This document shows positions 1-64,000 of a stretch of 64,000 nucleotides of DNA, piece by piece (position 1 is the first letter of the stretch; each line of letters starts with the position of its first letter). The notes beneath the pieces are model-generated. The model had not been told where the DNA came from. It did no database searches and saw only the letters and a program-made list of their open reading frames with translations. A program made the position numbers and the translations under genes. Source of the DNA: Stenotrophomonas sp. 704A1 (GTDB lineage: Bacteria > Pseudomonadota > Gammaproteobacteria > Xanthomonadales > Xanthomonadaceae); contig NZ_CP130831.1 of the NCBI RefSeq assembly GCF_030549525.1, positions 831,501-895,500 on the forward strand, read 5' to 3'.

Positions 1-1
1 G

Positions 2-64
2 GAAATGTTCAAGCCCAGCGCGCGCAGGGCCGGCACCGATGAACCGAAGGAGCCGCAGGCTTGA
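2..64 (+). CDS. pntAb: NAD(P) transhydrogenase small alpha subunit PntAb (C-terminal fragment)
   Basis: Only the last 20 codons are in the window. The frame reads ...EMFKPSARRAGTDEPKEPQA and stops at 62-64. It overlaps the TTG start of pntB by four bases (TTGA), the usual arrangement in a split alpha/beta transhydrogenase operon. A short tail ending in MFK plus charged residues is typical of the membrane-spanning alpha-2 subunit. The identification rests mainly on tight coupling to pntB, because the domain itself lies upstream of base 1. Confidence 0.6.
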   Translation, partial: EMFKPSARRAGTDEPKEPQA

Positions 65-1521
65 ACATCAGCACCGTCGAACTGCTCGATTGGCTGGTCA
101 AGGCCAGTTATCTCGTCGCCGCCACGTTGTTCCTGCTGGGCCTGCAGCGGATGGCCTCGCCGCTGACCGCGCGCAGCGGCATCCGCTGGGCCGGGCTGGG
201 CATGCTGGTGGCCACGCTGGCGACCTTCTTCCTGCCGGAACTGCACAACGTGCCGTTGATCCTGGTGGCGCTGCTGCTCGGCGCCGGCCTGGCCTGGTGG
301 TCGGCCGGCAAGGTCGCAGTCACCGACATGCCGCAGATGGTCGCGCTCTACAACGGCATGGGCGGCGGCTCGGCGGCGGCGATCGGCGCAGTGGAACTGT
401 TGCGCTATGCCTTCCTGGCCAACCGCGATACCACCCACTGGAGCGCGCAGGCGCTGGCCGACCTCGCCGCGCGCCAACCCTCGGCCACCGTGCTGGTGCT
501 GGCCGTGGTCGGCGCGGCGATCGGTGCGGTGTCGCTGTCCGGCTCGGTGATCGCCTGGGCCAAGCTCGACGGCCGCCTCGACAAGCGCGTGACCTGGCCG
601 GGACAGCAGCTGCTGAACCTGCTGGTGGCGGTGGCCGTGGTGGTGCTCGGCATCATCGCCGCCAGCACCCTCAGCCCCTGGGCCATCGTCGCCTTCTTCG
701 TGCTGGCGCTGGCGCTGGGCGTGCTGATGACGCTGCCGATCGGCGGCGCCGACATGCCGGTGGTGATCTCGCTGTACAACGCGTTCACCGGCCTGGCCGT
801 GTCCTTTGAAGGCTATGTGCTGGGCAATGAAGCGCTGATCATCGCCGGCATGATGGTGGGTGCGGCCGGCATCCTGCTGACCCGGCTGATGGCCAAGGCG
901 ATGAACCGGCCGATCCGCAACGTGCTGTTCTCCAATTTCGGCGCCGGCGCCGGCGCAGAGGCGCAGGCGATCAGCGGCGCGCAGAAGCCGATCGAGGCGG
1001 CCGACGTGGCAGCGATGATGGGCTTTGCCGAGCGCGTGGTGATCGTGCCGGGCTACGGCATGGCCGTGGCCCAGGCCCAGCACAAGATCTGGGAACTGGC
1101 GCAGCGCCTGATCGCACGCGGGGTGAAGGTGAAGTTCGCGATCCATCCGGTGGCCGGGCGCATGCCCGGGCACATGAACGTGCTGCTGGCCGAGGCCGGC
1201 GTGCCCTACGACCTGATCGCCGACATGGATGACATCAACCCGGAATTCGCCACCACCGACGTGGTGCTGGTGATCGGCGCCAACGACGTGGTCAATCCGG
1301 TCGCGCGTACCGATCCGGCCAGCCCGATCTACGGCATGCCGGTGCTCGACGTGGTCAACGCGCGCAACGTGGTGGTGATCAAGCGCGGCCGCGGCACCGG
1401 CTTTGCCGGCATCGAGAATGCGCTGTTCTACGCCGACAACACCCGCATGCTGTACGGCGACGGTGCCGAAGCGGCCGCCTCGCTGGTGAGCGAGCTGAAG
1501 GCCCTCGACGGCGGGCATTGA
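61..1521 (+). CDS. pntB: NAD(P) transhydrogenase beta subunit PntB
   Basis: 486 aa. PntB is the inner-membrane subunit of the proton-translocating transhydrogenase, which drives hydride transfer from NADH to NADP+ using the proton gradient. The first ~280 residues are a series of hydrophobic segments. The C-terminal ~190 residues form the NADP-binding domain III, with VIVPGYGMAVAQAQHK, the HPVAGRMPGHMNVLLAEAGV loop, and VIGANDVVNPVA followed by GMPVLDV and KRGRGTGFAGIENALF. The start is TTG at 61, chosen because AAGGAG lies at 47-52 with an 8-base spacer and the stop of pntAb overlaps it. Length is normal for the family. Translational coupling to pntAb is likely. Confidence 0.95.
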   Translation: MNISTVELLDWLVKASYLVAATLFLLGLQRMASPLTARSGIRWAGLGMLVATLATFFLPELHNVPLILVALLLGAGLAWWSAGKVAVTDMPQMVALYNGMGGGSAAAIGAVELLRYAFLANRDTTHWSAQALADLAARQPSATVLVLAVVGAAIGAVSLSGSVIAWAKLDGRLDKRVTWPGQQLLNLLVAVAVVVLGIIAASTLSPWAIVAFFVLALALGVLMTLPIGGADMPVVISLYNAFTGLAVSFEGYVLGNEALIIAGMMVGAAGILLTRLMAKAMNRPIRNVLFSNFGAGAGAEAQAISGAQKPIEAADVAAMMGFAERVVIVPGYGMAVAQAQHKIWELAQRLIARGVKVKFAIHPVAGRMPGHMNVLLAEAGVPYDLIADMDDINPEFATTDVVLVIGANDVVNPVARTDPASPIYGMPVLDVVNARNVVVIKRGRGTGFAGIENALFYADNTRMLYGDGAEAAASLVSELKALDGGH

Positions 1522-1539
1522 GGCTGCGTGCCGCTGCGC

Positions 1540-1652
1540 CCGCCGGGCATGGCCCGGCGCGACCCCTGCAGGCGTCCCGGTAGCGCCGGGCCATGCCCGG
1601 CGGGATCTATGCAGGCGTCCCGGTAGCGCCGGGCCATGCCCGGCGGCGCTAC
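1540..1652. repeat. Cluster of three SMAG (GTAG-type REP) elements
   Basis: Three copies of the palindrome built on GCCGGGCCATGCCCGGC. One is inverted at about 1540-1560; two are direct, starting at GTAG 1580 and GTAG 1623, the last also ending in CTAC. The two direct copies lie in a 43-bp tandem duplication (1568-1602 and 1611-1645). They sit between the converging pntB and the minus-strand membrane protein gene, where the folded RNA could block 3' exonucleases or stop transcription. The GTAG tetranucleotide next to the stem is the defining mark of S. maltophilia SMAG elements. Confidence 0.85.
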
Positions 1653-1656
1653 CCGG

Positions 1657-2076
1657 TCAGCGCGCCAGCCAGGCGCCTACGGCCACGCCGACCGCCAGCC
1701 ACAGCCATTCCACCGCGCCGTTGGCCAGGGTGGCCAGGGTCCAGGCCAGGTGCGGGCCCATCCGCAGCGAGGCATCCCACGGGTTGAGGCCCATCGAGCC
1801 GCCCATCCACGCGCTGGCGATGGCCCAGTTGGCGACCACCGCCACCAGCAGGGTGCCGCCGACGGTCAGTGCAATGCGCAGCTTGCCGGGGCCCAGCGTG
1901 CCCAGGCGCAGCATGAACACCAGTTCGAGGGCGGTCAGCACCGCCATCCAGCCCAGCGGGCGACCCGTCATCAGGGCCAGCAGCAGCCAGGCAAACGGGG
2001 CAGTCACCAGGCCCAGCAACAGCATGATGGGCCAGAGCCAGGTCACGGTCCTGGTACGCGCGGCAGTGGATGACAT
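1657..2076 (-). CDS. Small inner-membrane protein of unknown function
   Basis: 139 aa when started at the ATG at 2076 (MSSTAARTRTVTW...). That start is preceded by AGGGAG at good spacing; a longer frame upstream has no comparable site. The sequence shows about four hydrophobic segments (WLWPIMLLLGLVTAPFAWLL, MAVLTALELVFML, LRIALTVGGTLLVAVVANW, LATLANGAVEWLWLAVGV) separated by short loops. No catalytic or binding motif is visible. It resembles the small uncharacterised membrane proteins common in Xanthomonadaceae. It is monocistronic and converges on pntB across the SMAG cluster. Function unknown. Confidence 0.7.
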   Translation of the reverse strand: MSSTAARTRTVTWLWPIMLLLGLVTAPFAWLLLALMTGRPLGWMAVLTALELVFMLRLGTLGPGKLRIALTVGGTLLVAVVANWAIASAWMGGSMGLNPWDASLRMGPHLAWTLATLANGAVEWLWLAVGVAVGAWLAR

Positions 2077-2198
2077 TGAGGCTCCCTGAAGATCACCCAC
2101 AGGATACTGTGGTTTGCCGCAGTGCACCGGCGGCGGCGGGGCCGCTGGGCTAGAATGCCGTCTTGCGTGGCTGCGGCCACGGCCCCATATCGGTCCCC

Positions 2199-2750
2199 AT
2201 GTATTCCCGTAGCAGCGAACCTGTCCACTTCGAACGCGATTGCGAGGCCGTGATGGTCCCGCAGGGCGATACCGTGACCCTGCCCGCCGGCAGCTATGGG
2301 TACATCACCCAGGCACTGGGCGGCAGTTACTCGGTGTTCGTGGAAGGCAATCTGTTCCGCATTGCCGGCAAGGACGGCGATGCGATCGGCAAGGAGGCAC
2401 CGGCGCCGCTGGAACTGCCCGCCGACGCCACCGACGAGCAGGTGGAACATCTGGTGTGGCAGCAGCTGCGCACCTGCTTCGACCCGGAAATCCCGGTGAA
2501 CATCGTCGAACTGGGCCTGGTCTACGAAGTGGAGATCAAGCACCTGGACGAGGGCCAGCGCGAGATCGACGTGAAGATGACGCTGACCGCACCGGCCTGC
2601 GGCATGGGCGACATTCTGGTCGACGACGTGCGCAGCAAGCTTGAAATGATTCCGACGGTGGCCGAGGCCGACGTCGAGCTGGTGTTCGACCCGCCGTGGA
2701 ACCAGCACATGATGTCCGAGGCCGCCCGGCTTGAAACCGGCATGCTTTGA
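2199..2750 (+). CDS. sufT: Iron-sulfur cluster assembly protein SufT (MIP18/DUF59 family)
   Basis: 183 aa from the ATG at 2199; the frame is open further upstream but the family begins near MYSRSSEPVHF. An N-terminal ~90-residue beta-rich part (PQGDTVTLPAGSYGYITQAL) is followed by the MIP18 domain. That domain shows DPEIPVNIVELGLVYEV and the cysteine-containing TLTAPACGMGDILVDDV, ending in VELVFDPPWNQHMM. Proteins with this two-part layout are the SufT group, accessory factors for Fe-S protein maturation. No other suf gene is nearby, so it is a stand-alone copy. A hairpin follows it before ilvE. Confidence 0.88.
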   Translation: MYSRSSEPVHFERDCEAVMVPQGDTVTLPAGSYGYITQALGGSYSVFVEGNLFRIAGKDGDAIGKEAPAPLELPADATDEQVEHLVWQQLRTCFDPEIPVNIVELGLVYEVEIKHLDEGQREIDVKMTLTAPACGMGDILVDDVRSKLEMIPTVAEADVELVFDPPWNQHMMSEAARLETGML

Positions 2751-2755
2751 CCCAC

Positions 2756-2775
2756 GGCCCGCAGTGAGGCGGGCC
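2756..2775 (+). terminator. Hairpin between sufT and ilvE
   Basis: GGCCCGC (2756-2762), a 6-base loop, then GCGGGCC (2769-2775). No T-run follows, so it may act as a weak terminator or as an mRNA-stabilising 3' stem. Confidence 0.4.
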
Positions 2776-2809
2776 CGGCATTACCCGTAACCAGAACAGG
2801 AAATCTCCG

Positions 2810-3904
2810 GTGTCCCAGTCCATTCCCAGCTTCGCCGTCACCCGTTCGGACCACCCGCGCAGCGCTGAAGAGCGCGCCCAGATCCTGGAGAAGCCGGGCT
2901 TCGGCCTGCATTTCACCGACCACATGGTGGAAGTGCGCTGGGACAAGGACACCGGCTGGCACAACGCCAGCGTGCGCGCCTACGGCCCGCTGCAGCTGGA
3001 CCCGGCCGCCGCCGTGCTGCACTACGGCCAGGAAATCTTCGAAGGCATCAAGGCCTACCGCCATGCCGACGGCTCGATCTGGACCTTCCGCCCGGACGCC
3101 AACGGCCGTCGCCTGCAGCGTTCGGCGCAGCGCTTGGCGCTGCCGGAACTGCCGGTGGAGATCTTCGTTGAATCGCTGAAGCAGCTGATCGCCGTCGACA
3201 GCGCCTGGGTGCCGTCGGCCGACGAGTCGAGCCTGTACTTCCGTCCGTTCATGATCGGCGACGAGGCCTTCCTCGGCGTGCGCGGCGCGCACAAGGCCGG
3301 TTACTACGTCATCGCCAGCCCGGCCGGCCCCTACTTCGCCAAGGGTGTCGCCCCGGTGTCGATCTGGCTGTCCACCGAGTACGCACGTGCGGCCAAGGGT
3401 GGCACCGGTGCCGCCAAGTGCGGTGGCAACTACGCCGCCTCGCTGCTGCCGCAGCAGAAGGCGCAGGCGCAGGGCTGCTCGCAGGTGCTGTTCCTCGACC
3501 CGGTCGAAGGCAAGTACCTGGAAGAACTGGGTGGCATGAACGTGTTCCTGGTCTACAGGGACGGCACCCTGGTCACCCCGGAACTGTCCGGCAGCATCCT
3601 CGAGGGCATCACCCGCGAGAGCATCCTGCAGCTGGCCCGCGACCGTGGCATGAAGGTCGAAGAGCGCAAGGTCAGCATCGACGAGTGGAAGCAGGGCGTG
3701 GCCTCCGGCGAGATCGCCGAAGTGTTCGCCTGCGGTACTGCTGCGGTGGTCACCCCGATCGGTCAGCTCAAGGGCGAGGGCTTCTCGGTCGGCGACATCA
3801 ACGCGCCGGCCGGCGAGGTGACCATGTCGCTGCGCAAGGAACTGACCGACATCCAGTACGGCCGCCTGCCGGACCGCCACAACTGGCTGGTCAAGCTGGG
3901 CTGA
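2810..3904 (+). CDS. ilvE: Branched-chain amino acid aminotransferase IlvE
   Basis: 364 aa, starting at GTG 2810 with AGGAAA upstream. It performs the PLP-dependent last step of leucine, isoleucine and valine synthesis and the first step of their breakdown. The length and motifs are those of the longer (class II, eukaryote-like) type: HYGQEIFEGIKAYR, FRPDANGRRLQRSAQRLALP, LYFRPFMIGDEAFLGVR. The PLP lysine is K203 in GAAKCGGNYAASLLPQQ, and LEELGGMNVFLVY and ACGTAAVVTPIG follow. No ilv or leu gene adjoins it. Downstream are SMAG elements and a hairpin terminator. Confidence 0.96.
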   Translation: MSQSIPSFAVTRSDHPRSAEERAQILEKPGFGLHFTDHMVEVRWDKDTGWHNASVRAYGPLQLDPAAAVLHYGQEIFEGIKAYRHADGSIWTFRPDANGRRLQRSAQRLALPELPVEIFVESLKQLIAVDSAWVPSADESSLYFRPFMIGDEAFLGVRGAHKAGYYVIASPAGPYFAKGVAPVSIWLSTEYARAAKGGTGAAKCGGNYAASLLPQQKAQAQGCSQVLFLDPVEGKYLEELGGMNVFLVYRDGTLVTPELSGSILEGITRESILQLARDRGMKVEERKVSIDEWKQGVASGEIAEVFACGTAAVVTPIGQLKGEGFSVGDINAPAGEVTMSLRKELTDIQYGRLPDRHNWLVKLG

Positions 3905-3922
3905 TCGCCCGCGCGTTGAACC

Positions 3923-4024
3923 GGTAGCGCCGGGCCATGCCCGGCGGCTCTTCCTGAAAGCCCGTCCCCGTGACGGGCTTTCTGCGTTCTGGGGTACGGC
4001 CGCCGGGCATCGCCCCGGCGCTAC
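3923..4024. repeat. Inverted pair of SMAG elements
   Basis: A direct copy starts at GTAG 3923-3926 and runs to about 3947; an inverted copy runs from about 4000 to CTAC 4021-4024. The second carries a variant loop (GGGCATCGCCCC). The ilvE terminator hairpin lies between the two arms, so the whole segment can fold as one large structure. Confidence 0.8.
3956..3982 (+). terminator. Putative ilvE terminator
   Basis: A perfect 11-bp stem, GAAAGCCCGTC (3956-3966) and GACGGGCTTTC (3972-3982), with a CCCGT loop. There is no long T-tract beyond the TTTC that closes the stem. Confidence 0.65.
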
Positions 4025-4359
4025 CGGAGGGTCGCACCCGCCGATGGCCGGCGCCGATGTCGGCAAAGACATCCAGGGACAGGACAAAACGCAGTCAGGT
4101 CTGTGCAGATGACGCGAAAGTTCCTTCACCTTCACAAACCTTCGACCCGGAAAGTCTCAGATCAGACATTTCATCTTGCTGAAAAGACGCTGAAAATCTT
4201 GTCGTGTCCGGTTTGAGCCACTAGCGTCATCAGCACAGCGGATGGTCAGGGGAATCCGCTGGCTCGCCGGACCCGAACCTCGCCAATCGCAAGCCAGCCC
4301 ATGGTTCAGGCCGACGCTTCTGCCGATTCCGGCATTCACACCATTAGAAGGGAAATCCG
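4025..4359. other. Non-coding region upstream of the subtilase gene
   Basis: 335 bases with no convincing ORF. One small hairpin is visible (GATGTC 4056-4061, GACATC 4068-4073). The second half is less GC-rich than its surroundings, as expected for a regulated promoter of a secreted protease, but I found no convincing -35/-10 pair or Clp/CRP palindrome. A purine-rich AGAAGGGAAA stands just before the ATG at 4360. Confidence 0.5.
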
Positions 4360-6099
4360 ATGTCCCAGGTAACGCAAGCGCGTGTGCGTCGTGTGTGGGT
4401 GGTCCTTGGTGCGTCCGTCCTGTCATCGCTGCTGCTGGCCACGCCTGCGCTGGCCGGTGACGTCCAGCTCAGCGGCCTGCAGTCCGCGCAGACCCACCAG
4501 CGGTTCATCGTCAAGTACCGCGAAGGCAGCGCCCCGGTGGCCAACACCACCGCGCTGGCGTCCTCGCTGAAGACCGCTGCCGCCGGCCTGGCCACCAGCC
4601 AGGGCCGCGCGCTGGGCCTGCAGCAGGTACGCAGGCTGGCAGTGGGCCCGACCCTGGTCAGGACCGACCGTCCGCTGGACCAGGCCGAATCCGAACTGCT
4701 GATGCGCAAGCTCGCCGCCGATCCGAACGTGGAATACGTCGAGGTCGACCAGATCATGCGCGCCACGCTGACGCCCAATGACACCCGCTTCAGCGAACAA
4801 TGGGGTTTCGGCACGTCCAACGCCTCGATCAACGTGCGTCCGGCGTGGGACAAGGCCACCGGCACCGGCGTGGTGGTGGCGGTGATCGACACCGGCATCA
4901 CCAACCATGCCGACCTCAACGCCAACATCCTTCCCGGCTACGACTTCATCAGCGATGCCGCGATGGCGCGCGACGGCGGCGGCCGCGACAGCAACGCGAA
5001 TGACGAGGGCGACTGGTACGGTGCCAATGAATGTGGCCCGGGCATTCCGGCCTCCAATTCCAGCTGGCACGGTACCCATGTTGCCGGCACCGTGGCCGCG
5101 GTGACCAACAACAGCAGCGGCGTGGCCGGTACCGCCTTCAACGCCAAGGTCGTTCCGGTGCGGGTGCTCGGCAAGTGCGGTGGCTACACCTCCGACATCG
5201 CCGATGCGATCGTCTGGGCCTCCGGTGGCACGGTCAGCGGTGTGCCGGCCAATGCCAACCCGGCCGAGGTCATCAACATGTCGCTGGGCGGCGGCGGCAG
5301 CTGCTCGACCACCTACCAGAACGCGATCAACGGCGCCGTCGGCCGCGGCACCACGGTGGTGGTGGCCGCCGGCAACAGCAACACCAATGTCTCCAGTGCA
5401 GTGCCGGCGAACTGCCCGAACGTGATCGCGGTGGCGGCGACCACCTCGGCCGGCGCGCGTGCCAGCTTCTCCAACTACGGCAACGGCATCGACATTTCCG
5501 CGCCGGGCCAGAGCATCCTGTCCACGCTCAACAGCGGCACCACCACGCCGGGCAGCGCCAGCTATGCCTCCTACAACGGCACCTCGATGGCAGCCCCGCA
5601 CGTGGCGGGCGTGGTGGCACTGATGCAGTCGGTGGCGCCGAGCCCGCTCAGCCCGGCGCAGGTGGAGAGCATCATCAAGAGCACGGCCCGTCCGTTGCCC
5701 GGTGCCTGCTCCGGCGGCTGCGGCGCGGGCATCATCGATGCCGATGCGGCGGTGACGGCGGCGATCAACGGCACCACGCCCAACCCGGGTGGCAGCGAAC
5801 TGCAGAACAACGTGCCGGTGACCGGCCTTGGCGCGGCCAGCGGTGCATCGCTGAGCTACACCGTCAACGTGCCGGCAGGCCGCTCGCAGCTGCGCGTGGC
5901 GATCAGCGGCGGCAGCGGTGATGCCGACCTGTACCTGCGCCAGGGCAGCGCACCGACCGACACCGTGTATACCTGCCGCCCGTACCTGAGTGGCAACAGC
6001 GAGACCTGCACCGTGAACAGTCCCGCCGCCGGGACCTGGCATGTGCGGGTGAAGGCCTACAGCACCTTCTCGGGCGTGACCCTCAACGCCCAGTACTGA
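4360..6099 (+). CDS. Secreted subtilisin-like serine protease (S8) with C-terminal PPC domain
   Basis: 579 aa. An N-terminal signal peptide (~32 residues, ending near ATPALAGD) is followed by an I9-type propeptide (QRFIVKYREGSAP to NVEYVEVDQIM). The catalytic domain has Asp177 in VVAVIDTGIT, His240 in SWHGTHVAGTVAA and Ser409 in NGTSMAAPHVAG. A bacterial pre-peptidase C-terminal (PPC) domain follows at about residues 490-579 (SGGSGDADLYLRQGSAP). The layout matches type II-secreted extracellular proteases of Stenotrophomonas and Xanthomonas such as the StmPr proteins; I cannot say which paralogue this is. It is monocistronic with a strong terminator. Confidence 0.93.
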   Translation: MSQVTQARVRRVWVVLGASVLSSLLLATPALAGDVQLSGLQSAQTHQRFIVKYREGSAPVANTTALASSLKTAAAGLATSQGRALGLQQVRRLAVGPTLVRTDRPLDQAESELLMRKLAADPNVEYVEVDQIMRATLTPNDTRFSEQWGFGTSNASINVRPAWDKATGTGVVVAVIDTGITNHADLNANILPGYDFISDAAMARDGGGRDSNANDEGDWYGANECGPGIPASNSSWHGTHVAGTVAAVTNNSSGVAGTAFNAKVVPVRVLGKCGGYTSDIADAIVWASGGTVSGVPANANPAEVINMSLGGGGSCSTTYQNAINGAVGRGTTVVVAAGNSNTNVSSAVPANCPNVIAVAATTSAGARASFSNYGNGIDISAPGQSILSTLNSGTTTPGSASYASYNGTSMAAPHVAGVVALMQSVAPSPLSPAQVESIIKSTARPLPGACSGGCGAGIIDADAAVTAAINGTTPNPGGSELQNNVPVTGLGAASGASLSYTVNVPAGRSQLRVAISGGSGDADLYLRQGSAPTDTVYTCRPYLSGNSETCTVNSPAAGTWHVRVKAYSTFSGVTLNAQY

Positions 6100-6120
6100 G
6101 CCCAAGCCCCTCTCCATGGG

Positions 6121-6149
6121 CACGCCCCGGCTCCGGCCGGGGTGTTTTT
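6121..6149 (+). terminator. Intrinsic terminator of the subtilase gene
   Basis: CCCCGGC (6125-6131), TCCG loop, GCCGGGG (6136-6142), then TGTTTTT. A textbook stem plus T-run 22 bases after the stop codon. Confidence 0.88.
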
Positions 6150-6168
6150 CTGGGGCACTATCGCGCGG

Positions 6169-6663
6169 TCACACCGATTCGAAGCGGTTGGCCGCCACGT
6201 TCTTGCGCACATGCTGCGGATCGAAGATGCGGCCGTTCATTGCGATGTACACCCCCGACGGCAGCGACTGCACTGCGCCGATCGCGCAGCCGATGTTGAA
6301 TTCCGCATCCGAGCCACGGAAGCGTGCCGGGCTCAGCGCACCGGTCATCACGATGGTCTTGTCGGCGATCGTCGCCAGCACCTTGCCGGTCTGCACCATC
6401 GAATCGGTACCGTGGGTCACCAGCACGTGGCGGGTCGGCTGCGCAGCGATGGTGGCGCGGATCAGCTCGCGGTCCTCATCATTGATGTGCAGCGAATCCT
6501 TGCGCAGGATCGGGATCACGTTGAAACGGAAGGTGACCCCCAGCTCACGCAGGATCATGCCGATCTGCGGGTCGCCGATCTGGTAGTCCGACTTGTCGTC
6601 GAAGTAGATCTTGTCGATCGTGCCACCGGTGGTGACGACCAGGAGCTCTTCCATCATGTGCAT
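6169..6663 (-). CDS. Asparaginase-like protein, N-terminal domain only
   Basis: Up to 164 aa. The start is uncertain among ATGs at 6663, 6657 and 6654, and MEELLVVTTGGTID from 6654 gives the natural N-terminus. Both threonine motifs of bacterial type asparaginases are present: TTGGTIDK near the start and VTHGTDSM around residue 85, followed by KTIVMTGALSP and NIGCAIGAVQ. The protein ends where the large N-terminal domain of L-asparaginase ends, so the ~140-residue C-terminal domain is missing. Small single-domain proteins like this occur in related genomes, so this is probably a true short family and not a broken gene. Activity is unknown. It converges on the subtilase gene. Confidence 0.78.
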   Translation of the reverse strand: MHMMEELLVVTTGGTIDKIYFDDKSDYQIGDPQIGMILRELGVTFRFNVIPILRKDSLHINDEDRELIRATIAAQPTRHVLVTHGTDSMVQTGKVLATIADKTIVMTGALSPARFRGSDAEFNIGCAIGAVQSLPSGVYIAMNGRIFDPQHVRKNVAANRFESV

Positions 6664-6733
6664 GCGCGAAACCAGGGCGGGTACAGCGGCGCGGGGCCGG
6701 GACCGCAGATGATACGACCCACCGGGCGCAGCG

Positions 6734-7069
6734 TCAGCGCCGTCGTCCGAATCGGGCCCGCAATCCGGGCAGGCTGGCCGCGAAGATCACCAGCAGCGCC
6801 AGCCCGATCTCGATCAGGGCCAGCCAGCGCGTCTGCCGGTGGCTCCAGGCGCTCATCACGCCGTGGCTGAACCAGCCCAGCGCCAGCACCGCGGCCCAGA
6901 ATCCGGCCTTGCGCCAGCCCAGGCGCAGCGCGATGGCCAATGCCAGCGGCGGCGCGGTGAACACCAGCTGGGTGGCCAGCCAGTGGCGGTCGTTGATGAA
7001 CCAGCCGGCAAACAGCGCCGCCAGCCCCATCAGGGCCAGCAGCAGAACCGTGCGCGGCGCGGTGTTCAT
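6734..7069 (-). CDS. DUF2069 family membrane protein
   Basis: 111 aa from the ATG at 7069, which overlaps the stop of wrbA by four bases (ATGA). Several hydrophobic stretches are separated by short polar loops: VLLLALMGLAALFAGWF, QLVFTAPPLALAIAL, AGFWAAVLALGWFSHG and WLALIEIGLALLVIFAASLPG. The motif WFSHGVMSAW followed by a helix of the ALIEIGLAL type fits DUF2069. In many gammaproteobacteria members of this family sit directly beside wrbA, as here. Biochemical role unknown; translational coupling to wrbA is likely. Confidence 0.82.
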   Translation of the reverse strand: MNTAPRTVLLLALMGLAALFAGWFINDRHWLATQLVFTAPPLALAIALRLGWRKAGFWAAVLALGWFSHGVMSAWSHRQTRWLALIEIGLALLVIFAASLPGLRARFGRRR

Positions 7070-7659
7070 CGGGCCAGCCGTTGTGCGATGTCGGCCACGC
7101 GGCGGCCCAGGGCGCGGGCCAGCACGGCTTCGTCGCCGGTCGGCTGCGGGTCGTCGGCGGCGCCGGCCACATGGCTGGCGCCGTAGGGCGTGCCACCGCT
7201 GGTGGTGTGGCTCAGGGCCGGTTCGGTGAACGGGATGCCGACGATCAGGCAGCCGTGGTGCAGCAGCGGGACCTGCATCGACAGCAGGGTGGATTCCTGG
7301 CCACCGTGCATCGATGCGGTGGACGTGAACACCCCGGCCGGCTTGCCTGCCAGGGTGCCATTGACCCATTCGGCGCCCAGACCATCCAGGAAGTGCTTGA
7401 CCGGTGCGGCCATGTTGCCGAAGCGGGTAGGGCTGCCCAGCAGCAGGCCCTGGCACTCGACCAGGTCCTGCACGCTGACATACGGTGCGCCGTCGTCGGG
7501 TACCGGGGGCTGCGCGGTCTGGGTGACGGCCGCCACCGGCGGCACCGTGCGCAGGCGCGCGACCATGCCCGGCACTTCGCCGATGCCCCGCGCGATCTGG
7601 CGCGCCAGCCGTGCCACCGAACCGCCGCGGCTGTAGTACAGCACCAGGATTTCGCCCAT
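7066..7659 (-). CDS. wrbA: NAD(P)H:quinone oxidoreductase WrbA
   Basis: 197 aa flavodoxin-fold protein that carries FMN and reduces quinones by two electrons, limiting redox cycling. The phosphate-binding loop LYYSRGGSVARLA opens the protein. GSPTRFGNMAAPVKHFLDG and the segment FTSTASMHGGQESTLLSMQVPLLHHG follow, both diagnostic of WrbA. The start at 7659 has GAGGAG upstream. It is the first gene of a two-gene unit with the DUF2069 gene and is divergent from the yihY-like gene across 77 bases. Confidence 0.93.
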   Translation of the reverse strand: MGEILVLYYSRGGSVARLARQIARGIGEVPGMVARLRTVPPVAAVTQTAQPPVPDDGAPYVSVQDLVECQGLLLGSPTRFGNMAAPVKHFLDGLGAEWVNGTLAGKPAGVFTSTASMHGGQESTLLSMQVPLLHHGCLIVGIPFTEPALSHTTSGGTPYGASHVAGAADDPQPTGDEAVLARALGRRVADIAQRLAR

Positions 7660-7736
7660 CGCGTCCCGCTCTCCTCATCGTGTGGATGCCAGTATGGCTA
7701 TCCTGCACCGATTCCGCATCGGGTACCCTTGCGCCG

Positions 7737-9011
7737 ATGGAACCTCTGGATACGCTCAACCTGTGGATGGAACGCGCGCGCGATCGCGCCCGTGCCGCCA
7801 GCTTCGGCCGCTTCCTGTGGCGGCGCTTCCTCGACGATCGGCTGTTCCAGGCCGCTGCGGCATTGGCCTACACCACCGTGTTCGCACTGGTGCCGCTGGC
7901 GATCGTTGTGTTCGGCGTGCTTTCGGCCTTCCCGGTGTTCGATCGCTGGAGCGACCAGCTCAGCGACTATGTCTTCTCCAACTTCGTGCCCAATGCCGCA
8001 CGCGCCGCGGAGGGCTACCTGCGCCAGTTCTCGGCCAGCGCCGGGCAGCTCACGGCGGCCGGCTTCATCGCCCTGGTCATCTCGCTGCTGATCACCCTCA
8101 ACAGTGTCGAAGAGACCTTCAACCAGATCTGGCGGGTCGGCAGCAGTCGACCGCGGCTGACCCGTTTCCTGGTCTACTGGACCGTGCTGACCCTGGGCGC
8201 GATGCTGGCCGCCGCGTCGCTGGCAGTGTCGGCCCGGGTGTTCGCCATGCCCCTGTTCGGCACCCAGGAAGGACGCTGGCTGGCCGACCTGGCGCTGCGG
8301 GTGGCCCCGATCCTGATCGAGTTCGTCTGCATCATGCTGATGTTCCGGGTGGTGCCGCACCACTCGGTGAAGTGGCGCCACGCCATTCCCGGCGCGATCC
8401 TGGCCGCGGTGATCCTGGAGCTGGTGAAGTGGGGCATCGGTGCCTACCTGGGCAGTTTCCAGTCGTACCAGAAGCTGTACGGCACGGTGGCCTTCGTGCC
8501 GATCCTGCTGCTGTGGATCTACCTGTGCTGGGTGGCGGTGCTGCTCGGCGCTTCGCTGGCCTCGTCGATGGCCGCCTTCCGCTACCAGCCGGTGGAACTG
8601 CGCCTGCCGCAGGGCTACGAGTTCTACGGCCTGCTGCGCCTGCTGGGGCGCTTCCAGCATGCCCGTGCTCAGGGCAGGAGCCTGGCCGACGATGAGATCC
8701 TGCGGCTGGAGCCGATGTTGACCGACTCCCTGCTGCAGGACCTGGCCTGCAACCTGGAGGCCATCGGCCTGTTGCGCCGGGACGAGCGCGGCGAATGGAT
8801 GCTGGCCCGTGACCTGGCCCAGGTCAGTCTGGCCGACCTGTACGAATGCACGCAGCTGCGCATCCCGGTGGCCGAGCAACACCTGCCCTACCGCGACGAC
8901 AGCCTCGGCCAGGCCGCGCTCGCCGCGCTGGACGAACTGCGCCTGCCGCTGCGTGATCGGCTCAAGCGTCGCGTCAGCGACATCTTCCCCGCTTCTGGAG
9001 ACGCACCATGA
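7737..9011 (+). CDS. YihY/RbnBN family inner-membrane protein
   Basis: 424 aa from the ATG at 7737; the open frame upstream runs antisense into wrbA and is not used. The first ~290 residues carry six hydrophobic segments and the YihY family signatures FRFLWRRFLDDRLFQAAAAL-like start, ALAYTTVFALVPLAIV, VEETFNQIWRVG and YGTVAFVPILLLWIYLCW. The remaining ~135 residues are soluble and helical, as in the longer gammaproteobacterial members. Once called ribonuclease BN, the family is now regarded as membrane proteins of unknown activity. Its stop overlaps the start of the TlpA-like gene (ATGA). Confidence 0.86.
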   Translation: MEPLDTLNLWMERARDRARAASFGRFLWRRFLDDRLFQAAAALAYTTVFALVPLAIVVFGVLSAFPVFDRWSDQLSDYVFSNFVPNAARAAEGYLRQFSASAGQLTAAGFIALVISLLITLNSVEETFNQIWRVGSSRPRLTRFLVYWTVLTLGAMLAAASLAVSARVFAMPLFGTQEGRWLADLALRVAPILIEFVCIMLMFRVVPHHSVKWRHAIPGAILAAVILELVKWGIGAYLGSFQSYQKLYGTVAFVPILLLWIYLCWVAVLLGASLASSMAAFRYQPVELRLPQGYEFYGLLRLLGRFQHARAQGRSLADDEILRLEPMLTDSLLQDLACNLEAIGLLRRDERGEWMLARDLAQVSLADLYECTQLRIPVAEQHLPYRDDSLGQAALAALDELRLPLRDRLKRRVSDIFPASGDAP

Positions 9012-9583
9012 CCCGCAAGACCCCGTCGATGCTGGCGCTTTCGCTGGCCCTGCTGTTCGCCCTGGCTGCCTGCAAGCCGGCGCAGGAGCCGACCCCGGCC
9101 AGCAGCCAGCCGCCCGCCCAGGCGCCGGCCCCGGCGGCCCCGGCGCCGGTGGAGGAAACCCCGGCCGAACGGGTCACGGCCGAGTTCCCGGCCCTCAGGA
9201 TGAAGGCGGTCGACGGCAGCGACTACGATCTGGCCGCGCATCGCGGCAAGTGGGTGGTGGTGAATTTCTGGGCGACCTGGTGCGCGCCCTGCCGCAAGGA
9301 GATGCCGGAACTGTCGGCGCTGCACGCGATGCGCAGCAACATCGAGGTGGTCGGCCTGGCCTACGAGGACATCGAAGCGCCGGAGATGCAGGCGTTCCTG
9401 GTCAAGCACCCGGTGACCTATCCGATCGTGATCGTGGATCCGTTCGATCCGCCGGCCGATTTCGCCACCCCGCGCGGCCTGCCGTTGACCCACCTGATCG
9501 ATCCGCAGGGCAAGCTGGCGCACACGTTCCTCGGCCCGGTCACCGCGGCCGACATCGAGCAGCAGATCGCTGCGGCCAGATAG
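9008..9583 (+). CDS. TlpA-like thioredoxin-fold lipoprotein
   Basis: 191 aa. A type II signal peptide ends in LFALAAC with the lipid-modified cysteine at C22. A 35-residue Pro/Ala/Gln-rich linker follows, then a thioredoxin fold with FWATWCAPCRKEMPEL (catalytic C92 and C95) and the cis-proline loop RGLPLTHLID. Such proteins reduce disulfides in the periplasm, for example during cytochrome c maturation. The lipobox places it on a membrane facing the periplasm. It overlaps the previous stop by four bases, so it is translated with the YihY-like protein. Substrate unknown. Confidence 0.9.
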   Translation: MTRKTPSMLALSLALLFALAACKPAQEPTPASSQPPAQAPAPAAPAPVEETPAERVTAEFPALRMKAVDGSDYDLAAHRGKWVVVNFWATWCAPCRKEMPELSALHAMRSNIEVVGLAYEDIEAPEMQAFLVKHPVTYPIVIVDPFDPPADFATPRGLPLTHLIDPQGKLAHTFLGPVTAADIEQQIAAAR

Positions 9584-9662
9584 CGGGGCGCGGCAGGGCT
9601 GCGTCCCGCCCCGGCAGCAGACAAGCCGGCGCAGGTGCAGGGCGCGGCCCTGAAGGATCTCC

Positions 9663-10445
9663 CTAGTCGTCGACCGGGAAGTCCTCGATCGGCTTCAGCA
9701 CATCGTAGTGCTCGCGATGCAGCGTGCCCTTCAGCTTCGGCAGCGCCGGCAACGGTGCATCGACACGGGTATCGGGCAGCCGGTCCAGCAGATTGCGCAC
9801 CAGGGTCAGCCGGCCCAGCCGCTGGTCATTGAAATCCACCAGCGTCCAGGGCGCGGCTTCGCGATGGGTGGCACGCAGCATCGCTTCGCGGGCTTCGGTA
9901 TAGGCGCTGTACTTGCTGCGTGATTTCAGATCCACCGGCGAGAGCTTCCAGCCCTTCAGCGGATCCACGTGGCGTTCGGCGAAACGCTTTTCCTGCTGCG
10001 CCTGGTCGACGCACAACCAGTACTTGAACAGCAGGATGCCGTCGTCCACCAGCAGCTGCTCGAATACCGGCGCCTGGCGCAGGAACTGCTGGTATTCGGC
10101 TTCGCTGCAGTAGCCCATCACCCGTTCGACGCCCGCGCGGTTGTACCAGCTGCGATCCATCAGCACGATCTCGCCTGCCGCCGGCAGGTGCGAGGCATAG
10201 CGCTGGAAGTACCATTGCGTGGCCTCGCGGTCGGTCGGCTTGGGCAGGGCCACGACCCGGCATTGGCGCGGGTTGAGGTGCTGGCTGATGGCCTGGATCG
10301 CGCCGCCCTTGCCGGCCGTGTCGCGTCCTTCGAACAACACCAGCAGGCGCTGCCCGCTGTGTTGCACCCAGCGCGCCATCGCGGTCAGTTCCAGCTGCAG
10401 CGGCTGCAGCAGTTCGTCGTAGTCCTTGCGCTTGAGCTTGCCCAT
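9663..10445 (-). CDS. ppk2: Polyphosphate kinase 2
   Basis: 260 aa from the ATG at 10445 (MGKLKRKDYDELLQPLQ). PPK2 enzymes move phosphate between polyphosphate and nucleoside di- or monophosphates. Visible are Walker A (FEGRDTAGKGGAIQAI), the PKPTDREATQWYFQRY segment, Walker B (LMDRSWYNRAGVERVMGYC) and the lid region around KRFAERHVDPLKGWKLSPVD. The single-domain length fits class I PPK2, which favours ADP to ATP or GDP to GTP; class assignment is inference. The frame stays open upstream but that part is antisense-like and lacks family similarity. It follows the OGT homologue on the same strand. Confidence 0.92.
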   Translation of the reverse strand: MGKLKRKDYDELLQPLQLELTAMARWVQHSGQRLLVLFEGRDTAGKGGAIQAISQHLNPRQCRVVALPKPTDREATQWYFQRYASHLPAAGEIVLMDRSWYNRAGVERVMGYCSEAEYQQFLRQAPVFEQLLVDDGILLFKYWLCVDQAQQEKRFAERHVDPLKGWKLSPVDLKSRSKYSAYTEAREAMLRATHREAAPWTLVDFNDQRLGRLTLVRNLLDRLPDTRVDAPLPALPKLKGTLHREHYDVLKPIEDFPVDD

Positions 10446-10491
10446 CGTTGCACCACGCTGGAAGGAAACCCGAGCGTAGCGCAGCGGCTGC

Positions 10492-12198
10492 TCAGGGGAT
10501 GTCGACGCCCTGCCAGCCGTGCTCGGTGGCCAACGTCTGCAACAGCGCCGACAGGTCCACCGCGAAGCCGGCCATGTCGAACACGCCCGCGTCGTGGCGT
10601 GCGCGTGCCAGGCGGGCGCGCAGCGCGGCCAGCGCGTCCGGGTCATTGCCCAGTGCGCTGGCGGTGGCGATGAAGGCCGCATCGTCGGCGACATTCATCT
10701 GCGCCAGGCCCAGATGATGGTTGAGGCTGCCGGCCACGCGCGCAGCGAACGTGTCGCCCGGGCAGGTCAGCACCGGGCAGCCGGCCCACAGCGCATCCGA
10801 TGCCGTGGTGTGCGCGTTGTACGGATGGGTGTCCAGGAACAGGTCGGCCAGCGCATAACGGGCCAGGTACTGCGGGTGCGGCTGCTTGGCCATGAACACC
10901 AGCCGCGCCGGATCGATGGCCGCCGCGCGTGCGGCCTCACGCAGGCGCGCGTCAGCCTGGCCGGGACCGGACAGCAGCCACAGCACACTGCCGGGCACGG
11001 CCTGCAGCACGGCGAAGGCGCGGTGCATGCTGCGCGGGTTGAGCTTGTAGCTGTTGTTGAAGCAGCAGAACACCACGCCCTGCGCGGGCAGGCCGCAGGC
11101 CGCGCGCGTGGGGGCCGGCTGCAGCACGCGGGTGTTGTCCGAGGGCTGGAACGCGCGCGGCAGGCGCAGCACGCGTTCGCTGTAGTGGGCTTCCAGTGCC
11201 GGCGGCAGTGCGAACGCATCGGCGACCACCGCATCCAGCCACGGCGCGCCGGAGGTGCCCGGGTAGGCCAGCCAGTTCAGCTGCAGCGGGGCAGGGCGCA
11301 TGGCCAGGACTTCCGGCGTACCGCCGCCACCCCAGCCGCGCAGATCGAACAGGATGTCGATGCCCTGGCTGCGGATGCGTGCGGCGGTGTCGGCATGGCG
11401 CAGCCCGGCAACGTCGTGCAGCCGGGCCGCGCGCTGCAGGCGCTGGCGGATGCTGCTGCCGTCGTCGGCGGTGAGCGCGAACAGGTGCAGCTGCAGTGCC
11501 GGGTCGCTGCGCAGCTGCTCGAACAGGGCGACCGTCAGCAGTCCGGTCGGATGCGCGCCGAATCCATTGGAGAGGAAGCCGATCCGCAGCGGCCCGTGGC
11601 GGCGCAGCGTGGCGGCAGGCAGCGCGCGCACCGAGGCGGCGATGACGCGCGCGCGCGCCTGCGCGCAGGCCAGCTGTTCGGCCGCGCTGGCGTCTTCGCT
11701 GAGAAAGGCGAACGGTTCCACCATGCCCTGGCCGGCGGCGAGCGCGCCACGCACCTGCGCGGACAGCGCGTCCACATCGCGCCAGTCGCACAGGCGGCGC
11801 TGCCAGGCCAGCCGTTGCGCGGCGATGTAGGGTTCATCGGGCAGCAGTCCATGCGCGCGCCGATAGGCCGCCGAAGCACCTTCAGCGTCGTCGGCATCTT
11901 CCAGCGCGTGGCCCAGCCACAGGGCGATGCCCGGATGCTCCGGGGCCAGCGTCGCCGCCCGCCCGAGCAGCGCTGCGGCATCGGCATGGGCGCCGGCCAT
12001 CCAGGCCACGCGACCCAGCCGGGCCAGCGCTTCGGGATGGTCCGGGCGCAACTGCAGCGCGCGTCGCGCCGCCTGTTCGCCGGCGGCGATGTCGCCGGCT
12101 TCCAGCTCCAGATCGGCCAGCATCACCCAGGCGACGAAATCGCCGGGCTGGCGCGCGATGGCCTGCTGCAGGTGTTGCCGCTGCTGCCAGGCCGACAT
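10492..12198 (-). CDS. TPR-containing O-GlcNAc transferase homologue (XcOGT-like, GT41)
   Basis: 568 aa from the ATG at 12198, which has GGCAGG nine bases upstream. The N-terminal ~130 residues are TPR helices (LADLELEAGDIAAGEQAARRAL; HPEALARLGRVAWMAGAHADA). The rest is a GT41 transferase: RIGFLSNGFGAHPTGLL with the catalytic-region histidine at about residue 216, DILFDLRGWGGGGTPEVLAMRPAP split over two segments, LNWLAYPGTSGAP, FCCFNNSYKLNP with the UDP-contacting lysine, and HTTASDALWAGCPVLTCPGD. The length equals that of the crystallised Xanthomonas campestris homologue. Bacterial substrates are not established. The gene starts at the end of prfA and is probably cotranscribed. Confidence 0.9.
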   Translation of the reverse strand: MSAWQQRQHLQQAIARQPGDFVAWVMLADLELEAGDIAAGEQAARRALQLRPDHPEALARLGRVAWMAGAHADAAALLGRAATLAPEHPGIALWLGHALEDADDAEGASAAYRRAHGLLPDEPYIAAQRLAWQRRLCDWRDVDALSAQVRGALAAGQGMVEPFAFLSEDASAAEQLACAQARARVIAASVRALPAATLRRHGPLRIGFLSNGFGAHPTGLLTVALFEQLRSDPALQLHLFALTADDGSSIRQRLQRAARLHDVAGLRHADTAARIRSQGIDILFDLRGWGGGGTPEVLAMRPAPLQLNWLAYPGTSGAPWLDAVVADAFALPPALEAHYSERVLRLPRAFQPSDNTRVLQPAPTRAACGLPAQGVVFCCFNNSYKLNPRSMHRAFAVLQAVPGSVLWLLSGPGQADARLREAARAAAIDPARLVFMAKQPHPQYLARYALADLFLDTHPYNAHTTASDALWAGCPVLTCPGDTFAARVAGSLNHHLGLAQMNVADDAAFIATASALGNDPDALAALRARLARARHDAGVFDMAGFAVDLSALLQTLATEHGWQGVDIP

Positions 12199-12203
12199 GC
12201 CGT

Positions 12204-13286
12204 TCAACCTGCCGAGAGCTGGGCCAGGGCGTCGACCTGGTGCTCGTGGCTCAGGCGCTGCAGCAGCGGGTCCAGGTCCCCGGCCAGCACGTTGGGCAGG
12301 TCGTACAGGGTCAGGCCGTCCACGCGGTGGTCGGTGATGCGGCCCTGCGGGAAGTTGTAGGTGCGGATGCGCTGGCTGCGGTCGCCACTGCCGACCTGCA
12401 GGCGGCGCGACTCGGCCTGCGCTGCATCCTGGCGCTGGCGTTCGGCATCGAGCAGCTGCGCCTTCAGGCGCTTCATCGCCTTGTCGCGGTTGGCGTGCTG
12501 GCTGCGTTCGGTCTGGCATTCCACCACCACGCCGGACGGCACGTGGGTGATGCGGATCGCCGATTCGGTCTTGTTCACGTGCTGGCCGCCGGCCCCCGAG
12601 GAACGGAAGGTATCCACCTTCAGGTCGGCCGGGTTGATGACGATCTCGTCGACTTCATCGGCTTCGGGAATGATCGCCACGGTGGCCGCGGAGGTGTGGA
12701 TGCGGCCCTGCGATTCGGTGGCCGGCACGCGTTGCACGCGGTGCGTGCCCGATTCGAACTTCAGGCGCGAGAACGCGCCGCGGCCGACCACCCGTGCCAC
12801 CACTTCCTTGTAGCCGCCATGTTCGCCGGGGCTGTCCGATTCGATCTCCACCTTCCAGCCCTGGCGCTCGGCATAGCGGGCGTACATGCGGAACAGGTCG
12901 CCGGCGAAGATCGCCGCTTCATCGCCACCGGTGCCGGCGCGTACTTCCAGGAACAGGTTGCCTTCATCGCGTGGATCGCGCGGTACCAGCAGCAACGCCA
13001 GTTCCTGCTCCAGCGCCAGCAGCCGGGCCTGTGCGCTGGCGATCTCCTCATCGGCCAGTTCGCGCAGGTCCGGGTCGGCGCGCATGCTTTCGGCCGCTGC
13101 CAGGTCGGCCTTGGCGCGCGCTTCGTCGGCGAGTGCCGCCGCGACCGGTTCCAGCTGCGCGAACTCGCGCGACAGGTCGCGGAAGCGCGTGTTGTTGGCC
13201 ACGACATCCGGTTCAGCGAGCAGGCGTTCCAGTTCTTCGCGGCGCTCGGCCAGCGCTTCCAGCTTACGGCGCAGGGTCGGCGTCAT
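12204..13286 (-). CDS. prfA: Peptide chain release factor 1
   Basis: 360 aa, the standard RF1 length. It recognises UAA and UAG in the ribosomal A site and triggers peptide release. The tripeptide anticodon motif P188-A-T190 lies in [16 protein letters not shown]. The GGQ catalytic motif is G233-G234-Q235 in [17 protein letters not shown]. Its start lies 23 bases inside the 3' end of hemA, so translation is coupled as in many proteobacteria with the hemA-prfA pair. Confidence 0.97.
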
Positions 13287-14547
13287 CGTTGCTCACAGGT
13301 CGGTGGTGGTAACCCGGGGTGGCCGGGAACAGGCGCTCGGCGGCGCGGGTCAGGTCGGCATCGCCAGTGAGTGCGGCCGCACGCAGCGCGGCGGTCGGCG
13401 GGTGCAGCAGGCGATTGGTGAGGCCATGGGCCAGCAGTTCCAGTACTTCGTCGGCCGGCTTGCCATTGGCCAGCTGCTGGCGTGCACGTTCCAGCAGCTC
13501 GGCGCGGGTGGCTTCACCGAACGCACGCAACTGCCGCAGTGGCGCCTGGTGGGCGCTGGCCTGCAGGGTTTCAACGAAGCGCGCCACCTGCAGGTCGATG
13601 ATGGCTTCGGCTTCGGCGGCGGCCTCGCGGCGACCGCGGCGGTTGTCTTCCACCGCGCGCTCGAGGTCGTCCACGGTGTACAGGAAGGCGTCGTTGAGGG
13701 TGCCGACCTCGGCGTCGATGTCGCGCGGGACGGCCAGGTCGAACAGCAGCATCGGCTTGTGCCGGCGCGCACGCAGTGCCGCGGCAACGGCGGGGCGATG
13801 GATCACCGGTTCGCGCGCGGCGGTGGCCGAGAACACCACGTCGGCCTCGGCCAGGTGGCGTTCCAGTTCGGTCAGCGGCAGCGCCACGCCGCCGTGGCGG
13901 CTGGCCAGCTCCTGCGCATGGGCCAGGGTACGGTTGGCGATCAGCAACCGCCGCACCTTGCCTTCGCTGAGGTGGCGGGCGGCCAGTTCAATGGTTTCGC
14001 CGGCACCGACCAGCAGCACGGTGGATTCGTCCAGGCGCGCGAAGGCGTTCTGCGCCAGGCGCACCGCGGCCGAGGCCACCGATACCGGATTGGCCCCGAC
14101 CTGGGTATCGGTGCGCGCGCGCTTGGCCACCGAGAAGGTCTGCTGGAACAGGCGGTCCAGGCGCTGGCCGAGCAGGCCGTGGTCGCGCGCGGTCGACCAG
14201 GCATCCTTCACCTGGCCCAGGATCTGCGGCTCGCCCAGCACCATCGAATCCAGCCCGGTGGCGACCCGGAACAGGTGGCGTACCGCCTCGGCATCGGCAT
14301 GCTGGTACAGGTAGCCCTGCAGGTCGCCGGCCTGGCTGTGCAGCCACTGGTCCAGCGCCTGCGCCGAGTCGGCGACGGCGTACAGTTCGGTGCGGTTGCA
14401 GGTGGACAGCAGCACCGCTTCGGCGATCTGCGGGGTGTCACGCAGCGATCCGAGCGCGCGCGGCAATGCGTCACCGGCAAAGGCCGCGCGTTCGCGCAGC
14501 TCCACCGGCGCCGTCTGGTGATTCAGTCCGAGCACCCACAGGGTCAT
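13264..14547 (-). CDS. hemA: Glutamyl-tRNA reductase
   Basis: 427 aa. It catalyses NADPH-dependent reduction of glutamyl-tRNA to glutamate-1-semialdehyde, the first committed step of tetrapyrrole synthesis in the C5 pathway. The N-terminal catalytic domain carries the nucleophile Cys50 in [12 protein letters not shown], followed by [19 protein letters not shown]. The NADPH domain shows [17 protein letters not shown], and the C-terminal dimerisation helix is present. It is divergent from the TPR gene across 54 bases and overlaps prfA at its 3' end. Confidence 0.97.
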
Positions 14548-14601
14548 TGTTCAGTTGCTTGCGATAAGCTGCTGGCCATTGGACGACATTTTAAGGCCCC
14601 G

Positions 14602-16296
14602 ATGCCGACGATGCCCGCATTGATTCGCATCCCCAGTGTTCTGCTGCTGTCCCTGGCCTGTGGCCAGGCCCTGGCGGCGGTGCCGGCCAAGGCACCCGTA
14701 CGGGCCGCGGCCACCGAGGAACTGGCACTGGAACCGGTGATGGCCGGTGAATTCGCGCTGCAGGCCGGCAAGCTGGCCGAGGCCGCGCGCTGGTACCTGC
14801 AGGCGGCCCAGCATACCCAGGGCGATGCCGGTCTGGCCGAACGCGCGACCCGCATCGCCATGCTGGCCAACGAGGATGGGGCCGCAGCGACCGGGCTGGC
14901 GCTGTGGCAGCAGCGCGCGCCACGCTCGCTGGCCATGCGCAGCGCCGCCGGCGCGCTGGCGATGCGCCAGGGCAATGTGAAGGAAGCGCGCAGCGAACTG
15001 CAGGCGCTGCTGCAGGACCCGGACGAACAGGGCTGGAAGTTCGCGCTGGCCGCGCTGATCGGTGGCGGCCGCGATCCGGCGGTGCCGGCGCAGGTGCTGG
15101 GCGAACTGGTCGATGCCAACGCCATTCCGCAGAAGATCGAGGTCTGGCAGGAATTCGGGCGCCTGGCCCTGCGCATGGAGAAGCCTGAACTGGCCCGGCG
15201 CATGATCGATGAAGTGGTCAAGCGCTTCCCCGAAGAGCCGCGCATCGCCCTGCTGCGTGCCAGCCAGCTGCAGCAGGCCGGGCAGACCGACAAGGCGCTG
15301 GCCCTGCTGCGGGAGGTCGAGCCGAAGACCCGTCAGGACCCCGAGCTGCGCAACGCGGTGGCGATCGCCTATGACAGCCTGGGCCAGCCCAGCGCCGCCG
15401 AGCGGGTGCTGGCCGTCGGCCCGCAGGACGTGCAGACCTGGGGCATGCGGGCCTCGTTGCTGGCCAAGCAGGGCGACACGGCCGCGCTGTCCGGTCTGTA
15501 CAGCGAACTGTCACGCCAGGCGGCCAAGCCGGACCCGGCGCAGCGCCTGCTGCTGGGCAAGATCGCCGAATATCTCAAGCGTTATTCCGAAGCGGTGGAC
15601 TGGTACCACAGCGTGCCGGGTGGCGAGGAACTGAGCGAGGCCCGCCTGCGCGCGGCCAACGCGCAGGGCCTGGCAGGGCGGCAGGCACTGGCGCTGGATG
15701 AGGTGCACGCGATCCAGTCCGACGCCAGCGTGGATGACGACGTACGCCGCGATGCCTATCTGCTGGAAGCCGAGCTGCGCCAGCGCGCCGACGACCTGCC
15801 CGGTGAACTGGATGCGCTGGCCCGGGGCCTGGCCGCCTACCCCGACGAGAATGCCCTGCTGTATGCCCGCGCGCTGGCCTGGGAGCGTCGCGACGACGTC
15901 GCCCGTGCCGAGGCGGACCTGCGCAAGATCCTGGTGACCGAGCCGGAGAACGTGCCGGCGCTCAATGCCCTGGGCTACACCCTGGCCGATCGCACCGGTC
16001 GCTACCAGGAGGCACTGGAGCTGATCGACCGTGCGCGCGTGGCCGAGCCGGACAACGCCGCCATCGTCGACAGCTATGGCTGGGTGCTGTACCGGCTGGG
16101 GCGCAACGCCGACGCCCTGGTGCAGCTGCGTCGCGCCTGGACCCTGGCCAAGGATCCGGAGATCGCCGCCCATGTGGGCGAAGTGCTGTGGGTGCTGGGC
16201 AAGCATGACGAGGCCCGGCACTTCTTCGAGGAAGCGGCCAGGCTGGATCCCGAGAACCGCGCGCTGCTGCGCGCCCGCGAGAAATTCAATCCATGA
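14602..16296 (+). CDS. TPR-repeat protein with signal peptide
   Basis: 564 aa from the ATG at 14602; AAGG at 14593 gives a short but acceptable spacer, and the next ATG at 14611 is the alternative. A cleavable signal peptide ([22 protein letters not shown]) sends it to the periplasm. The body is nearly all helical, with recognisable TPR units, the clearest toward the C terminus ([54 protein letters not shown]). Proteins of this type directly upstream of lolB are widespread in gammaproteobacteria and may assist envelope assembly, but the function is not known. The stop overlaps the lolB start (ATGA). Confidence 0.85.
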
Positions 16297-16952
16297 CTGT
16301 TTCCATGATCCGGCCGCTGTTGCTGGTGGCGGTGACCCTGGCGGTCAGCGCCTGTACCACCGTTGGCCGGCAGAAGACGCCGGCACCGGAGGTGGTCACC
16401 ACCGTGTCCGCCGCCGCGCTCGCCGCCGAGCAGGCGCGCGTAGCAGCATTGCGGTCCGCACCGGACTGGACCTTCCAGGGGCGGGTGGCGGTCAGCAAGG
16501 GCAGGGATGGCGGCAGCGGCCGCATCGACTGGAAGCAGGACGGCCCGGCGTACGTGGTCGAACTGAGTGCACCGGTCACCCGGCAGAGCTGGAAGCTGAC
16601 CGGCGATACCCACCATGAAGCCGGCCGCCTGGAAGGGCTGGCCGGTGGACCGCGTGAAGGCGAGGACGCGCAGCAGCTGCTGCTGGACGCCACCGGCTGG
16701 GACATCCCGGTCAACCAGCTGCCGGAGTGGGTGCGTGGCCTGGTGGCCGGCGATGGCGGCGGAGCGGAGCAGGTCGAGCGTGACGCGGATGGCCGGCCAC
16801 GGCGTCTCCAGCAGCTGGGCTGGCAGATCCAGTATCTGGACTGGTACCCGGCCGAGGCCGGGCGCCCGGCGCTGCCACGCCGCATCGAGGCGAGCCGCGG
16901 CGACGCCAAGGTGCGGCTGCTGGTCGACCAGTGGGGCCAGGGCGCACCATGA
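16293..16952 (+). CDS. lolB: Outer-membrane lipoprotein insertion protein LolB
   Basis: 219 aa lipoprotein that accepts lipoproteins from LolA and inserts them into the outer membrane. The lipobox is AVSAC with Cys about residue 19. [24 protein letters not shown] and [19 protein letters not shown] match the first strands of the LolB half-barrel. [11 protein letters not shown] and [11 protein letters not shown] are further family marks, and [21 protein letters not shown] closes it. It sits in the conserved TPR-lolB-ispE order with ATGA overlaps on both sides. Confidence 0.93.
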
Positions 16953-17818
16953 GCGCCGTTGTCGACCGGGCGGGCTGGTCCTGGTGGCCGGCCCCGGCCA
17001 AGCTGAACCTGTTCCTGCACATCACCGGCCGTCGCGCCGATGGCTACCACCAGCTGCAGACGGTGTTCCGCCTGCTGGACTGGGGCGACCGCATCGGGCT
17101 GCGCCTGCGTGAAGACGGTCGGGTCTGCCGGCAGGGTGACGGCCTGGCCGGCGTTGCCGAAGCCGACGATCTCGCGGTGCGTGCCGCCAGGCTGCTGCAG
17201 AATGAAGCTAACGTCGGCCAAGGGGCCGATATCATCGTTGAAAAACACGTTCCTGCAGGCGGCGGCTTCGGCGGTGGGTCGTCCGATGCGGCCACCGTGC
17301 TGGTGGTGCTGAACCGGTTGTGGGGCGCCGGCCTGGATGAGGATGCGCTGGCCGCGCTGGGGCTGCGCCTGGGCGCGGACGTGCCGGTCTTCGTGCGGGG
17401 CCACAACGCCTGGGCCGAGGGCGTGGGCGAACGCCTGCGGCCGATTTCCCTTGCCCCGGCCTGGTATGTGATCGTCGAGCCCGGTGTTCATGTACCGACG
17501 CCCGCGCTTTTTGCAGACCCGGATTTGACGCGCGACAGCCCAGAGGCGAAAATAGAGGACTTCGCTTCCGGCACGCTGGTCGGGAACGTGTTCGAACCGG
17601 TGCTGCGCCGCCGTGAGCCTGCCGTCGAGGCCGCGCTCGCTGCGTTGAGCGGCATCGGCAGGGCACGGTTGACCGGTTCGGGAAGTGGTTGTTTCGTCGA
17701 GTTCGATTCGCAGGCTGCCGCCGAGCAGGGACGAGCGAAGTTGTCGAAGGAGTTGCGGGCAAGAGTGGCTGCGGGCGTTGCACGTTCGCCACTGCTGGAA
17801 GCACTCGAGCAACACTGA
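16949..17818 (+). CDS. ispE: 4-diphosphocytidyl-2-C-methyl-D-erythritol kinase
   Basis: 289 aa from the ATG at 16949, which overlaps the lolB stop. This GHMP-family kinase phosphorylates CDP-methylerythritol in the non-mevalonate isoprenoid pathway. [21 protein letters not shown] carries the substrate-site lysine and aspartate region. The ATP loop is [17 protein letters not shown], and [12 protein letters not shown] is the C-terminal GHMP motif. The last codons run to the tRNA-Gln gene 11 bases downstream. Confidence 0.95.
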
Positions 17819-17829
17819 TTCATCAATGC

Positions 17830-17906
17830 AGGGGCGTCGCCAAGAGGCCCAAGGCACCAGGTTTTGATCCTGGCATTCGGAGGTTCGAATCCTCCCGCCC
17901 CTGCCA
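17830..17906 (+). tRNA. tRNA-Gln (anticodon TTG)
   Basis: Acceptor AGGGGCG (17830-17836) pairs with CGCCCCT (17896-17902), then G and an encoded CCA (17904-17906). The anticodon stem CCAGG/CCTGG encloses TTTTGAT, giving anticodon TTG at 17864-17866. The T arm GGAGG-TTCGAAT-CCTCC is present. Location between ispE and prs is conserved in gammaproteobacteria. Confidence 0.97.
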
Positions 17907-18041
17907 ATGCGGCTGCGTCCGCGCCTTCCAGCGCACTCTCTGCGCGGGACGTGGAAACAGTCGCGGTGTTGTCAGCAGCAGGGGCCGAGGTGGTCCTTGC
18001 CGCTACCGGATCCCCGCTACTCGTCCCCGCCCGAGACATTC

Positions 18042-19004
18042 ATGATGCAAGAATCCCCGAACCTGCTGGTCTTTTCCGGCAACGCCAACAAACGCCTGGC
18101 GCAGAACATCTGCAAGGAACTGGGGGTCCGCCCGGGCAAGGCGCTGGTCTCGCACTTCTCCGATGGTGAAGTGCAGGTGGAAATCGAAGAGAACGTCCGC
18201 AAGCAGGACGTCTTCGTCATCCAGCCGACCTGCGCCCCGAGCGCTGAGAACCTGATGGAGCTGCTGGTGCTGATCGACGCGCTGAAGCGCGCATCGGTGG
18301 CCAGCGTGACCGCCGTGGTGCCGTACTTCGGCTACTCGCGCCAGGATCGCCGCATGCGTTCCTCGCGCGTGCCGATCACCGCCAAGCTGGCGGCGAAGAT
18401 GTTCAGCACCGCCGGCGCTGATCGCGTGCTGACCGTCGACCTGCACGCCGACCAGATCCAGGGCTTCTTCGATATTCCGGTGGACAACGTGTATGCGTCC
18501 CCGCTGCTGCTGGCCGACATCTGGCGCGCCTACGGCACCGAGAACCTGATCGTCGTTTCGCCGGACGTGGGCGGCGTGGTCCGCGCCCGTGCGGTGGCCA
18601 AGCGCCTGGATGACGCCGACCTGGCGATCATCGACAAGCGCCGCCCGCGCGCCAACGTCTCCACCGTGATGAACATCATCGGTGATGTCGAAGGCAAGAC
18701 CTGCGTGATGGTCGATGACATCGTCGACACCGCCGGCACCCTGTGCGCCGCTGCCGCTGCCCTGAAGGCGCGCGGTGCGCTCAAGGTCGCCGCCTACTGC
18801 ACCCACGCGGTGCTGTCGGGCCCGGCGGTGGACAACATCACCAATTCCCAGCTCGACGAGCTGGTGGTGACCGACACCATCCCGCTGAAGGACGCCGCGC
18901 GGGTGTGCAGCAAGATCCGCCAGTTGAGCGTGGCGGAAATGCTGGCCGAGACGATGCGCCGCATCGCCTTCGGTGAGTCGGTCAGCTCGCTGTACGTCGA
19001 CTGA
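18042..19004 (+). CDS. prs: Ribose-phosphate pyrophosphokinase
   Basis: 320 aa (or 319 from the second of two adjacent ATGs at 18045). It makes PRPP from ribose-5-phosphate and ATP for nucleotide, histidine and tryptophan synthesis. The flexible loop [21 protein letters not shown] and the metal-binding [12 protein letters not shown] are intact. The PRPP loop is [13 protein letters not shown]. The open frame extends back into the tRNA and is not used. The ~135 bases after tRNA-Gln probably hold its own promoter. Confidence 0.97.
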
Positions 19005-19010
19005 GTTTTC

Positions 19011-19034
19011 GTCCCTGCCGGCAACGGCAGGGAC
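19011..19034 (+). terminator. Perfect hairpin downstream of prs
   Basis: GTCCCTGCCG (19011-19020), GCAA tetraloop, CGGCAGGGAC (19025-19034). A 10-bp stem with a GNRA loop and no T-run; it is a candidate partial terminator or processing signal between prs and rplY. Confidence 0.6.
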
Positions 19035-19111
19035 ACACCGGGCGCTTCTGGTCGCGGAAGTGCCTTCAACCGCCAAGCCGCAAGGCAAGGCAACAACCTG
19101 AGTAGTCGAAA

Positions 19112-19729
19112 ATGTCGAAGACCCATGAAATCAAGGTCACCAAGCGTGAACTGCAGCGTAAGGGTGCGAGCCGCCGCCTGCGTCACGCCGGTGTGATCCC
19201 GGCTATCGTGTACGGCGGCAACGCCGAGCCGGTCGCCATCAGCCTGGACCACAACGAAATCTGGCTGGCCCAGCAGAACGAGTGGTTCTATGCCTCGATC
19301 CTGGACCTGAACCTGGACGGCCAGGTGCAAAAGGTGCTGCTGCGTGACATCCAGCGCCATCCGTACAAGCAGCTGATCATGCACCTGGACTTCCTGCGCG
19401 TGAACGAGAACGAGAAGCTGACCGCTTCGGTTCCGCTGCACTTCATCAACGAAGACACCTCGGCCGCTGGCAAGGCTGCCGACGTCGTGGTCACCCACGA
19501 ACTGAAGGAAGTCACCATCAGCTGCCTGCCGAAGGACCTGCCGGAGTCGATCGAAGTCGACCTGGGCGAACTGAAGGCCGGCGACGTGGTCTACCTGTCG
19601 GACATCAAGCTGCCGAAGGGCGTGGAAATCCCGGCGCTGGCGCTGGGCAAGGACCACGACGACGCCATCGTCACTGCCAAGCACGGCAAGCAGGATGCTG
19701 CCGACGCTGAAGAAGCAGCGGCCGAGTAA
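19112..19729 (+). CDS. rplY: 50S ribosomal protein L25/general stress protein Ctc
   Basis: 205 aa, the long two-domain form. The N-terminal 5S rRNA-binding domain (KRELQRKGASRRLRHAGVIPAIVYG) is followed by the TL5/Ctc beta domain (FLRVNENEKLTASVPLHFINEDTSAAGKAADVVV). An acidic, alanine-rich tail ends it. E. coli L25 has only the first domain, whereas Xanthomonadaceae commonly encode this longer version. It stands between prs and pth, the usual order. Confidence 0.95.
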   Translation: MSKTHEIKVTKRELQRKGASRRLRHAGVIPAIVYGGNAEPVAISLDHNEIWLAQQNEWFYASILDLNLDGQVQKVLLRDIQRHPYKQLIMHLDFLRVNENEKLTASVPLHFINEDTSAAGKAADVVVTHELKEVTISCLPKDLPESIEVDLGELKAGDVVYLSDIKLPKGVEIPALALGKDHDDAIVTAKHGKQDAADAEEAAAE

Positions 19730-19737
19730 TACCCCGC

Positions 19738-19763
19738 GGCGCCTGTCCTTCGGGGCAGGCGCC
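19738..19763 (+). terminator. Strong UUCG hairpin between rplY and pth
   Basis: GGCGCCTGTCC (19738-19748), TTCG loop, GGGCAGGCGCC (19753-19763); eleven pairs with one G-U. No T-run follows and the pth start is only 17 bases away, so it may partly attenuate or protect mRNA ends instead of fully terminating. Confidence 0.65.
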
Positions 19764-19779
19764 GTATCTGGATGGAACG

Positions 19780-20358
19780 ATGGCAGGATTGCGACTGATC
19801 GTCGGTCTGGGCAACCCCGGATCGGAGCACGCCCGGACCCGGCACAATGCCGGGTTTCATTTCGTTGAGGCCCTGGCTGAAAAGGCCGGTGCGCGCTGGA
19901 ACGTGGACAGCAAGTTGTTCGGCGAGACCGCCAAGGTCGAGATCGCCGGGCAGACGGTGTGGCTGCTCAAGCCCGCCACCTTCATGAACCTCAGTGGCAA
20001 GTCGGTCACCGCCGCGCAGCGGTTCTGGAAGATCGAGCCGGAGGAAACCCTGCTGGCGCACGACGAGCTGGACCTGGCGCCCGGTGTGGCGCGGTTGAAG
20101 TTCGACGGTGGCCATGGCGGCCAGAACGGCCTGCGCGACACCATCCGCCTGCTCGGCCACGGCAAATTCCATCGCCTGCGCGTGGGCATCGGCCATCCCG
20201 GCCACAAGGACCGCGTGGTGGGCTGGGTGCTCGGCCGCCCGTCAAAGGACGACGACGTGCTGATCGCGCGCGCCATCGATGATGCGATCGACGTGATGCC
20301 GCTGGCGGTGCAGGGCGATTTCAGCGAAGCGATGAAGCGGCTGCATACCCCGAAGTAG
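19780..20358 (+). CDS. pth: Peptidyl-tRNA hydrolase
   Basis: 192 aa. It frees tRNA from peptidyl-tRNA that drops off the ribosome. The N-terminal LIVGLGNPGSEHARTRHNAGF contains the catalytic histidine (H22, equal to H20 in E. coli). Also visible are LLKPATFMNLSGKSV, the aspartate in LLAHDELDLAPG, and GGHGGQNGLRD. KDRVVGWVLGRPSKDD closes the catalytic core. A SMAG element follows before ychF. Confidence 0.96.
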   Translation: MAGLRLIVGLGNPGSEHARTRHNAGFHFVEALAEKAGARWNVDSKLFGETAKVEIAGQTVWLLKPATFMNLSGKSVTAAQRFWKIEPEETLLAHDELDLAPGVARLKFDGGHGGQNGLRDTIRLLGHGKFHRLRVGIGHPGHKDRVVGWVLGRPSKDDDVLIARAIDDAIDVMPLAVQGDFSEAMKRLHTPK

Positions 20359-20366
20359 CCGTTCCG

Positions 20367-20392
20367 GTAGCGACCGACCGTTGGTCGGTGCG
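20367..20392 (+). repeat. SMAG element, ACCGACCG subtype
   Basis: GTAG at 20367-20370 is followed by the palindrome ACCGACCG-TT-GGTCGGT. This is a different stem sequence from the GCCGGGC type elsewhere in the window but has the same GTAG head. It lies between pth and ychF. Confidence 0.7.
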
Positions 20393-20463
20393 GAGAATGA
20401 TTGGCAAAGCAGCGACCATGCCGCTGTTTCCCCAATCACTTTCACCCCAGAGAGCTGTCAAAC

Positions 20464-21555
20464 ATGGGTATCAAATGCGGCATCGTCGGCCTGCCCAACG
20501 TCGGCAAGTCGACCCTGTTCAACGCGCTGACCAAGGCGGGCATCGCTGCGGCCAACTTCCCGTTCTGCACCATCGAGCCGAACGTCGGCATCGTGCCGGT
20601 GCCGGATCCGCGCCTGAACGAGCTGGCAGCGATCATCAACCCGCAGAAGGTCATCCCGACCGCGGTCGAGTTCGTCGACATCGCCGGCCTGGTGGCCGGT
20701 GCCGCCAGCGGTGAAGGCCTGGGCAACAAGTTCCTGGCGCACATCCGCGAAGTCGATGCGATCACCCACGTGGTGCGCTGCTTCGAGAACGCCGACGTCA
20801 TCCACGTCAACAACAAGGTCGACCCGATCTCGGACATCGACACCATCGATACCGAACTGGCGCTGGCCGACCTGGACAGCGTCGAGAAGGCACTGAACCG
20901 CGCCGAGCGCGCGGCCAAGGGTGGCGACAAGGACGCAGCGGCACGCAAGCCGGTGCTGGCCAAGCTGCAGGCCGCGCTGGCCGACGGCAAGGCAGGCCGT
21001 TCTGCCGGCCTGGACGAGGAAGAGAAGGCGCTGGTGCGCGATCTGTTCCTGCTGACCCTGAAGCCGGTGATGTACATCGCCAACGTGCTGGAAGACGGCT
21101 TCGAGAACAACCCGCACCTGGACGCCGTGCGTGCCCGTGCCGCCGAAGAAGGCGCGCAGGTGGTGCCGGTGTCGGCGGCGATCGAAGAAGAGCTGTCGCA
21201 GCTCGATGACGAGGACCGCGATACCTTCCTGGCCGACCTCGGCCTGACCGAGCCGGGCCTGAACCGCGTGATCAACGCGGCCTACAGCCTGCTCGGCCTG
21301 CAGACCTACTTCACCGCCGGCGTCAAGGAAGTCCGCGCGTGGACCGTGCGCAAGGGCGCCACTGCGCCGCAGGCGGCCGCAGTCATCCACACCGACTTCG
21401 AGAAGGGCTTCATCCGCGCCGAGACCATCGCGTATGACGACTTCATCAAGTACAAGGGCGAAGCCGGCGCGAAGGAAGCCGGTCGCCTGCGCCTGGAAGG
21501 CAAGGAATACCGCGTGCAGGAAGGCGACGTGCTGCACTTCCGCTTCAACGTCTGA
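20464..21555 (+). CDS. ychF: Redox-regulated ATPase YchF (Obg-like)
   Basis: 363 aa from the ATG at 20464. A TRAFAC-class P-loop protein that prefers ATP and binds ribosomes. G1 is [18 protein letters not shown]2/G3 include [12 protein letters not shown] and [22 protein letters not shown], and the altered G4 is the NVLED type typical of this family. A coiled-coil insertion and a C-terminal TGS domain ([15 protein letters not shown]...[10 protein letters not shown]) follow. The pth-ychF pair is conserved. A hairpin terminator follows. Confidence 0.96.
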
Positions 21556-21580
21556 TCCCGCCGCAACGGATCGACCCCGG

Positions 21581-21603
21581 ACGCCCCGCCCTGAGCGGGG
21601 CGT
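21581..21603 (+). terminator. ychF terminator hairpin
   Basis: ACGCCCCGC (21581-21589), CCTGA loop, GCGGGGCGT (21595-21603), followed by TCGCGTG. Strong 9-bp stem 26 bases after the stop; T-run poor. Confidence 0.65.
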
Positions 21604-21618
21604 TCGCGTGTGTGGCGA

Positions 21619-22002
21619 TGGACAAAAAAACACCACGCTGCGAAACGCTTGCAGGGTGATGCTCGCCGCCACTTGTCCACAGCAAACTCCCATCGCTTTC
21701 CACGCCGGATGTGGAAAACCGGTGCAACGGTGCAGTGCAGACGCTGAGGGCGTGGGGCGCGGCCCGCGGATCTGTACCCGGTTGCGTGCTGGACAAAAAT
21801 TCACCACGCGCCGAAGCGCCTGCGGCACAGGGTTCGCGGCCACTTGTCCACATCAAATCCCAACCACTCTCCACGTGCGGTGTGGAGAACTCCCGGGCAC
21901 CGTGGACAAAAAAGCACCATGCCCGGAAACCGTTGCAGCACGGTGTTCGCGGGCACTTGTCCACACCAAACCCCCATCGCTTTCCACGTCCTGTGTGGAA
22001 AA
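21619..22002. repeat. Array of three 100-bp structured repeats with TTGTCCACA motifs
   Basis: Units occupy 21619-21718, 21790-21889 and 21903-22002. Each starts with TGGACAAAAA and has TTGTCCACA exactly 54 bases later (21673, 21844, 21957). TTTCCAC or TCTCCAC comes 24 bases after that (21697, 21868, 21981), and the matching GTGGAAA or GTGGAGA comes 14 bases after that (21711, 21882, 21995). Sequence between these anchors drifts, but every spacing is constant. The T/C change in unit 2 is compensated on both arms (TCTCCAC/GTGGAGA). No protein frame is shared by all units, because the last two starts are 113 bases apart. The region fills the gap between ychF and the autotransporter gene. Confidence 0.85.
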
Positions 22003-22037
22003 GCGGCCCGGCATTCCCTTGCCGGGCGCCGTCCGCA

Positions 22038-25000
22038 TCACCAGCGGTACGAAAGGCCCAGCTGGCCACTGACATCGTGGAAGCCCATGCCGCCGCTCTG
22101 CCGGCTGAGCTGGCCCCAGCCGCGCCAGCCACCGGACAGGTTCACCTGCACGCCGGCCGCAGCTTCGTAGATGTCGCGCGGCAGTTGCCGGCGCAGGCGT
22201 TCACCGTCCACGGCGATGGCGGCCTCGTTGCCACCGGACCACCAGTTCACTGCCACGAACGGCTGTACCTGGCCCTGTTGCTGCGTCAGCGAACGGCTGT
22301 AGAGGCGTACGCCCAGGCGCGTGGTGGTGCTGTCCTTGTCGCGGCTTTCGACCACGGTGCCGTTGGCCTCGACCACGCGGTCGGCGTCGTAGCGACCGTG
22401 GATCACCTGCAGCTGCGGTTCCAGATAGAGTGCGTGCTGCGCGGTGTGACGCAGGGGCAGCACGTATCCGGCCTCGGCCGAACCGGTCCAGCTGCGCGAG
22501 CGGTAGCGCTCCTTCTGCAGGCCCTCGCCCTGCACGTTGTTGCGGAAGCGGCCGTACTGCAGCCAGCCATCCACATAGGCACCACGTTCCATCCGGGCAT
22601 CCTGCAGCCAGGTCGCATACAGGCCCAGGCTGGTGCCCTCGACCACACCGTGTGCGCGGTAGCTGGTCACCTGCGAGCGGCTGTCGCTGCGCGCGCGGCC
22701 CTGGCCGACCATCACACCGGCCTGCAGCTGGCCGCCCGGATTGGCGCTGAAGCGACGGCCGACACCCAGCAGCACGCTGTTGGCTTCACTGTCCACCTGC
22801 ACCTGTGCGCCGCGGCTGTCCGGCTGGCGGCTGCGCACGTGTGCCCAGGCAATGGCATCACCGCCTTCATCGTTGCTGCCCGCCGGGTCGCCGGCGCGGT
22901 CGTACAGGCTGTGCCGGAACATGCCCAACGCAGTGCTCTGGTTGGCCTGGTACACAGCCGGCTCCGGTCGTTCCACGCGTGGCGGTGCCGGCGGCAACGG
23001 GTCAACGGGCGGATCGACCGGGGGATCGACCGGCGGGTCCACCGGCGGCAGCGGCGGGTTCGGCGGGTCGATCGGCGGGTCGACCGGCGGATCGGGCGGG
23101 TTCGGCGGATCCACCGGCGGTACGTACTCCGAGCGCAGGTACCAGTTGCCGTCGTCCGGACTGGAGACGCCGCCCTTGAACAGGAAGTAGTCATAGGCGC
23201 CGGCCACCGCGCGCCCCTGCAGGCTGAAGGTGGCATCGGACTGGCCGGCCACGCTGATCAGGCGGATGCCTTCGCTGGTCAATGCGCCGGCGCCACCGGC
23301 ATTGCGCACGCTGACGCTGGCGTTGCCACGGCTGTCGCCCTGGATCACCAGCTGGTCACCGCGCGAGGCATCATCGCCGAGCGCGCGGTTGAATACCCAG
23401 CTGCCGCCGTTGCCGACGTAGTCACCGGTGACGGTCAGGGTCTTGAAGTCGTCCGCCGTGGGCGCGACGAAGGCGATGGTGCCGGCATGGTCCAGCGTGC
23501 CAACGCTGGAATCGCCGCGCACGTTCCACTGGCTGCCGCCATCCAGCGCCAGTGTCGCCACCTGGTATCCCGAGTCAGCGCGCAGCGCACCGGTGAACAG
23601 GGTGCCGTTGCGAAGGTTCATCTGCACGTTGGCGGTCGCACTGTCGACCACCACGTCGCCGCTCAGGCGGCTGTTGTCGGCGGTGAACAGGATGTCGGAC
23701 GTGGCAACCGAACTTCCGTCGGTGAACACGGTATCGCTGACCCGCAGCAGGCGGCCACCCTCCAGAGTGCCGGCCTGGCGCGCGACGACGTCGCTGTTGT
23801 TGAAGGTCAGCTCGTGGTTGCTGCCCTGCAGCCAAACGGCCGGACCGTCTTCGGTCTGCAGCTGGCTGTTGTTGAACACCAGGCGGTCCCAGTACGGACC
23901 GAATACGGTGATGTAGGAGCGGTAGGCACCGGAGTTCGCGCCCTGCGCATGGATGTGCAGGTTGTCGGCGCTGAGCCTGGCGGTGTTCATCTGCACGATG
24001 CCGAACGAGGAACTGCCCAGCGTGGTGATCGAGCCGCCGTCCAGCTGTGCATCGGCCGTACTGCCGCCCAGGAATACGCCGCCACCACCGTTGCCGTAGG
24101 TGCTGATGTCCAGGTCCCTGGCGCGGATGCGCGAGTAGGGCGTTGGCGGATTGCTGCCCGAGGCGCGCAGGCCATACACCCCGTCGCCGTGGGTATCGAT
24201 GCTGCCACCGCTGATCGTTGCGGTGCCGCCCCAGACGTCCAGTCCGTGGCCGTAGCCGTTGTCGCCGTACGTGCTGATCCTGGTATCGGTCAGGTCGGCC
24301 AGCGAGTCCGCGCCGGACAGCCAGATGCCGGAAAAACCATCGCGCACGGTGAAGTGGGCGCCGTTGGCGGTCAGCTGGCCCCAGCTGTTGACGTTGACCG
24401 CGTAGCCGCCGACGGTCTCGAAGCGGCCGCCGGTGATGTCGGCGCTGGAGTACACCTTGTTCGCACTGTTGCCGAGCAGGCGGACGCTGCCGCCGTTGCT
24501 GCTGGCGCTGCCGCCCACGGTGCGCAGGGTGCCGCCGTTGCCGATGTCGAAGTAGCCGTTGACCACGTCCACATCGCGCAGCGAGAGCACGCTGTCCGCG
24601 CCACTGGACGACAGGCGCCCGCTGTTGCCGCTGGTCGCTTCGGCGAAGGTCATCGTCAGCGATTCCAGCGACAGCAGCGCACCGCCTTCCGCGTACGCCG
24701 TGCTGTTGGCGCCATTGCTGATGGTGGTTCGGGCGACATGCAGTTCGCTGCCACGCCCGGTGGCATACAGCGCATGCCCGCCGCTGCTCACGCTGCCGCC
24801 CTGCAGCCAGATCCTGCCACCGCCGGTGGCATTAACCGTGCCGTAGCCGGAGACGTTCCGGTAGGCGTCGATGACCAGACCGTTGGCGTGGATCTCGCTG
24901 CCGGTACCCGTGGCGTTCAACGCATAGGCGACGTTGGCGCTGCCATTGCCGAGCTGGAGGTGACCACCCTCGATCAGCACGCTGCCCCCTGCGGAGGCCT

Positions 25001-25289
25001 GCACGCCGCTGCCCCCGCCAGTGATCTCGATGCGGCTGCCATCGATGAAGGCAGTGCTGCCGACGCCGTTCACGTCCAGCGCGAAACCGCTGCCGGCATG
25101 CTGCAGCGTATCGGAGGCATCGAGCTGCAGGGAGCCGCCATCGACGACCTTCAGCGGCCCCTGCAGTTCGCCCGCGTGGGCCGGCAATACGGCCCACAGC
25201 GCACTGGCGAGCAGGCTGGGAATCAGGGGATGGCGCGCCACGCGCGCGCAGGCAGGCTCACGGCGGCGCCGTGGGGGGGAGGCGTTCAT
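22038..25289 (-). CDS. Autotransporter adhesin (type Va) with beta-helical passenger
   Basis: 1083 aa from the ATG at 25289, with AGGAAT upstream. A long basic N-terminus and signal peptide (SLLASALWAVLPAHAGE) lead into a passenger rich in Gly/Ser/Asn/Asp with repeated short strands (GSGVQASAGGSVLIEGGHLQL; SGGHALYATGRGSELHV), the look of a right-handed beta-helix of the pertactin class. A proline-aspartate linker of PPVDPP-type repeats (about residues 723-769) precedes the outer-membrane barrel. The barrel ends in GLSYRW with the terminal aromatic residue needed for BAM recognition. No protease or lipase motif is seen, so adhesion or biofilm formation is inferred. It is the last gene of the signalling locus. 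Confidence 0.9.
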   Translation of the reverse strand: MNASPPRRRREPACARVARHPLIPSLLASALWAVLPAHAGELQGPLKVVDGGSLQLDASDTLQHAGSGFALDVNGVGSTAFIDGSRIEITGGGSGVQASAGGSVLIEGGHLQLGNGSANVAYALNATGTGSEIHANGLVIDAYRNVSGYGTVNATGGGRIWLQGGSVSSGGHALYATGRGSELHVARTTISNGANSTAYAEGGALLSLESLTMTFAEATSGNSGRLSSSGADSVLSLRDVDVVNGYFDIGNGGTLRTVGGSASSNGGSVRLLGNSANKVYSSADITGGRFETVGGYAVNVNSWGQLTANGAHFTVRDGFSGIWLSGADSLADLTDTRISTYGDNGYGHGLDVWGGTATISGGSIDTHGDGVYGLRASGSNPPTPYSRIRARDLDISTYGNGGGGVFLGGSTADAQLDGGSITTLGSSSFGIVQMNTARLSADNLHIHAQGANSGAYRSYITVFGPYWDRLVFNNSQLQTEDGPAVWLQGSNHELTFNNSDVVARQAGTLEGGRLLRVSDTVFTDGSSVATSDILFTADNSRLSGDVVVDSATANVQMNLRNGTLFTGALRADSGYQVATLALDGGSQWNVRGDSSVGTLDHAGTIAFVAPTADDFKTLTVTGDYVGNGGSWVFNRALGDDASRGDQLVIQGDSRGNASVSVRNAGGAGALTSEGIRLISVAGQSDATFSLQGRAVAGAYDYFLFKGGVSSPDDGNWYLRSEYVPPVDPPNPPDPPVDPPIDPPNPPLPPVDPPVDPPVDPPVDPLPPAPPRVERPEPAVYQANQSTALGMFRHSLYDRAGDPAGSNDEGGDAIAWAHVRSRQPDSRGAQVQVDSEANSVLLGVGRRFSANPGGQLQAGVMVGQGRARSDSRSQVTSYRAHGVVEGTSLGLYATWLQDARMERGAYVDGWLQYGRFRNNVQGEGLQKERYRSRSWTGSAEAGYVLPLRHTAQHALYLEPQLQVIHGRYDADRVVEANGTVVESRDKDSTTTRLGVRLYSRSLTQQQGQVQPFVAVNWWSGGNEAAIAVDGERLRRQLPRDIYEAAAGVQVNLSGGWRGWGQLSRQSGGMGFHDVSGQLGLSYRW

Positions 25290-25517
25290 GCTGGTGGATT
25301 CCTGTGGCAGGGCGCAGCACGGCTGCGCGATCTGACGCGGCGGAGCCGCATCGCTGCGGAACACCCCGTGATGACCGCTTCTGGCGTCATCGGGTGTCCG
25401 TCCCACCACGGCTGCGCGGCGACCGTTGACAGGCGCACCGTGGGGGGTGCGTCCAGACTAGAAATCAGCCCCGTCCTATGGAATCAGACGGTTCCTAAAG
25501 CAGGGGGCAGGCCGTAC
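25290..25517 (-). promoter_or_regulatory. Autotransporter upstream region
   Basis: 228 bases between the response-regulator stop and the autotransporter start. It holds two copies of the 21-bp motif (25461-25500, annotated separately) and, directly beside them on the minus strand, a TAGTCT hexamer (25455-25460) that could be the -10. If so, the leader would be about 160 bases long. No ORF is evident. Confidence 0.5.
25461..25500 (-). promoter_or_regulatory. Tandem regulator-binding motif, two copies
   Basis: On the plus strand, GAAATCAGCCCCGTCCTATGG (25461-25481, split here: GAAATCAG, CC, CCG, TCCTA) and GGAATCAG-ACGGT-TCCTAAAG (25480-25500). Both follow GRAATCAG, M, C, three free bases, then TCCTA, and start 19 bases apart. 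The same motif occurs once before the hybrid kinase gene at 33464. Read on the minus strand the core is TAGGA, reminiscent of NarL/RcsB/BvgA-class half-sites. The LuxR-type regulator encoded just upstream is the obvious candidate ligand; that is inference. Confidence 0.6.
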
Positions 25518-26159
25518 TCACCCGAACAGAGAGGCCTGCAGGCAGTACTCGATCAGGGCCTGGTCGCTGTCCACGCCCAGTTTGCGCATCGCGCTGATCT
25601 TCTGCGTACTGACGGTCTTGGTGCTGCGCTGCAGCTGGCGGGCGATATCACCCACGCTCATGCCGCCGGTGAACAGCCGGATCACCTCCAGCTCCCGGGG
25701 CGACAGCCGTTCGAGCACCGCCGCGGCATCGGCGGGTGCGGCGGCGGCCACCGGCATCAGCCCGGCAGGCCGGTAGGTGCGATCGGCCAGCACCGTGCGC
25801 AGGGCCTGCACCAGGCTGCCCAAGCCGTGGCTCTTGAGCACCACGCCACCGGCCCCTGCGGCATACATCGCCGCCACCAGTGACGGGTTGGACACCATCG
25901 TCAGGACCAGCAGGGGGGTGTCGGGAAAACTGCGGTGCAGGAACGAGATCAGCTTGATGCCATCGCCGAAGCTGTCACCGCCGGGCATGCTGTAGTCGGT
26001 GATCACCGCGTGCGGCCGGGTGCTGGCCATCAGCTCGACCAGGGTTGCCGGATCTGCGGCCTCGCCGACGATCTCAAGGTCCAGCTCGCCGGCCAGCACA
26101 TCGCGGATGCCGGCAAGCACGATCGGATGGTCATCAGCGATGAGGATGCGGGTGGTCAT
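25518..26159 (-). CDS. LuxR/NarL-family response regulator
   Basis: 213 aa. The receiver domain has the acidic pair at residues 9-10 (ILIADDHPIV), the phospho-acceptor Asp55 in VITDYSMPGGD, and the lysine in GGVVLKSHG. The LuxR-type helix-turn-helix is at about residues 148-205 (LSPRELEVIRLFTGGMSVGDIARQL followed by STKTVSTQKISAMRKLGV). The layout and wording resemble RcsB, EvgA, BvgA and RocA-type regulators, which act with Hpt-containing hybrid kinases. It overlaps the upstream kinase gene by four bases, so the two are cotranslated and are probably cognate partners. Confidence 0.93.
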   Translation of the reverse strand: MTTRILIADDHPIVLAGIRDVLAGELDLEIVGEAADPATLVELMASTRPHAVITDYSMPGGDSFGDGIKLISFLHRSFPDTPLLVLTMVSNPSLVAAMYAAGAGGVVLKSHGLGSLVQALRTVLADRTYRPAGLMPVAAAAPADAAAVLERLSPRELEVIRLFTGGMSVGDIARQLQRSTKTVSTQKISAMRKLGVDSDQALIEYCLQASLFG

Positions 26160-29100
26160 GGGGATGTCGGGGGGCTGGAAGAGGAGGAGGGCCCGCGCTG
26201 GGCCAGCGGCTCAAGCAGGCGCTGCAGCCGCTGCCTGAACCCGGCCAGCGCCGCGTGCAGCGCAGGCAGGCGTTCTCCGCCGGCGATCTGCTGCTCGATC
26301 TGCTCGCCGTTGGCCACCAGTGCCGGTGCATCGACGATCACCAGCGCGCCACGGATGCGATGCAGCACCTGTGCCACCCGTGCGGGCGCCTGGTCGTCGA
26401 TCGCGCGCTGCAGGCTGTCCAGGTCGGCCTGCATGGTCTGCAGGAACAGGGTCTGCATGGTGTCCGGCACCCGCAGCGGAGGGTCGACCTGCACGGCTTC
26501 TGCGCGGGCCGGGGGTTCCGGTGCAGGTGCGGCCACCTGCGCCAGAACACGCTGCAGCGCTTCCAGCGTGATCGGTTTGACCAGTACGCCCTGCATGCCT
26601 GCGTCGTAGCAGCGCTGCCGTTCGGTCGGGTCGGCGTTGGCGGTAGCGCCATGGATCGGGACGCCCACCCCGCGTGCACGCAGCGCGCGCGCCAGCCCAT
26701 ACCCATCCAGCCCGGGCATGTTGAGATCGGTCAGTACCAGCGCGAAGGGCCGCTGCTGCCAGTAGCCGAGCGCCTCGTTGCCATCACTGGCGACCACCGC
26801 GTGGCAGCCGAGCTGTTCCAGCTGGCCGCGCAGGATCGCCTGGTTGATCGGATTGTCCTCGGCCACCAGCACATGCAGGCCAAACCTGCGCGGTACCGGC
26901 AGGTGCCCGCGGGCATCGGCCGGCAGCGGCCGTCCGCTGGCTGCGGCCAGCGCCACCACGATGGCGTCCAGCCGGTGCAGGCCGACCTGCCAATGGCCCT
27001 GCACCGGCTGCGGCTGCATTCCGCCGTCGCGGCAGGCGACGACCTGCGGCCCACTGCAGTCGGGTGTGCCCTCGTCGAGCACCAGATCGAGCATCACCGT
27101 CGCCGGATCGCACAGTTCGCTGTCCTCGCGATGCAGGCTGGCCTGCGCGCCGCGCTGCTGCAGCCGCTCGCAGATCGACTGGGCGAATTCGCGCACGCCG
27201 CCGCGCACCTGTACCGCCAGCGCTGGCGGCAACCGTGGCGGCGGCGCCTGCAGGGGATCGGATGGCGCCGGCGGCAGTGGCAGCTCAACGCTGAAGCTGC
27301 TGCCCAGGCCACTCTCGCTGACCACCCGCAACTGGCCCTGCATCAGCGCCACCAGGTGCGCGCAGATGGCCAGCCCCAGCCCGGTACCGCGCATCGCATC
27401 GGTTCCCGGGTTGGCCTGGAAGAAGGGTTCGAACAGGTGCGCCTGGTGTTCACCGGCAATGCCGATGCCGGTATCGGCCACCTGCCAGCGCAGCCCTGGG
27501 CGCCCGTGCACGTCCTGCGCGGCCAGACGCACCACCACGCGCCCGCTGTCGGTGAACTTCAGCGCGTTGCTGATCAGGTTGTTGAGGATCTGGCGGATGC
27601 GGGCCGCGTCGCCGCTGACGGCAGAGGGCACGTCGGCATCGATGCACGCATAGAACTGCAGGCCCTTGTGCGCCGCTGCGGCCGCATAGGACTCCAGCGC
27701 ATCCTCGGTCAGCCGCACCGGATCGAACGGGCCCGGTTCCAGGCTCAACTGGCCGGCCTCGGCCTTGCTGACGTCCAGGATGTCGCTGATCAGCTGCATC
27801 AGTGTCGAAGAAGAACGCTGGATGGTACCCAGGTAGTCCTGCTGCCGTGCGTCCAGCGGGGTCAGGCCGAGCAGTTCCAGCGTGCCGAGCACGCCGTACA
27901 GCGGTGTGCGGATCTCGTGGCTCATGGTGGCCAGGAACTGGCTCTTGGCCCGGTTGGCCTGGTCGGCCGCGCGCCGCGCCTGCTGCAGCACCTGTTCTGC
28001 CTCGTGCTGGCTGCTGAGGTCGATGAACAGGCACAGCACGGCAGGTTCGCCGCGATAGCGCGCTGCTGTCGCGGTGATCAGCAGGTGGCGGCTGTCCGGC
28101 GTGGTGTAGGCCAGCCCATCGCCCACCGGGGTGCGACCGGCCGACAGCACGCTGCGCCGCCAAGGGCCATGCCAGCCGCCGTCATCGTGGTCTTCGCCCA
28201 GCCAGCGCCGCGCCAGCGCGTTGTCCAGCAGCACGCGCCCGTCGCTACGCCGCAGCAGGCACAGGCCGATCGGTGCGTTGTCGAGGATGGTGCGGCTGAA
28301 CGCCTCGCTTTCCAGCAGCCGTGCATGGTTGCGACGCAACGGCTCGATCACCGAACGCCGGTAGGCGCGCAGGATCAGGACGCCACCGATGGCCAGCAGC
28401 AACGCCACCGCGACACTGCCCAGCAGCGGCCCGCGCGGATGCTGGAACACCTGCTGCCAGCCCACGTGGTACACCGCCAGCCAGCCCCGCTCGCTGTGCA
28501 TGCGGAACACCAGGCCATCGCGGCCGGCCTGCCAGGCCGGACCGTTGCGCCGCGCATCATCGGCATCACCCAGCAGCAGCCGGCCACCGCCATCAAACAG
28601 TGACAGGCGCTCGAACACTGCCGTTCCCATCACCTGCCGGTAGTCATCGACGCGTCCAGGGTCGAGCAGGCAGGCCAGGGCGGCCAGCGAGTCCTCGCTG
28701 CGCTCGCCCCACAGCCGTGCATCCTGCGGTGCATGGGCGATGGTCAGCAGCCGGGTCTGCCCGTCGCGCCACGCCACCGGCGCCCAGATGATGTTGCCGC
28801 GGCGCAGCGCGGGGCGTTCGCGCAGCACCTGGTGGATCGCGGCCAGGGCCGGCTGCAGGTGGTGCGGGCTGCTCTGACCGGCATCGCTGGCGGAGGTCTG
28901 CAGGGGAGCGAGCAGGCCGCGCTGGCCCAGGCCATCCACCAGCAGGCACTGCGGCGGCGGGAAGCGCGATGCAGCCCAGAACGCGCCATGGAAGCGCAGG
29001 AAGCGGTCACCCAGTTCGGCCGGCGCTGCGGACGCGTCATCGCCGCTGCCGATCTGCGCGAAATTGGCGAACAGCGGGCCACCCTGCGGCGCGCTGCCGC

Positions 29101-29359
29101 TGTCGGCCACCGCCTGCCCGCGGCTGCCGACATCGTGAAGCCGCCATTGGCGCAGGAAGCGTTCCTGTTCCTGCAAGGTGCCATCGAGCCGCCGGAAGTG
29201 GTAGCGGATCTTGCTCTGTTCTTCGTTGAACAGCTGGCTGCCGGTGGAGAGCAGCAGGCCGGCCTGCAGCGTTGCCAGCACCACCACGCCGATCAGCAGG
29301 GCATGCACGCGCAGGGAACGGCGAGCGAGTCGGCGTACGGGAGCGGCCTCGGCCGGCAT
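26156..29359 (-). CDS. Unorthodox hybrid sensor histidine kinase (HK-REC-Hpt)
   Basis: 1067 aa. TM1 (~residues 18-40) and TM2 (~310-333) flank a ~270-residue periplasmic sensor with no recognised fold. A PAS-like region ([15 protein letters not shown] type) follows. HisKA has the phospho-acceptor His481 in [14 protein letters not shown], and HATPase_c shows [12 protein letters not shown] and [16 protein letters not shown] has the acceptor Asp878 in [13 protein letters not shown], and the Hpt domain has His1000 in LHRIRGAL. The domain order matches BvgS/EvgS/RocS phosphorelay kinases. It overlaps the LuxR-type regulator gene downstream. A 125-base gap separates it from the EAL gene. Confidence 0.93.
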
Positions 29360-29484
29360 GTCAGGTCTCGGAGCGGGAATCGTCGGTGGTGGGTGGAAGG
29401 GCCCCGGAGTGCGGCGCGGGCGGCTGCAACGACAGGATCGTCAATGCCGTTTGAGGGGATTGTGAAGCCTTTCCACCGCCGCTG

Positions 29485-30702
29485 TCAGCGCGATGCAGCG
29501 TGGGCCCCGGCGCTGACCGGCGGGGCGGGATCTTCGTCCAGCAGCCGGGTGAAGTCGTCCGACGGCAGCGCCTGCGAGATCAGGAAGCCCTGCACCTGGT
29601 TGCAGCCCAGCTGCCGCAGCGCGGCCAGGTCGGCATCACTTTCCACGCCCTCGGCGACGATGGTCAGGCCCAGCTGGTTGGCCAACGCGATCACCGTGGA
29701 CAAGGTCAGGTGCAGTGCCGGATCGCGCGCACAGCCGCTGACCAGCGCGCGATCGATCTTGACCTCGGTGAAGGGCGTATTGACCAGGTTGTGCACCGAG
29801 CTCAGGCCCTGGCCGAAGTCATCCTGGGCCAGGCCGAAGCCCTTCATGCGCAGGCGGCATGCACCCGCGTAGAAATCGCTGACATGGCGGGTGGTGCTGT
29901 TCTCCATCAGCTCGAAGCACAGATCGGCCGGATGGCCGCCCGCAGCGAGCGTCAGTGCAAGCAGTTCGTCGGGCAGGTCGGACTGCTCCAGCAGGTGCGG
30001 CGGCAGGTTGATCGACACCGGCACGCGGAAGCCCTGCGCGCGCCAGCGTGCCTGCGCCTGGATGCTGGCCTTGAGCATCGCGCGCAGCAGCTCGCCCTCC
30101 AGGCCATGACGGCACAGCGCCGGCAGGAAACTGCCCGGCGCCAGCGTGCCCAGCTGTGGGTGGCGCCAGCGCACCAGCGCCTCAGCGGCGACCACGCGGC
30201 CGGTCTGCAGCGACTTCTTCGGCTGGAACCAGGCGGTCAGACTGCCATCGGCGAGAGCCTGCCGCAGCTGCGCTTCATCCGGCTCGGGGGCCAGCGCCGC
30301 CGGGCCCGCCCGCGCCGCCGCAGGAGCCTGGGCCACCACATCGAACAGCGTTTCAACGTCGCTGGCGGTGACCGGCTTGGACAGCAGGCCGACCACCTCC
30401 AGCCCCAGCGATTCGGCCATCAGCCGGGCCGAACTCATCATCCGCCGCGACGCCGCGCTGACCACTGCCAGACGTGGCGGCCGCGGCTGCGCGGCCAAGG
30501 CCTGGATGAACTGGATGCCATCCTGGCCCGGCATCAGCAGGTCGCTCACCACCAGGTCGTAGATCTGGCAGGCACACAGGGCGATCGCCGCATCGACGTC
30601 TTCGCAGGCATCGACCTGCACGCCGGCGCGCGCGCTGAACAGATTGACGAGATAGCCGCGCTGGAACGGCTGGTCTTCCAGGATCAGGACGCGCTGGGTC
30701 AT
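29485..30702 (-). CDS. Response regulator with EAL domain (cyclic-di-GMP phosphodiesterase, RocR-like)
   Basis: 405 aa. The N-terminal receiver has Asp54 in LVVSDLLMPGQDG and the lysine of LLSKPVTASD. The C-terminal EAL domain begins near residue 145. Catalytic motifs look complete: AEALVRWRHP, VSINLPPHLL (Asn ligand), FELMENS (Glu ligand), AQDDFGQGLSSV (double Asp), VKIDRALV (Lys), TIVAEGVES (Glu) and QGFLISQAL. It should therefore hydrolyse c-di-GMP under control of phosphorylation. REC-EAL order with an intact active site matches RocR and PvrR of Pseudomonas aeruginosa. The start overlaps the stop of the preceding kinase gene by four bases. Confidence 0.92.
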   Translation of the reverse strand: MTQRVLILEDQPFQRGYLVNLFSARAGVQVDACEDVDAAIALCACQIYDLVVSDLLMPGQDGIQFIQALAAQPRPPRLAVVSAASRRMMSSARLMAESLGLEVVGLLSKPVTASDVETLFDVVAQAPAAARAGPAALAPEPDEAQLRQALADGSLTAWFQPKKSLQTGRVVAAEALVRWRHPQLGTLAPGSFLPALCRHGLEGELLRAMLKASIQAQARWRAQGFRVPVSINLPPHLLEQSDLPDELLALTLAAGGHPADLCFELMENSTTRHVSDFYAGACRLRMKGFGLAQDDFGQGLSSVHNLVNTPFTEVKIDRALVSGCARDPALHLTLSTVIALANQLGLTIVAEGVESDADLAALRQLGCNQVQGFLISQALPSDDFTRLLDEDPAPPVSAGAHAASR

Positions 30703-33464
30703 GCGGGGTCTCCTTGGCGGACGGCGGAAAGCGCCTGGCGCAGGCGTGCGATATCGATCGGTTTGCTCAGGTAGCCCTGCATGCCACTGGCCAGGCAGCG
30801 CTCACGCTCTTCGGCGGTGGCATTGGCGGTGGCACCGATCACCGGCAGTGACACGCCCTCGGCGCGCAGGCGTCGCGCCAGTGCGTGGCCATCCATGCGC
30901 GGCATGTTGATGTCGGTGACGATCAGGTCGAAGTCGCGGGTCTGGCAGCGCTGCAGCGCCTCGACGCCGTCCTGCGCGAGTTCCACCTCGCAGCCGAGCG
31001 CCTGCAGCTGTTCGGCCAGGATCACCCGGTTGATCGGATTGTCTTCCACGGCCAGCACCCGCAGTCCCAGCGGCACCGGCTGTACATCGTGCGCCGACGC
31101 CGGCAGCAGCGTGCAGTGCTGCTGCTGGCGCGCGATGGCCAGGCCGATCGCGGTCATGCCATGCAGGGTCACCAGCAGGGCGCCATCGGCGGCCGGCGTC
31201 GGCTGGTCGCCGCCGTCCACCGAGGCCAGTACCCGCGGCCCGTCCCATGCCAGCGGCAGGTCCGCTTCTGCATCCAGCAGGATGGCGCCGGTCTGGTCGA
31301 GCAGGCGCGGATCGCCCTGCAGCGCCTGCGCACTGGCACCCCAGCGCTGCAGCCAGCCGCAGGCACTGTCGACCAGTTCGCGGTCGCGGCCACGTACATA
31401 CACCGGCGGCTCGGGCAGCAGCGGCGGTCCATCCTCGGCCGCCGCCACCACCGGCAACGGCAGGCGCACGGTGAAGCTGCTGCCCAGCCCCGGCTCGCTG
31501 ACCACCCGCAGTTCGCCGCTCATCAGCCGCACCAGCCGGTCGCTGATCGACAGGCCCAGGCCGGTGCCCTGGGCACTGGCCGTACCGCGGACCTGGCGGA
31601 ACGGTTCGAACAGGCGTGCCTGTTCTTCGGCGGCGATGCCCGCGCCGGTGTCCGTGACCTGCCAGGCCAGCACGCTCGATTCGCCCTCGCGCTGCACCAG
31701 CCGCGCCCGCAGCACGATCCGCCCATGGTCGGTGAACTTGATGGCGTTGCTGAGCAGGTTGCCCAGCACCTGGCGGATCCGGTCGGCGTCGCCCAGCACC
31801 CGCGTCGGCAGGCGCGGGTCGGTGCACACCAGTGCCTGCAGGCCCTTGCGCGTGGCGGCGGCGGCGAAGCTGCGCAGTACGCTCTCGGACAACTCGCGCG
31901 GCGAGAACGATGCCGGTTCCAGGCTCAGCTGGCCCGATTCGATCTTCGACACGTCCAGTACGTCGCTGATCAGCTGCAGCAGCACCGACGACGAACTCTC
32001 GATGGTGCGCAGGTACTGCGACTGGCGCGCGTCCAGCGCGGTATGGCCCAGCAGTTCCAGCGTACCGAGCACACCGTACAGCGGGGTGCGGATCTCGTGG
32101 CTCATGGTGGCCAGGAACGCGCTCTTGGCCTGGTTGGCCGCATCGGCGGCCTGTCGCGCCGACGACAGCGCCGCCTGCGCCTGGCGGTGCCGCGAGATGT
32201 CATGGAACACGCACAGCAGCACATCGTCGTCCTGGTAGCGGCACGCCGCATGCAGCACCTGCAGCTGGCGGCCGTCGCGCGCGGTGAACTCCAGGCTGCG
32301 TCCGCGCTCGCCGGCGTGGCCGCGCCAGGGTGCCTGCCAGTCGCCGTCCTGTTCCTCTTCGCCCAGCCAGTCGCGCAGCAGCTGGTTGCACAGCAGCAGC
32401 CGACGGTCGCTGCGGCGCAGGACACAGATGCCGACCGGCGCCAGATCGATCACCGTGGAACTGAAATCCAGGCTTTCCAGCAGCCGTCGATGCTGCAGCA
32501 GGGCCGGCTGGATCAACTGCCGGTCCACGCGCCGGCGCAGCAGTCGCAGTGCAAGTCCTGCCAACAGCAGCAACGCGCCGCTGGCCAGCAGCGGCATCGC
32601 CAGATCGCCCAGCAGCAGGCGTGGCGGCAGGTGGTAGACCAGCCGCCAGCCATCGTCGCCGACGCTCTTGACCAGCGCCACGCCGCGTGGAAGTCCAGCG
32701 CTCCACAGCGCGCCGAAGCTGTCATCCTGGCGATGCTGCAGCGTGGTCCAGCCGGCGCTGTCCAGGCGCGGGGCAAGGCTGGACAACGCCGGCTGCCCGT
32801 CACGGTCGAGCAGCGCGTAGCCGCCGATGCCCTGGCCATCGATCATTGCGGCGGCCGCCGCGCCATCCAGCAGCAGGACCAGCCATTGCGCCGGGCGTGG
32901 ACCGGCCTGCACCGGCTGCGCCAGCGCAACGCCGCTGTCGCCAGGCCGCAACCAGTACATCGGGTCCTTGCCACGCAGGCTGCCGCTGCGCGCCTGCAAT
33001 GTCTGCAGCGAGGGCAGGCGGGCAATGTCCACGTCGGCCTGGCCGCCGGCCAGCCAATGCGTACCGCTGGCGTCGACCAGCAGCAGATGGGTCTGCAGCG
33101 CCTGCAGGGTATGTTCGGCACGCGGTGACAGCAGCAGGCGCTGGCCTGCGGTGCCGCCCGGGCCGTCCAGCGGCAGCTGCCGCACCGCCTCGCTGGTCGT
33201 GGCCGCCGGATCGCCGACCACCACCGAGTCGCCGAGGTAGCGCAGCAGGGCTTCGCGCTGGTCGAAGTAGATCTGCGCCCGGTACGCGGCGGCATTCATG
33301 TTGCGGCGATGCGTGGAGATGTCCGCTGTCAACGCGGCCATCAGGTAGAAACCGGTCGCCGCCAGCAGGCACAGGAACACGCACACCGTCAGCCAGCGCA
33401 GCAGCACCGAGGCGGTGGCCGGCGGCGCGGCCAGGGGCAGGGAAGGGCGTGGGAACCGGAACAT
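30699..33464 (-). CDS. Hybrid sensor histidine kinase (HK-REC, no Hpt)
   Basis: 921 aa, first gene of the signalling operon. TM1 (~residues 20-46) and TM2 (~288-311) flank a periplasmic sensor domain. A PAS-like segment (ICVLRRSDRRLLLCNQLL) is followed by HisKA with His456 in [14 protein letters not shown], HATPase_c (GNLLSNAIKFTD; GTGLGLSISDRLV) and a receiver with Asp851 in LIVTDINMPRMDG. The kinase cores of this protein and the 1067-aa kinase are closely similar over HisKA, showing duplication. This one lacks the Hpt domain, so it may pass phosphate through the other kinase's Hpt or directly to the EAL regulator. The 21-bp motif lies 33-53 bases upstream. Confidence 0.92.
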   Translation of the reverse strand: MFRFPRPSLPLAAPPATASVLLRWLTVCVFLCLLAATGFYLMAALTADISTHRRNMNAAAYRAQIYFDQREALLRYLGDSVVVGDPAATTSEAVRQLPLDGPGGTAGQRLLLSPRAEHTLQALQTHLLLVDASGTHWLAGGQADVDIARLPSLQTLQARSGSLRGKDPMYWLRPGDSGVALAQPVQAGPRPAQWLVLLLDGAAAAAMIDGQGIGGYALLDRDGQPALSSLAPRLDSAGWTTLQHRQDDSFGALWSAGLPRGVALVKSVGDDGWRLVYHLPPRLLLGDLAMPLLASGALLLLAGLALRLLRRRVDRQLIQPALLQHRRLLESLDFSSTVIDLAPVGICVLRRSDRRLLLCNQLLRDWLGEEEQDGDWQAPWRGHAGERGRSLEFTARDGRQLQVLHAACRYQDDDVLLCVFHDISRHRQAQAALSSARQAADAANQAKSAFLATMSHEIRTPLYGVLGTLELLGHTALDARQSQYLRTIESSSSVLLQLISDVLDVSKIESGQLSLEPASFSPRELSESVLRSFAAAATRKGLQALVCTDPRLPTRVLGDADRIRQVLGNLLSNAIKFTDHGRIVLRARLVQREGESSVLAWQVTDTGAGIAAEEQARLFEPFRQVRGTASAQGTGLGLSISDRLVRLMSGELRVVSEPGLGSSFTVRLPLPVVAAAEDGPPLLPEPPVYVRGRDRELVDSACGWLQRWGASAQALQGDPRLLDQTGAILLDAEADLPLAWDGPRVLASVDGGDQPTPAADGALLVTLHGMTAIGLAIARQQQHCTLLPASAHDVQPVPLGLRVLAVEDNPINRVILAEQLQALGCEVELAQDGVEALQRCQTRDFDLIVTDINMPRMDGHALARRLRAEGVSLPVIGATANATAEERERCLASGMQGYLSKPIDIARLRQALSAVRQGDPA

Positions 33465-33496
33465 GGCCCCATCCTAGGGAGCGCCTCCACTGCGCC

Positions 33497-33517
33497 GGAA
33501 TCAGCCGTGTCCTAAAA
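33497..33517 (-). promoter_or_regulatory. Regulator-binding motif upstream of the first kinase gene
   Basis: GGAATCAG-CCGTG-TCCTAAAA on the plus strand; 17 of 21 bases match the copy at 25480-25500, and the GRAATCAGNC plus TCCTA anchors keep the same spacing. It ends 33 bases before the start codon at 33464. A second TCCTA with a poor left half lies at 33472-33476, 38 bases (twice the 19-base period) away. Confidence 0.6.
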
Positions 33518-33584
33518 GATGGCCGGGCCTCCCGGGCATCAGGCCAGGCGCGGCTGCCGTTCAGGCAGCAGGAGCCCCGGCACG

Positions 33585-33609
33585 AAAAAGCCCCCGCCGA
33601 AGCGGGGGC
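33585..33609 (-). terminator. Intrinsic terminator of the TonB-dependent receptor gene
   Basis: On the minus strand GCCCCCGC, TTCG loop, GCGGGGGC, then TTTTT (33589-33585). An ideal rho-independent terminator 27 bases after the receptor stop codon; it insulates the receptor from the kinase operon. Confidence 0.92.
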
Positions 33610-33636
33610 CCTGATCGCGTTCCGGGCGGGATCGCC

Positions 33637-36375
33637 TTACAGCGCGCTGCCACCGAACTTGTGGGTGTACTGCAGATTGAGGGTGCGACCCACGGTGTCG
33701 AACCAGGACACGTCGTAGTACGGGTAGGCCGTGTAGGTCCTGTCCTTCGGCGGCATCTTGTTGAACACGTTGACCACCGACAGCGACAGGCGCGAATGGT
33801 CGTCGAAGCGGTACTGCAGCGAGGCGTTGTAGCGGTAGGTCGCTTTGACGTACGGGCTGTCGCCGCTTTCCCAGTCGAACACCTGGTCGTAGCTGTCCGA
33901 GGTCGGCAGCTTGCCCAGCCGCGATCCGTACACGGTGGCCGACCACGCCTCCCGTTCCCAGGTCACGCTCAGGCCGGTCTTGGTGCGCGGGATGTCAAAG
34001 CCGCTGTTGACCGCGAACTGGTCCTCGGTCGGGTCGCCGGCGTAGCGCTGGAAGTCATGCTTCTTCACCCAGGTATGGGTGCCGTTGAAGATGAAGTCGC
34101 CGATGCCGGTCTGCAGGCGGTAGCGCAGGCCCACGTCGATGCCCGCAGTGGACTCGCGGGCCACGTTGATCGGGTTGACGTGCACGCCGTACAGGCGGCC
34201 GTCCTCGCTGCGGGTGACGCGTGCCAGCGCATCGACACAGGTCGGTGAGCCGATGTCGGCATCGCCGAGTCGGCAGTCGGCTTCATCGGCCAGGATCGAA
34301 CGCACGTCCATGTCCTGCACCTGGTCGCGCATGTCGATGTCGAACCAGTCCACCGACAGGTCCAGGCCCGCCGCCGGCGACCACACGAAGCCGGCACTCC
34401 AGGACGTGCTGGTTTCCGGCTCCAGCTGGCGGTTGCCGCTGCGGCTGCGGATCACGTTGCGTTCGTAGTCGGCGCAATCCTCGGCGGCCTCGGCGCGGCA
34501 GGTGTACAGGTCCTCGGCGCTGGTCTCGTCGTTGCCGGGCCCGGCGAACACATAGTGCAGGTCCGGTGCGCGGAACGCGGTGCCATAGGAACCCCGCACC
34601 AGCAGGCTGTCGAGCGGGCGCCATTCCAGGCCGCCGCTCCAGGTGGCCTTGCCGATGGTGTGGCCCGAGTAGCGGTACTGGTCATAGCGGCCAGCCACGC
34701 TCAGGTTGACCGTCTCATGCAGCGGCATGCGCAGTTCGGCAGCGCTGGCCCAGCGGTTGCGCGAGCCCTTGCCGTTCGAATCCTTCCAGCTGTAGTAGTA
34801 GTACTGCGTCGCCAGCGGATCGGGGTTCAGCGAGTACGCCTGCTGGCCGACCTCGACCGTCGCGGCGAAACCGGCGTCGCCGCCGGGCAGACCGAACAGC
34901 GCACCGTTGGTCAGGGTGAACGCTGCGGTTTCGGTGCGCGACTTCGGCGTATAGGTGGTGCGCGCGGCGATCGAATCGTATTCGGCGCGGGTCAGCGGCC
35001 GGTACAGGCGCGACGGGTCGGCGTTGTAGATCGGGAAGCCCTCCTCGTCCTCGCCCAGCTGCGGGCCCAGGAACAGGTCGTTGGCCTTGGCCGCGATGAT
35101 CTGCGGCCAGCTGATCCGTGACTGGTACTGCGAGTGACTCAGCGCGGCCTCGTAGTCCCAGCGGCCGGTCAGCGTGCCCTTGAAGCCGGTGGTGACACTG
35201 AAGGTCTTCTGCGTACTGCGGACCATCGCGTTGCGCAGCCCGCCCATTTCCTCGGGCGAGAACTGGCGCTGCCAGAACTCGATCTCACCGGTGGCTTCGT
35301 TGTTGAAGTAGCCCGATTCGTCGCCGTCGGCCGCCATGCGCCCCCACGAGGTGACATCGCGCATCAACGACATCGTGTGGTAGCCCAGCTGCACGTCGGC
35401 GAACCACTGCTGGCCGTTGTCGAAGTCGTAGCTCAGCGAGGCGTAGCCGTTGGCACCGCGGCGCTTGCTGAGGATGGTGCCGTAGCCGATCGAGCTGTCG
35501 CTGCCGCAGTAGTAGCCGTAGCGCGGACGGAAGGCGCGGTAGGTGCTGCCCTGGTTCTGTCCGGCCAGCGCCTCGCAGGTGGCCGCACCGGGGTCCAGGT
35601 AGTCGTCGTTGTAATCGGTACGCAGGTAGGCGCGGCGCGCGATGCGCGAACCTTCGGTGGGGCCGTCCTGGGTCGAGTCCTGCAGCTCGCGTTCATGGGC
35701 CCACAGCGGCGCCTGCGACTGCAGCTCGACGCTGTACACCGCGTTGAAGTTGCCGCGGCTGAAGCCGCTGGCCAGGCTCATGTCGAACGATTCGCCACCG
35801 CCCTCGGTGGTGGTGCCCATGCGCATGTCGACGGTGGTGCCATCGGCCGTCTTCTTCAGGATGAAGTTGACCACACCGGCGATCGCGTCCGAACCGTAGA
35901 TCGCCGATGCACTGCCGGTCAGCACTTCGATGCGGTCGATCATGCCCAGCGGAATGTTCGACACGTCGGTGAAGTTGCTGCGGCCCTTGAACGGCATCGG
36001 GAAATCGGCGATGCGGCGGCCATTGACCAGCACCAGGGTGTGGTTCGGGCCCAGTCCACGCAGATCGACCTGCTGGGCGCCCGGCGAGAAATCGGCGCCG
36101 CCGGAGGATTGCTGGCTCTGCGTCTCGCCGCCGTTCTGGGTCATCGCCCGCAGCACATCGGGAACGGTGGTGAAGCCGCTCGAACGGATCTGCTCTGCAT
36201 TGATGACGGTGATCGGGGCCGGGCCCTCCACCTGGGCCCGCGGAATGCGCGAGCCGGTCACCTGCACCGCATCCAGTTGTTGAACCGAAGAGGAGCCGGG
36301 TGCCTGGGCAGCCGCCGACGCAGCAACGCCCATCAACGCCAGCTGGATCGACCACGCCATCGCCTGTCTACGCAT
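33637..36375 (-). CDS. TonB-dependent outer-membrane receptor
   Basis: 912 aa from the ATG at 36375 (MRRQAMAWSIQLALMGVAAS), which yields a normal signal peptide; the longer frame adds no family sequence. The plug domain runs from LDAVQVTGSRIPRAQ through ITVINAEQIRSSGFTTVPDVLRAM and VDLRGLGPNHTLVLVNGRRI to IEVLTGSASAIYGSDAIAGVVNFILKK. The barrel follows and ends in LQYTHKFGGSAL. This is the subgroup of receptors that import large organic substrates, common in Caulobacter and Xanthomonadaceae. It is divergent from the cyanophycinase gene, so uptake of peptide products is plausible but not shown. Confidence 0.92.
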   Translation of the reverse strand: MRRQAMAWSIQLALMGVAASAAAQAPGSSSVQQLDAVQVTGSRIPRAQVEGPAPITVINAEQIRSSGFTTVPDVLRAMTQNGGETQSQQSSGGADFSPGAQQVDLRGLGPNHTLVLVNGRRIADFPMPFKGRSNFTDVSNIPLGMIDRIEVLTGSASAIYGSDAIAGVVNFILKKTADGTTVDMRMGTTTEGGGESFDMSLASGFSRGNFNAVYSVELQSQAPLWAHERELQDSTQDGPTEGSRIARRAYLRTDYNDDYLDPGAATCEALAGQNQGSTYRAFRPRYGYYCGSDSSIGYGTILSKRRGANGYASLSYDFDNGQQWFADVQLGYHTMSLMRDVTSWGRMAADGDESGYFNNEATGEIEFWQRQFSPEEMGGLRNAMVRSTQKTFSVTTGFKGTLTGRWDYEAALSHSQYQSRISWPQIIAAKANDLFLGPQLGEDEEGFPIYNADPSRLYRPLTRAEYDSIAARTTYTPKSRTETAAFTLTNGALFGLPGGDAGFAATVEVGQQAYSLNPDPLATQYYYYSWKDSNGKGSRNRWASAAELRMPLHETVNLSVAGRYDQYRYSGHTIGKATWSGGLEWRPLDSLLVRGSYGTAFRAPDLHYVFAGPGNDETSAEDLYTCRAEAAEDCADYERNVIRSRSGNRQLEPETSTSWSAGFVWSPAAGLDLSVDWFDIDMRDQVQDMDVRSILADEADCRLGDADIGSPTCVDALARVTRSEDGRLYGVHVNPINVARESTAGIDVGLRYRLQTGIGDFIFNGTHTWVKKHDFQRYAGDPTEDQFAVNSGFDIPRTKTGLSVTWEREAWSATVYGSRLGKLPTSDSYDQVFDWESGDSPYVKATYRYNASLQYRFDDHSRLSLSVVNVFNKMPPKDRTYTAYPYYDVSWFDTVGRTLNLQYTHKFGGSAL

Positions 36376-36543
36376 GAGAGATTCTCGAAGTAATGCCGGC
36401 CCGCAGAGGAGGGGCCCTGTCCCCCATTCACACTTCGGAATGGGCGCGCGCATTTAACGCCTTTTTTATGTCCTTGACTACTGGGGGCAGGTCTGGCAAA
36501 GAGTGAAAACGGTTGCAGGCCGATTCTGTTCAGGGAGATCAAG
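36376..36543. promoter_or_regulatory. Divergent promoter region, receptor / cyanophycinase
   Basis: 168 bases, locally AT-richer, between two outward-facing genes. It must carry both promoters. A TTGACT at 36474-36479 could be a -35 for the rightward gene, but I see no matching -10 at 16-18 bases. No clear operator palindrome was found. Confidence 0.4.
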
Positions 36544-37560
36544 ATGCGACCCCTTCGAACCCCACGCGTCCGGGTACTCGCGCTGCTGCTGCTGGCCAGC
36601 GTCTGGCCCGGTGCGGCAATGGCGCAGGCGCTGGCCGACCCTGGCTTCGCCTATTACGAGGTCGGTGACCTGGACGCCCCGCGGCCGGGTCCGCGGGCGC
36701 CGGCGATGATGCTGATGGGCGGCGGCGAATGGGTACCCGAGGCCTTCCGGTGGTGGTTGCGCCAGGCCGGCAACGGTCGTGTGCTGATCCTGCGTGCCTC
36801 CGGCAGCGACGAGCTGCAGCAACGCCTGTACCGGGAGATCGGTGGCACCACGGCGGTGCAGACGCTGGTCTTCGACCACCGCCGCGGCGCCGATGACCCG
36901 GCCGTGCTGCGCGTGGTTGCCGCGGCCGATGCGATCTTCATCGCCGGTGGTGACCAGTCGCGCTACATCCGCTTCTGGAAGGGCACTGCGCTCAATCGCG
37001 CACTCAACGCGCACGTCCGCGCCGGCAAGCCGATCGCCGGCACCAGCGCCGGGCTTGCCATCCTGGGCGGCTACGCCTACGGCGCGCTGGATGGCGGCAG
37101 CATTGATTCGGCCAGCGCGATGGCCGACCCGATGGGCCGCGCGGTGACCCTGGATCGTGGCTTCCTGCAGCTGCCGTTCCTGCAGCGGGTGGTCACCGAC
37201 ACCCATTTCGACCGGCGCGACCGCCTCGGTCGCCTGATCGTGTTCGTCGCCCGTGCCGCGCAGGACAGCGGCGACCCGGACATGACCGGCATCGGCATCG
37301 ACGAGGACACCGCGCTGTGCGTGGAGCCCGACGGCCAGGCACAGGTGTACAGCGCCGATGGCCAGGGCAAGGTCTGGGTGGTCAGCCCCGGCCGCGACGC
37401 CGACCGCCTGGTCGAAGGCGAGCCGTTGCAGTTCCATGCCGTGCCCGTCACCGTGGTCGCCAGCGGTGGCCGCCTGCGCCTGGATGACTTCCAGGCCGAC
37501 GTCGACTACCACGCCCTGGCCGACATCACCGACGGTGAGATCGAAATCACCCGCCGGTAG
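36544..37560 (+). CDS. Exported cyanophycinase (peptidase family S51)
   Basis: 338 aa with a signal peptide (RVLALLLLASVWPGAAMAQA). Cyanophycinases cut the arginyl-polyaspartate storage polymer into beta-Asp-Arg dipeptides. Visible are LMGGGEWVPEAFRWWL, AIFIAGGDQSRYIRFW, and the serine nucleophile S168 in IAGTSAGLAILGGYAYGA. VVTDTHFDRRDRLGRLIVFVA contains the conserved His/Arg cluster, and MTGIGIDEDTAL follows. Export fits degradation of polymer outside the cytoplasm, as in known extracellular cyanophycinases. The final TAG stop codon is part of a SMAG element. Specificity for cyanophycin versus other beta-aspartyl peptides is inferred. Confidence 0.88.
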   Translation: MRPLRTPRVRVLALLLLASVWPGAAMAQALADPGFAYYEVGDLDAPRPGPRAPAMMLMGGGEWVPEAFRWWLRQAGNGRVLILRASGSDELQQRLYREIGGTTAVQTLVFDHRRGADDPAVLRVVAAADAIFIAGGDQSRYIRFWKGTALNRALNAHVRAGKPIAGTSAGLAILGGYAYGALDGGSIDSASAMADPMGRAVTLDRGFLQLPFLQRVVTDTHFDRRDRLGRLIVFVARAAQDSGDPDMTGIGIDEDTALCVEPDGQAQVYSADGQGKVWVVSPGRDADRLVEGEPLQFHAVPVTVVASGGRLRLDDFQADVDYHALADITDGEIEITRR

Positions 37561-37626
37561 CGCCGGGCCATGCCCGGCGGCCTGGCCGCACCGTTCTTTC
37601 CGCCGGGCATGGCCCGGCGCCACTAC
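37557..37626. repeat. Inverted SMAG pair between cyanophycinase and isoaspartyl peptidase genes
   Basis: The direct copy begins with GTAG 37557-37560, whose TAG is the cyanophycinase stop codon, and runs to about 37580. The inverted copy runs 37600-37626, ending CACTAC. The two arms could pair into a long stem in the intercistronic mRNA. The next start codon is 21 bases downstream. Confidence 0.85.
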
Positions 37627-37646
37627 ATTTTCCTGGAGACGTACCC

Positions 37647-38663
37647 ATGAAACTTCGCCTTGCGCTGTCTGCCCTGTTGTCCCTGCCTCTGCTCGCGCAG
37701 GCAGCGCCATCCACCTCGCCGCTGCTGGTCATCCATGGCGGGGCAGGGGTCGAGCGCAAGGATCTGTCGCCGGCCGAGGAGAAGGCCGCGCGCGCGGCGC
37801 TCAAGGCGGCGCTGTTGAAGGGCCACGCCGAACTGGCGGCGGGTCGGCCGGCGCTGGCTGCGGTCACCGCTGCGATCACCGTGCTCGAGGACGATCCCAC
37901 CTTCAATGCCGGCAGGGGCGCCGTCTTCACCCACGAGGGCCGCAACGAGCTGGATGCCGCGGTGATGGACGGCGCCACCCAGGCCGCTGGCGCGGTGGCC
38001 GGCGTGCAGCGCGTGCGCAATCCGATCCTGCTCGCGCAGACGGTCATGCAGAAGTCCAGGCACGTGATGATGGTCGGGCAGGGCGCCGAGGCGTTCGCGG
38101 TGGAACAGGGCATGTCCCTGGTCGACCCGTCCTGGTTCCGGACCGACAAGCGCTGGAACCAGCTGCAGCGGGCCCTGAAGGAAGAAGCGGCCGGCCAGGC
38201 CCACGCGGACCTGGAAACGGCCAGGCACTTCGGCACCGTCGGTGCGGTCGCGCTGGATGCGCAGGGGCATCTGGCCGCCGGCACCTCCACCGGCGGCATG
38301 ACCAACAAGCGCTACGGCCGTGTCGGCGACTCGCCGATCATCGGCGCCGGCACCTGGGCCGACGCACGCTGTGCGGTCTCGGGCACGGGCTGGGGCGAGT
38401 ACTACATCCGTACCGCCGCCGCGCATGAGATCTGCGCGCGCATGCGTTACCTCGGGCAGTCGCCGCAGCAGGCCGGCGCCGGCGTGATCAACGATGCGAT
38501 TCCGCAGATGGGCGGCGACGGCGGCGCGATCGTGCTCTCCGCAGACGGCAACGCAGCGACGCCATTCAACACCCAGGGCATGTATCGCGGCTGGATCGGC
38601 ACCGATGGCGTGCCGCACGTGGCGATCTTCGCCGACGAGGCGCTGGCACTGCCGGGCCAATAA
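37647..38663 (+). CDS. Exported isoaspartyl peptidase/L-asparaginase (Ntn-hydrolase, T2)
   Basis: 338 aa with a signal peptide (LALSALLSLPLLAQAAP). The family splits beta-aspartyl dipeptides after self-cleavage before a threonine, here T197 in ARHFGTVGAVALD. Further marks are LLVIHGGAGV, DDPTFNAGRGAVFTHEGRNELDAAVMDG, STGGMTNKRYGRVGDSPIIGAGTWAD and GTGWGEYYIR. The alpha subunit would be about 196 residues minus signal peptide, and the beta subunit 142. It lies 87 bases after the cyanophycinase gene, so the two could carry out polymer to dipeptide to aspartate plus arginine. Confidence 0.92.
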   Translation: MKLRLALSALLSLPLLAQAAPSTSPLLVIHGGAGVERKDLSPAEEKAARAALKAALLKGHAELAAGRPALAAVTAAITVLEDDPTFNAGRGAVFTHEGRNELDAAVMDGATQAAGAVAGVQRVRNPILLAQTVMQKSRHVMMVGQGAEAFAVEQGMSLVDPSWFRTDKRWNQLQRALKEEAAGQAHADLETARHFGTVGAVALDAQGHLAAGTSTGGMTNKRYGRVGDSPIIGAGTWADARCAVSGTGWGEYYIRTAAAHEICARMRYLGQSPQQAGAGVINDAIPQMGGDGGAIVLSADGNAATPFNTQGMYRGWIGTDGVPHVAIFADEALALPGQ

Positions 38664-38715
38664 CCTTGCGTATCAATGGGTTTGCGACGCATGTGAAAAA
38701 AAGTGAAAAAAAGCG

Positions 38716-38744
38716 TTGACAGACCCCCGCTTCATCTCCAGAAT
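38716..38744 (+). promoter_or_regulatory. Promoter of the tRNA-tuf operon
   Basis: TTGACA (38716-38721), 17-base spacer, CAGAAT (38739-38744). A perfect -35 and good -10, preceded by A-rich tracts (AAAAAAAGTGAAAAAAAGCG, split 38696-38714) that may act as an UP element. It is 58 bases before tRNA-Tyr, as expected for a stable-RNA promoter. Confidence 0.8.
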
Positions 38745-38801
38745 TGCGGGCTCACCACCACACACCGCAACGCTTCGGCGGCACGGGACGGGGTGGTAGA
38801 A

Positions 38802-38887
38802 GGAGGGATACCCAAGCGGCCAACGGGGGCAGACTGTAAATCTGCTGGCTTACGCCTTCGGTGGTTCGAATCCACCTCCCTCCACCA
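38802..38887 (+). tRNA. tRNA-Tyr (anticodon GTA)
   Basis: Acceptor GGAGGGA (38802-38808) pairs with TCCCTCC (38877-38883); A plus encoded CCA follow. Anticodon stem GCAGA/TCTGC encloses CTGTAAA with GTA at 38836-38838. It has the long variable arm expected for tRNA-Tyr (86 nt in all). Confidence 0.97.
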
Positions 38888-38913
38888 GCTTCACGTTGTG
38901 GCACATTCCCGGT

Positions 38914-38987
<74 letters not shown>

Positions 38988-39035
38988 TTGAATGAACTTT
39001 GAATATTATCGAGTTCATGCCATAATGCAAAACTC

Positions 39036-39111
<76 letters not shown>

Positions 39112-39151
39112 TCTATCAGCACCACACCAGACGAATTCGAGATAAGCAGCC

Positions 39152-40342
39152 ATGGCCAAGGGTAAGTTCGAGCGCACCAAGCCGCACGTCAATGTCGGCA
39201 CCATCGGTCACGTCGACCACGGCAAGACCACGCTGACCGCCGCACTGACCAAGATCGGTGCCGAGCGCTTTGGTGGTGAGTTCAAGGATTACTCCGCGAT
39301 CGACGCCGCGCCGGAAGAAAAGGCACGTGGCATCACGATCTCGACCGCGCACGTCGAATACGAATCCACCACCCGTCACTACGCCCACGTCGACTGCCCG
39401 GGCCATGCTGACTACGTCAAGAACATGATCACCGGTGCTGCCCAGATGGACGGCGCGATCCTGGTGTGCTCGGCCGCTGACGGCCCGATGCCGCAGACCC
39501 GCGAGCACATCCTGCTGTCGCGCCAGGTCGGCGTGCCGTACATCGTCGTGTTCCTGAACAAGGCCGACATGGTGGACGACGCCGAGCTGCTGGAACTGGT
39601 CGAAATGGAAGTCCGTGAGCTGCTGAGCAAGTACGACTTCCCGGGCGACGACACCCCGATCATCTCGGGTTCGGCCCGTCTGGCGCTGGAAGGCGACCAG
39701 AGCGAGATCGGCGTGCCGGCCGTGATCAAGCTGGTCGATGCCCTCGACACCTGGATCCCGACCCCGGAGCGTGACGTCGACAAGTCGTTCCTGATGCCGG
39801 TCGAAGACGTGTTCTCGATCTCGGGCCGCGGCACCGTGGTGACCGGTCGTATCGAGCGCGGCGTGATCAAGGTCGGCGAAGAAATCGAAATCGTCGGCAT
39901 CCGTCCGGTGCAGAAGACCACCGTGACCGGCGTGGAAATGTTCCGCAAGCTGCTGGACCAGGGCCAGGCAGGCGACAACGCCGGTCTGCTGCTGCGCGGC
40001 ACCAAGCGTGACGACGTCGAGCGTGGCCAGGTCCTGGCCAAGCCGGGTTCGATCAAGCCGCACACCAAGTTCGACGCCGAAGTCTACGTGCTGTCGAAGG
40101 ACGAGGGCGGCCGTCACACCCCGTTCTTCAAGGGCTACCGTCCGCAGTTCTACTTCCGTACCACCGACATCACCGGTGCGGTTGAGCTGCCGGAAGGCGT
40201 CGAGATGGTGATGCCGGGCGACAACGTGAAGATGGTTGTCACCCTGATCAACCCGGTCGCCATGGACGCCGGCCTGCGCTTCGCCATCCGCGAAGGCGGC
40301 CGTACCGTCGGCGCCGGCGTGGTTGCCACGATCCTCGAGTAA
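39152..40342 (+). CDS. tuf: Elongation factor Tu (copy 1)
   Basis: 396 aa, identical in protein sequence to the copy at 56555. The GTPase carries aminoacyl-tRNA to the ribosome. G1 is [14 protein letters not shown], switch I has [14 protein letters not shown]3 is [12 protein letters not shown] and G4 is NKADM. Domains 2 and 3 are complete through [11 protein letters not shown]. The two genes differ by about ten silent changes, eight of them in the first ~130 bases. It is cotranscribed with the three upstream tRNAs and probably with tRNA-Trp and secE. Confidence 0.98.
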
Positions 40343-40443
40343 GCCTGCATGCCGGCGGTCGCATAGCGCTGCCGGTCTGGCGAGTGGCGGGCCGGGAACC
40401 TCGGTCCGCCTTCGCCGTCTAAGGGAAGGCAAGTTTTCAACGT

Positions 40444-40519
<76 letters not shown>

Positions 40520-40567
40520 TCTGCCCACCTTATCCAGCGGCCTTGCCGCTAAAGCAGACACAGCCTG

Positions 40568-40981
40568 ATGAATAGCAAGATCGAACATTCCAAGGACACC
40601 TCCGCGCAAGGCGGGGATATCGTCAAGTACGTCCTCGCATCGCTGCTGGTACTGGCAGGTCTGTTCGTCTGGTTCTGGTTCTCCGCCGACACCGGTCGCG
40701 CTGCCCAGCTGGGCGCGTGGGCCGGTCAGTTGCGTGCGTTGGCGGTGGTGGTCGGCCTGGTTGGCGGTATCGGCGTGTTCATGCTGACCGGCAAGGGGCG
40801 CGACACCCGCGAATTCCTCTCCGAGTCGCGTTTCGAGCTGCGCAAGGTGGTCTGGCCGACGCGCCAGGAAGCCATCCGCATGACCTGGGTCGTGATGGTC
40901 GTGGTGATCGTCCTCAGCTTGCTGCTGGGTGGATTTGATTACGTCATTCAGTGGCTGGTCCAGCTGTTCCTGAGCCGCTAA
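40568..40981 (+). CDS. secE: Preprotein translocase subunit SecE
   Basis: 137 aa. The SecYEG clamp subunit. Three hydrophobic segments ([69 protein letters not shown]) and the conserved cytosolic motif [17 protein letters not shown] before the last helix are present. The three-helix form matches gammaproteobacterial SecE. It ends 11 bases before nusG. Confidence 0.96.
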
Positions 40982-40992
40982 GGAGATACACC

Positions 40993-41553
40993 ATGAAGCG
41001 TTGGTACGTCGTTCACGCCTATTCGGGCTTCGAGAAGTCGGTGGCGCAGGCACTGCGCGATCGCATCGTCCGTGACGGCATGGAGGAGCGCTTCGGCGAC
41101 GTCCTGGTTCCGACCGAGGAAGTGATCGAGATGCGCGCCGGGCAGAAGCGCCGCTCCGAGCGCAAGTTCTTCCCGGGCTACGTGCTGGTCCAGATCGAGA
41201 CCCACGAAGAAGCGGGCATTCCCCGCATCGACAACGAAAGCTGGCACCTGGTCAAGGAAACCCCGCGCGTGATGGGCTTCATCGGCGGCACCGCCGATCG
41301 TCCGCTGCCGATCGCGGATTCCGAGGCCGAGTCGATCCTGAACCGCGTTCAGGAAGGCGTCGAGAAGCCGCGCCCGAAGGTGCTGTTCGAGCCGGGCCAG
41401 ATGGTCCGTGTCACCGACGGCCCGTTCAACGACTTCAACGGCGTCGTCGAAGAAGTCAATTACGAGAAGAGCCGCCTGCGCGTCTCGGTGCTGATCTTTG
41501 GTCGCGCCACCCCGGTCGAGCTCGAGTTCGGCCAGGTCGAAAAGGCCGTCTGA
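40993..41553 (+). CDS. nusG: Transcription termination/antitermination protein NusG
   Basis: 186 aa from the ATG at 40993, with AAGGAGAT upstream; the longer frame overlapping secE is not used. The NGN domain ([20 protein letters not shown]...[11 protein letters not shown]) binds RNA polymerase. The C-terminal KOW domain ([25 protein letters not shown]) contacts NusE/S10 or Rho. The secE-nusG order is nearly universal. Confidence 0.97.
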
Positions 41554-41589
41554 CCGGGCCGCGCCCGGTTTCATTCGTTTACATGCCGC

Positions 41590-41671
41590 TTCAGGCATGT
41601 GAAGAAAAAACCTGTTATAGTGCGCGGCTCCCGCTGGGAAGCCGGCGGAACGAGGCCACCGAAAGGTGGCC
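41590..41671 (+). promoter_or_regulatory. Putative promoter and leader of rplKAJL-rpoBC
   Basis: The 214-base gap between nusG and rplK holds an ACATGCC/GGCATGT hairpin (41581-41600) and a good -10, TATAGT (41616-41621), within TGTTATAGTG; the -35 is weak. In the leader, GGCCACC-GAAA-GGTGGCC (41654-41671) is a stable GNRA hairpin. The leader is where ribosomal protein L1 control of the L11 operon would act. Confidence 0.5.
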
Positions 41672-41767
41672 TTCGGCATGATTTCAAAACGCGATGCCGG
41701 GACGCGTGATTCCCGGTCCGATGGGGAGCCTGTTGTCGCAAGGCGCTAGCACCCGGAGAGTACTCAC

Positions 41768-42196
41768 ATGGCAAAGAAAGTTGTCGGTTACATCAAGCTG
41801 CAGGTGAAGGCCGGTCAGGCCAACCCCTCGCCGCCGGTCGGTCCCGCGCTGGGTCAGCGTGGTCTGAACATCATGGAATTCTGCAAGGCCTTCAATGCCG
41901 CCACGCAGAAGCTCGAGCCGGGTCTGCCGGTTCCGGTGATCATCACGGCCTACTCGGACCGTACGTTCACCTTCATCACCAAGAGCACCCCGGCCACCAC
42001 CCTGCTGAAGAAGGCCGCTGGCATCTCGTCGGGCTCCAAGCGCCCGAACACCGAGAAGGTCGGCAAGGTCACCCGTAAGCAGCTGGAAGAGATCGCCAAG
42101 GCGAAGGAACCGGATCTGACTGCCGCCGACCTGGACGCCGCCGTGCGTACCATCGCTGGCTCTGCCCGTTCCATGGGCCTCGTGGTGGAGGGTTAA
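41768..42196 (+). CDS. rplK: 50S ribosomal protein L11
   Basis: 142 aa. Binds the GTPase centre of 23S r[44 protein letters not shown] is the conserved N-terminal domain with the thiostrepton-region prolines. [18 protein letters not shown] ends it. It is preceded by GGAGAG and is followed four bases later by rplA. Confidence 0.97.
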
Positions 42197-42200
42197 GAAG

Positions 42201-42899
42201 ATGGCACAGACCAAGCGTGAGAAGGCCATCAAGGCCGCTGTCGTTCCGGGCAAGGCGTACGCCTTCGAGGACGCGATCAACATCCTGAAGACCGCCACCA
42301 AGGCCAAGTTCGTCGAGTCGATCGACGTGGCCGTGCGCCTGGGCGTCGACGCGAAGAAGTCCGACCAGCAGGTCCGTGGCTCCACCGTGCTGCCGGCCGG
42401 TACCGGCAAGTCGGTCCGCGTTGCCGTGTTCGCGCCGGCCGGTGCCAAGGCTGACGAAGCCCTGGCCGCTGGCGCCGACGCCGTCGGCATGGACGATCTG
42501 GCCGAGAAGATGCAGGCCGGCGATCTGAACTACGACGTCGTCATCGCGACCCCGGACGCCATGCGCGTTGTCGGCAAGCTGGGTACCGTGCTGGGCCCGC
42601 GCGGCCTGATGCCGAACCCGAAGGTCGGCACCGTCTCCCCGAACCCGGGTGAGGCTGTGAAGAATGCCAAGTCGGGTCAGGTGCGTTACCGCACCGACAA
42701 GGCCGGCATCATCCACTGCACCATCGGCAAGGCCGACTTCGCCGAAGACGCGCTGAAGTCGAACCTGACCGCGCTGCTGCTGGACCTGATCAAGGCCAAG
42801 CCGGCCACCTCGAAGGGCACCTACCTGCAGAAGGTTTCGGTCAGCTCGACGATGGGCCCGGGCGTCACCGTCGACCAGTCGTCGCTGACCCTGAAGTAA
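42201..42899 (+). CDS. rplA: 50S ribosomal protein L1
   Basis: 232 aa. Forms the L1 stalk and usually represses its own operon by binding the mRNA leader. [44 protein letters not shown] and [17 protein letters not shown] are family signatures. It overlaps no gene and is followed by a hairpin. Confidence 0.97.
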
Positions 42900-42910
42900 A
42901 AGTTTGAAGC

Positions 42911-42938
42911 GGTCACGGTTCCCTCGGGGGCCGTGACC
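42911..42938 (+). terminator. Hairpin downstream of rplA
   Basis: GGTCACGG (42911-42918) pairs with CCGTGACC (42931-42938), with additional weaker pairing inside. No T-run; possibly an attenuator or RNA-processing stem at the rplKA/rplJL junction. Confidence 0.55.
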
Positions 42939-43282
42939 GTGACATTTGAAGGCATCGCCGGCAGCTCATCGCCGGTGGTAGCCGTCAAAGACCGCAGGTG
43001 CGGTCATGGCATGCCGGCGACGGGCACGGAAGCTCGAATTGGCAGGGAGTCGCCGCCGGAGCAGTCATGAACGCTTAATCGGTTCTTCGGAGCCACCCTG
43101 CGTAGATGGTGCCCTTCTGGAGTTTTTCTGGTTCACGCATGTCTGGGATTTCCCTGATTGCCTCCAGGTCTGGAACGGCCCACCCCCGGAACATCATTCC
43201 GATGTTCCCGGCGTCCAGGACGGATGCCGCACAGGACCGCACACGGCAGGAGCCGTAAGCGGAGTTCAATTGGAGGAGTGCA
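42939..43282 (+). promoter_or_regulatory. rplJL leader region
   Basis: About 344 bases without a supported gene, ending at the rplJ ribosome-binding site GGAGG (43273-43277). GC-rich segments near 42958-43019 can form several stems around GCCGGC repeats. By analogy with other bacteria this untranslated leader should hold the L10-L12 binding site that represses rplJL translation. I cannot draw the kink-turn with confidence. Confidence 0.45.
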
Positions 43283-43819
43283 ATGGCTCTCAATCTGTCC
43301 CAGAAGCAAGAAGTAGTCGCCGAGCTGGCAGACGTCGCCGCCAAGGCCCACTCCTTGATCGCAGCCGAATACGCTGGCACCACGGTCGCCCAGATGACCG
43401 CGATGCGCAAGCAGGCTCGCGAAACCGGTGTTTTCTTGAAGGTTGTCAAGAACACCCTGGCTTCGCGTGCCGTTGAAGGCACCGAGTTCGCAGTCGCACA
43501 GGACCAGATGGTTGGTCCGCTGCTGTACGCGTTCTCGCTCGAGGAGCCCGGCGCAGCCGGTCGCCTGATCAAGGAAGCCGCCAAGGGCAACGACAAGCTG
43601 AAGGCTAAGGTCGTCGCCATCGGTGGTGAAGTGTTCCCGGCGAGCCACGTCGAGGTTCTGGCATCGCTGCCGACCCGCGACCAGGCCCTGGCCATGCTGG
43701 CACGCGTCCTGACCGAGCCGGTCACGATGTTCGCCCGCGCCATCAAGGCAATCGGCGACAAGCAGAATGGTGGCGACGTCGCCGCCGACGCTGCTGAACC
43801 GGCCGCCGAGACCGCCTGA
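43283..43819 (+). CDS. rplJ: 50S ribosomal protein L10
   Basis: 178 aa. It anchors L7/L12 dimers through its C-terminal helix on the ribosomal stalk. [56 protein letters not shown] and the alanine-rich end are typical. Length is slightly over E. coli L10 (165 aa) through the Ala/Asp/Glu tail. Confidence 0.96.
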
Positions 43820-43882
43820 GTTTCGACTAATCGTGGTTCCTGACGGAACCTCACCCCAGAAAAACATCCAAAGGTAATTATC

Positions 43883-44251
43883 ATGTCCCTTACCAACGAA
43901 CAGATCGTCGACGCCATCGCCGAGAAGTCCCTGATGGAAGTGATGGAGCTGGTCAAGGCCATCGAAGAGAAGTTCGGCGTCTCCGCCGCTGCTCCGGTTG
44001 CCGTTGCTGGCCCGGCCGGCCCGGCCGCTCCGGTCGAAGAGCAGACCGAATTCGTCGTGACCCTGAAGACCGCCGGCGACAAGAAGGTTGAAGTCATCAA
44101 GGCCGTCCGCGCCATCACCGGCCTGGGCCTGAAGGAAGCGAAGGACCTGGCCGAAGCCGGTGGCGTCCTGAAGGACAACGCTTCGAAGGACGAAGCCGAG
44201 AAGATGAAGAAGGACCTGGAAGCTGCTGGCGCGACTGTCGAAGTCAAGTAA
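43883..44251 (+). CDS. rplL: 50S ribosomal protein L7/L12
   Basis: 122 aa. The N-terminal dimerisation helix ([31 protein letters not shown]) is followed by the flexible Ala/Pro/Gly hinge. The factor-binding domain ([36 protein letters not shown]) contains the conserved lysine face. It is followed by an attenuator-like hairpin before rpoB. Confidence 0.98.
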
Positions 44252-44290
44252 GCACTTCCTTTGCATCGTCATCGATTCGCGGCGATGCAG

Positions 44291-44323
44291 CCAAGGCTGG
44301 GGGCGTAAGCCCCCGGCCTTTGG
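44291..44323 (+). terminator. rplL-rpoB attenuator hairpin
   Basis: CCAAGGCTGGGGGC (44291-44304), GTAA loop, GCCCCCGGCCTTTGG (44309-44323): a long stem with one bulge and one G-U, followed by TCGTTGTTGT. It resembles the partial terminator that lowers rpoBC transcription relative to rplJL in E. coli. Confidence 0.75.
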
Positions 44324-44331
44324 TCGTTGTT

Positions 44332-44357
44332 GTAGATCCACGTTCTGCGTGGATGCA
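44332..44357 (+). repeat. GTAG-headed REP element in the rplL-rpoB gap
   Basis: GTAG (44332-44335) followed by ATCCACG-TTCT-GCGTGGAT (44336-44354). It has the SMAG head but a different stem family from the GCCGGGC copies. It sits inside an essential operon, directly after the attenuator. Confidence 0.65.
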
Positions 44358-44451
44358 GGCAGGTGGTAGAAAAGCCCAGCACGGGCTGCAGTCAGGCCCC
44401 GGTCGGCCAGCGCATCGCGCGGCGGCAGGGGAGTGGAAGCAGACGAGTTGG

Positions 44452-44510
44452 CAGTTGGAAGTAGCGGGAGAAGGCGTGCTGGTGCCGGCAATACCAGCGA
44501 CTTCCAACTG
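44452..44510 (+). other. Long mRNA stem-loop upstream of rpoB
   Basis: CAGTTGGAAGT (44452-44462) pairs perfectly with ACTTCCAACTG (44500-44510). Inside, GCTGGT (44478-44483) pairs with ACCAGC (44493-44498). The two nested stems resemble the RNase III processing site known between rplL and rpoB in E. coli; that role is inferred. Confidence 0.6.
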
Positions 44511-44573
44511 ACAATTTCAAGTTCCCTTCGGGTCGTGCACGCAGACGGCCCGCACAACAAGGTGGAAGACCTC

Positions 44574-48728
<4,155 letters not shown>

Positions 48729-48815
48729 TCCATGCCGGCGCGGCGGTCCGCCGCCGCGCCGCTGGCAGTGACCTGAAAGCCCATCGACACAGCATTCCTC
48801 CTTCTGGAGAACACC

Positions 48816-53039
<4,224 letters not shown>

Positions 53040-53045
53040 GGTCAA

Positions 53046-53107
53046 GGGTCCGGCCGGAAGGCCGGACCCCCCTCGGGTTTCACGCCCGGGCCTGCGCCCG
53101 GGTGAGG
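53046..53107 (+). terminator. Two GC-rich hairpins after rpoC
   Basis: GGGTCCGGCC (53046-53055), GGAA loop, GGCCGGACCC (53060-53069) is a perfect 10-bp stem seven bases after the stop. A second stem, CCCGGGC with GCCCGGG, lies near 53085-53103. T-runs are short, so termination may be partial. Confidence 0.65.
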
Positions 53108-53249
53108 TGTGAAGGGCAGGGCGGCCTGGCCGCACTGCCTGCCAGATGCGCCCAGCCAGCCTCCAGGGGCTGGCCGGGCAACCTGAACGGGGTACATGGA
53201 GGCCCCCCAGTAACGTTCCGGGATCAGGAACGGGCTTGACAGAACGCGT

Positions 53250-53279
53250 TTGACTGCGTTCCTGCCGGGTTGCTACAAT
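53250..53279 (+). promoter_or_regulatory. Promoter of the str operon (rpsL-rpsG-fusA-tuf)
   Basis: TTGACT (53250-53255), 18-base spacer, TACAAT (53274-53279). A second TTGACA lies 14 bases upstream (53236-53241) but is too far from the -10. The start site would be near 53286, giving an 84-base leader. Confidence 0.75.
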
Positions 53280-53289
53280 CGTCTGTCTC

Positions 53290-53348
53290 AGCAGGCCAGA
53301 ATTTTGGCCTGCTTTAACATTTCCGCATCTCAGGCCGGATTTCCGGCC
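53290..53348 (+). promoter_or_regulatory. rpsL leader hairpins
   Basis: AGCAGGCCA (53290-53298) pairs with TGGCCTGCT (53305-53313) and is followed by TTAACATTT, the shape of an intrinsic terminator. GGCCGGATTTCCGGCC (53333-53348) is a second stem 21 bases before the rpsL start. Together they could form an attenuator or a ribosomal-protein binding leader. Confidence 0.55.
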
Positions 53349-53369
53349 ACCAATCAGAAGAACCTACTG

Positions 53370-53744
53370 ATGGCGACGATCAACCAGCTGGTCCGCAAGC
53401 CGCGGCAAGCGACCACCTACAAGAGTGCCTCGCCGGCGCTCGACAAGTGCCCGCAGCGCCGTGGCGTCTGCACCCGTGTCTACACCACCACTCCGAAGAA
53501 GCCGAACTCGGCTCTGCGCAAGGTTGCCAAGGTCCGCCTGACCAACCAGGAAGAAGTGATTTCCTACATCGGTGGTGAAGGCCACAACCTGCAGGAGCAC
53601 TCCGTGGTCCTGATCCGCGGCGGTCGCGTCAAGGACCTGCCGGGTGTGCGTTACCACACCGTTCGTGGCTCGCTCGACGCCGCTGGCGTTGCCAAGCGTC
53701 GCCAGGCCCGTTCCAAGTACGGCGCCAAGCGTCCGAAGGCCTAA
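53370..53744 (+). CDS. rpsL: 30S ribosomal protein S12
   Basis: 124 aa from the ATG at 53370. Decoding-centre protein. [21 protein letters not shown] holds K43 and [16 protein letters not shown] holds K88, both in the streptomycin-sensitive form. It starts the str operon, 12 bases before rpsG. Confidence 0.98.
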
Positions 53745-53755
53745 GGAGAGAGCAT

Positions 53756-54223
53756 ATGTCGCGTAAGGGTAATACTCCGCAGCGTTCCGTCCTGCCCGAT
53801 CCGAAGCACGGAAGCGAAACCATCGCCCGCTTCATCAACATGGTCATGCAGAGCGGCAAGAAGTCGGTCGCTGAAAAGATCGTGTACGGCGCCATGGACG
53901 TCATCTCCGAGAAGAACGCCAACTCGATCGAGCTGGTGCAGAAGGCTCTGGACAACGTCGCTCCGGCGGTCGAAGTGAAGTCGCGTCGTGTCGGTGGTGC
54001 CACCTACCAGGTGCCGGTCGAAGTGCGCGCCTCGCGCAAGATGGCACTGGCCATGCGTTGGCTGATCGACTCCGCGCGCAAGCGTGGCGAGAACACCATG
54101 CCGAAGAAGCTGGCTGCTGAACTGATCGACGCCTCGGAAAACCGTGGCGGCGCCATCAAGAAGCGCGAAGAAACCCACCGCATGGCCGAAGCCAACAAGG
54201 CATTCGCCCACTACCGCTGGTGA
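53756..54223 (+). CDS. rpsG: 30S ribosomal protein S7
   Basis: 155 aa. Assembly-initiating protein of the 30S head. [41 protein letters not shown] and [20 protein letters not shown] are the typical blocks, ending in NKAFAHYRW. It is preceded by AAGGAGAG. Confidence 0.98.
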
Positions 54224-54249
54224 GTTTGACGGCCTTGTAAAACAGGCAG

Positions 54250-54272
54250 GGCAGCACCATTACGGTGCTGCC
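54250..54272 (+). terminator. rpsG-fusA intercistronic hairpin
   Basis: GGCAGCACC (54250-54258), ATTAC loop, GGTGCTGCC (54264-54272); nine perfect pairs, no T-run. Likely an mRNA stability or attenuation element, because fusA 90 bases downstream has no other obvious promoter. Confidence 0.6.
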
Positions 54273-54361
54273 TCGCGGCCCCAGAAGGGCTGCGCCAATC
54301 CGAAGGCCGCCGCAAGGCGGCGTTCGGCCATCCGAAATCCAAGAAATCTGAGAGGCTCCCC

Positions 54362-56503
<2,142 letters not shown>

Positions 56504-56554
56504 GCCTCGCTCAGCCTCTCCTGAAAACCACTTACAAAATCAAGGTATACAACA

Positions 56555-57745
56555 ATGGCAAAGGGTAAGTTCGAGCGCACCAAGCCGCACGTCAACGTCG
56601 GCACCATCGGTCACGTCGATCATGGCAAGACCACGCTGACCGCCGCGCTGACCAAGATCGGCGCCGAGCGCTTCGGTGGCGAGTTCAAGGATTACTCCGC
56701 GATCGACGCCGCGCCGGAAGAAAAGGCACGTGGCATCACGATCTCGACCGCGCACGTCGAATACGAATCCACCACCCGTCACTACGCCCACGTCGACTGC
56801 CCGGGCCATGCTGACTACGTCAAGAACATGATCACCGGTGCTGCCCAGATGGACGGCGCGATCCTGGTGTGCTCGGCCGCTGACGGCCCGATGCCGCAGA
56901 CCCGCGAGCACATCCTGCTGTCGCGCCAGGTCGGCGTGCCGTACATCGTCGTGTTCCTGAACAAGGCCGACATGGTGGACGACGCCGAGCTGCTGGAACT
57001 GGTCGAAATGGAAGTCCGCGAGCTGCTGAGCAAGTACGACTTCCCGGGCGACGACACCCCGATCATCTCGGGTTCGGCCCGTCTGGCGCTGGAAGGCGAC
57101 CAGAGCGAGATCGGCGTGCCGGCCGTGATCAAGCTGGTCGATGCCCTCGACACCTGGATCCCGACCCCGGAGCGTGACGTCGACAAGTCGTTCCTGATGC
57201 CGGTCGAAGACGTGTTCTCGATCTCGGGCCGCGGCACCGTGGTGACCGGTCGTATCGAGCGCGGCGTGATCAAGGTCGGCGAAGAAATCGAAATCGTCGG
57301 CATCCGTCCGGTGCAGAAGACCACCGTGACCGGCGTGGAAATGTTCCGCAAGCTGCTGGACCAGGGCCAGGCAGGCGACAACGCCGGTCTGCTGCTGCGC
57401 GGCACCAAGCGTGACGACGTCGAGCGTGGCCAGGTCCTGGCCAAGCCGGGTTCGATCAAGCCGCACACCAAGTTCGACGCCGAAGTCTACGTGCTGTCGA
57501 AGGACGAGGGCGGCCGTCACACCCCGTTCTTCAAGGGCTACCGTCCGCAGTTCTACTTCCGTACCACCGACATCACCGGTGCGGTCGAGCTGCCGGAAGG
57601 CGTCGAGATGGTGATGCCGGGCGACAACGTGAAGATGGTTGTCACCCTGATCAACCCGGTCGCCATGGACGCCGGCCTGCGCTTCGCCATCCGCGAAGGC
57701 GGCCGTACCGTCGGCGCCGGCGTGGTTGCCACGATCCTCGAGTAA
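56555..57745 (+). CDS. tuf: Elongation factor Tu (copy 2)
   Basis: 396 aa with the same protein sequence as the copy at 39152. This is the tufA-position gene behind fusA. From about 130 bases into the gene to the stop the two copies differ at only two silent sites that I can find, which points to gene conversion between them. A GC-rich hairpin follows. Confidence 0.98.
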
Positions 57746-57760
57746 TCTGCTAGACTCTGC

Positions 57761-57792
57761 GCCCCGATGTTGCCTGGGTAGGGCATCGGGGC
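57761..57792 (+). terminator. Hairpin downstream of the second tuf
   Basis: GCCCCGATG (57761-57769) pairs with CATCGGGGC (57784-57792) around a 14-base loop. Without a T-run it may be a partial terminator between the str and S10 operons. Confidence 0.6.
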
Positions 57793-57883
57793 GTATCAAA
57801 CGGGAAAGTAGGCACAGGATGTGCCTTGTGTTCCCCGGACCAGGAAGGGTCAATGCCATTCAGGCGGCGTCAACAGGAGACTG

Positions 57884-57912
57884 TTGACAGCTGCCTTGCG
57901 TGCCATTATGCT
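57884..57912 (+). promoter_or_regulatory. Promoter of the S10 operon
   Basis: TTGACA (57884-57889), 17-base spacer, TATGCT (57907-57912). The predicted transcript start near 57920 leaves about 160 bases before rpsJ. Confidence 0.7.
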
Positions 57913-57919
57913 TCTCCGT

Positions 57920-58078
57920 CTGGGCGGGCCGGGTTCACGGGTCTGCCTACGTTTTTGGGGTCTACGGATTGACCTTGTCGGCCTGCGGGAGTGCGGGCCG
58001 TCCGCATTCAGGGATTTCATGGGGCAAAGCAACCCAGAGGCTTTGTCTGTCGCTCTTTTAACGAAGGAACCTACCGCC
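57920..58078 (+). promoter_or_regulatory. S10 operon leader
   Basis: About 160 untranslated bases. GCAAAGC (58024-58030) pairs with GCTTTGT (58040-58046) and is followed by CTGTCGCTCTTTTAACG, which resembles an attenuator stem with a short T-run. In enteric bacteria L4 represses this operon through its leader; whether this one works likewise cannot be told from sequence alone. An open frame crossing it into rpsJ is not a credible N-terminal extension. Confidence 0.5.
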
Positions 58079-58390
58079 ATGGCGGACCAAAAGATCCGGA
58101 TCCGGCTGAAAGCGTTCGATCATCGTCTGATCGACCGTTCGGCCAGCGAGATCGTTGAGACGGCCAAGCGGACCGGCGCGCAAGTGCGTGGCCCGATCCC
58201 GCTGCCGACCAAGATCGAGCGTTACACCATCCTCGTCTCCCCGCACGTCGACAAGGACGCGCGTGACCAGTACGAGACCCGCACGCACAAGCGCGTGCTC
58301 GATATCGTTGACCCGAATGACAAGACCGTGGACGCGCTGATGAAGCTCGAACTGGCTGCCGGCGTCGACGTTCAGATCAAGCTGACCTGA
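58079..58390 (+). CDS. rpsJ: 30S ribosomal protein S10 / NusE
   Basis: 103 aa from the ATG at 58079. Part of the 30S head and, as NusE, partner of NusB and Nus[42 protein letters not shown] and [19 protein letters not shown] are intact. First gene of the S10 operon, 11 bases before rplC. Confidence 0.98.
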
Positions 58391-58401
58391 GGACTACGAC
58401 C

Positions 58402-59052
58402 ATGACGAAGAAGTATTCGTTGGGCTTCGTGGGCCGCAAGGCCGGCATGAGCCGCGTGTTTACCGAAGATGGTCGTTCCATCCCGGTGACCCTGATCGAA
58501 GCAACCCCGAACCGCATCGCGCAGATCAAGACCGTCGAAACCGACGGCTACAGCGCCGTGCAGGTGACCGTCGGCGCGCGTCGCGCTGCCCTGGTCAACA
58601 AGCCGGAAGCCGGCCACTTCGCCAAGGCGAAGGTGGAAGCGGGTCGTGGCCTGTGGGAATTCCGCGTTGAAGACGCCCAGCTCGGCGATTTCGCCGTGGG
58701 TGGCGAAGTCAAGGCGGACATCTTTGAAGTCGGCCAGATCGTCGACGTCCAGGGTGTCACCAAGGGCAAGGGCTTCCAGGGCACCATCAAGCGCTACAAC
58801 TTCCGTATGGGTGACGCTACCCACGGCAACTCGCTGTCGCATCGCGCGCCGGGTTCGCTGGGTCAGCGCCAGACGCCGGGTCGCGTGTTCCCGGGCAAGA
58901 AGATGTCCGGTCACATGGGCGCCGTGCAGCAGAGCACCCAGAACCTGGAAGTTGTCAAGGTCGACGTCGAGCGCGGTCTGATCGCGGTTCGCGGCGCCGT
59001 TCCGGGCGCGGCGGGTGGCGACGTGATCGTCCGTCCGGCGAGCAAGGCATAA
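58402..59052 (+). CDS. rplC: 50S ribosomal protein L3
   Basis: 216 aa. Binds near the peptidyl-transferase centre. [31 protein letters not shown], and the loop [33 protein letters not shown] with the conserved glutamine-methylation context (GQRQTPG), mark the family. Confidence 0.98.
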
Positions 59053-59064
59053 GGAGAGATGACG

Positions 59065-59670
59065 ATGGAACTCGTTATCACGGGTAGCAACAACAAGGTC
59101 TCGGTCTCCGACGCCGTGTTCGGTCGCGATTTCAGCGAAGATCTGGTCCACCAGGTCGTCGTTGCTTACCGCAACGCCGGTCGCGCCGGCACCAAGGCGC
59201 AGAAGACTCGCTCCGAAGTGGCAGGTACCACCAAGAAGTCGAAGAAGCAGAAGGGCGGCGGCGCGCGTCATGGCGCACTGACGGCTCCGATCTTCGTCGG
59301 CGGCGGTGTCACCTTCGCGGCAAAGCCGCGCAGCTTCGAGCAGAAGGTCAATCGTAAGCAGTACCGTGCCGCCATGTGCGCGATCCTGTCCGAGCTGAAC
59401 CGTCAGGGCCGTCTGACCATCGTGGAGTCCTTCGATGTCGAAGTGACCAACACGAAGGGTCTGATCGCCAAGCTGGCCGGCCTGGAAGTGGGCAAGCGCC
59501 CGCTGATCGTCACTGAAGAAGCCTCCGAGCACCTGTACCTGTCCGCCCGCAATCTGCCGTACGTGCAGGTGCGTGACGTGCAGGGCCTGGACCCGGTGTC
59601 GCTGGTCGGTGCCGACACGGTCGTCATCACCGCTGACGCGGTCAAGAAGGTCGAGGAGTGGCTGGCATGA
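59065..59670 (+). CDS. rplD: 50S ribosomal protein L4
   Basis: 201 aa from the ATG at 59065. AAGGAG at 59051-59056 is 8 bases from this start but only 2 bases from the in-frame ATG at 59059, so the later start is preferred. [21 protein letters not shown] and [28 protein letters not shown] (extended rRNA-binding loop) identify it. Overlaps rplW by four bases. Confidence 0.97.
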
Positions 59671-59966
59671 ACAGCAACGAAAAAATCTTCAGCGTGCTGC
59701 GTGCCCCGCGTGTCTCCGAAAAGACCGCGCGCCTGCAGGAACTCTCCAACCAGTATGTCTTCGAAGTTTCGAACGAAGCCACCAAGGCCGATGTAAAGGC
59801 CGCGGTCGAGCAGCTGTTCGACGTCAAGGTCGAAGCTGTCAACGTGGTCAACGTCAAGGGCAAGAACAAGTCCTTCCGTAACCGTGCTGGCCGCCGCGGC
59901 GATTGGCGCAAGGCGTACGTTCGCCTGGCCGACGGCCAGTCGATCGATGTAACGGCCAAGGCCTGA
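59667..59966 (+). CDS. rplW: 50S ribosomal protein L23
   Basis: 99 aa from the ATG at 59667, overlapping the rplD stop (ATGA). Lies at the peptide exit tunnel and docks trigger factor and [45 protein letters not shown] is the conserved core with the surface glutamate used for docking. Confidence 0.97.
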
Positions 59967-59976
59967 GGTACATCCC

Positions 59977-60804
59977 ATGCCATTGATGAAATTCAAGCCC
60001 ACCTCCCCCGGCCGTCGTTCGGCCGTGCGCGTGGTCACGCCCGACCTGCACAAGGGTGCTCCGCACGCCGCACTGGTCGAGTCGCAGAGCCGTTCCGGTG
60101 GTCGTAACCACCACGGCCGCATCACCACCCGTCACGTTGGTGGTGGCCACAAGCAGCACTACCGCATCATCGACTTCAAGCGCAACAAGCTGGGCATCCC
60201 GGCGCGCGTGGAACGCATCGAATACGATCCGAACCGCACCGCCCACATCGCCCTGCTGTGCTACGTCGACGGTGAGCGTCGCTACATCATCGCCCCGAAG
60301 GGTCTGAAGGCGGGTGATCAGGTGATCGCCGGTTCGGATGCCCCGATCAAGGCGGGCAACACCCTGCCGCTGCGCAACATCCCGGTCGGTACCACCATCC
60401 ACTGCATCGAGCTGAAGCCGGGCAAGGGCGCCCAGATCGCCCGTGCCGCGGGTGCTGCGGTGCAGCTGGTAGCTCGTGAAGGCATCTACGCCACCCTGCG
60501 CCTGCGCTCGGGTGAAATGCGCAAGGTTCCGGTCGAGTGCTGCGCGACCATCGGCGAAGTCGGCAACGACGAGCACAGCCTGGAAAAGCTGGGCAAGGCC
60601 GGTGCCAAGCGTTGGCGCGGCGTCCGCCCGACCGTTCGTGGTGCTGCCATGAACCCGGTTGACCACCCGCACGGTGGTGGTGAGGCGAAGGCCGGCCAGG
60701 GTAATCCGCATCCGGTCACCCCGTGGGGTGTCCCGACCAAGGGTTACAAGACGCGCCATAACAAGCGCACTCAGCAGTTCATCGTCCGCGATCGTAGGGG
60801 CTAA
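59977..60804 (+). CDS. rplB: 50S ribosomal protein L2
   Basis: 275 aa. Needed for subunit joining and peptidyl transfer. [28 protein letters not shown] and the invariant [19 protein letters not shown] loop with the conserved histidine are present. Confidence 0.98.
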
Positions 60805-60810
60805 TCGACC

Positions 60811-61080
60811 ATGGCACGTTCACTCAAGAAGGGCCCGTTCGTCGATCACCACCTCGTCAAGAAGGTGGAGGCCGCTGCGGGCAGCAAGAAGCCGATCAAG
60901 ACCTGGTCGCGCCGTTCGATGATCCTGCCTGACATGGTAGGCGTCACCATTGCCGTGCATAACGGCAAGAACCACATCCCGGTTCTCGTCAACGAGAACA
61001 TGGTCGGCCACAAGCTCGGCGAATTTGCCATCACCCGGACCTTCAAGGGTCACGGTGGTGACAAGAAGTCGGGCAAGTAA
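60811..61080 (+). CDS. rpsS: 30S ribosomal protein S19
   Basis: 89 aa. [51 protein letters not shown] and [11 protein letters not shown] are the full S19 pattern. Six bases after rplB. Confidence 0.98.
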
Positions 61081-61092
61081 GGAGAGATGACA

Positions 61093-61428
61093 ATGGAAGC
61101 GAAAGCCATCCTGCGCACTGCGCGCATCTCCCCGCAGAAGGCACGTCTGGTCGCTGACCAGGTGCGCGGTCTGCCGGCCGAGCGTGCCGTCAACCTGCTG
61201 AAGTTCTCGGACAAGAAGGCTGCACACCTGATCAAGAAGGTGGTGGAGTCGGCTATTGCAAATGCCGAGAACAACCAGGGCGCCGACGTCGACGAGCTGA
61301 AGGTTCAGACCATCATGGTTGATGAAGGTCCGACCCTGAAGCGTTTCATGGCGCGGGCGAAAGGCCGCGGCACCCGCATCCTCAAGCGCACCAGCCACAT
61401 CACTGTGGTTGTGGGCGCCGGCAAGTAA
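61093..61428 (+). CDS. rplV: 50S ribosomal protein L22
   Basis: 111 aa from the ATG at 61093; an in-frame ATG at 61087 is too close to AAGGAG (61080-61085). Lines the exit tunnel; the loop [22 protein letters not shown] is the tip hairpin. [17 protein letters not shown] is the N-terminal signature. Confidence 0.97.
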
Positions 61429-61446
61429 GCGGATAAGGAAAAGACC

Positions 61447-62178
61447 ATGGGTCATAAAGTTCATCCGATTGGTATCCGTCTCGGTATTTCCAAGGACTGG
61501 AACTCCAAGTGGTACGCCAACAAGGCCGAGTTCGCTGGTTATCTGGCAGCCGACCTGAAGGTGCGGGAAATGCTGCGCAAGAAGCTCGCGCAGGCCGGCA
61601 TCAGCAAGATCCTGATCGAGCGTCCGGCGAAGACCGCTCGCGTGACGATCCACACCGCCCGTCCGGGCGTGGTGATCGGCAAGCGCGGTGAGGACATCGA
61701 GAAGCTGCGCAAGGAAGTGAGCGAGATGATGGGCGTTCCGGCGCACATCAACGTCACCGAAGTGCGCAAGCCCGAGCTGGACGCACAGCTGGTTGCCGAA
61801 TCGATCGCGCAGCAGCTGGAGCGTCGCATCATGTTCCGCCGCGCAATGAAGCGCTCGGTCGGCAACGCAATGCGCCTGGGTGCCCTGGGCATCAAGGTCA
61901 ACGTGGGTGGCCGCCTCAACGGTGCTGAAATCGCCCGTTCGGAGTGGTACCGCGAAGGCCGCGTGCCGCTGCACACGCTGCGTGCCGACATCGACTATGG
62001 CTTCGCTGAAGCCAAGACGACCTACGGCATCATCGGCATCAAGGTCTGGATCTACAAGGGCGAGGTCTTCGATTTCTCCCAGGTTGGCCAGGAAAAGCAG
62101 GACGACACCCCGCGCAACGATCGTAACGATCGCGGCGACCGTGGTGACCGTCAGCGCCCGGCTCGTGAAGCGAGGTAA
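61447..62178 (+). CDS. rpsC: 30S ribosomal protein S3
   Basis: 243 aa. Mentions of mRNA entry-site proteins: KH domain with [20 protein letters not shown] and the C-terminal domain [20 protein letters not shown]...[17 protein letters not shown]. The last ~25 residues form an Asp/Asn/Arg-rich tail of RNDRGD-type repeats that goes beyond the E. coli protein. Confidence 0.97.
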
Positions 62179-62183
62179 CGACA

Positions 62184-62597
62184 ATGTTGCAACCCAAGCG
62201 AACCAAGTACCGCAAGGTGCACAAGGGCCGTAACGAAGGCCTGAGCTGGAGCGCCAACGCTGTCAGCTTCGGCGAATACGGCCTGAAGGCAACCGCCCAC
62301 GGTCAGCTGACCGCGCGTCAGATCGAAGCGGCCCGCCGCTCGATCAGCCGCTACGTCAAGCGCGGCGGCAAGATGTGGATCCGAGTGTTCCCCGACAAGC
62401 CCATCACCAAGAAGCCCATCGAAGTTCGAATGGGTTCGGGTAAGGGCAACGTGGAATACTGGGTGGCCCAGATCCAGCCCGGCCGCATGATCTATGAAAT
62501 CGAGGGTGTTACCGAGGAAGTGGCACGCGAGGCGTTCCGCCTGGCCGCCGCCAAGCTCTCGGTCACCACCACTTTCGTGACCCGGACGGTGCGCTGA
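62184..62597 (+). CDS. rplP: 50S ribosomal protein L16
   Basis: 137 aa. Located near the A site. [63 protein letters not shown] and the substrate arginine region [19 protein letters not shown] are typical. Its stop overlaps the rpmC start (TGATGG). Confidence 0.98.
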
Positions 62598-62782
62598 TGG
62601 ATATCAAAACTCTCCGTGAAAAGTCGGCTGACGAACTCAAGGCCCACCTGATCGACCTGCGTAAGGAACAGTTCTCTGTCCGTATGCAGCAGGTCACCGG
62701 CCAGCTGCCGAAGACACACGACATCCGCCGGGTCCGTCGCGAGATTGCTCGCGTCAAGACCCTGCTCGGCAGCACGAAGTAA
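62597..62782 (+). CDS. rpmC: 50S ribosomal protein L29
   Basis: 61 aa helical hairpin. [34 protein letters not shown] and [16 protein letters not shown] match L29. One-base overlap with rplP. Confidence 0.97.
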
Positions 62783-62793
62783 GGATGGCCGCT

Positions 62794-63063
62794 ATGAGCG
62801 ACAATACTGAAAACAAGACGCTGCGCACGGTCGAAGGCCGTGTCGTCAGCAACAAGATGGACAAGACGGTTACCGTCCTGGTTGAGCGTCAGGTCAAGCA
62901 CGCACTGTACGGCAAGTACATCAAGCGCTCGACGAAGCTGCACGCCCACGATGCCGACAACGCCTGCAACGAAGGCGACGTCGTCCGCGTGACCGAGATT
63001 GCTCCGATGTCCAAGACCAAGAACTGGCGCGTGGTGGAAGTCATCACGCGTGCGGCTGAATAA
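62794..63063 (+). CDS. rpsQ: 30S ribosomal protein S17
   Basis: 89 aa from the ATG at 62794, chosen because AAGGA (62781-62785) is 8 bases upstream; the in-frame ATG at 62785 overlaps that site. [22 protein letters not shown] and [27 protein letters not shown] are the OB-fold signatures. Confidence 0.97.
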
Positions 63064-63075
63064 GGAGTCTGAATC

Positions 63076-63444
63076 ATGATCCAGATGCAGAGCTACCTTG
63101 ACGTCGCGGACAATTCGGGTGCCAAGCAGGTGATGTGCTTCAAGGTGCTGGGTGGTTCCAAGCGCCGTTACGCCGGTATCGGCGACATCATCAAGGTCAC
63201 CGTGAAGGATGCGATCCCGCGCGGCAAGGTCAAGAAGGGCGAAGTGTATGACGCCGTCGTGGTGCGTACCCGCAAGGGTGTGCGTCGCGCCGACGGCTCG
63301 CTGATCCGCTTCGACGGCAACGCTGCCGTTCTGCTGAACAACAAGCAGGAGCCGATCGGTACCCGTATCTTCGGGCCGGTGACCCGTGAACTTCGTTCGG
63401 AGAAGTTCATGAAGATCGTCTCGCTCGCTCCCGAAGTGCTGTGA
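63076..63444 (+). CDS. rplN: 50S ribosomal protein L14
   Basis: 122 aa. Forms an intersubunit bridge and the RsfS docking site. [45 protein letters not shown] and [18 protein letters not shown] are invariant blocks. Confidence 0.98.
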
Positions 63445-63460
63445 GCGACAGGAGATAATC

Positions 63461-63778
63461 ATGGCTAACCGTATCAAGAAGGGCGACCAGGTTGTCGTCA
63501 ACGCCGGCAAGGACAAGGGCAAGCAGGGCGAAGTCGTCCGCGTCGACGGCGACCGTGTGGTCGTCGCCAACGTGAACATCGTCAAGCGCCACACCAAGCC
63601 GAACCCGCAGGCAGGTGTTGCCGGCGGCGTGGTCGAGCGTGAAGCGTCGATCCATATCTCCAACGTGAATGTGCTGAACCCGGCTTCGGGCAAGGGCGAA
63701 CGCGTTGGCTTCAAGGTGCTGGAGGATGGACGCAAACTGCGTGTGTTCCGCTCCAGCGGTGAGGCGCTTGACGCCTGA
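63461..63778 (+). CDS. rplX: 50S ribosomal protein L24
   Basis: 105 aa with a KOW motif ([24 protein letters not shown]). [34 protein letters not shown] is typical. Assembly-initiating protein of the 50S; 11 bases before rplE. Confidence 0.97.
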
Positions 63779-63789
63779 GGAATGAGAAG

Positions 63790-64000
63790 ATGACTTCCCG
63801 TCTCGAAAAGTTTTACAAGGAAGAAGTGGTGCCGGCGCTGATGAAGCAGTTCGGCTACACCAATCCGATGGAAGTGCCGAAGCTCGTCAAGGTCACCCTG
63901 AACATGGGTGTCGGCGAAGCGGCCACCAACAAGAAGATCCTGGAAAACGCCGTCGGCGACATGACCAAGATTTCCGGCCAGAAGCCGGTTGTCACCAAGT
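63790..64000 (+). CDS. rplE: 50S ribosomal protein L5 (N-terminal part)
   Basis: The first 70 codons are in the window; the gene runs off the right edge. [42 protein letters not shown] is the start of L5, which binds 5S rRNA. GAGAAG precedes the ATG at 63790. Confidence 0.96.

Follow-up and report, generated by a model that had tools for sequence, protein, structure and literature searches.

In Bordetella, the BvgASR system combines an unorthodox kinase and a NarL-family regulator with an EAL protein, autotransporter targets and TAGGA-like half-sites. Its likeness to the locus described here is one of description, and it has one kinase, whereas our locus has two. For Stenotrophomonas maltophilia ATCC 13637, a 2017 report describes BsmT as binding its own operon and activating it, with 6.3- to 198.6-fold induction upon BsmT overexpression (PMC5498567). 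The binding was seen as a gel shift with DNA of its own operon, for which the main text leaves the operon end of the probe ambiguous, and co-transcription of the bsmR operon was shown for the genes of that strain; the words motif, footprint, consensus, box, adhesin and autotransporter are absent from the main text (PMC5498567). For Pseudomonas aeruginosa PA14, the accessible portions of two papers (PMC3842833, PMC2696094) state that cupD1 needs an RcsB site and that RcsB raises both adhesin and phosphodiesterase genes, and these portions describe no box upstream of the regulatory operon itself. Residues K180 and S184 of RcsB read the half-site TTAGGAA, according to the accessible part of PMC5829831. 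In the accessible sections of the P. aeruginosa binding atlas (PMC8041468) RcsB appears in the reference list only, and those of the FsnR paper (PMC9600515) give no binding sequence. Here we describe a box that is likely the missing operator for a c-di-GMP switch already published for an opportunistic pathogen, together with an adjoining adhesin gene that is a candidate second target of that switch.

Results

The locus lies within the window, i.e. the whole 64,000-nucleotide stretch of Stenotrophomonas sp. 704A1 DNA that was analysed, and its genes are on the minus strand. The operon begins with a hybrid histidine kinase of 921 aa (30699..33464; HisKA-HATPase-REC, with no Hpt matched) in a PvrS-like position, followed by a PvrR-like REC-EAL response regulator of 405 aa with Asp54 (29485..30702), an RcsC-like unorthodox histidine kinase of 1067 aa (26156..29359; HisKA-HATPase-REC-Hpt) and an RcsB-like REC-LuxR/GerE response regulator of 213 aa (P0001; 25518..26159), and 4-nt overlaps are present in two of the three gene pairs. 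The adjoining gene encodes an autotransporter adhesin of 1083 aa (22038..25289), in which Pfam matched the AC_1 and Pertactin domains and no beta-barrel family at E<=0.001. Its ATG at 25289 is conserved in the alignment; this position and 33464, which the earlier note had named as transcript starts, are both start codons.

The four genes almost certainly correspond to the bsmR-bsmT operon of S. maltophilia. This assignment is based on gene arrangement, Asp54 and uniqueness, and not on sequence identity to DP16_RS18240-18255 of ATCC 13637. The bsmR operon of that strain has the same four-gene order, Asp54 in its REC-EAL protein and self-activation by its REC-HTH protein (PMC5498567); residue 54 of the REC-EAL protein studied here is D, as in BsmR, and a single full-length REC-EAL match was found in each of the six chosen genomes. 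The 405-aa protein is very likely BsmR and the 213-aa regulator very likely BsmT, and the 921-aa kinase is probably the ortholog of DP16_RS18240. Autoactivation of the operon, which had been proposed for this locus, is therefore already known from the work on BsmT, the very likely ortholog (PMC5498567); the operator, the adhesin as a further target and the layout common to both promoters appear to be new.

The motif GRAATCAGMCNNNTCCTA has three exact matches in the window, all on the plus strand (25461-25478, 25480-25497 and 33497-33514), and read in the sense of the genes each copy is TAGGA-N5-CTGAT. These are the three copies claimed before, and the complete 4.69-Mb genome contains no other exact match, none with one mismatch and 13 with two (the reversed-pattern control gave 5 at <=2 mismatches). 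The identity of 17 of 21 bases between the second and third copies was reproduced. At <=3 mismatches the window holds 4 matches, against a mean of 1.92 in shuffled sequences, and since 11 of 100 shuffles reached 4, the motif is not significant at this threshold.

The copies amount to two promoters, both on the minus strand. The promoter of the four-gene operon (33471..33516) is composed of the box TTTAGGACACGGCTGAT(TCC), 50 bp upstream of the first kinase and with the motif at 33497-33514, a spacer and a -10-like CTAGGAT. Upstream of the autotransporter lies the tandem pair, and the promoter of this gene (25455..25499) is composed of the box TTTAGGAACCGTCTGAT(TCC), with the conserved motif at 25480-25497, an 18-nt spacer and a -10-like CTAGTCT; the second tandem copy (25461..25478) is located inside this spacer, between the 25480 box and the -10. 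CTAGNNT, which is likely the -10 element, is found 18-19 bp downstream of the box. In the 23 genus genomes with a close regulator ortholog, 46 of 46 promoters carry the exact core; the anticipated possible refutation, close relatives that have the locus without the motif, was not seen, as 23/23 retain both sites. In the first-kinase promoters of the diverged loci, a box was recognised by eye in 12/12. In one genome (G002) the regulator gene is frame-broken and both boxes are retained, which counts against the circuit discussed below. The core of the 25461 copy is intact in 2 of the 23 close orthologs, and because 21 lack it, the equal rank of the three copies was rejected: all are present, but the 25480 copy is conserved and the 25461 copy mostly is not, the tandem pair being a detail of the window strain and one relative.

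A riboswitch or structured leader was also considered and dropped, and no RNA claim is made. A comparison with Rfam turned up nothing credible in 25100-33700 (two matches at E 0.67 and 0.82 were far under their gathering scores). When 22 of the 23 adhesin leaders were folded, the longer leader of L099 being left out, the covariation term came to 0.02, and in 4 of 31 pairs both sides differed in some sequence.

The RcsB-type link of motif and regulator, proposed in the earlier note, was strengthened by the protein sequence. RcsB is the best relative with a solved structure (E 4.8e-42), and in the alignment K180 is kept, as are T181, S183, Q185 and K186, all in the recognition helix, while S184 is replaced by T and K187 by I. 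With the enterobacterial RcsB site, as given in the accessible part of PMC5829831, our boxes share the TTAGGAA half-site, along with these five kept residues of the regulator, but the right half of that site is an inverted TAGGA/TAAGA, whereas here it is CTGAT. Compared with the RcsB box TARGA-N4-TCYTA, the window boxes matched in the left half and had CTGA(T) as the right half; TCYTA right halves were found at L122, L123, L182 and L203 only. As a separate observation, CTGAT is a poor inverted repeat of TAGGA, and this and the I at K187 count against the circuit discussed below.

In a scan of 91 genomes of the genus, 14 of 16 exact motif matches were at the locus. With <=1 mismatch there were 109 matches (reversed control, 11), 45 at the locus and 64 elsewhere, and the motif alone at one mismatch is not specific to the locus. 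Specificity was restored by adding the -10: the composite promoter pattern TTTARGRNNNNNCTGAT-N18-24-TAGNNT gave 58 matches in the same genomes, 55 of them at the locus, and 0 in the reversed control. Thus, random genomic matches, on which the earlier note had wanted its motif judged, are few for the exact motif and the composite pattern but prevail at one mismatch.

Thirty loci were listed from the 109 one-mismatch matches, 19 of them outside the locus. Five of these 19 have TAAGATCCGTCTGATTTC in common, upstream of one conserved membrane-type gene; this sequence is also conserved in regulator-less genomes, upstream of an unrelated-looking gene and without CTAGNNT, which counts against the circuit discussed below. 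At L007, CTAGACT stands at 18 nt, and at the other 18 listed outside loci no CTAGNNT was seen at that place by eye. Among the listed matches, L010 (G018) lies 143 nt upstream of a gene whose product has Fimbrial and MrkD-like receptor domains. One exact outside match (L017/L124, G028) is 186 nt upstream of an RHS-repeat gene, and downstream of the second (L029/L125, G042) no gene start was seen.

We hold with good confidence that the motif is an RcsB-type operator at the -35 position of two activator-dependent promoters, read by the operon's own regulator. That it is read instead by one or more other RcsB-like paralogs appears unlikely. The genome does encode at least four further regulator matches at E<=1e-30 (12 of 74 candidates scored), and CCGAT boxes of the same layout are found upstream of genes of adhesin, fimbrial and outer-membrane type, and four of these seven boxes are in genomes without the regulator (G052, G065, G070, G089). 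However, CTGAT-type promoters are confined to regulator genomes: the composite pattern occurs in 30 of 35 genomes with the regulator (E<=1e-55) and in 0 of 56 without it (Fisher p 3e-19), a co-occurrence that is partly automatic because sites within a single locus are co-inherited. The gel shift that BsmT, the very likely ortholog, gave with its own operon promoter (PMC5498567; probe end ambiguous) also argues against paralogs, as does the related box kept at the same operon in Pseudomonas, where it was found in 20 of 23 first-kinase promoters (0.22 expected from shuffles). The Pseudomonas relatives, including PA7, show 35-56% identity, and in 21 of the 23 loci the second kinase is separate.

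The adhesin ortholog is present in 27 of the 91 genus genomes, every one with the regulator, and the box is upstream of it in 27/27, including G053, where the gene has moved to the opposite operon end. As the same conserved switch is found in the operon and adhesin promoters, one regulator probably switches on both. Repression of the adhesin by the regulator is rather improbable. In the window strain the second copy is located in the spacer beside the -10, so that a second dimer could block polymerase; yet this copy is without its core in 21/23 close orthologs, the distance from the first box to the -10 is nearly that of the self-activated operon promoter, and RcsB activates cupD in PA14, according to the portions of the PA14 papers cited above.

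We judged it very improbable that an alternative sigma factor uses the motif as its core promoter, with no activator bound. The near-fixed CTGAT-CTAGNNT spacing would agree with such a promoter, but about 17 nt of conserved bases are long for a -35, and the upstream element differs from clade to clade, in contrast to a nearly unchanged -10. Two distant loci (L122 and L123) have TAGGA-N4-TCCTA palindromes in place of the usual one. A short word recurring by chance in a GC-rich genome, to which the unremarkable window count at three mismatches and the many one-mismatch genus matches elsewhere would point, is effectively ruled out by the location of 3/3 exact genome matches at the locus, the 0 composite controls and the conservation at 46/46 promoters.

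Discussion

In the circuit that we propose, the hybrid kinase would act first and the Hpt of the unorthodox kinase second in phosphorylating the RcsB-like regulator, and a dimer of this regulator, bound at TAGGA-N4/5-CTGA(T) directly upstream of the putative CTAGNNT -10, would recruit RNA polymerase. The operon promoter would then drive both kinases, the phosphodiesterase BsmR, which acts on c-di-GMP, and the regulator, giving positive feedback, and the second promoter would drive the autotransporter adhesin. The adhesin would be made and c-di-GMP lowered together, as by RcsB with cupD and pvrR in PA14. If both promoters are switched on together, one signal makes an adhesin and disperses the biofilm, a paradox that has been noted before for RcsB in P. 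aeruginosa.

More tentatively, the RcsB-type box, the fixed distance and CTAGNNT may define a promoter class through which, across Stenotrophomonas, BsmT-like phosphorelays are tied to many kinds of adhesin gene, such as those for classical and trimeric autotransporters and for chaperone-usher fimbriae. In this class the box would travel with the adhesin gene and paralogs would split CTGAT from CCGAT.

The locus resembles PvrSR/RcsCB of P. aeruginosa PA14, as far as the accessible portions of its description go (PMC3842833, PMC2696094), in the Hpt-less hybrid kinase, the EAL regulator, the Hpt-bearing unorthodox kinase and RcsB, and all four protein types of this gene set were found together here. 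Adhesin genes adjoin both systems; those of PA14, cupD, encode fimbriae and run in the opposite direction, whereas the adhesin described here is an autotransporter encoded in the same direction as the operon.

Motif at both ends of the locus

The motif, which reads TTTAGGA-N5-CTGAT in the direction of transcription, lies upstream of the first and the last of five genes on the minus strand. By Pfam matches, the first encodes a hybrid kinase (33464-30699) and opens the operon; next come genes for a regulator of REC-EAL type (30702-29485), for an unorthodox kinase carrying Hpt (29359-26156) and for a regulator of REC-LuxR type (26159-25518), and the last encodes an autotransporter, here called the adhesin (25289-22038). 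The own genome (one contig, 4,686,432 bases) contained three exact motif matches, all at this locus (25461-25478, 25480-25497 and 33497-33514). No match carried a single mismatch and 13 carried two; the reversed control gave five at up to two mismatches.

The regulator search covered all 91 genomes of the genus and gave matches at E<=1e-55 in 35 of them, 23 at 85-100% identity. The full set of five genes (both kinases, EAL protein, regulator, adhesin) was found in each of these 23 close loci, one of which is that of the own genome. The core TAGGA-N5-CTGAT was exact at 46 of 46 promoters. The repetition of the motif at both ends of the locus, as the earlier note had it, is real. The full 18-base pattern was found within two mismatches at both sites of all 23 loci, and the first kinase invariably started 49 or 50 bases after the beginning of TAGGA. 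Of the tandem pair upstream of the adhesin, the second copy (25461-25478) kept its core in 2 of the 23 loci and TAGGA in 11.

Mean column identity was 1.0 in the ten core columns vs 0.59 (operon) and 0.65 (adhesin) in 57 upstream columns; this alignment was ungapped with the motif as its anchor, which depresses the flank values. The motif window ranked first within 120 bp in both promoters. In a gapped alignment the motif of the operon promoter was again conserved above its flanks, and upstream of the adhesin parts of the leader were conserved as well. This mRNA leader (25290-25454, about 165 nt) was fairly well conserved and foldable, with almost no covariation. In one close locus (L111, genome G002) the regulator and EAL genes were each split across two frames, from decay or sequencing error, and both boxes were retained.

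Promoter layout and the adhesin

The sequence CTAGNNT was located 18 nt past the last base of the motif in the adhesin promoters, with the exceptions of genomes G020 (CTACTCT) and G053 (CTACGCT), and 18 or 19 nt past it in the operon promoters, except in loci L115, L116 and L121 (ATAGCAT). The second tandem copy falls inside the 18-nt spacer. Because of this near-constant distance and the copy within the spacer, we read the motif as a putative activator site in place of a -35 element; CTAGNNT would be the -10 element by resemblance.

The adhesin was matched in 28 of the 91 genomes (E<=1e-150). One of them, G070, was excluded from the count (41% identity over residues 205-1081, no regulator, no nearby box); the other 27 all belong to the 35 regulator-bearing genomes, and all 27 have the box upstream of the adhesin (the 23 close loci, L112-L114 and G053). 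In G053 the adhesin gene lies upstream of the first kinase, at the opposite operon end, behind the promoter TATTAGGGATCGCCTGATGTC, 18 nt, CTACGCT. As the box was kept before the relocated gene, it seems to go with the adhesin gene itself instead of being just a feature of its surroundings, and this one genome is the strongest sign of it. G053 also retains a box with a TATTCT -10 past its regulator gene (L242 / L117), at the place from which the adhesin gene is absent; no gene was seen downstream in its direction, and a hairpin with a T-run is present, so a small RNA is possible there.

Diverged loci

A further 12 genomes carry the regulator at 48-62% identity. Judged by eye, the box precedes the first kinase in all 12; ten of these boxes are CTGAT-type, and those of L122 and L123 contain TAGGA-N4-TCCTA palindromes. 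Both promoter ends were altered alike in L112 and L114 (TAGGGATCG-CTGATGT), an indication that the two sites have a single reader. Among the 12 loci, eight (L115, L116, L118-L123) come from genomes without an adhesin ortholog. Four of the diverged loci (L118-L121, from G072, G010, G018 and G076) are reduced to kinase and regulator with the box before the kinase retained; they gave no EAL or adhesin match. In Pseudoxanthomonas winnipegensis NML 130738 two bsmR-like genes (L173, L175; 81% and 78% identity to that of the window) share a contig, some 8 kb from each other.

Specificity across the genus

Searched with up to one mismatch, the motif pattern gave 109 matches in 59 of the 91 genomes (control, 11), 45 at the locus and 64 elsewhere, of which 19 were examined. 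Thus the bare motif is specific only if exact. It is specific once the -10 is added: the composite pattern (box, N18-24, TAGNNT) gave 58 matches in the 91 genomes and none when reversed, and 55 were promoters of this locus. The 30 genomes with a composite match all fall within the 35 regulator-bearing ones, vs 0 of the 56 others (Fisher p 3e-19, to be read with caution given the joint inheritance of sites and regulator).

A looser composite pattern gave 65 matches (control, 0), ten of them outside the locus. Four precede trimeric-autotransporter-type genes with an ESPR start (G020 twice, G065, G069), three fimbrial operons (G036, G087, G052), two outer-membrane-type proteins of unassigned family (G070, G089) and one a gene of unclear kind (G085). 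Pfam returned ESPR for one gene of the first group, PapD_N and FimA for two fimbrial-group genes, and no match for one gene of the outer-membrane-type group. The fimbrial cases of G036 and G087 count as one event, since their chaperones are 94% identical and the sole two of their kind in the 91 genomes. The three CTGAT-type outside matches (G036, G085, G087) are all in regulator-bearing genomes. The other seven are of the CCGAT type and are probably read by other regulators, because four of them lie in genomes lacking this one.

CCGAT-box promoters (TTTAGGCCGCGTCCGAT..CTAGNAT) precede ESPR-start genes at L247, L253 and L254 (G020, G065, G069) and, with three mismatches to the search pattern, at L249 (own genome, 4025697-4025741). 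At L248 (G020:2757760-2757804) a TTTAGGAATTGTCTGAT box, with CCAGCAT instead of CTAGCAT, precedes a long gene of no assigned class whose start resembles a signal peptide. A one-mismatch motif (L010, G018:C14:81796-81813) lies 143 nt upstream of a gene whose product matches Fimbrial as well as MrkD-like receptor domains; G018 carries a 60% regulator homolog. One exact match outside the locus (L017/L124, G028) lies 186 nt upstream of an RHS-repeat gene. A conserved TTTCGGATAARTCCGATAGG or TTTCGTAC-type box with 18 nt and CTAGNNT occurs at L246 (own genome, 3162282-3162326) and L251, and once in each of 10 genomes; at the two loci read, a small protein MVITVQ..W.VLDPQ without a Pfam match follows. 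The RcsB-box-like TAAGATCCGTCTGATTTC, found in nine genomes among the matches listed in the one-mismatch genus search, is conserved before a membrane-type gene and lacks CTAGNNT (L003, L004, L016, L019, L027).

Comparison with RcsB and published systems

The best solved relatives of the regulator are RcsB entries (E 4.8e-42). In the RcsB-DNA structure (PMC5829831), bases of the half-site TTAGGAA are contacted by K180 and S184, and phosphates by T181, S183, Q185, K186 and K187 among others. The aligned recognition helices are RSTKTVSTQKI (window regulator) and RSIKTISSQKK (RcsB); the former keeps K180, whereas T replaces S184 and I replaces K187. Among 23 Pseudomonas loci belonging to this family, 20 have a related box in the first-kinase promoter (0.22 from shuffles), a count that is descriptive and not a blind test, as the pattern was drawn after viewing the same promoters, and that excludes L200 and L202 (Achromobacter) and L204 (first kinase missing). 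A separate second kinase was matched in 21 of the 23.

The proposal of the earlier note, that the regulator autoactivates its operon and switches on the adhesin, appears largely right. Contrary observations are the one-mismatch matches, the G028 match, the split genes of G002 and the K187 replacement; the fimbrial case of G018 points the other way. The core of the proposal, autoactivation, had already been demonstrated for the very likely ortholog BsmT, which S. maltophilia ATCC 13637 encodes together with BsmR in an operon of four genes whose order matches that in the window. According to the main text of PMC5498567, BsmT shifted its own operon promoter in a gel, and its overexpression increased each of the four transcripts, by 6.3- to 198.6-fold. 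This was the one paper in the literature searched that names BsmT together with Stenotrophomonas. The operon is given as bsmT-first in the text and DP16_RS18240-first in the legend, which leaves the place of the gel-shift probe uncertain; the words motif, footprint, consensus, box and adhesin are absent from this main text. Asp54 of BsmR corresponds to Asp54 of the window REC-EAL protein, and each of six chosen genomes had a single full-length REC-EAL match. As far as our literature searches reach (main texts, few subscription papers), the operator, its promoter placement, its persistence throughout the genus and as far as Pseudomonas, and a predicted second target, the adhesin, are new; the box as regulator binding site and the adhesin as activated target are both predicted from sequence. 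In PA14, RcsB depends on a site within the cupD1 promoter and increases cupD as well as pvrR expression, which brings about fimbriae and dispersal simultaneously (PMC3842833, PMC2696094).
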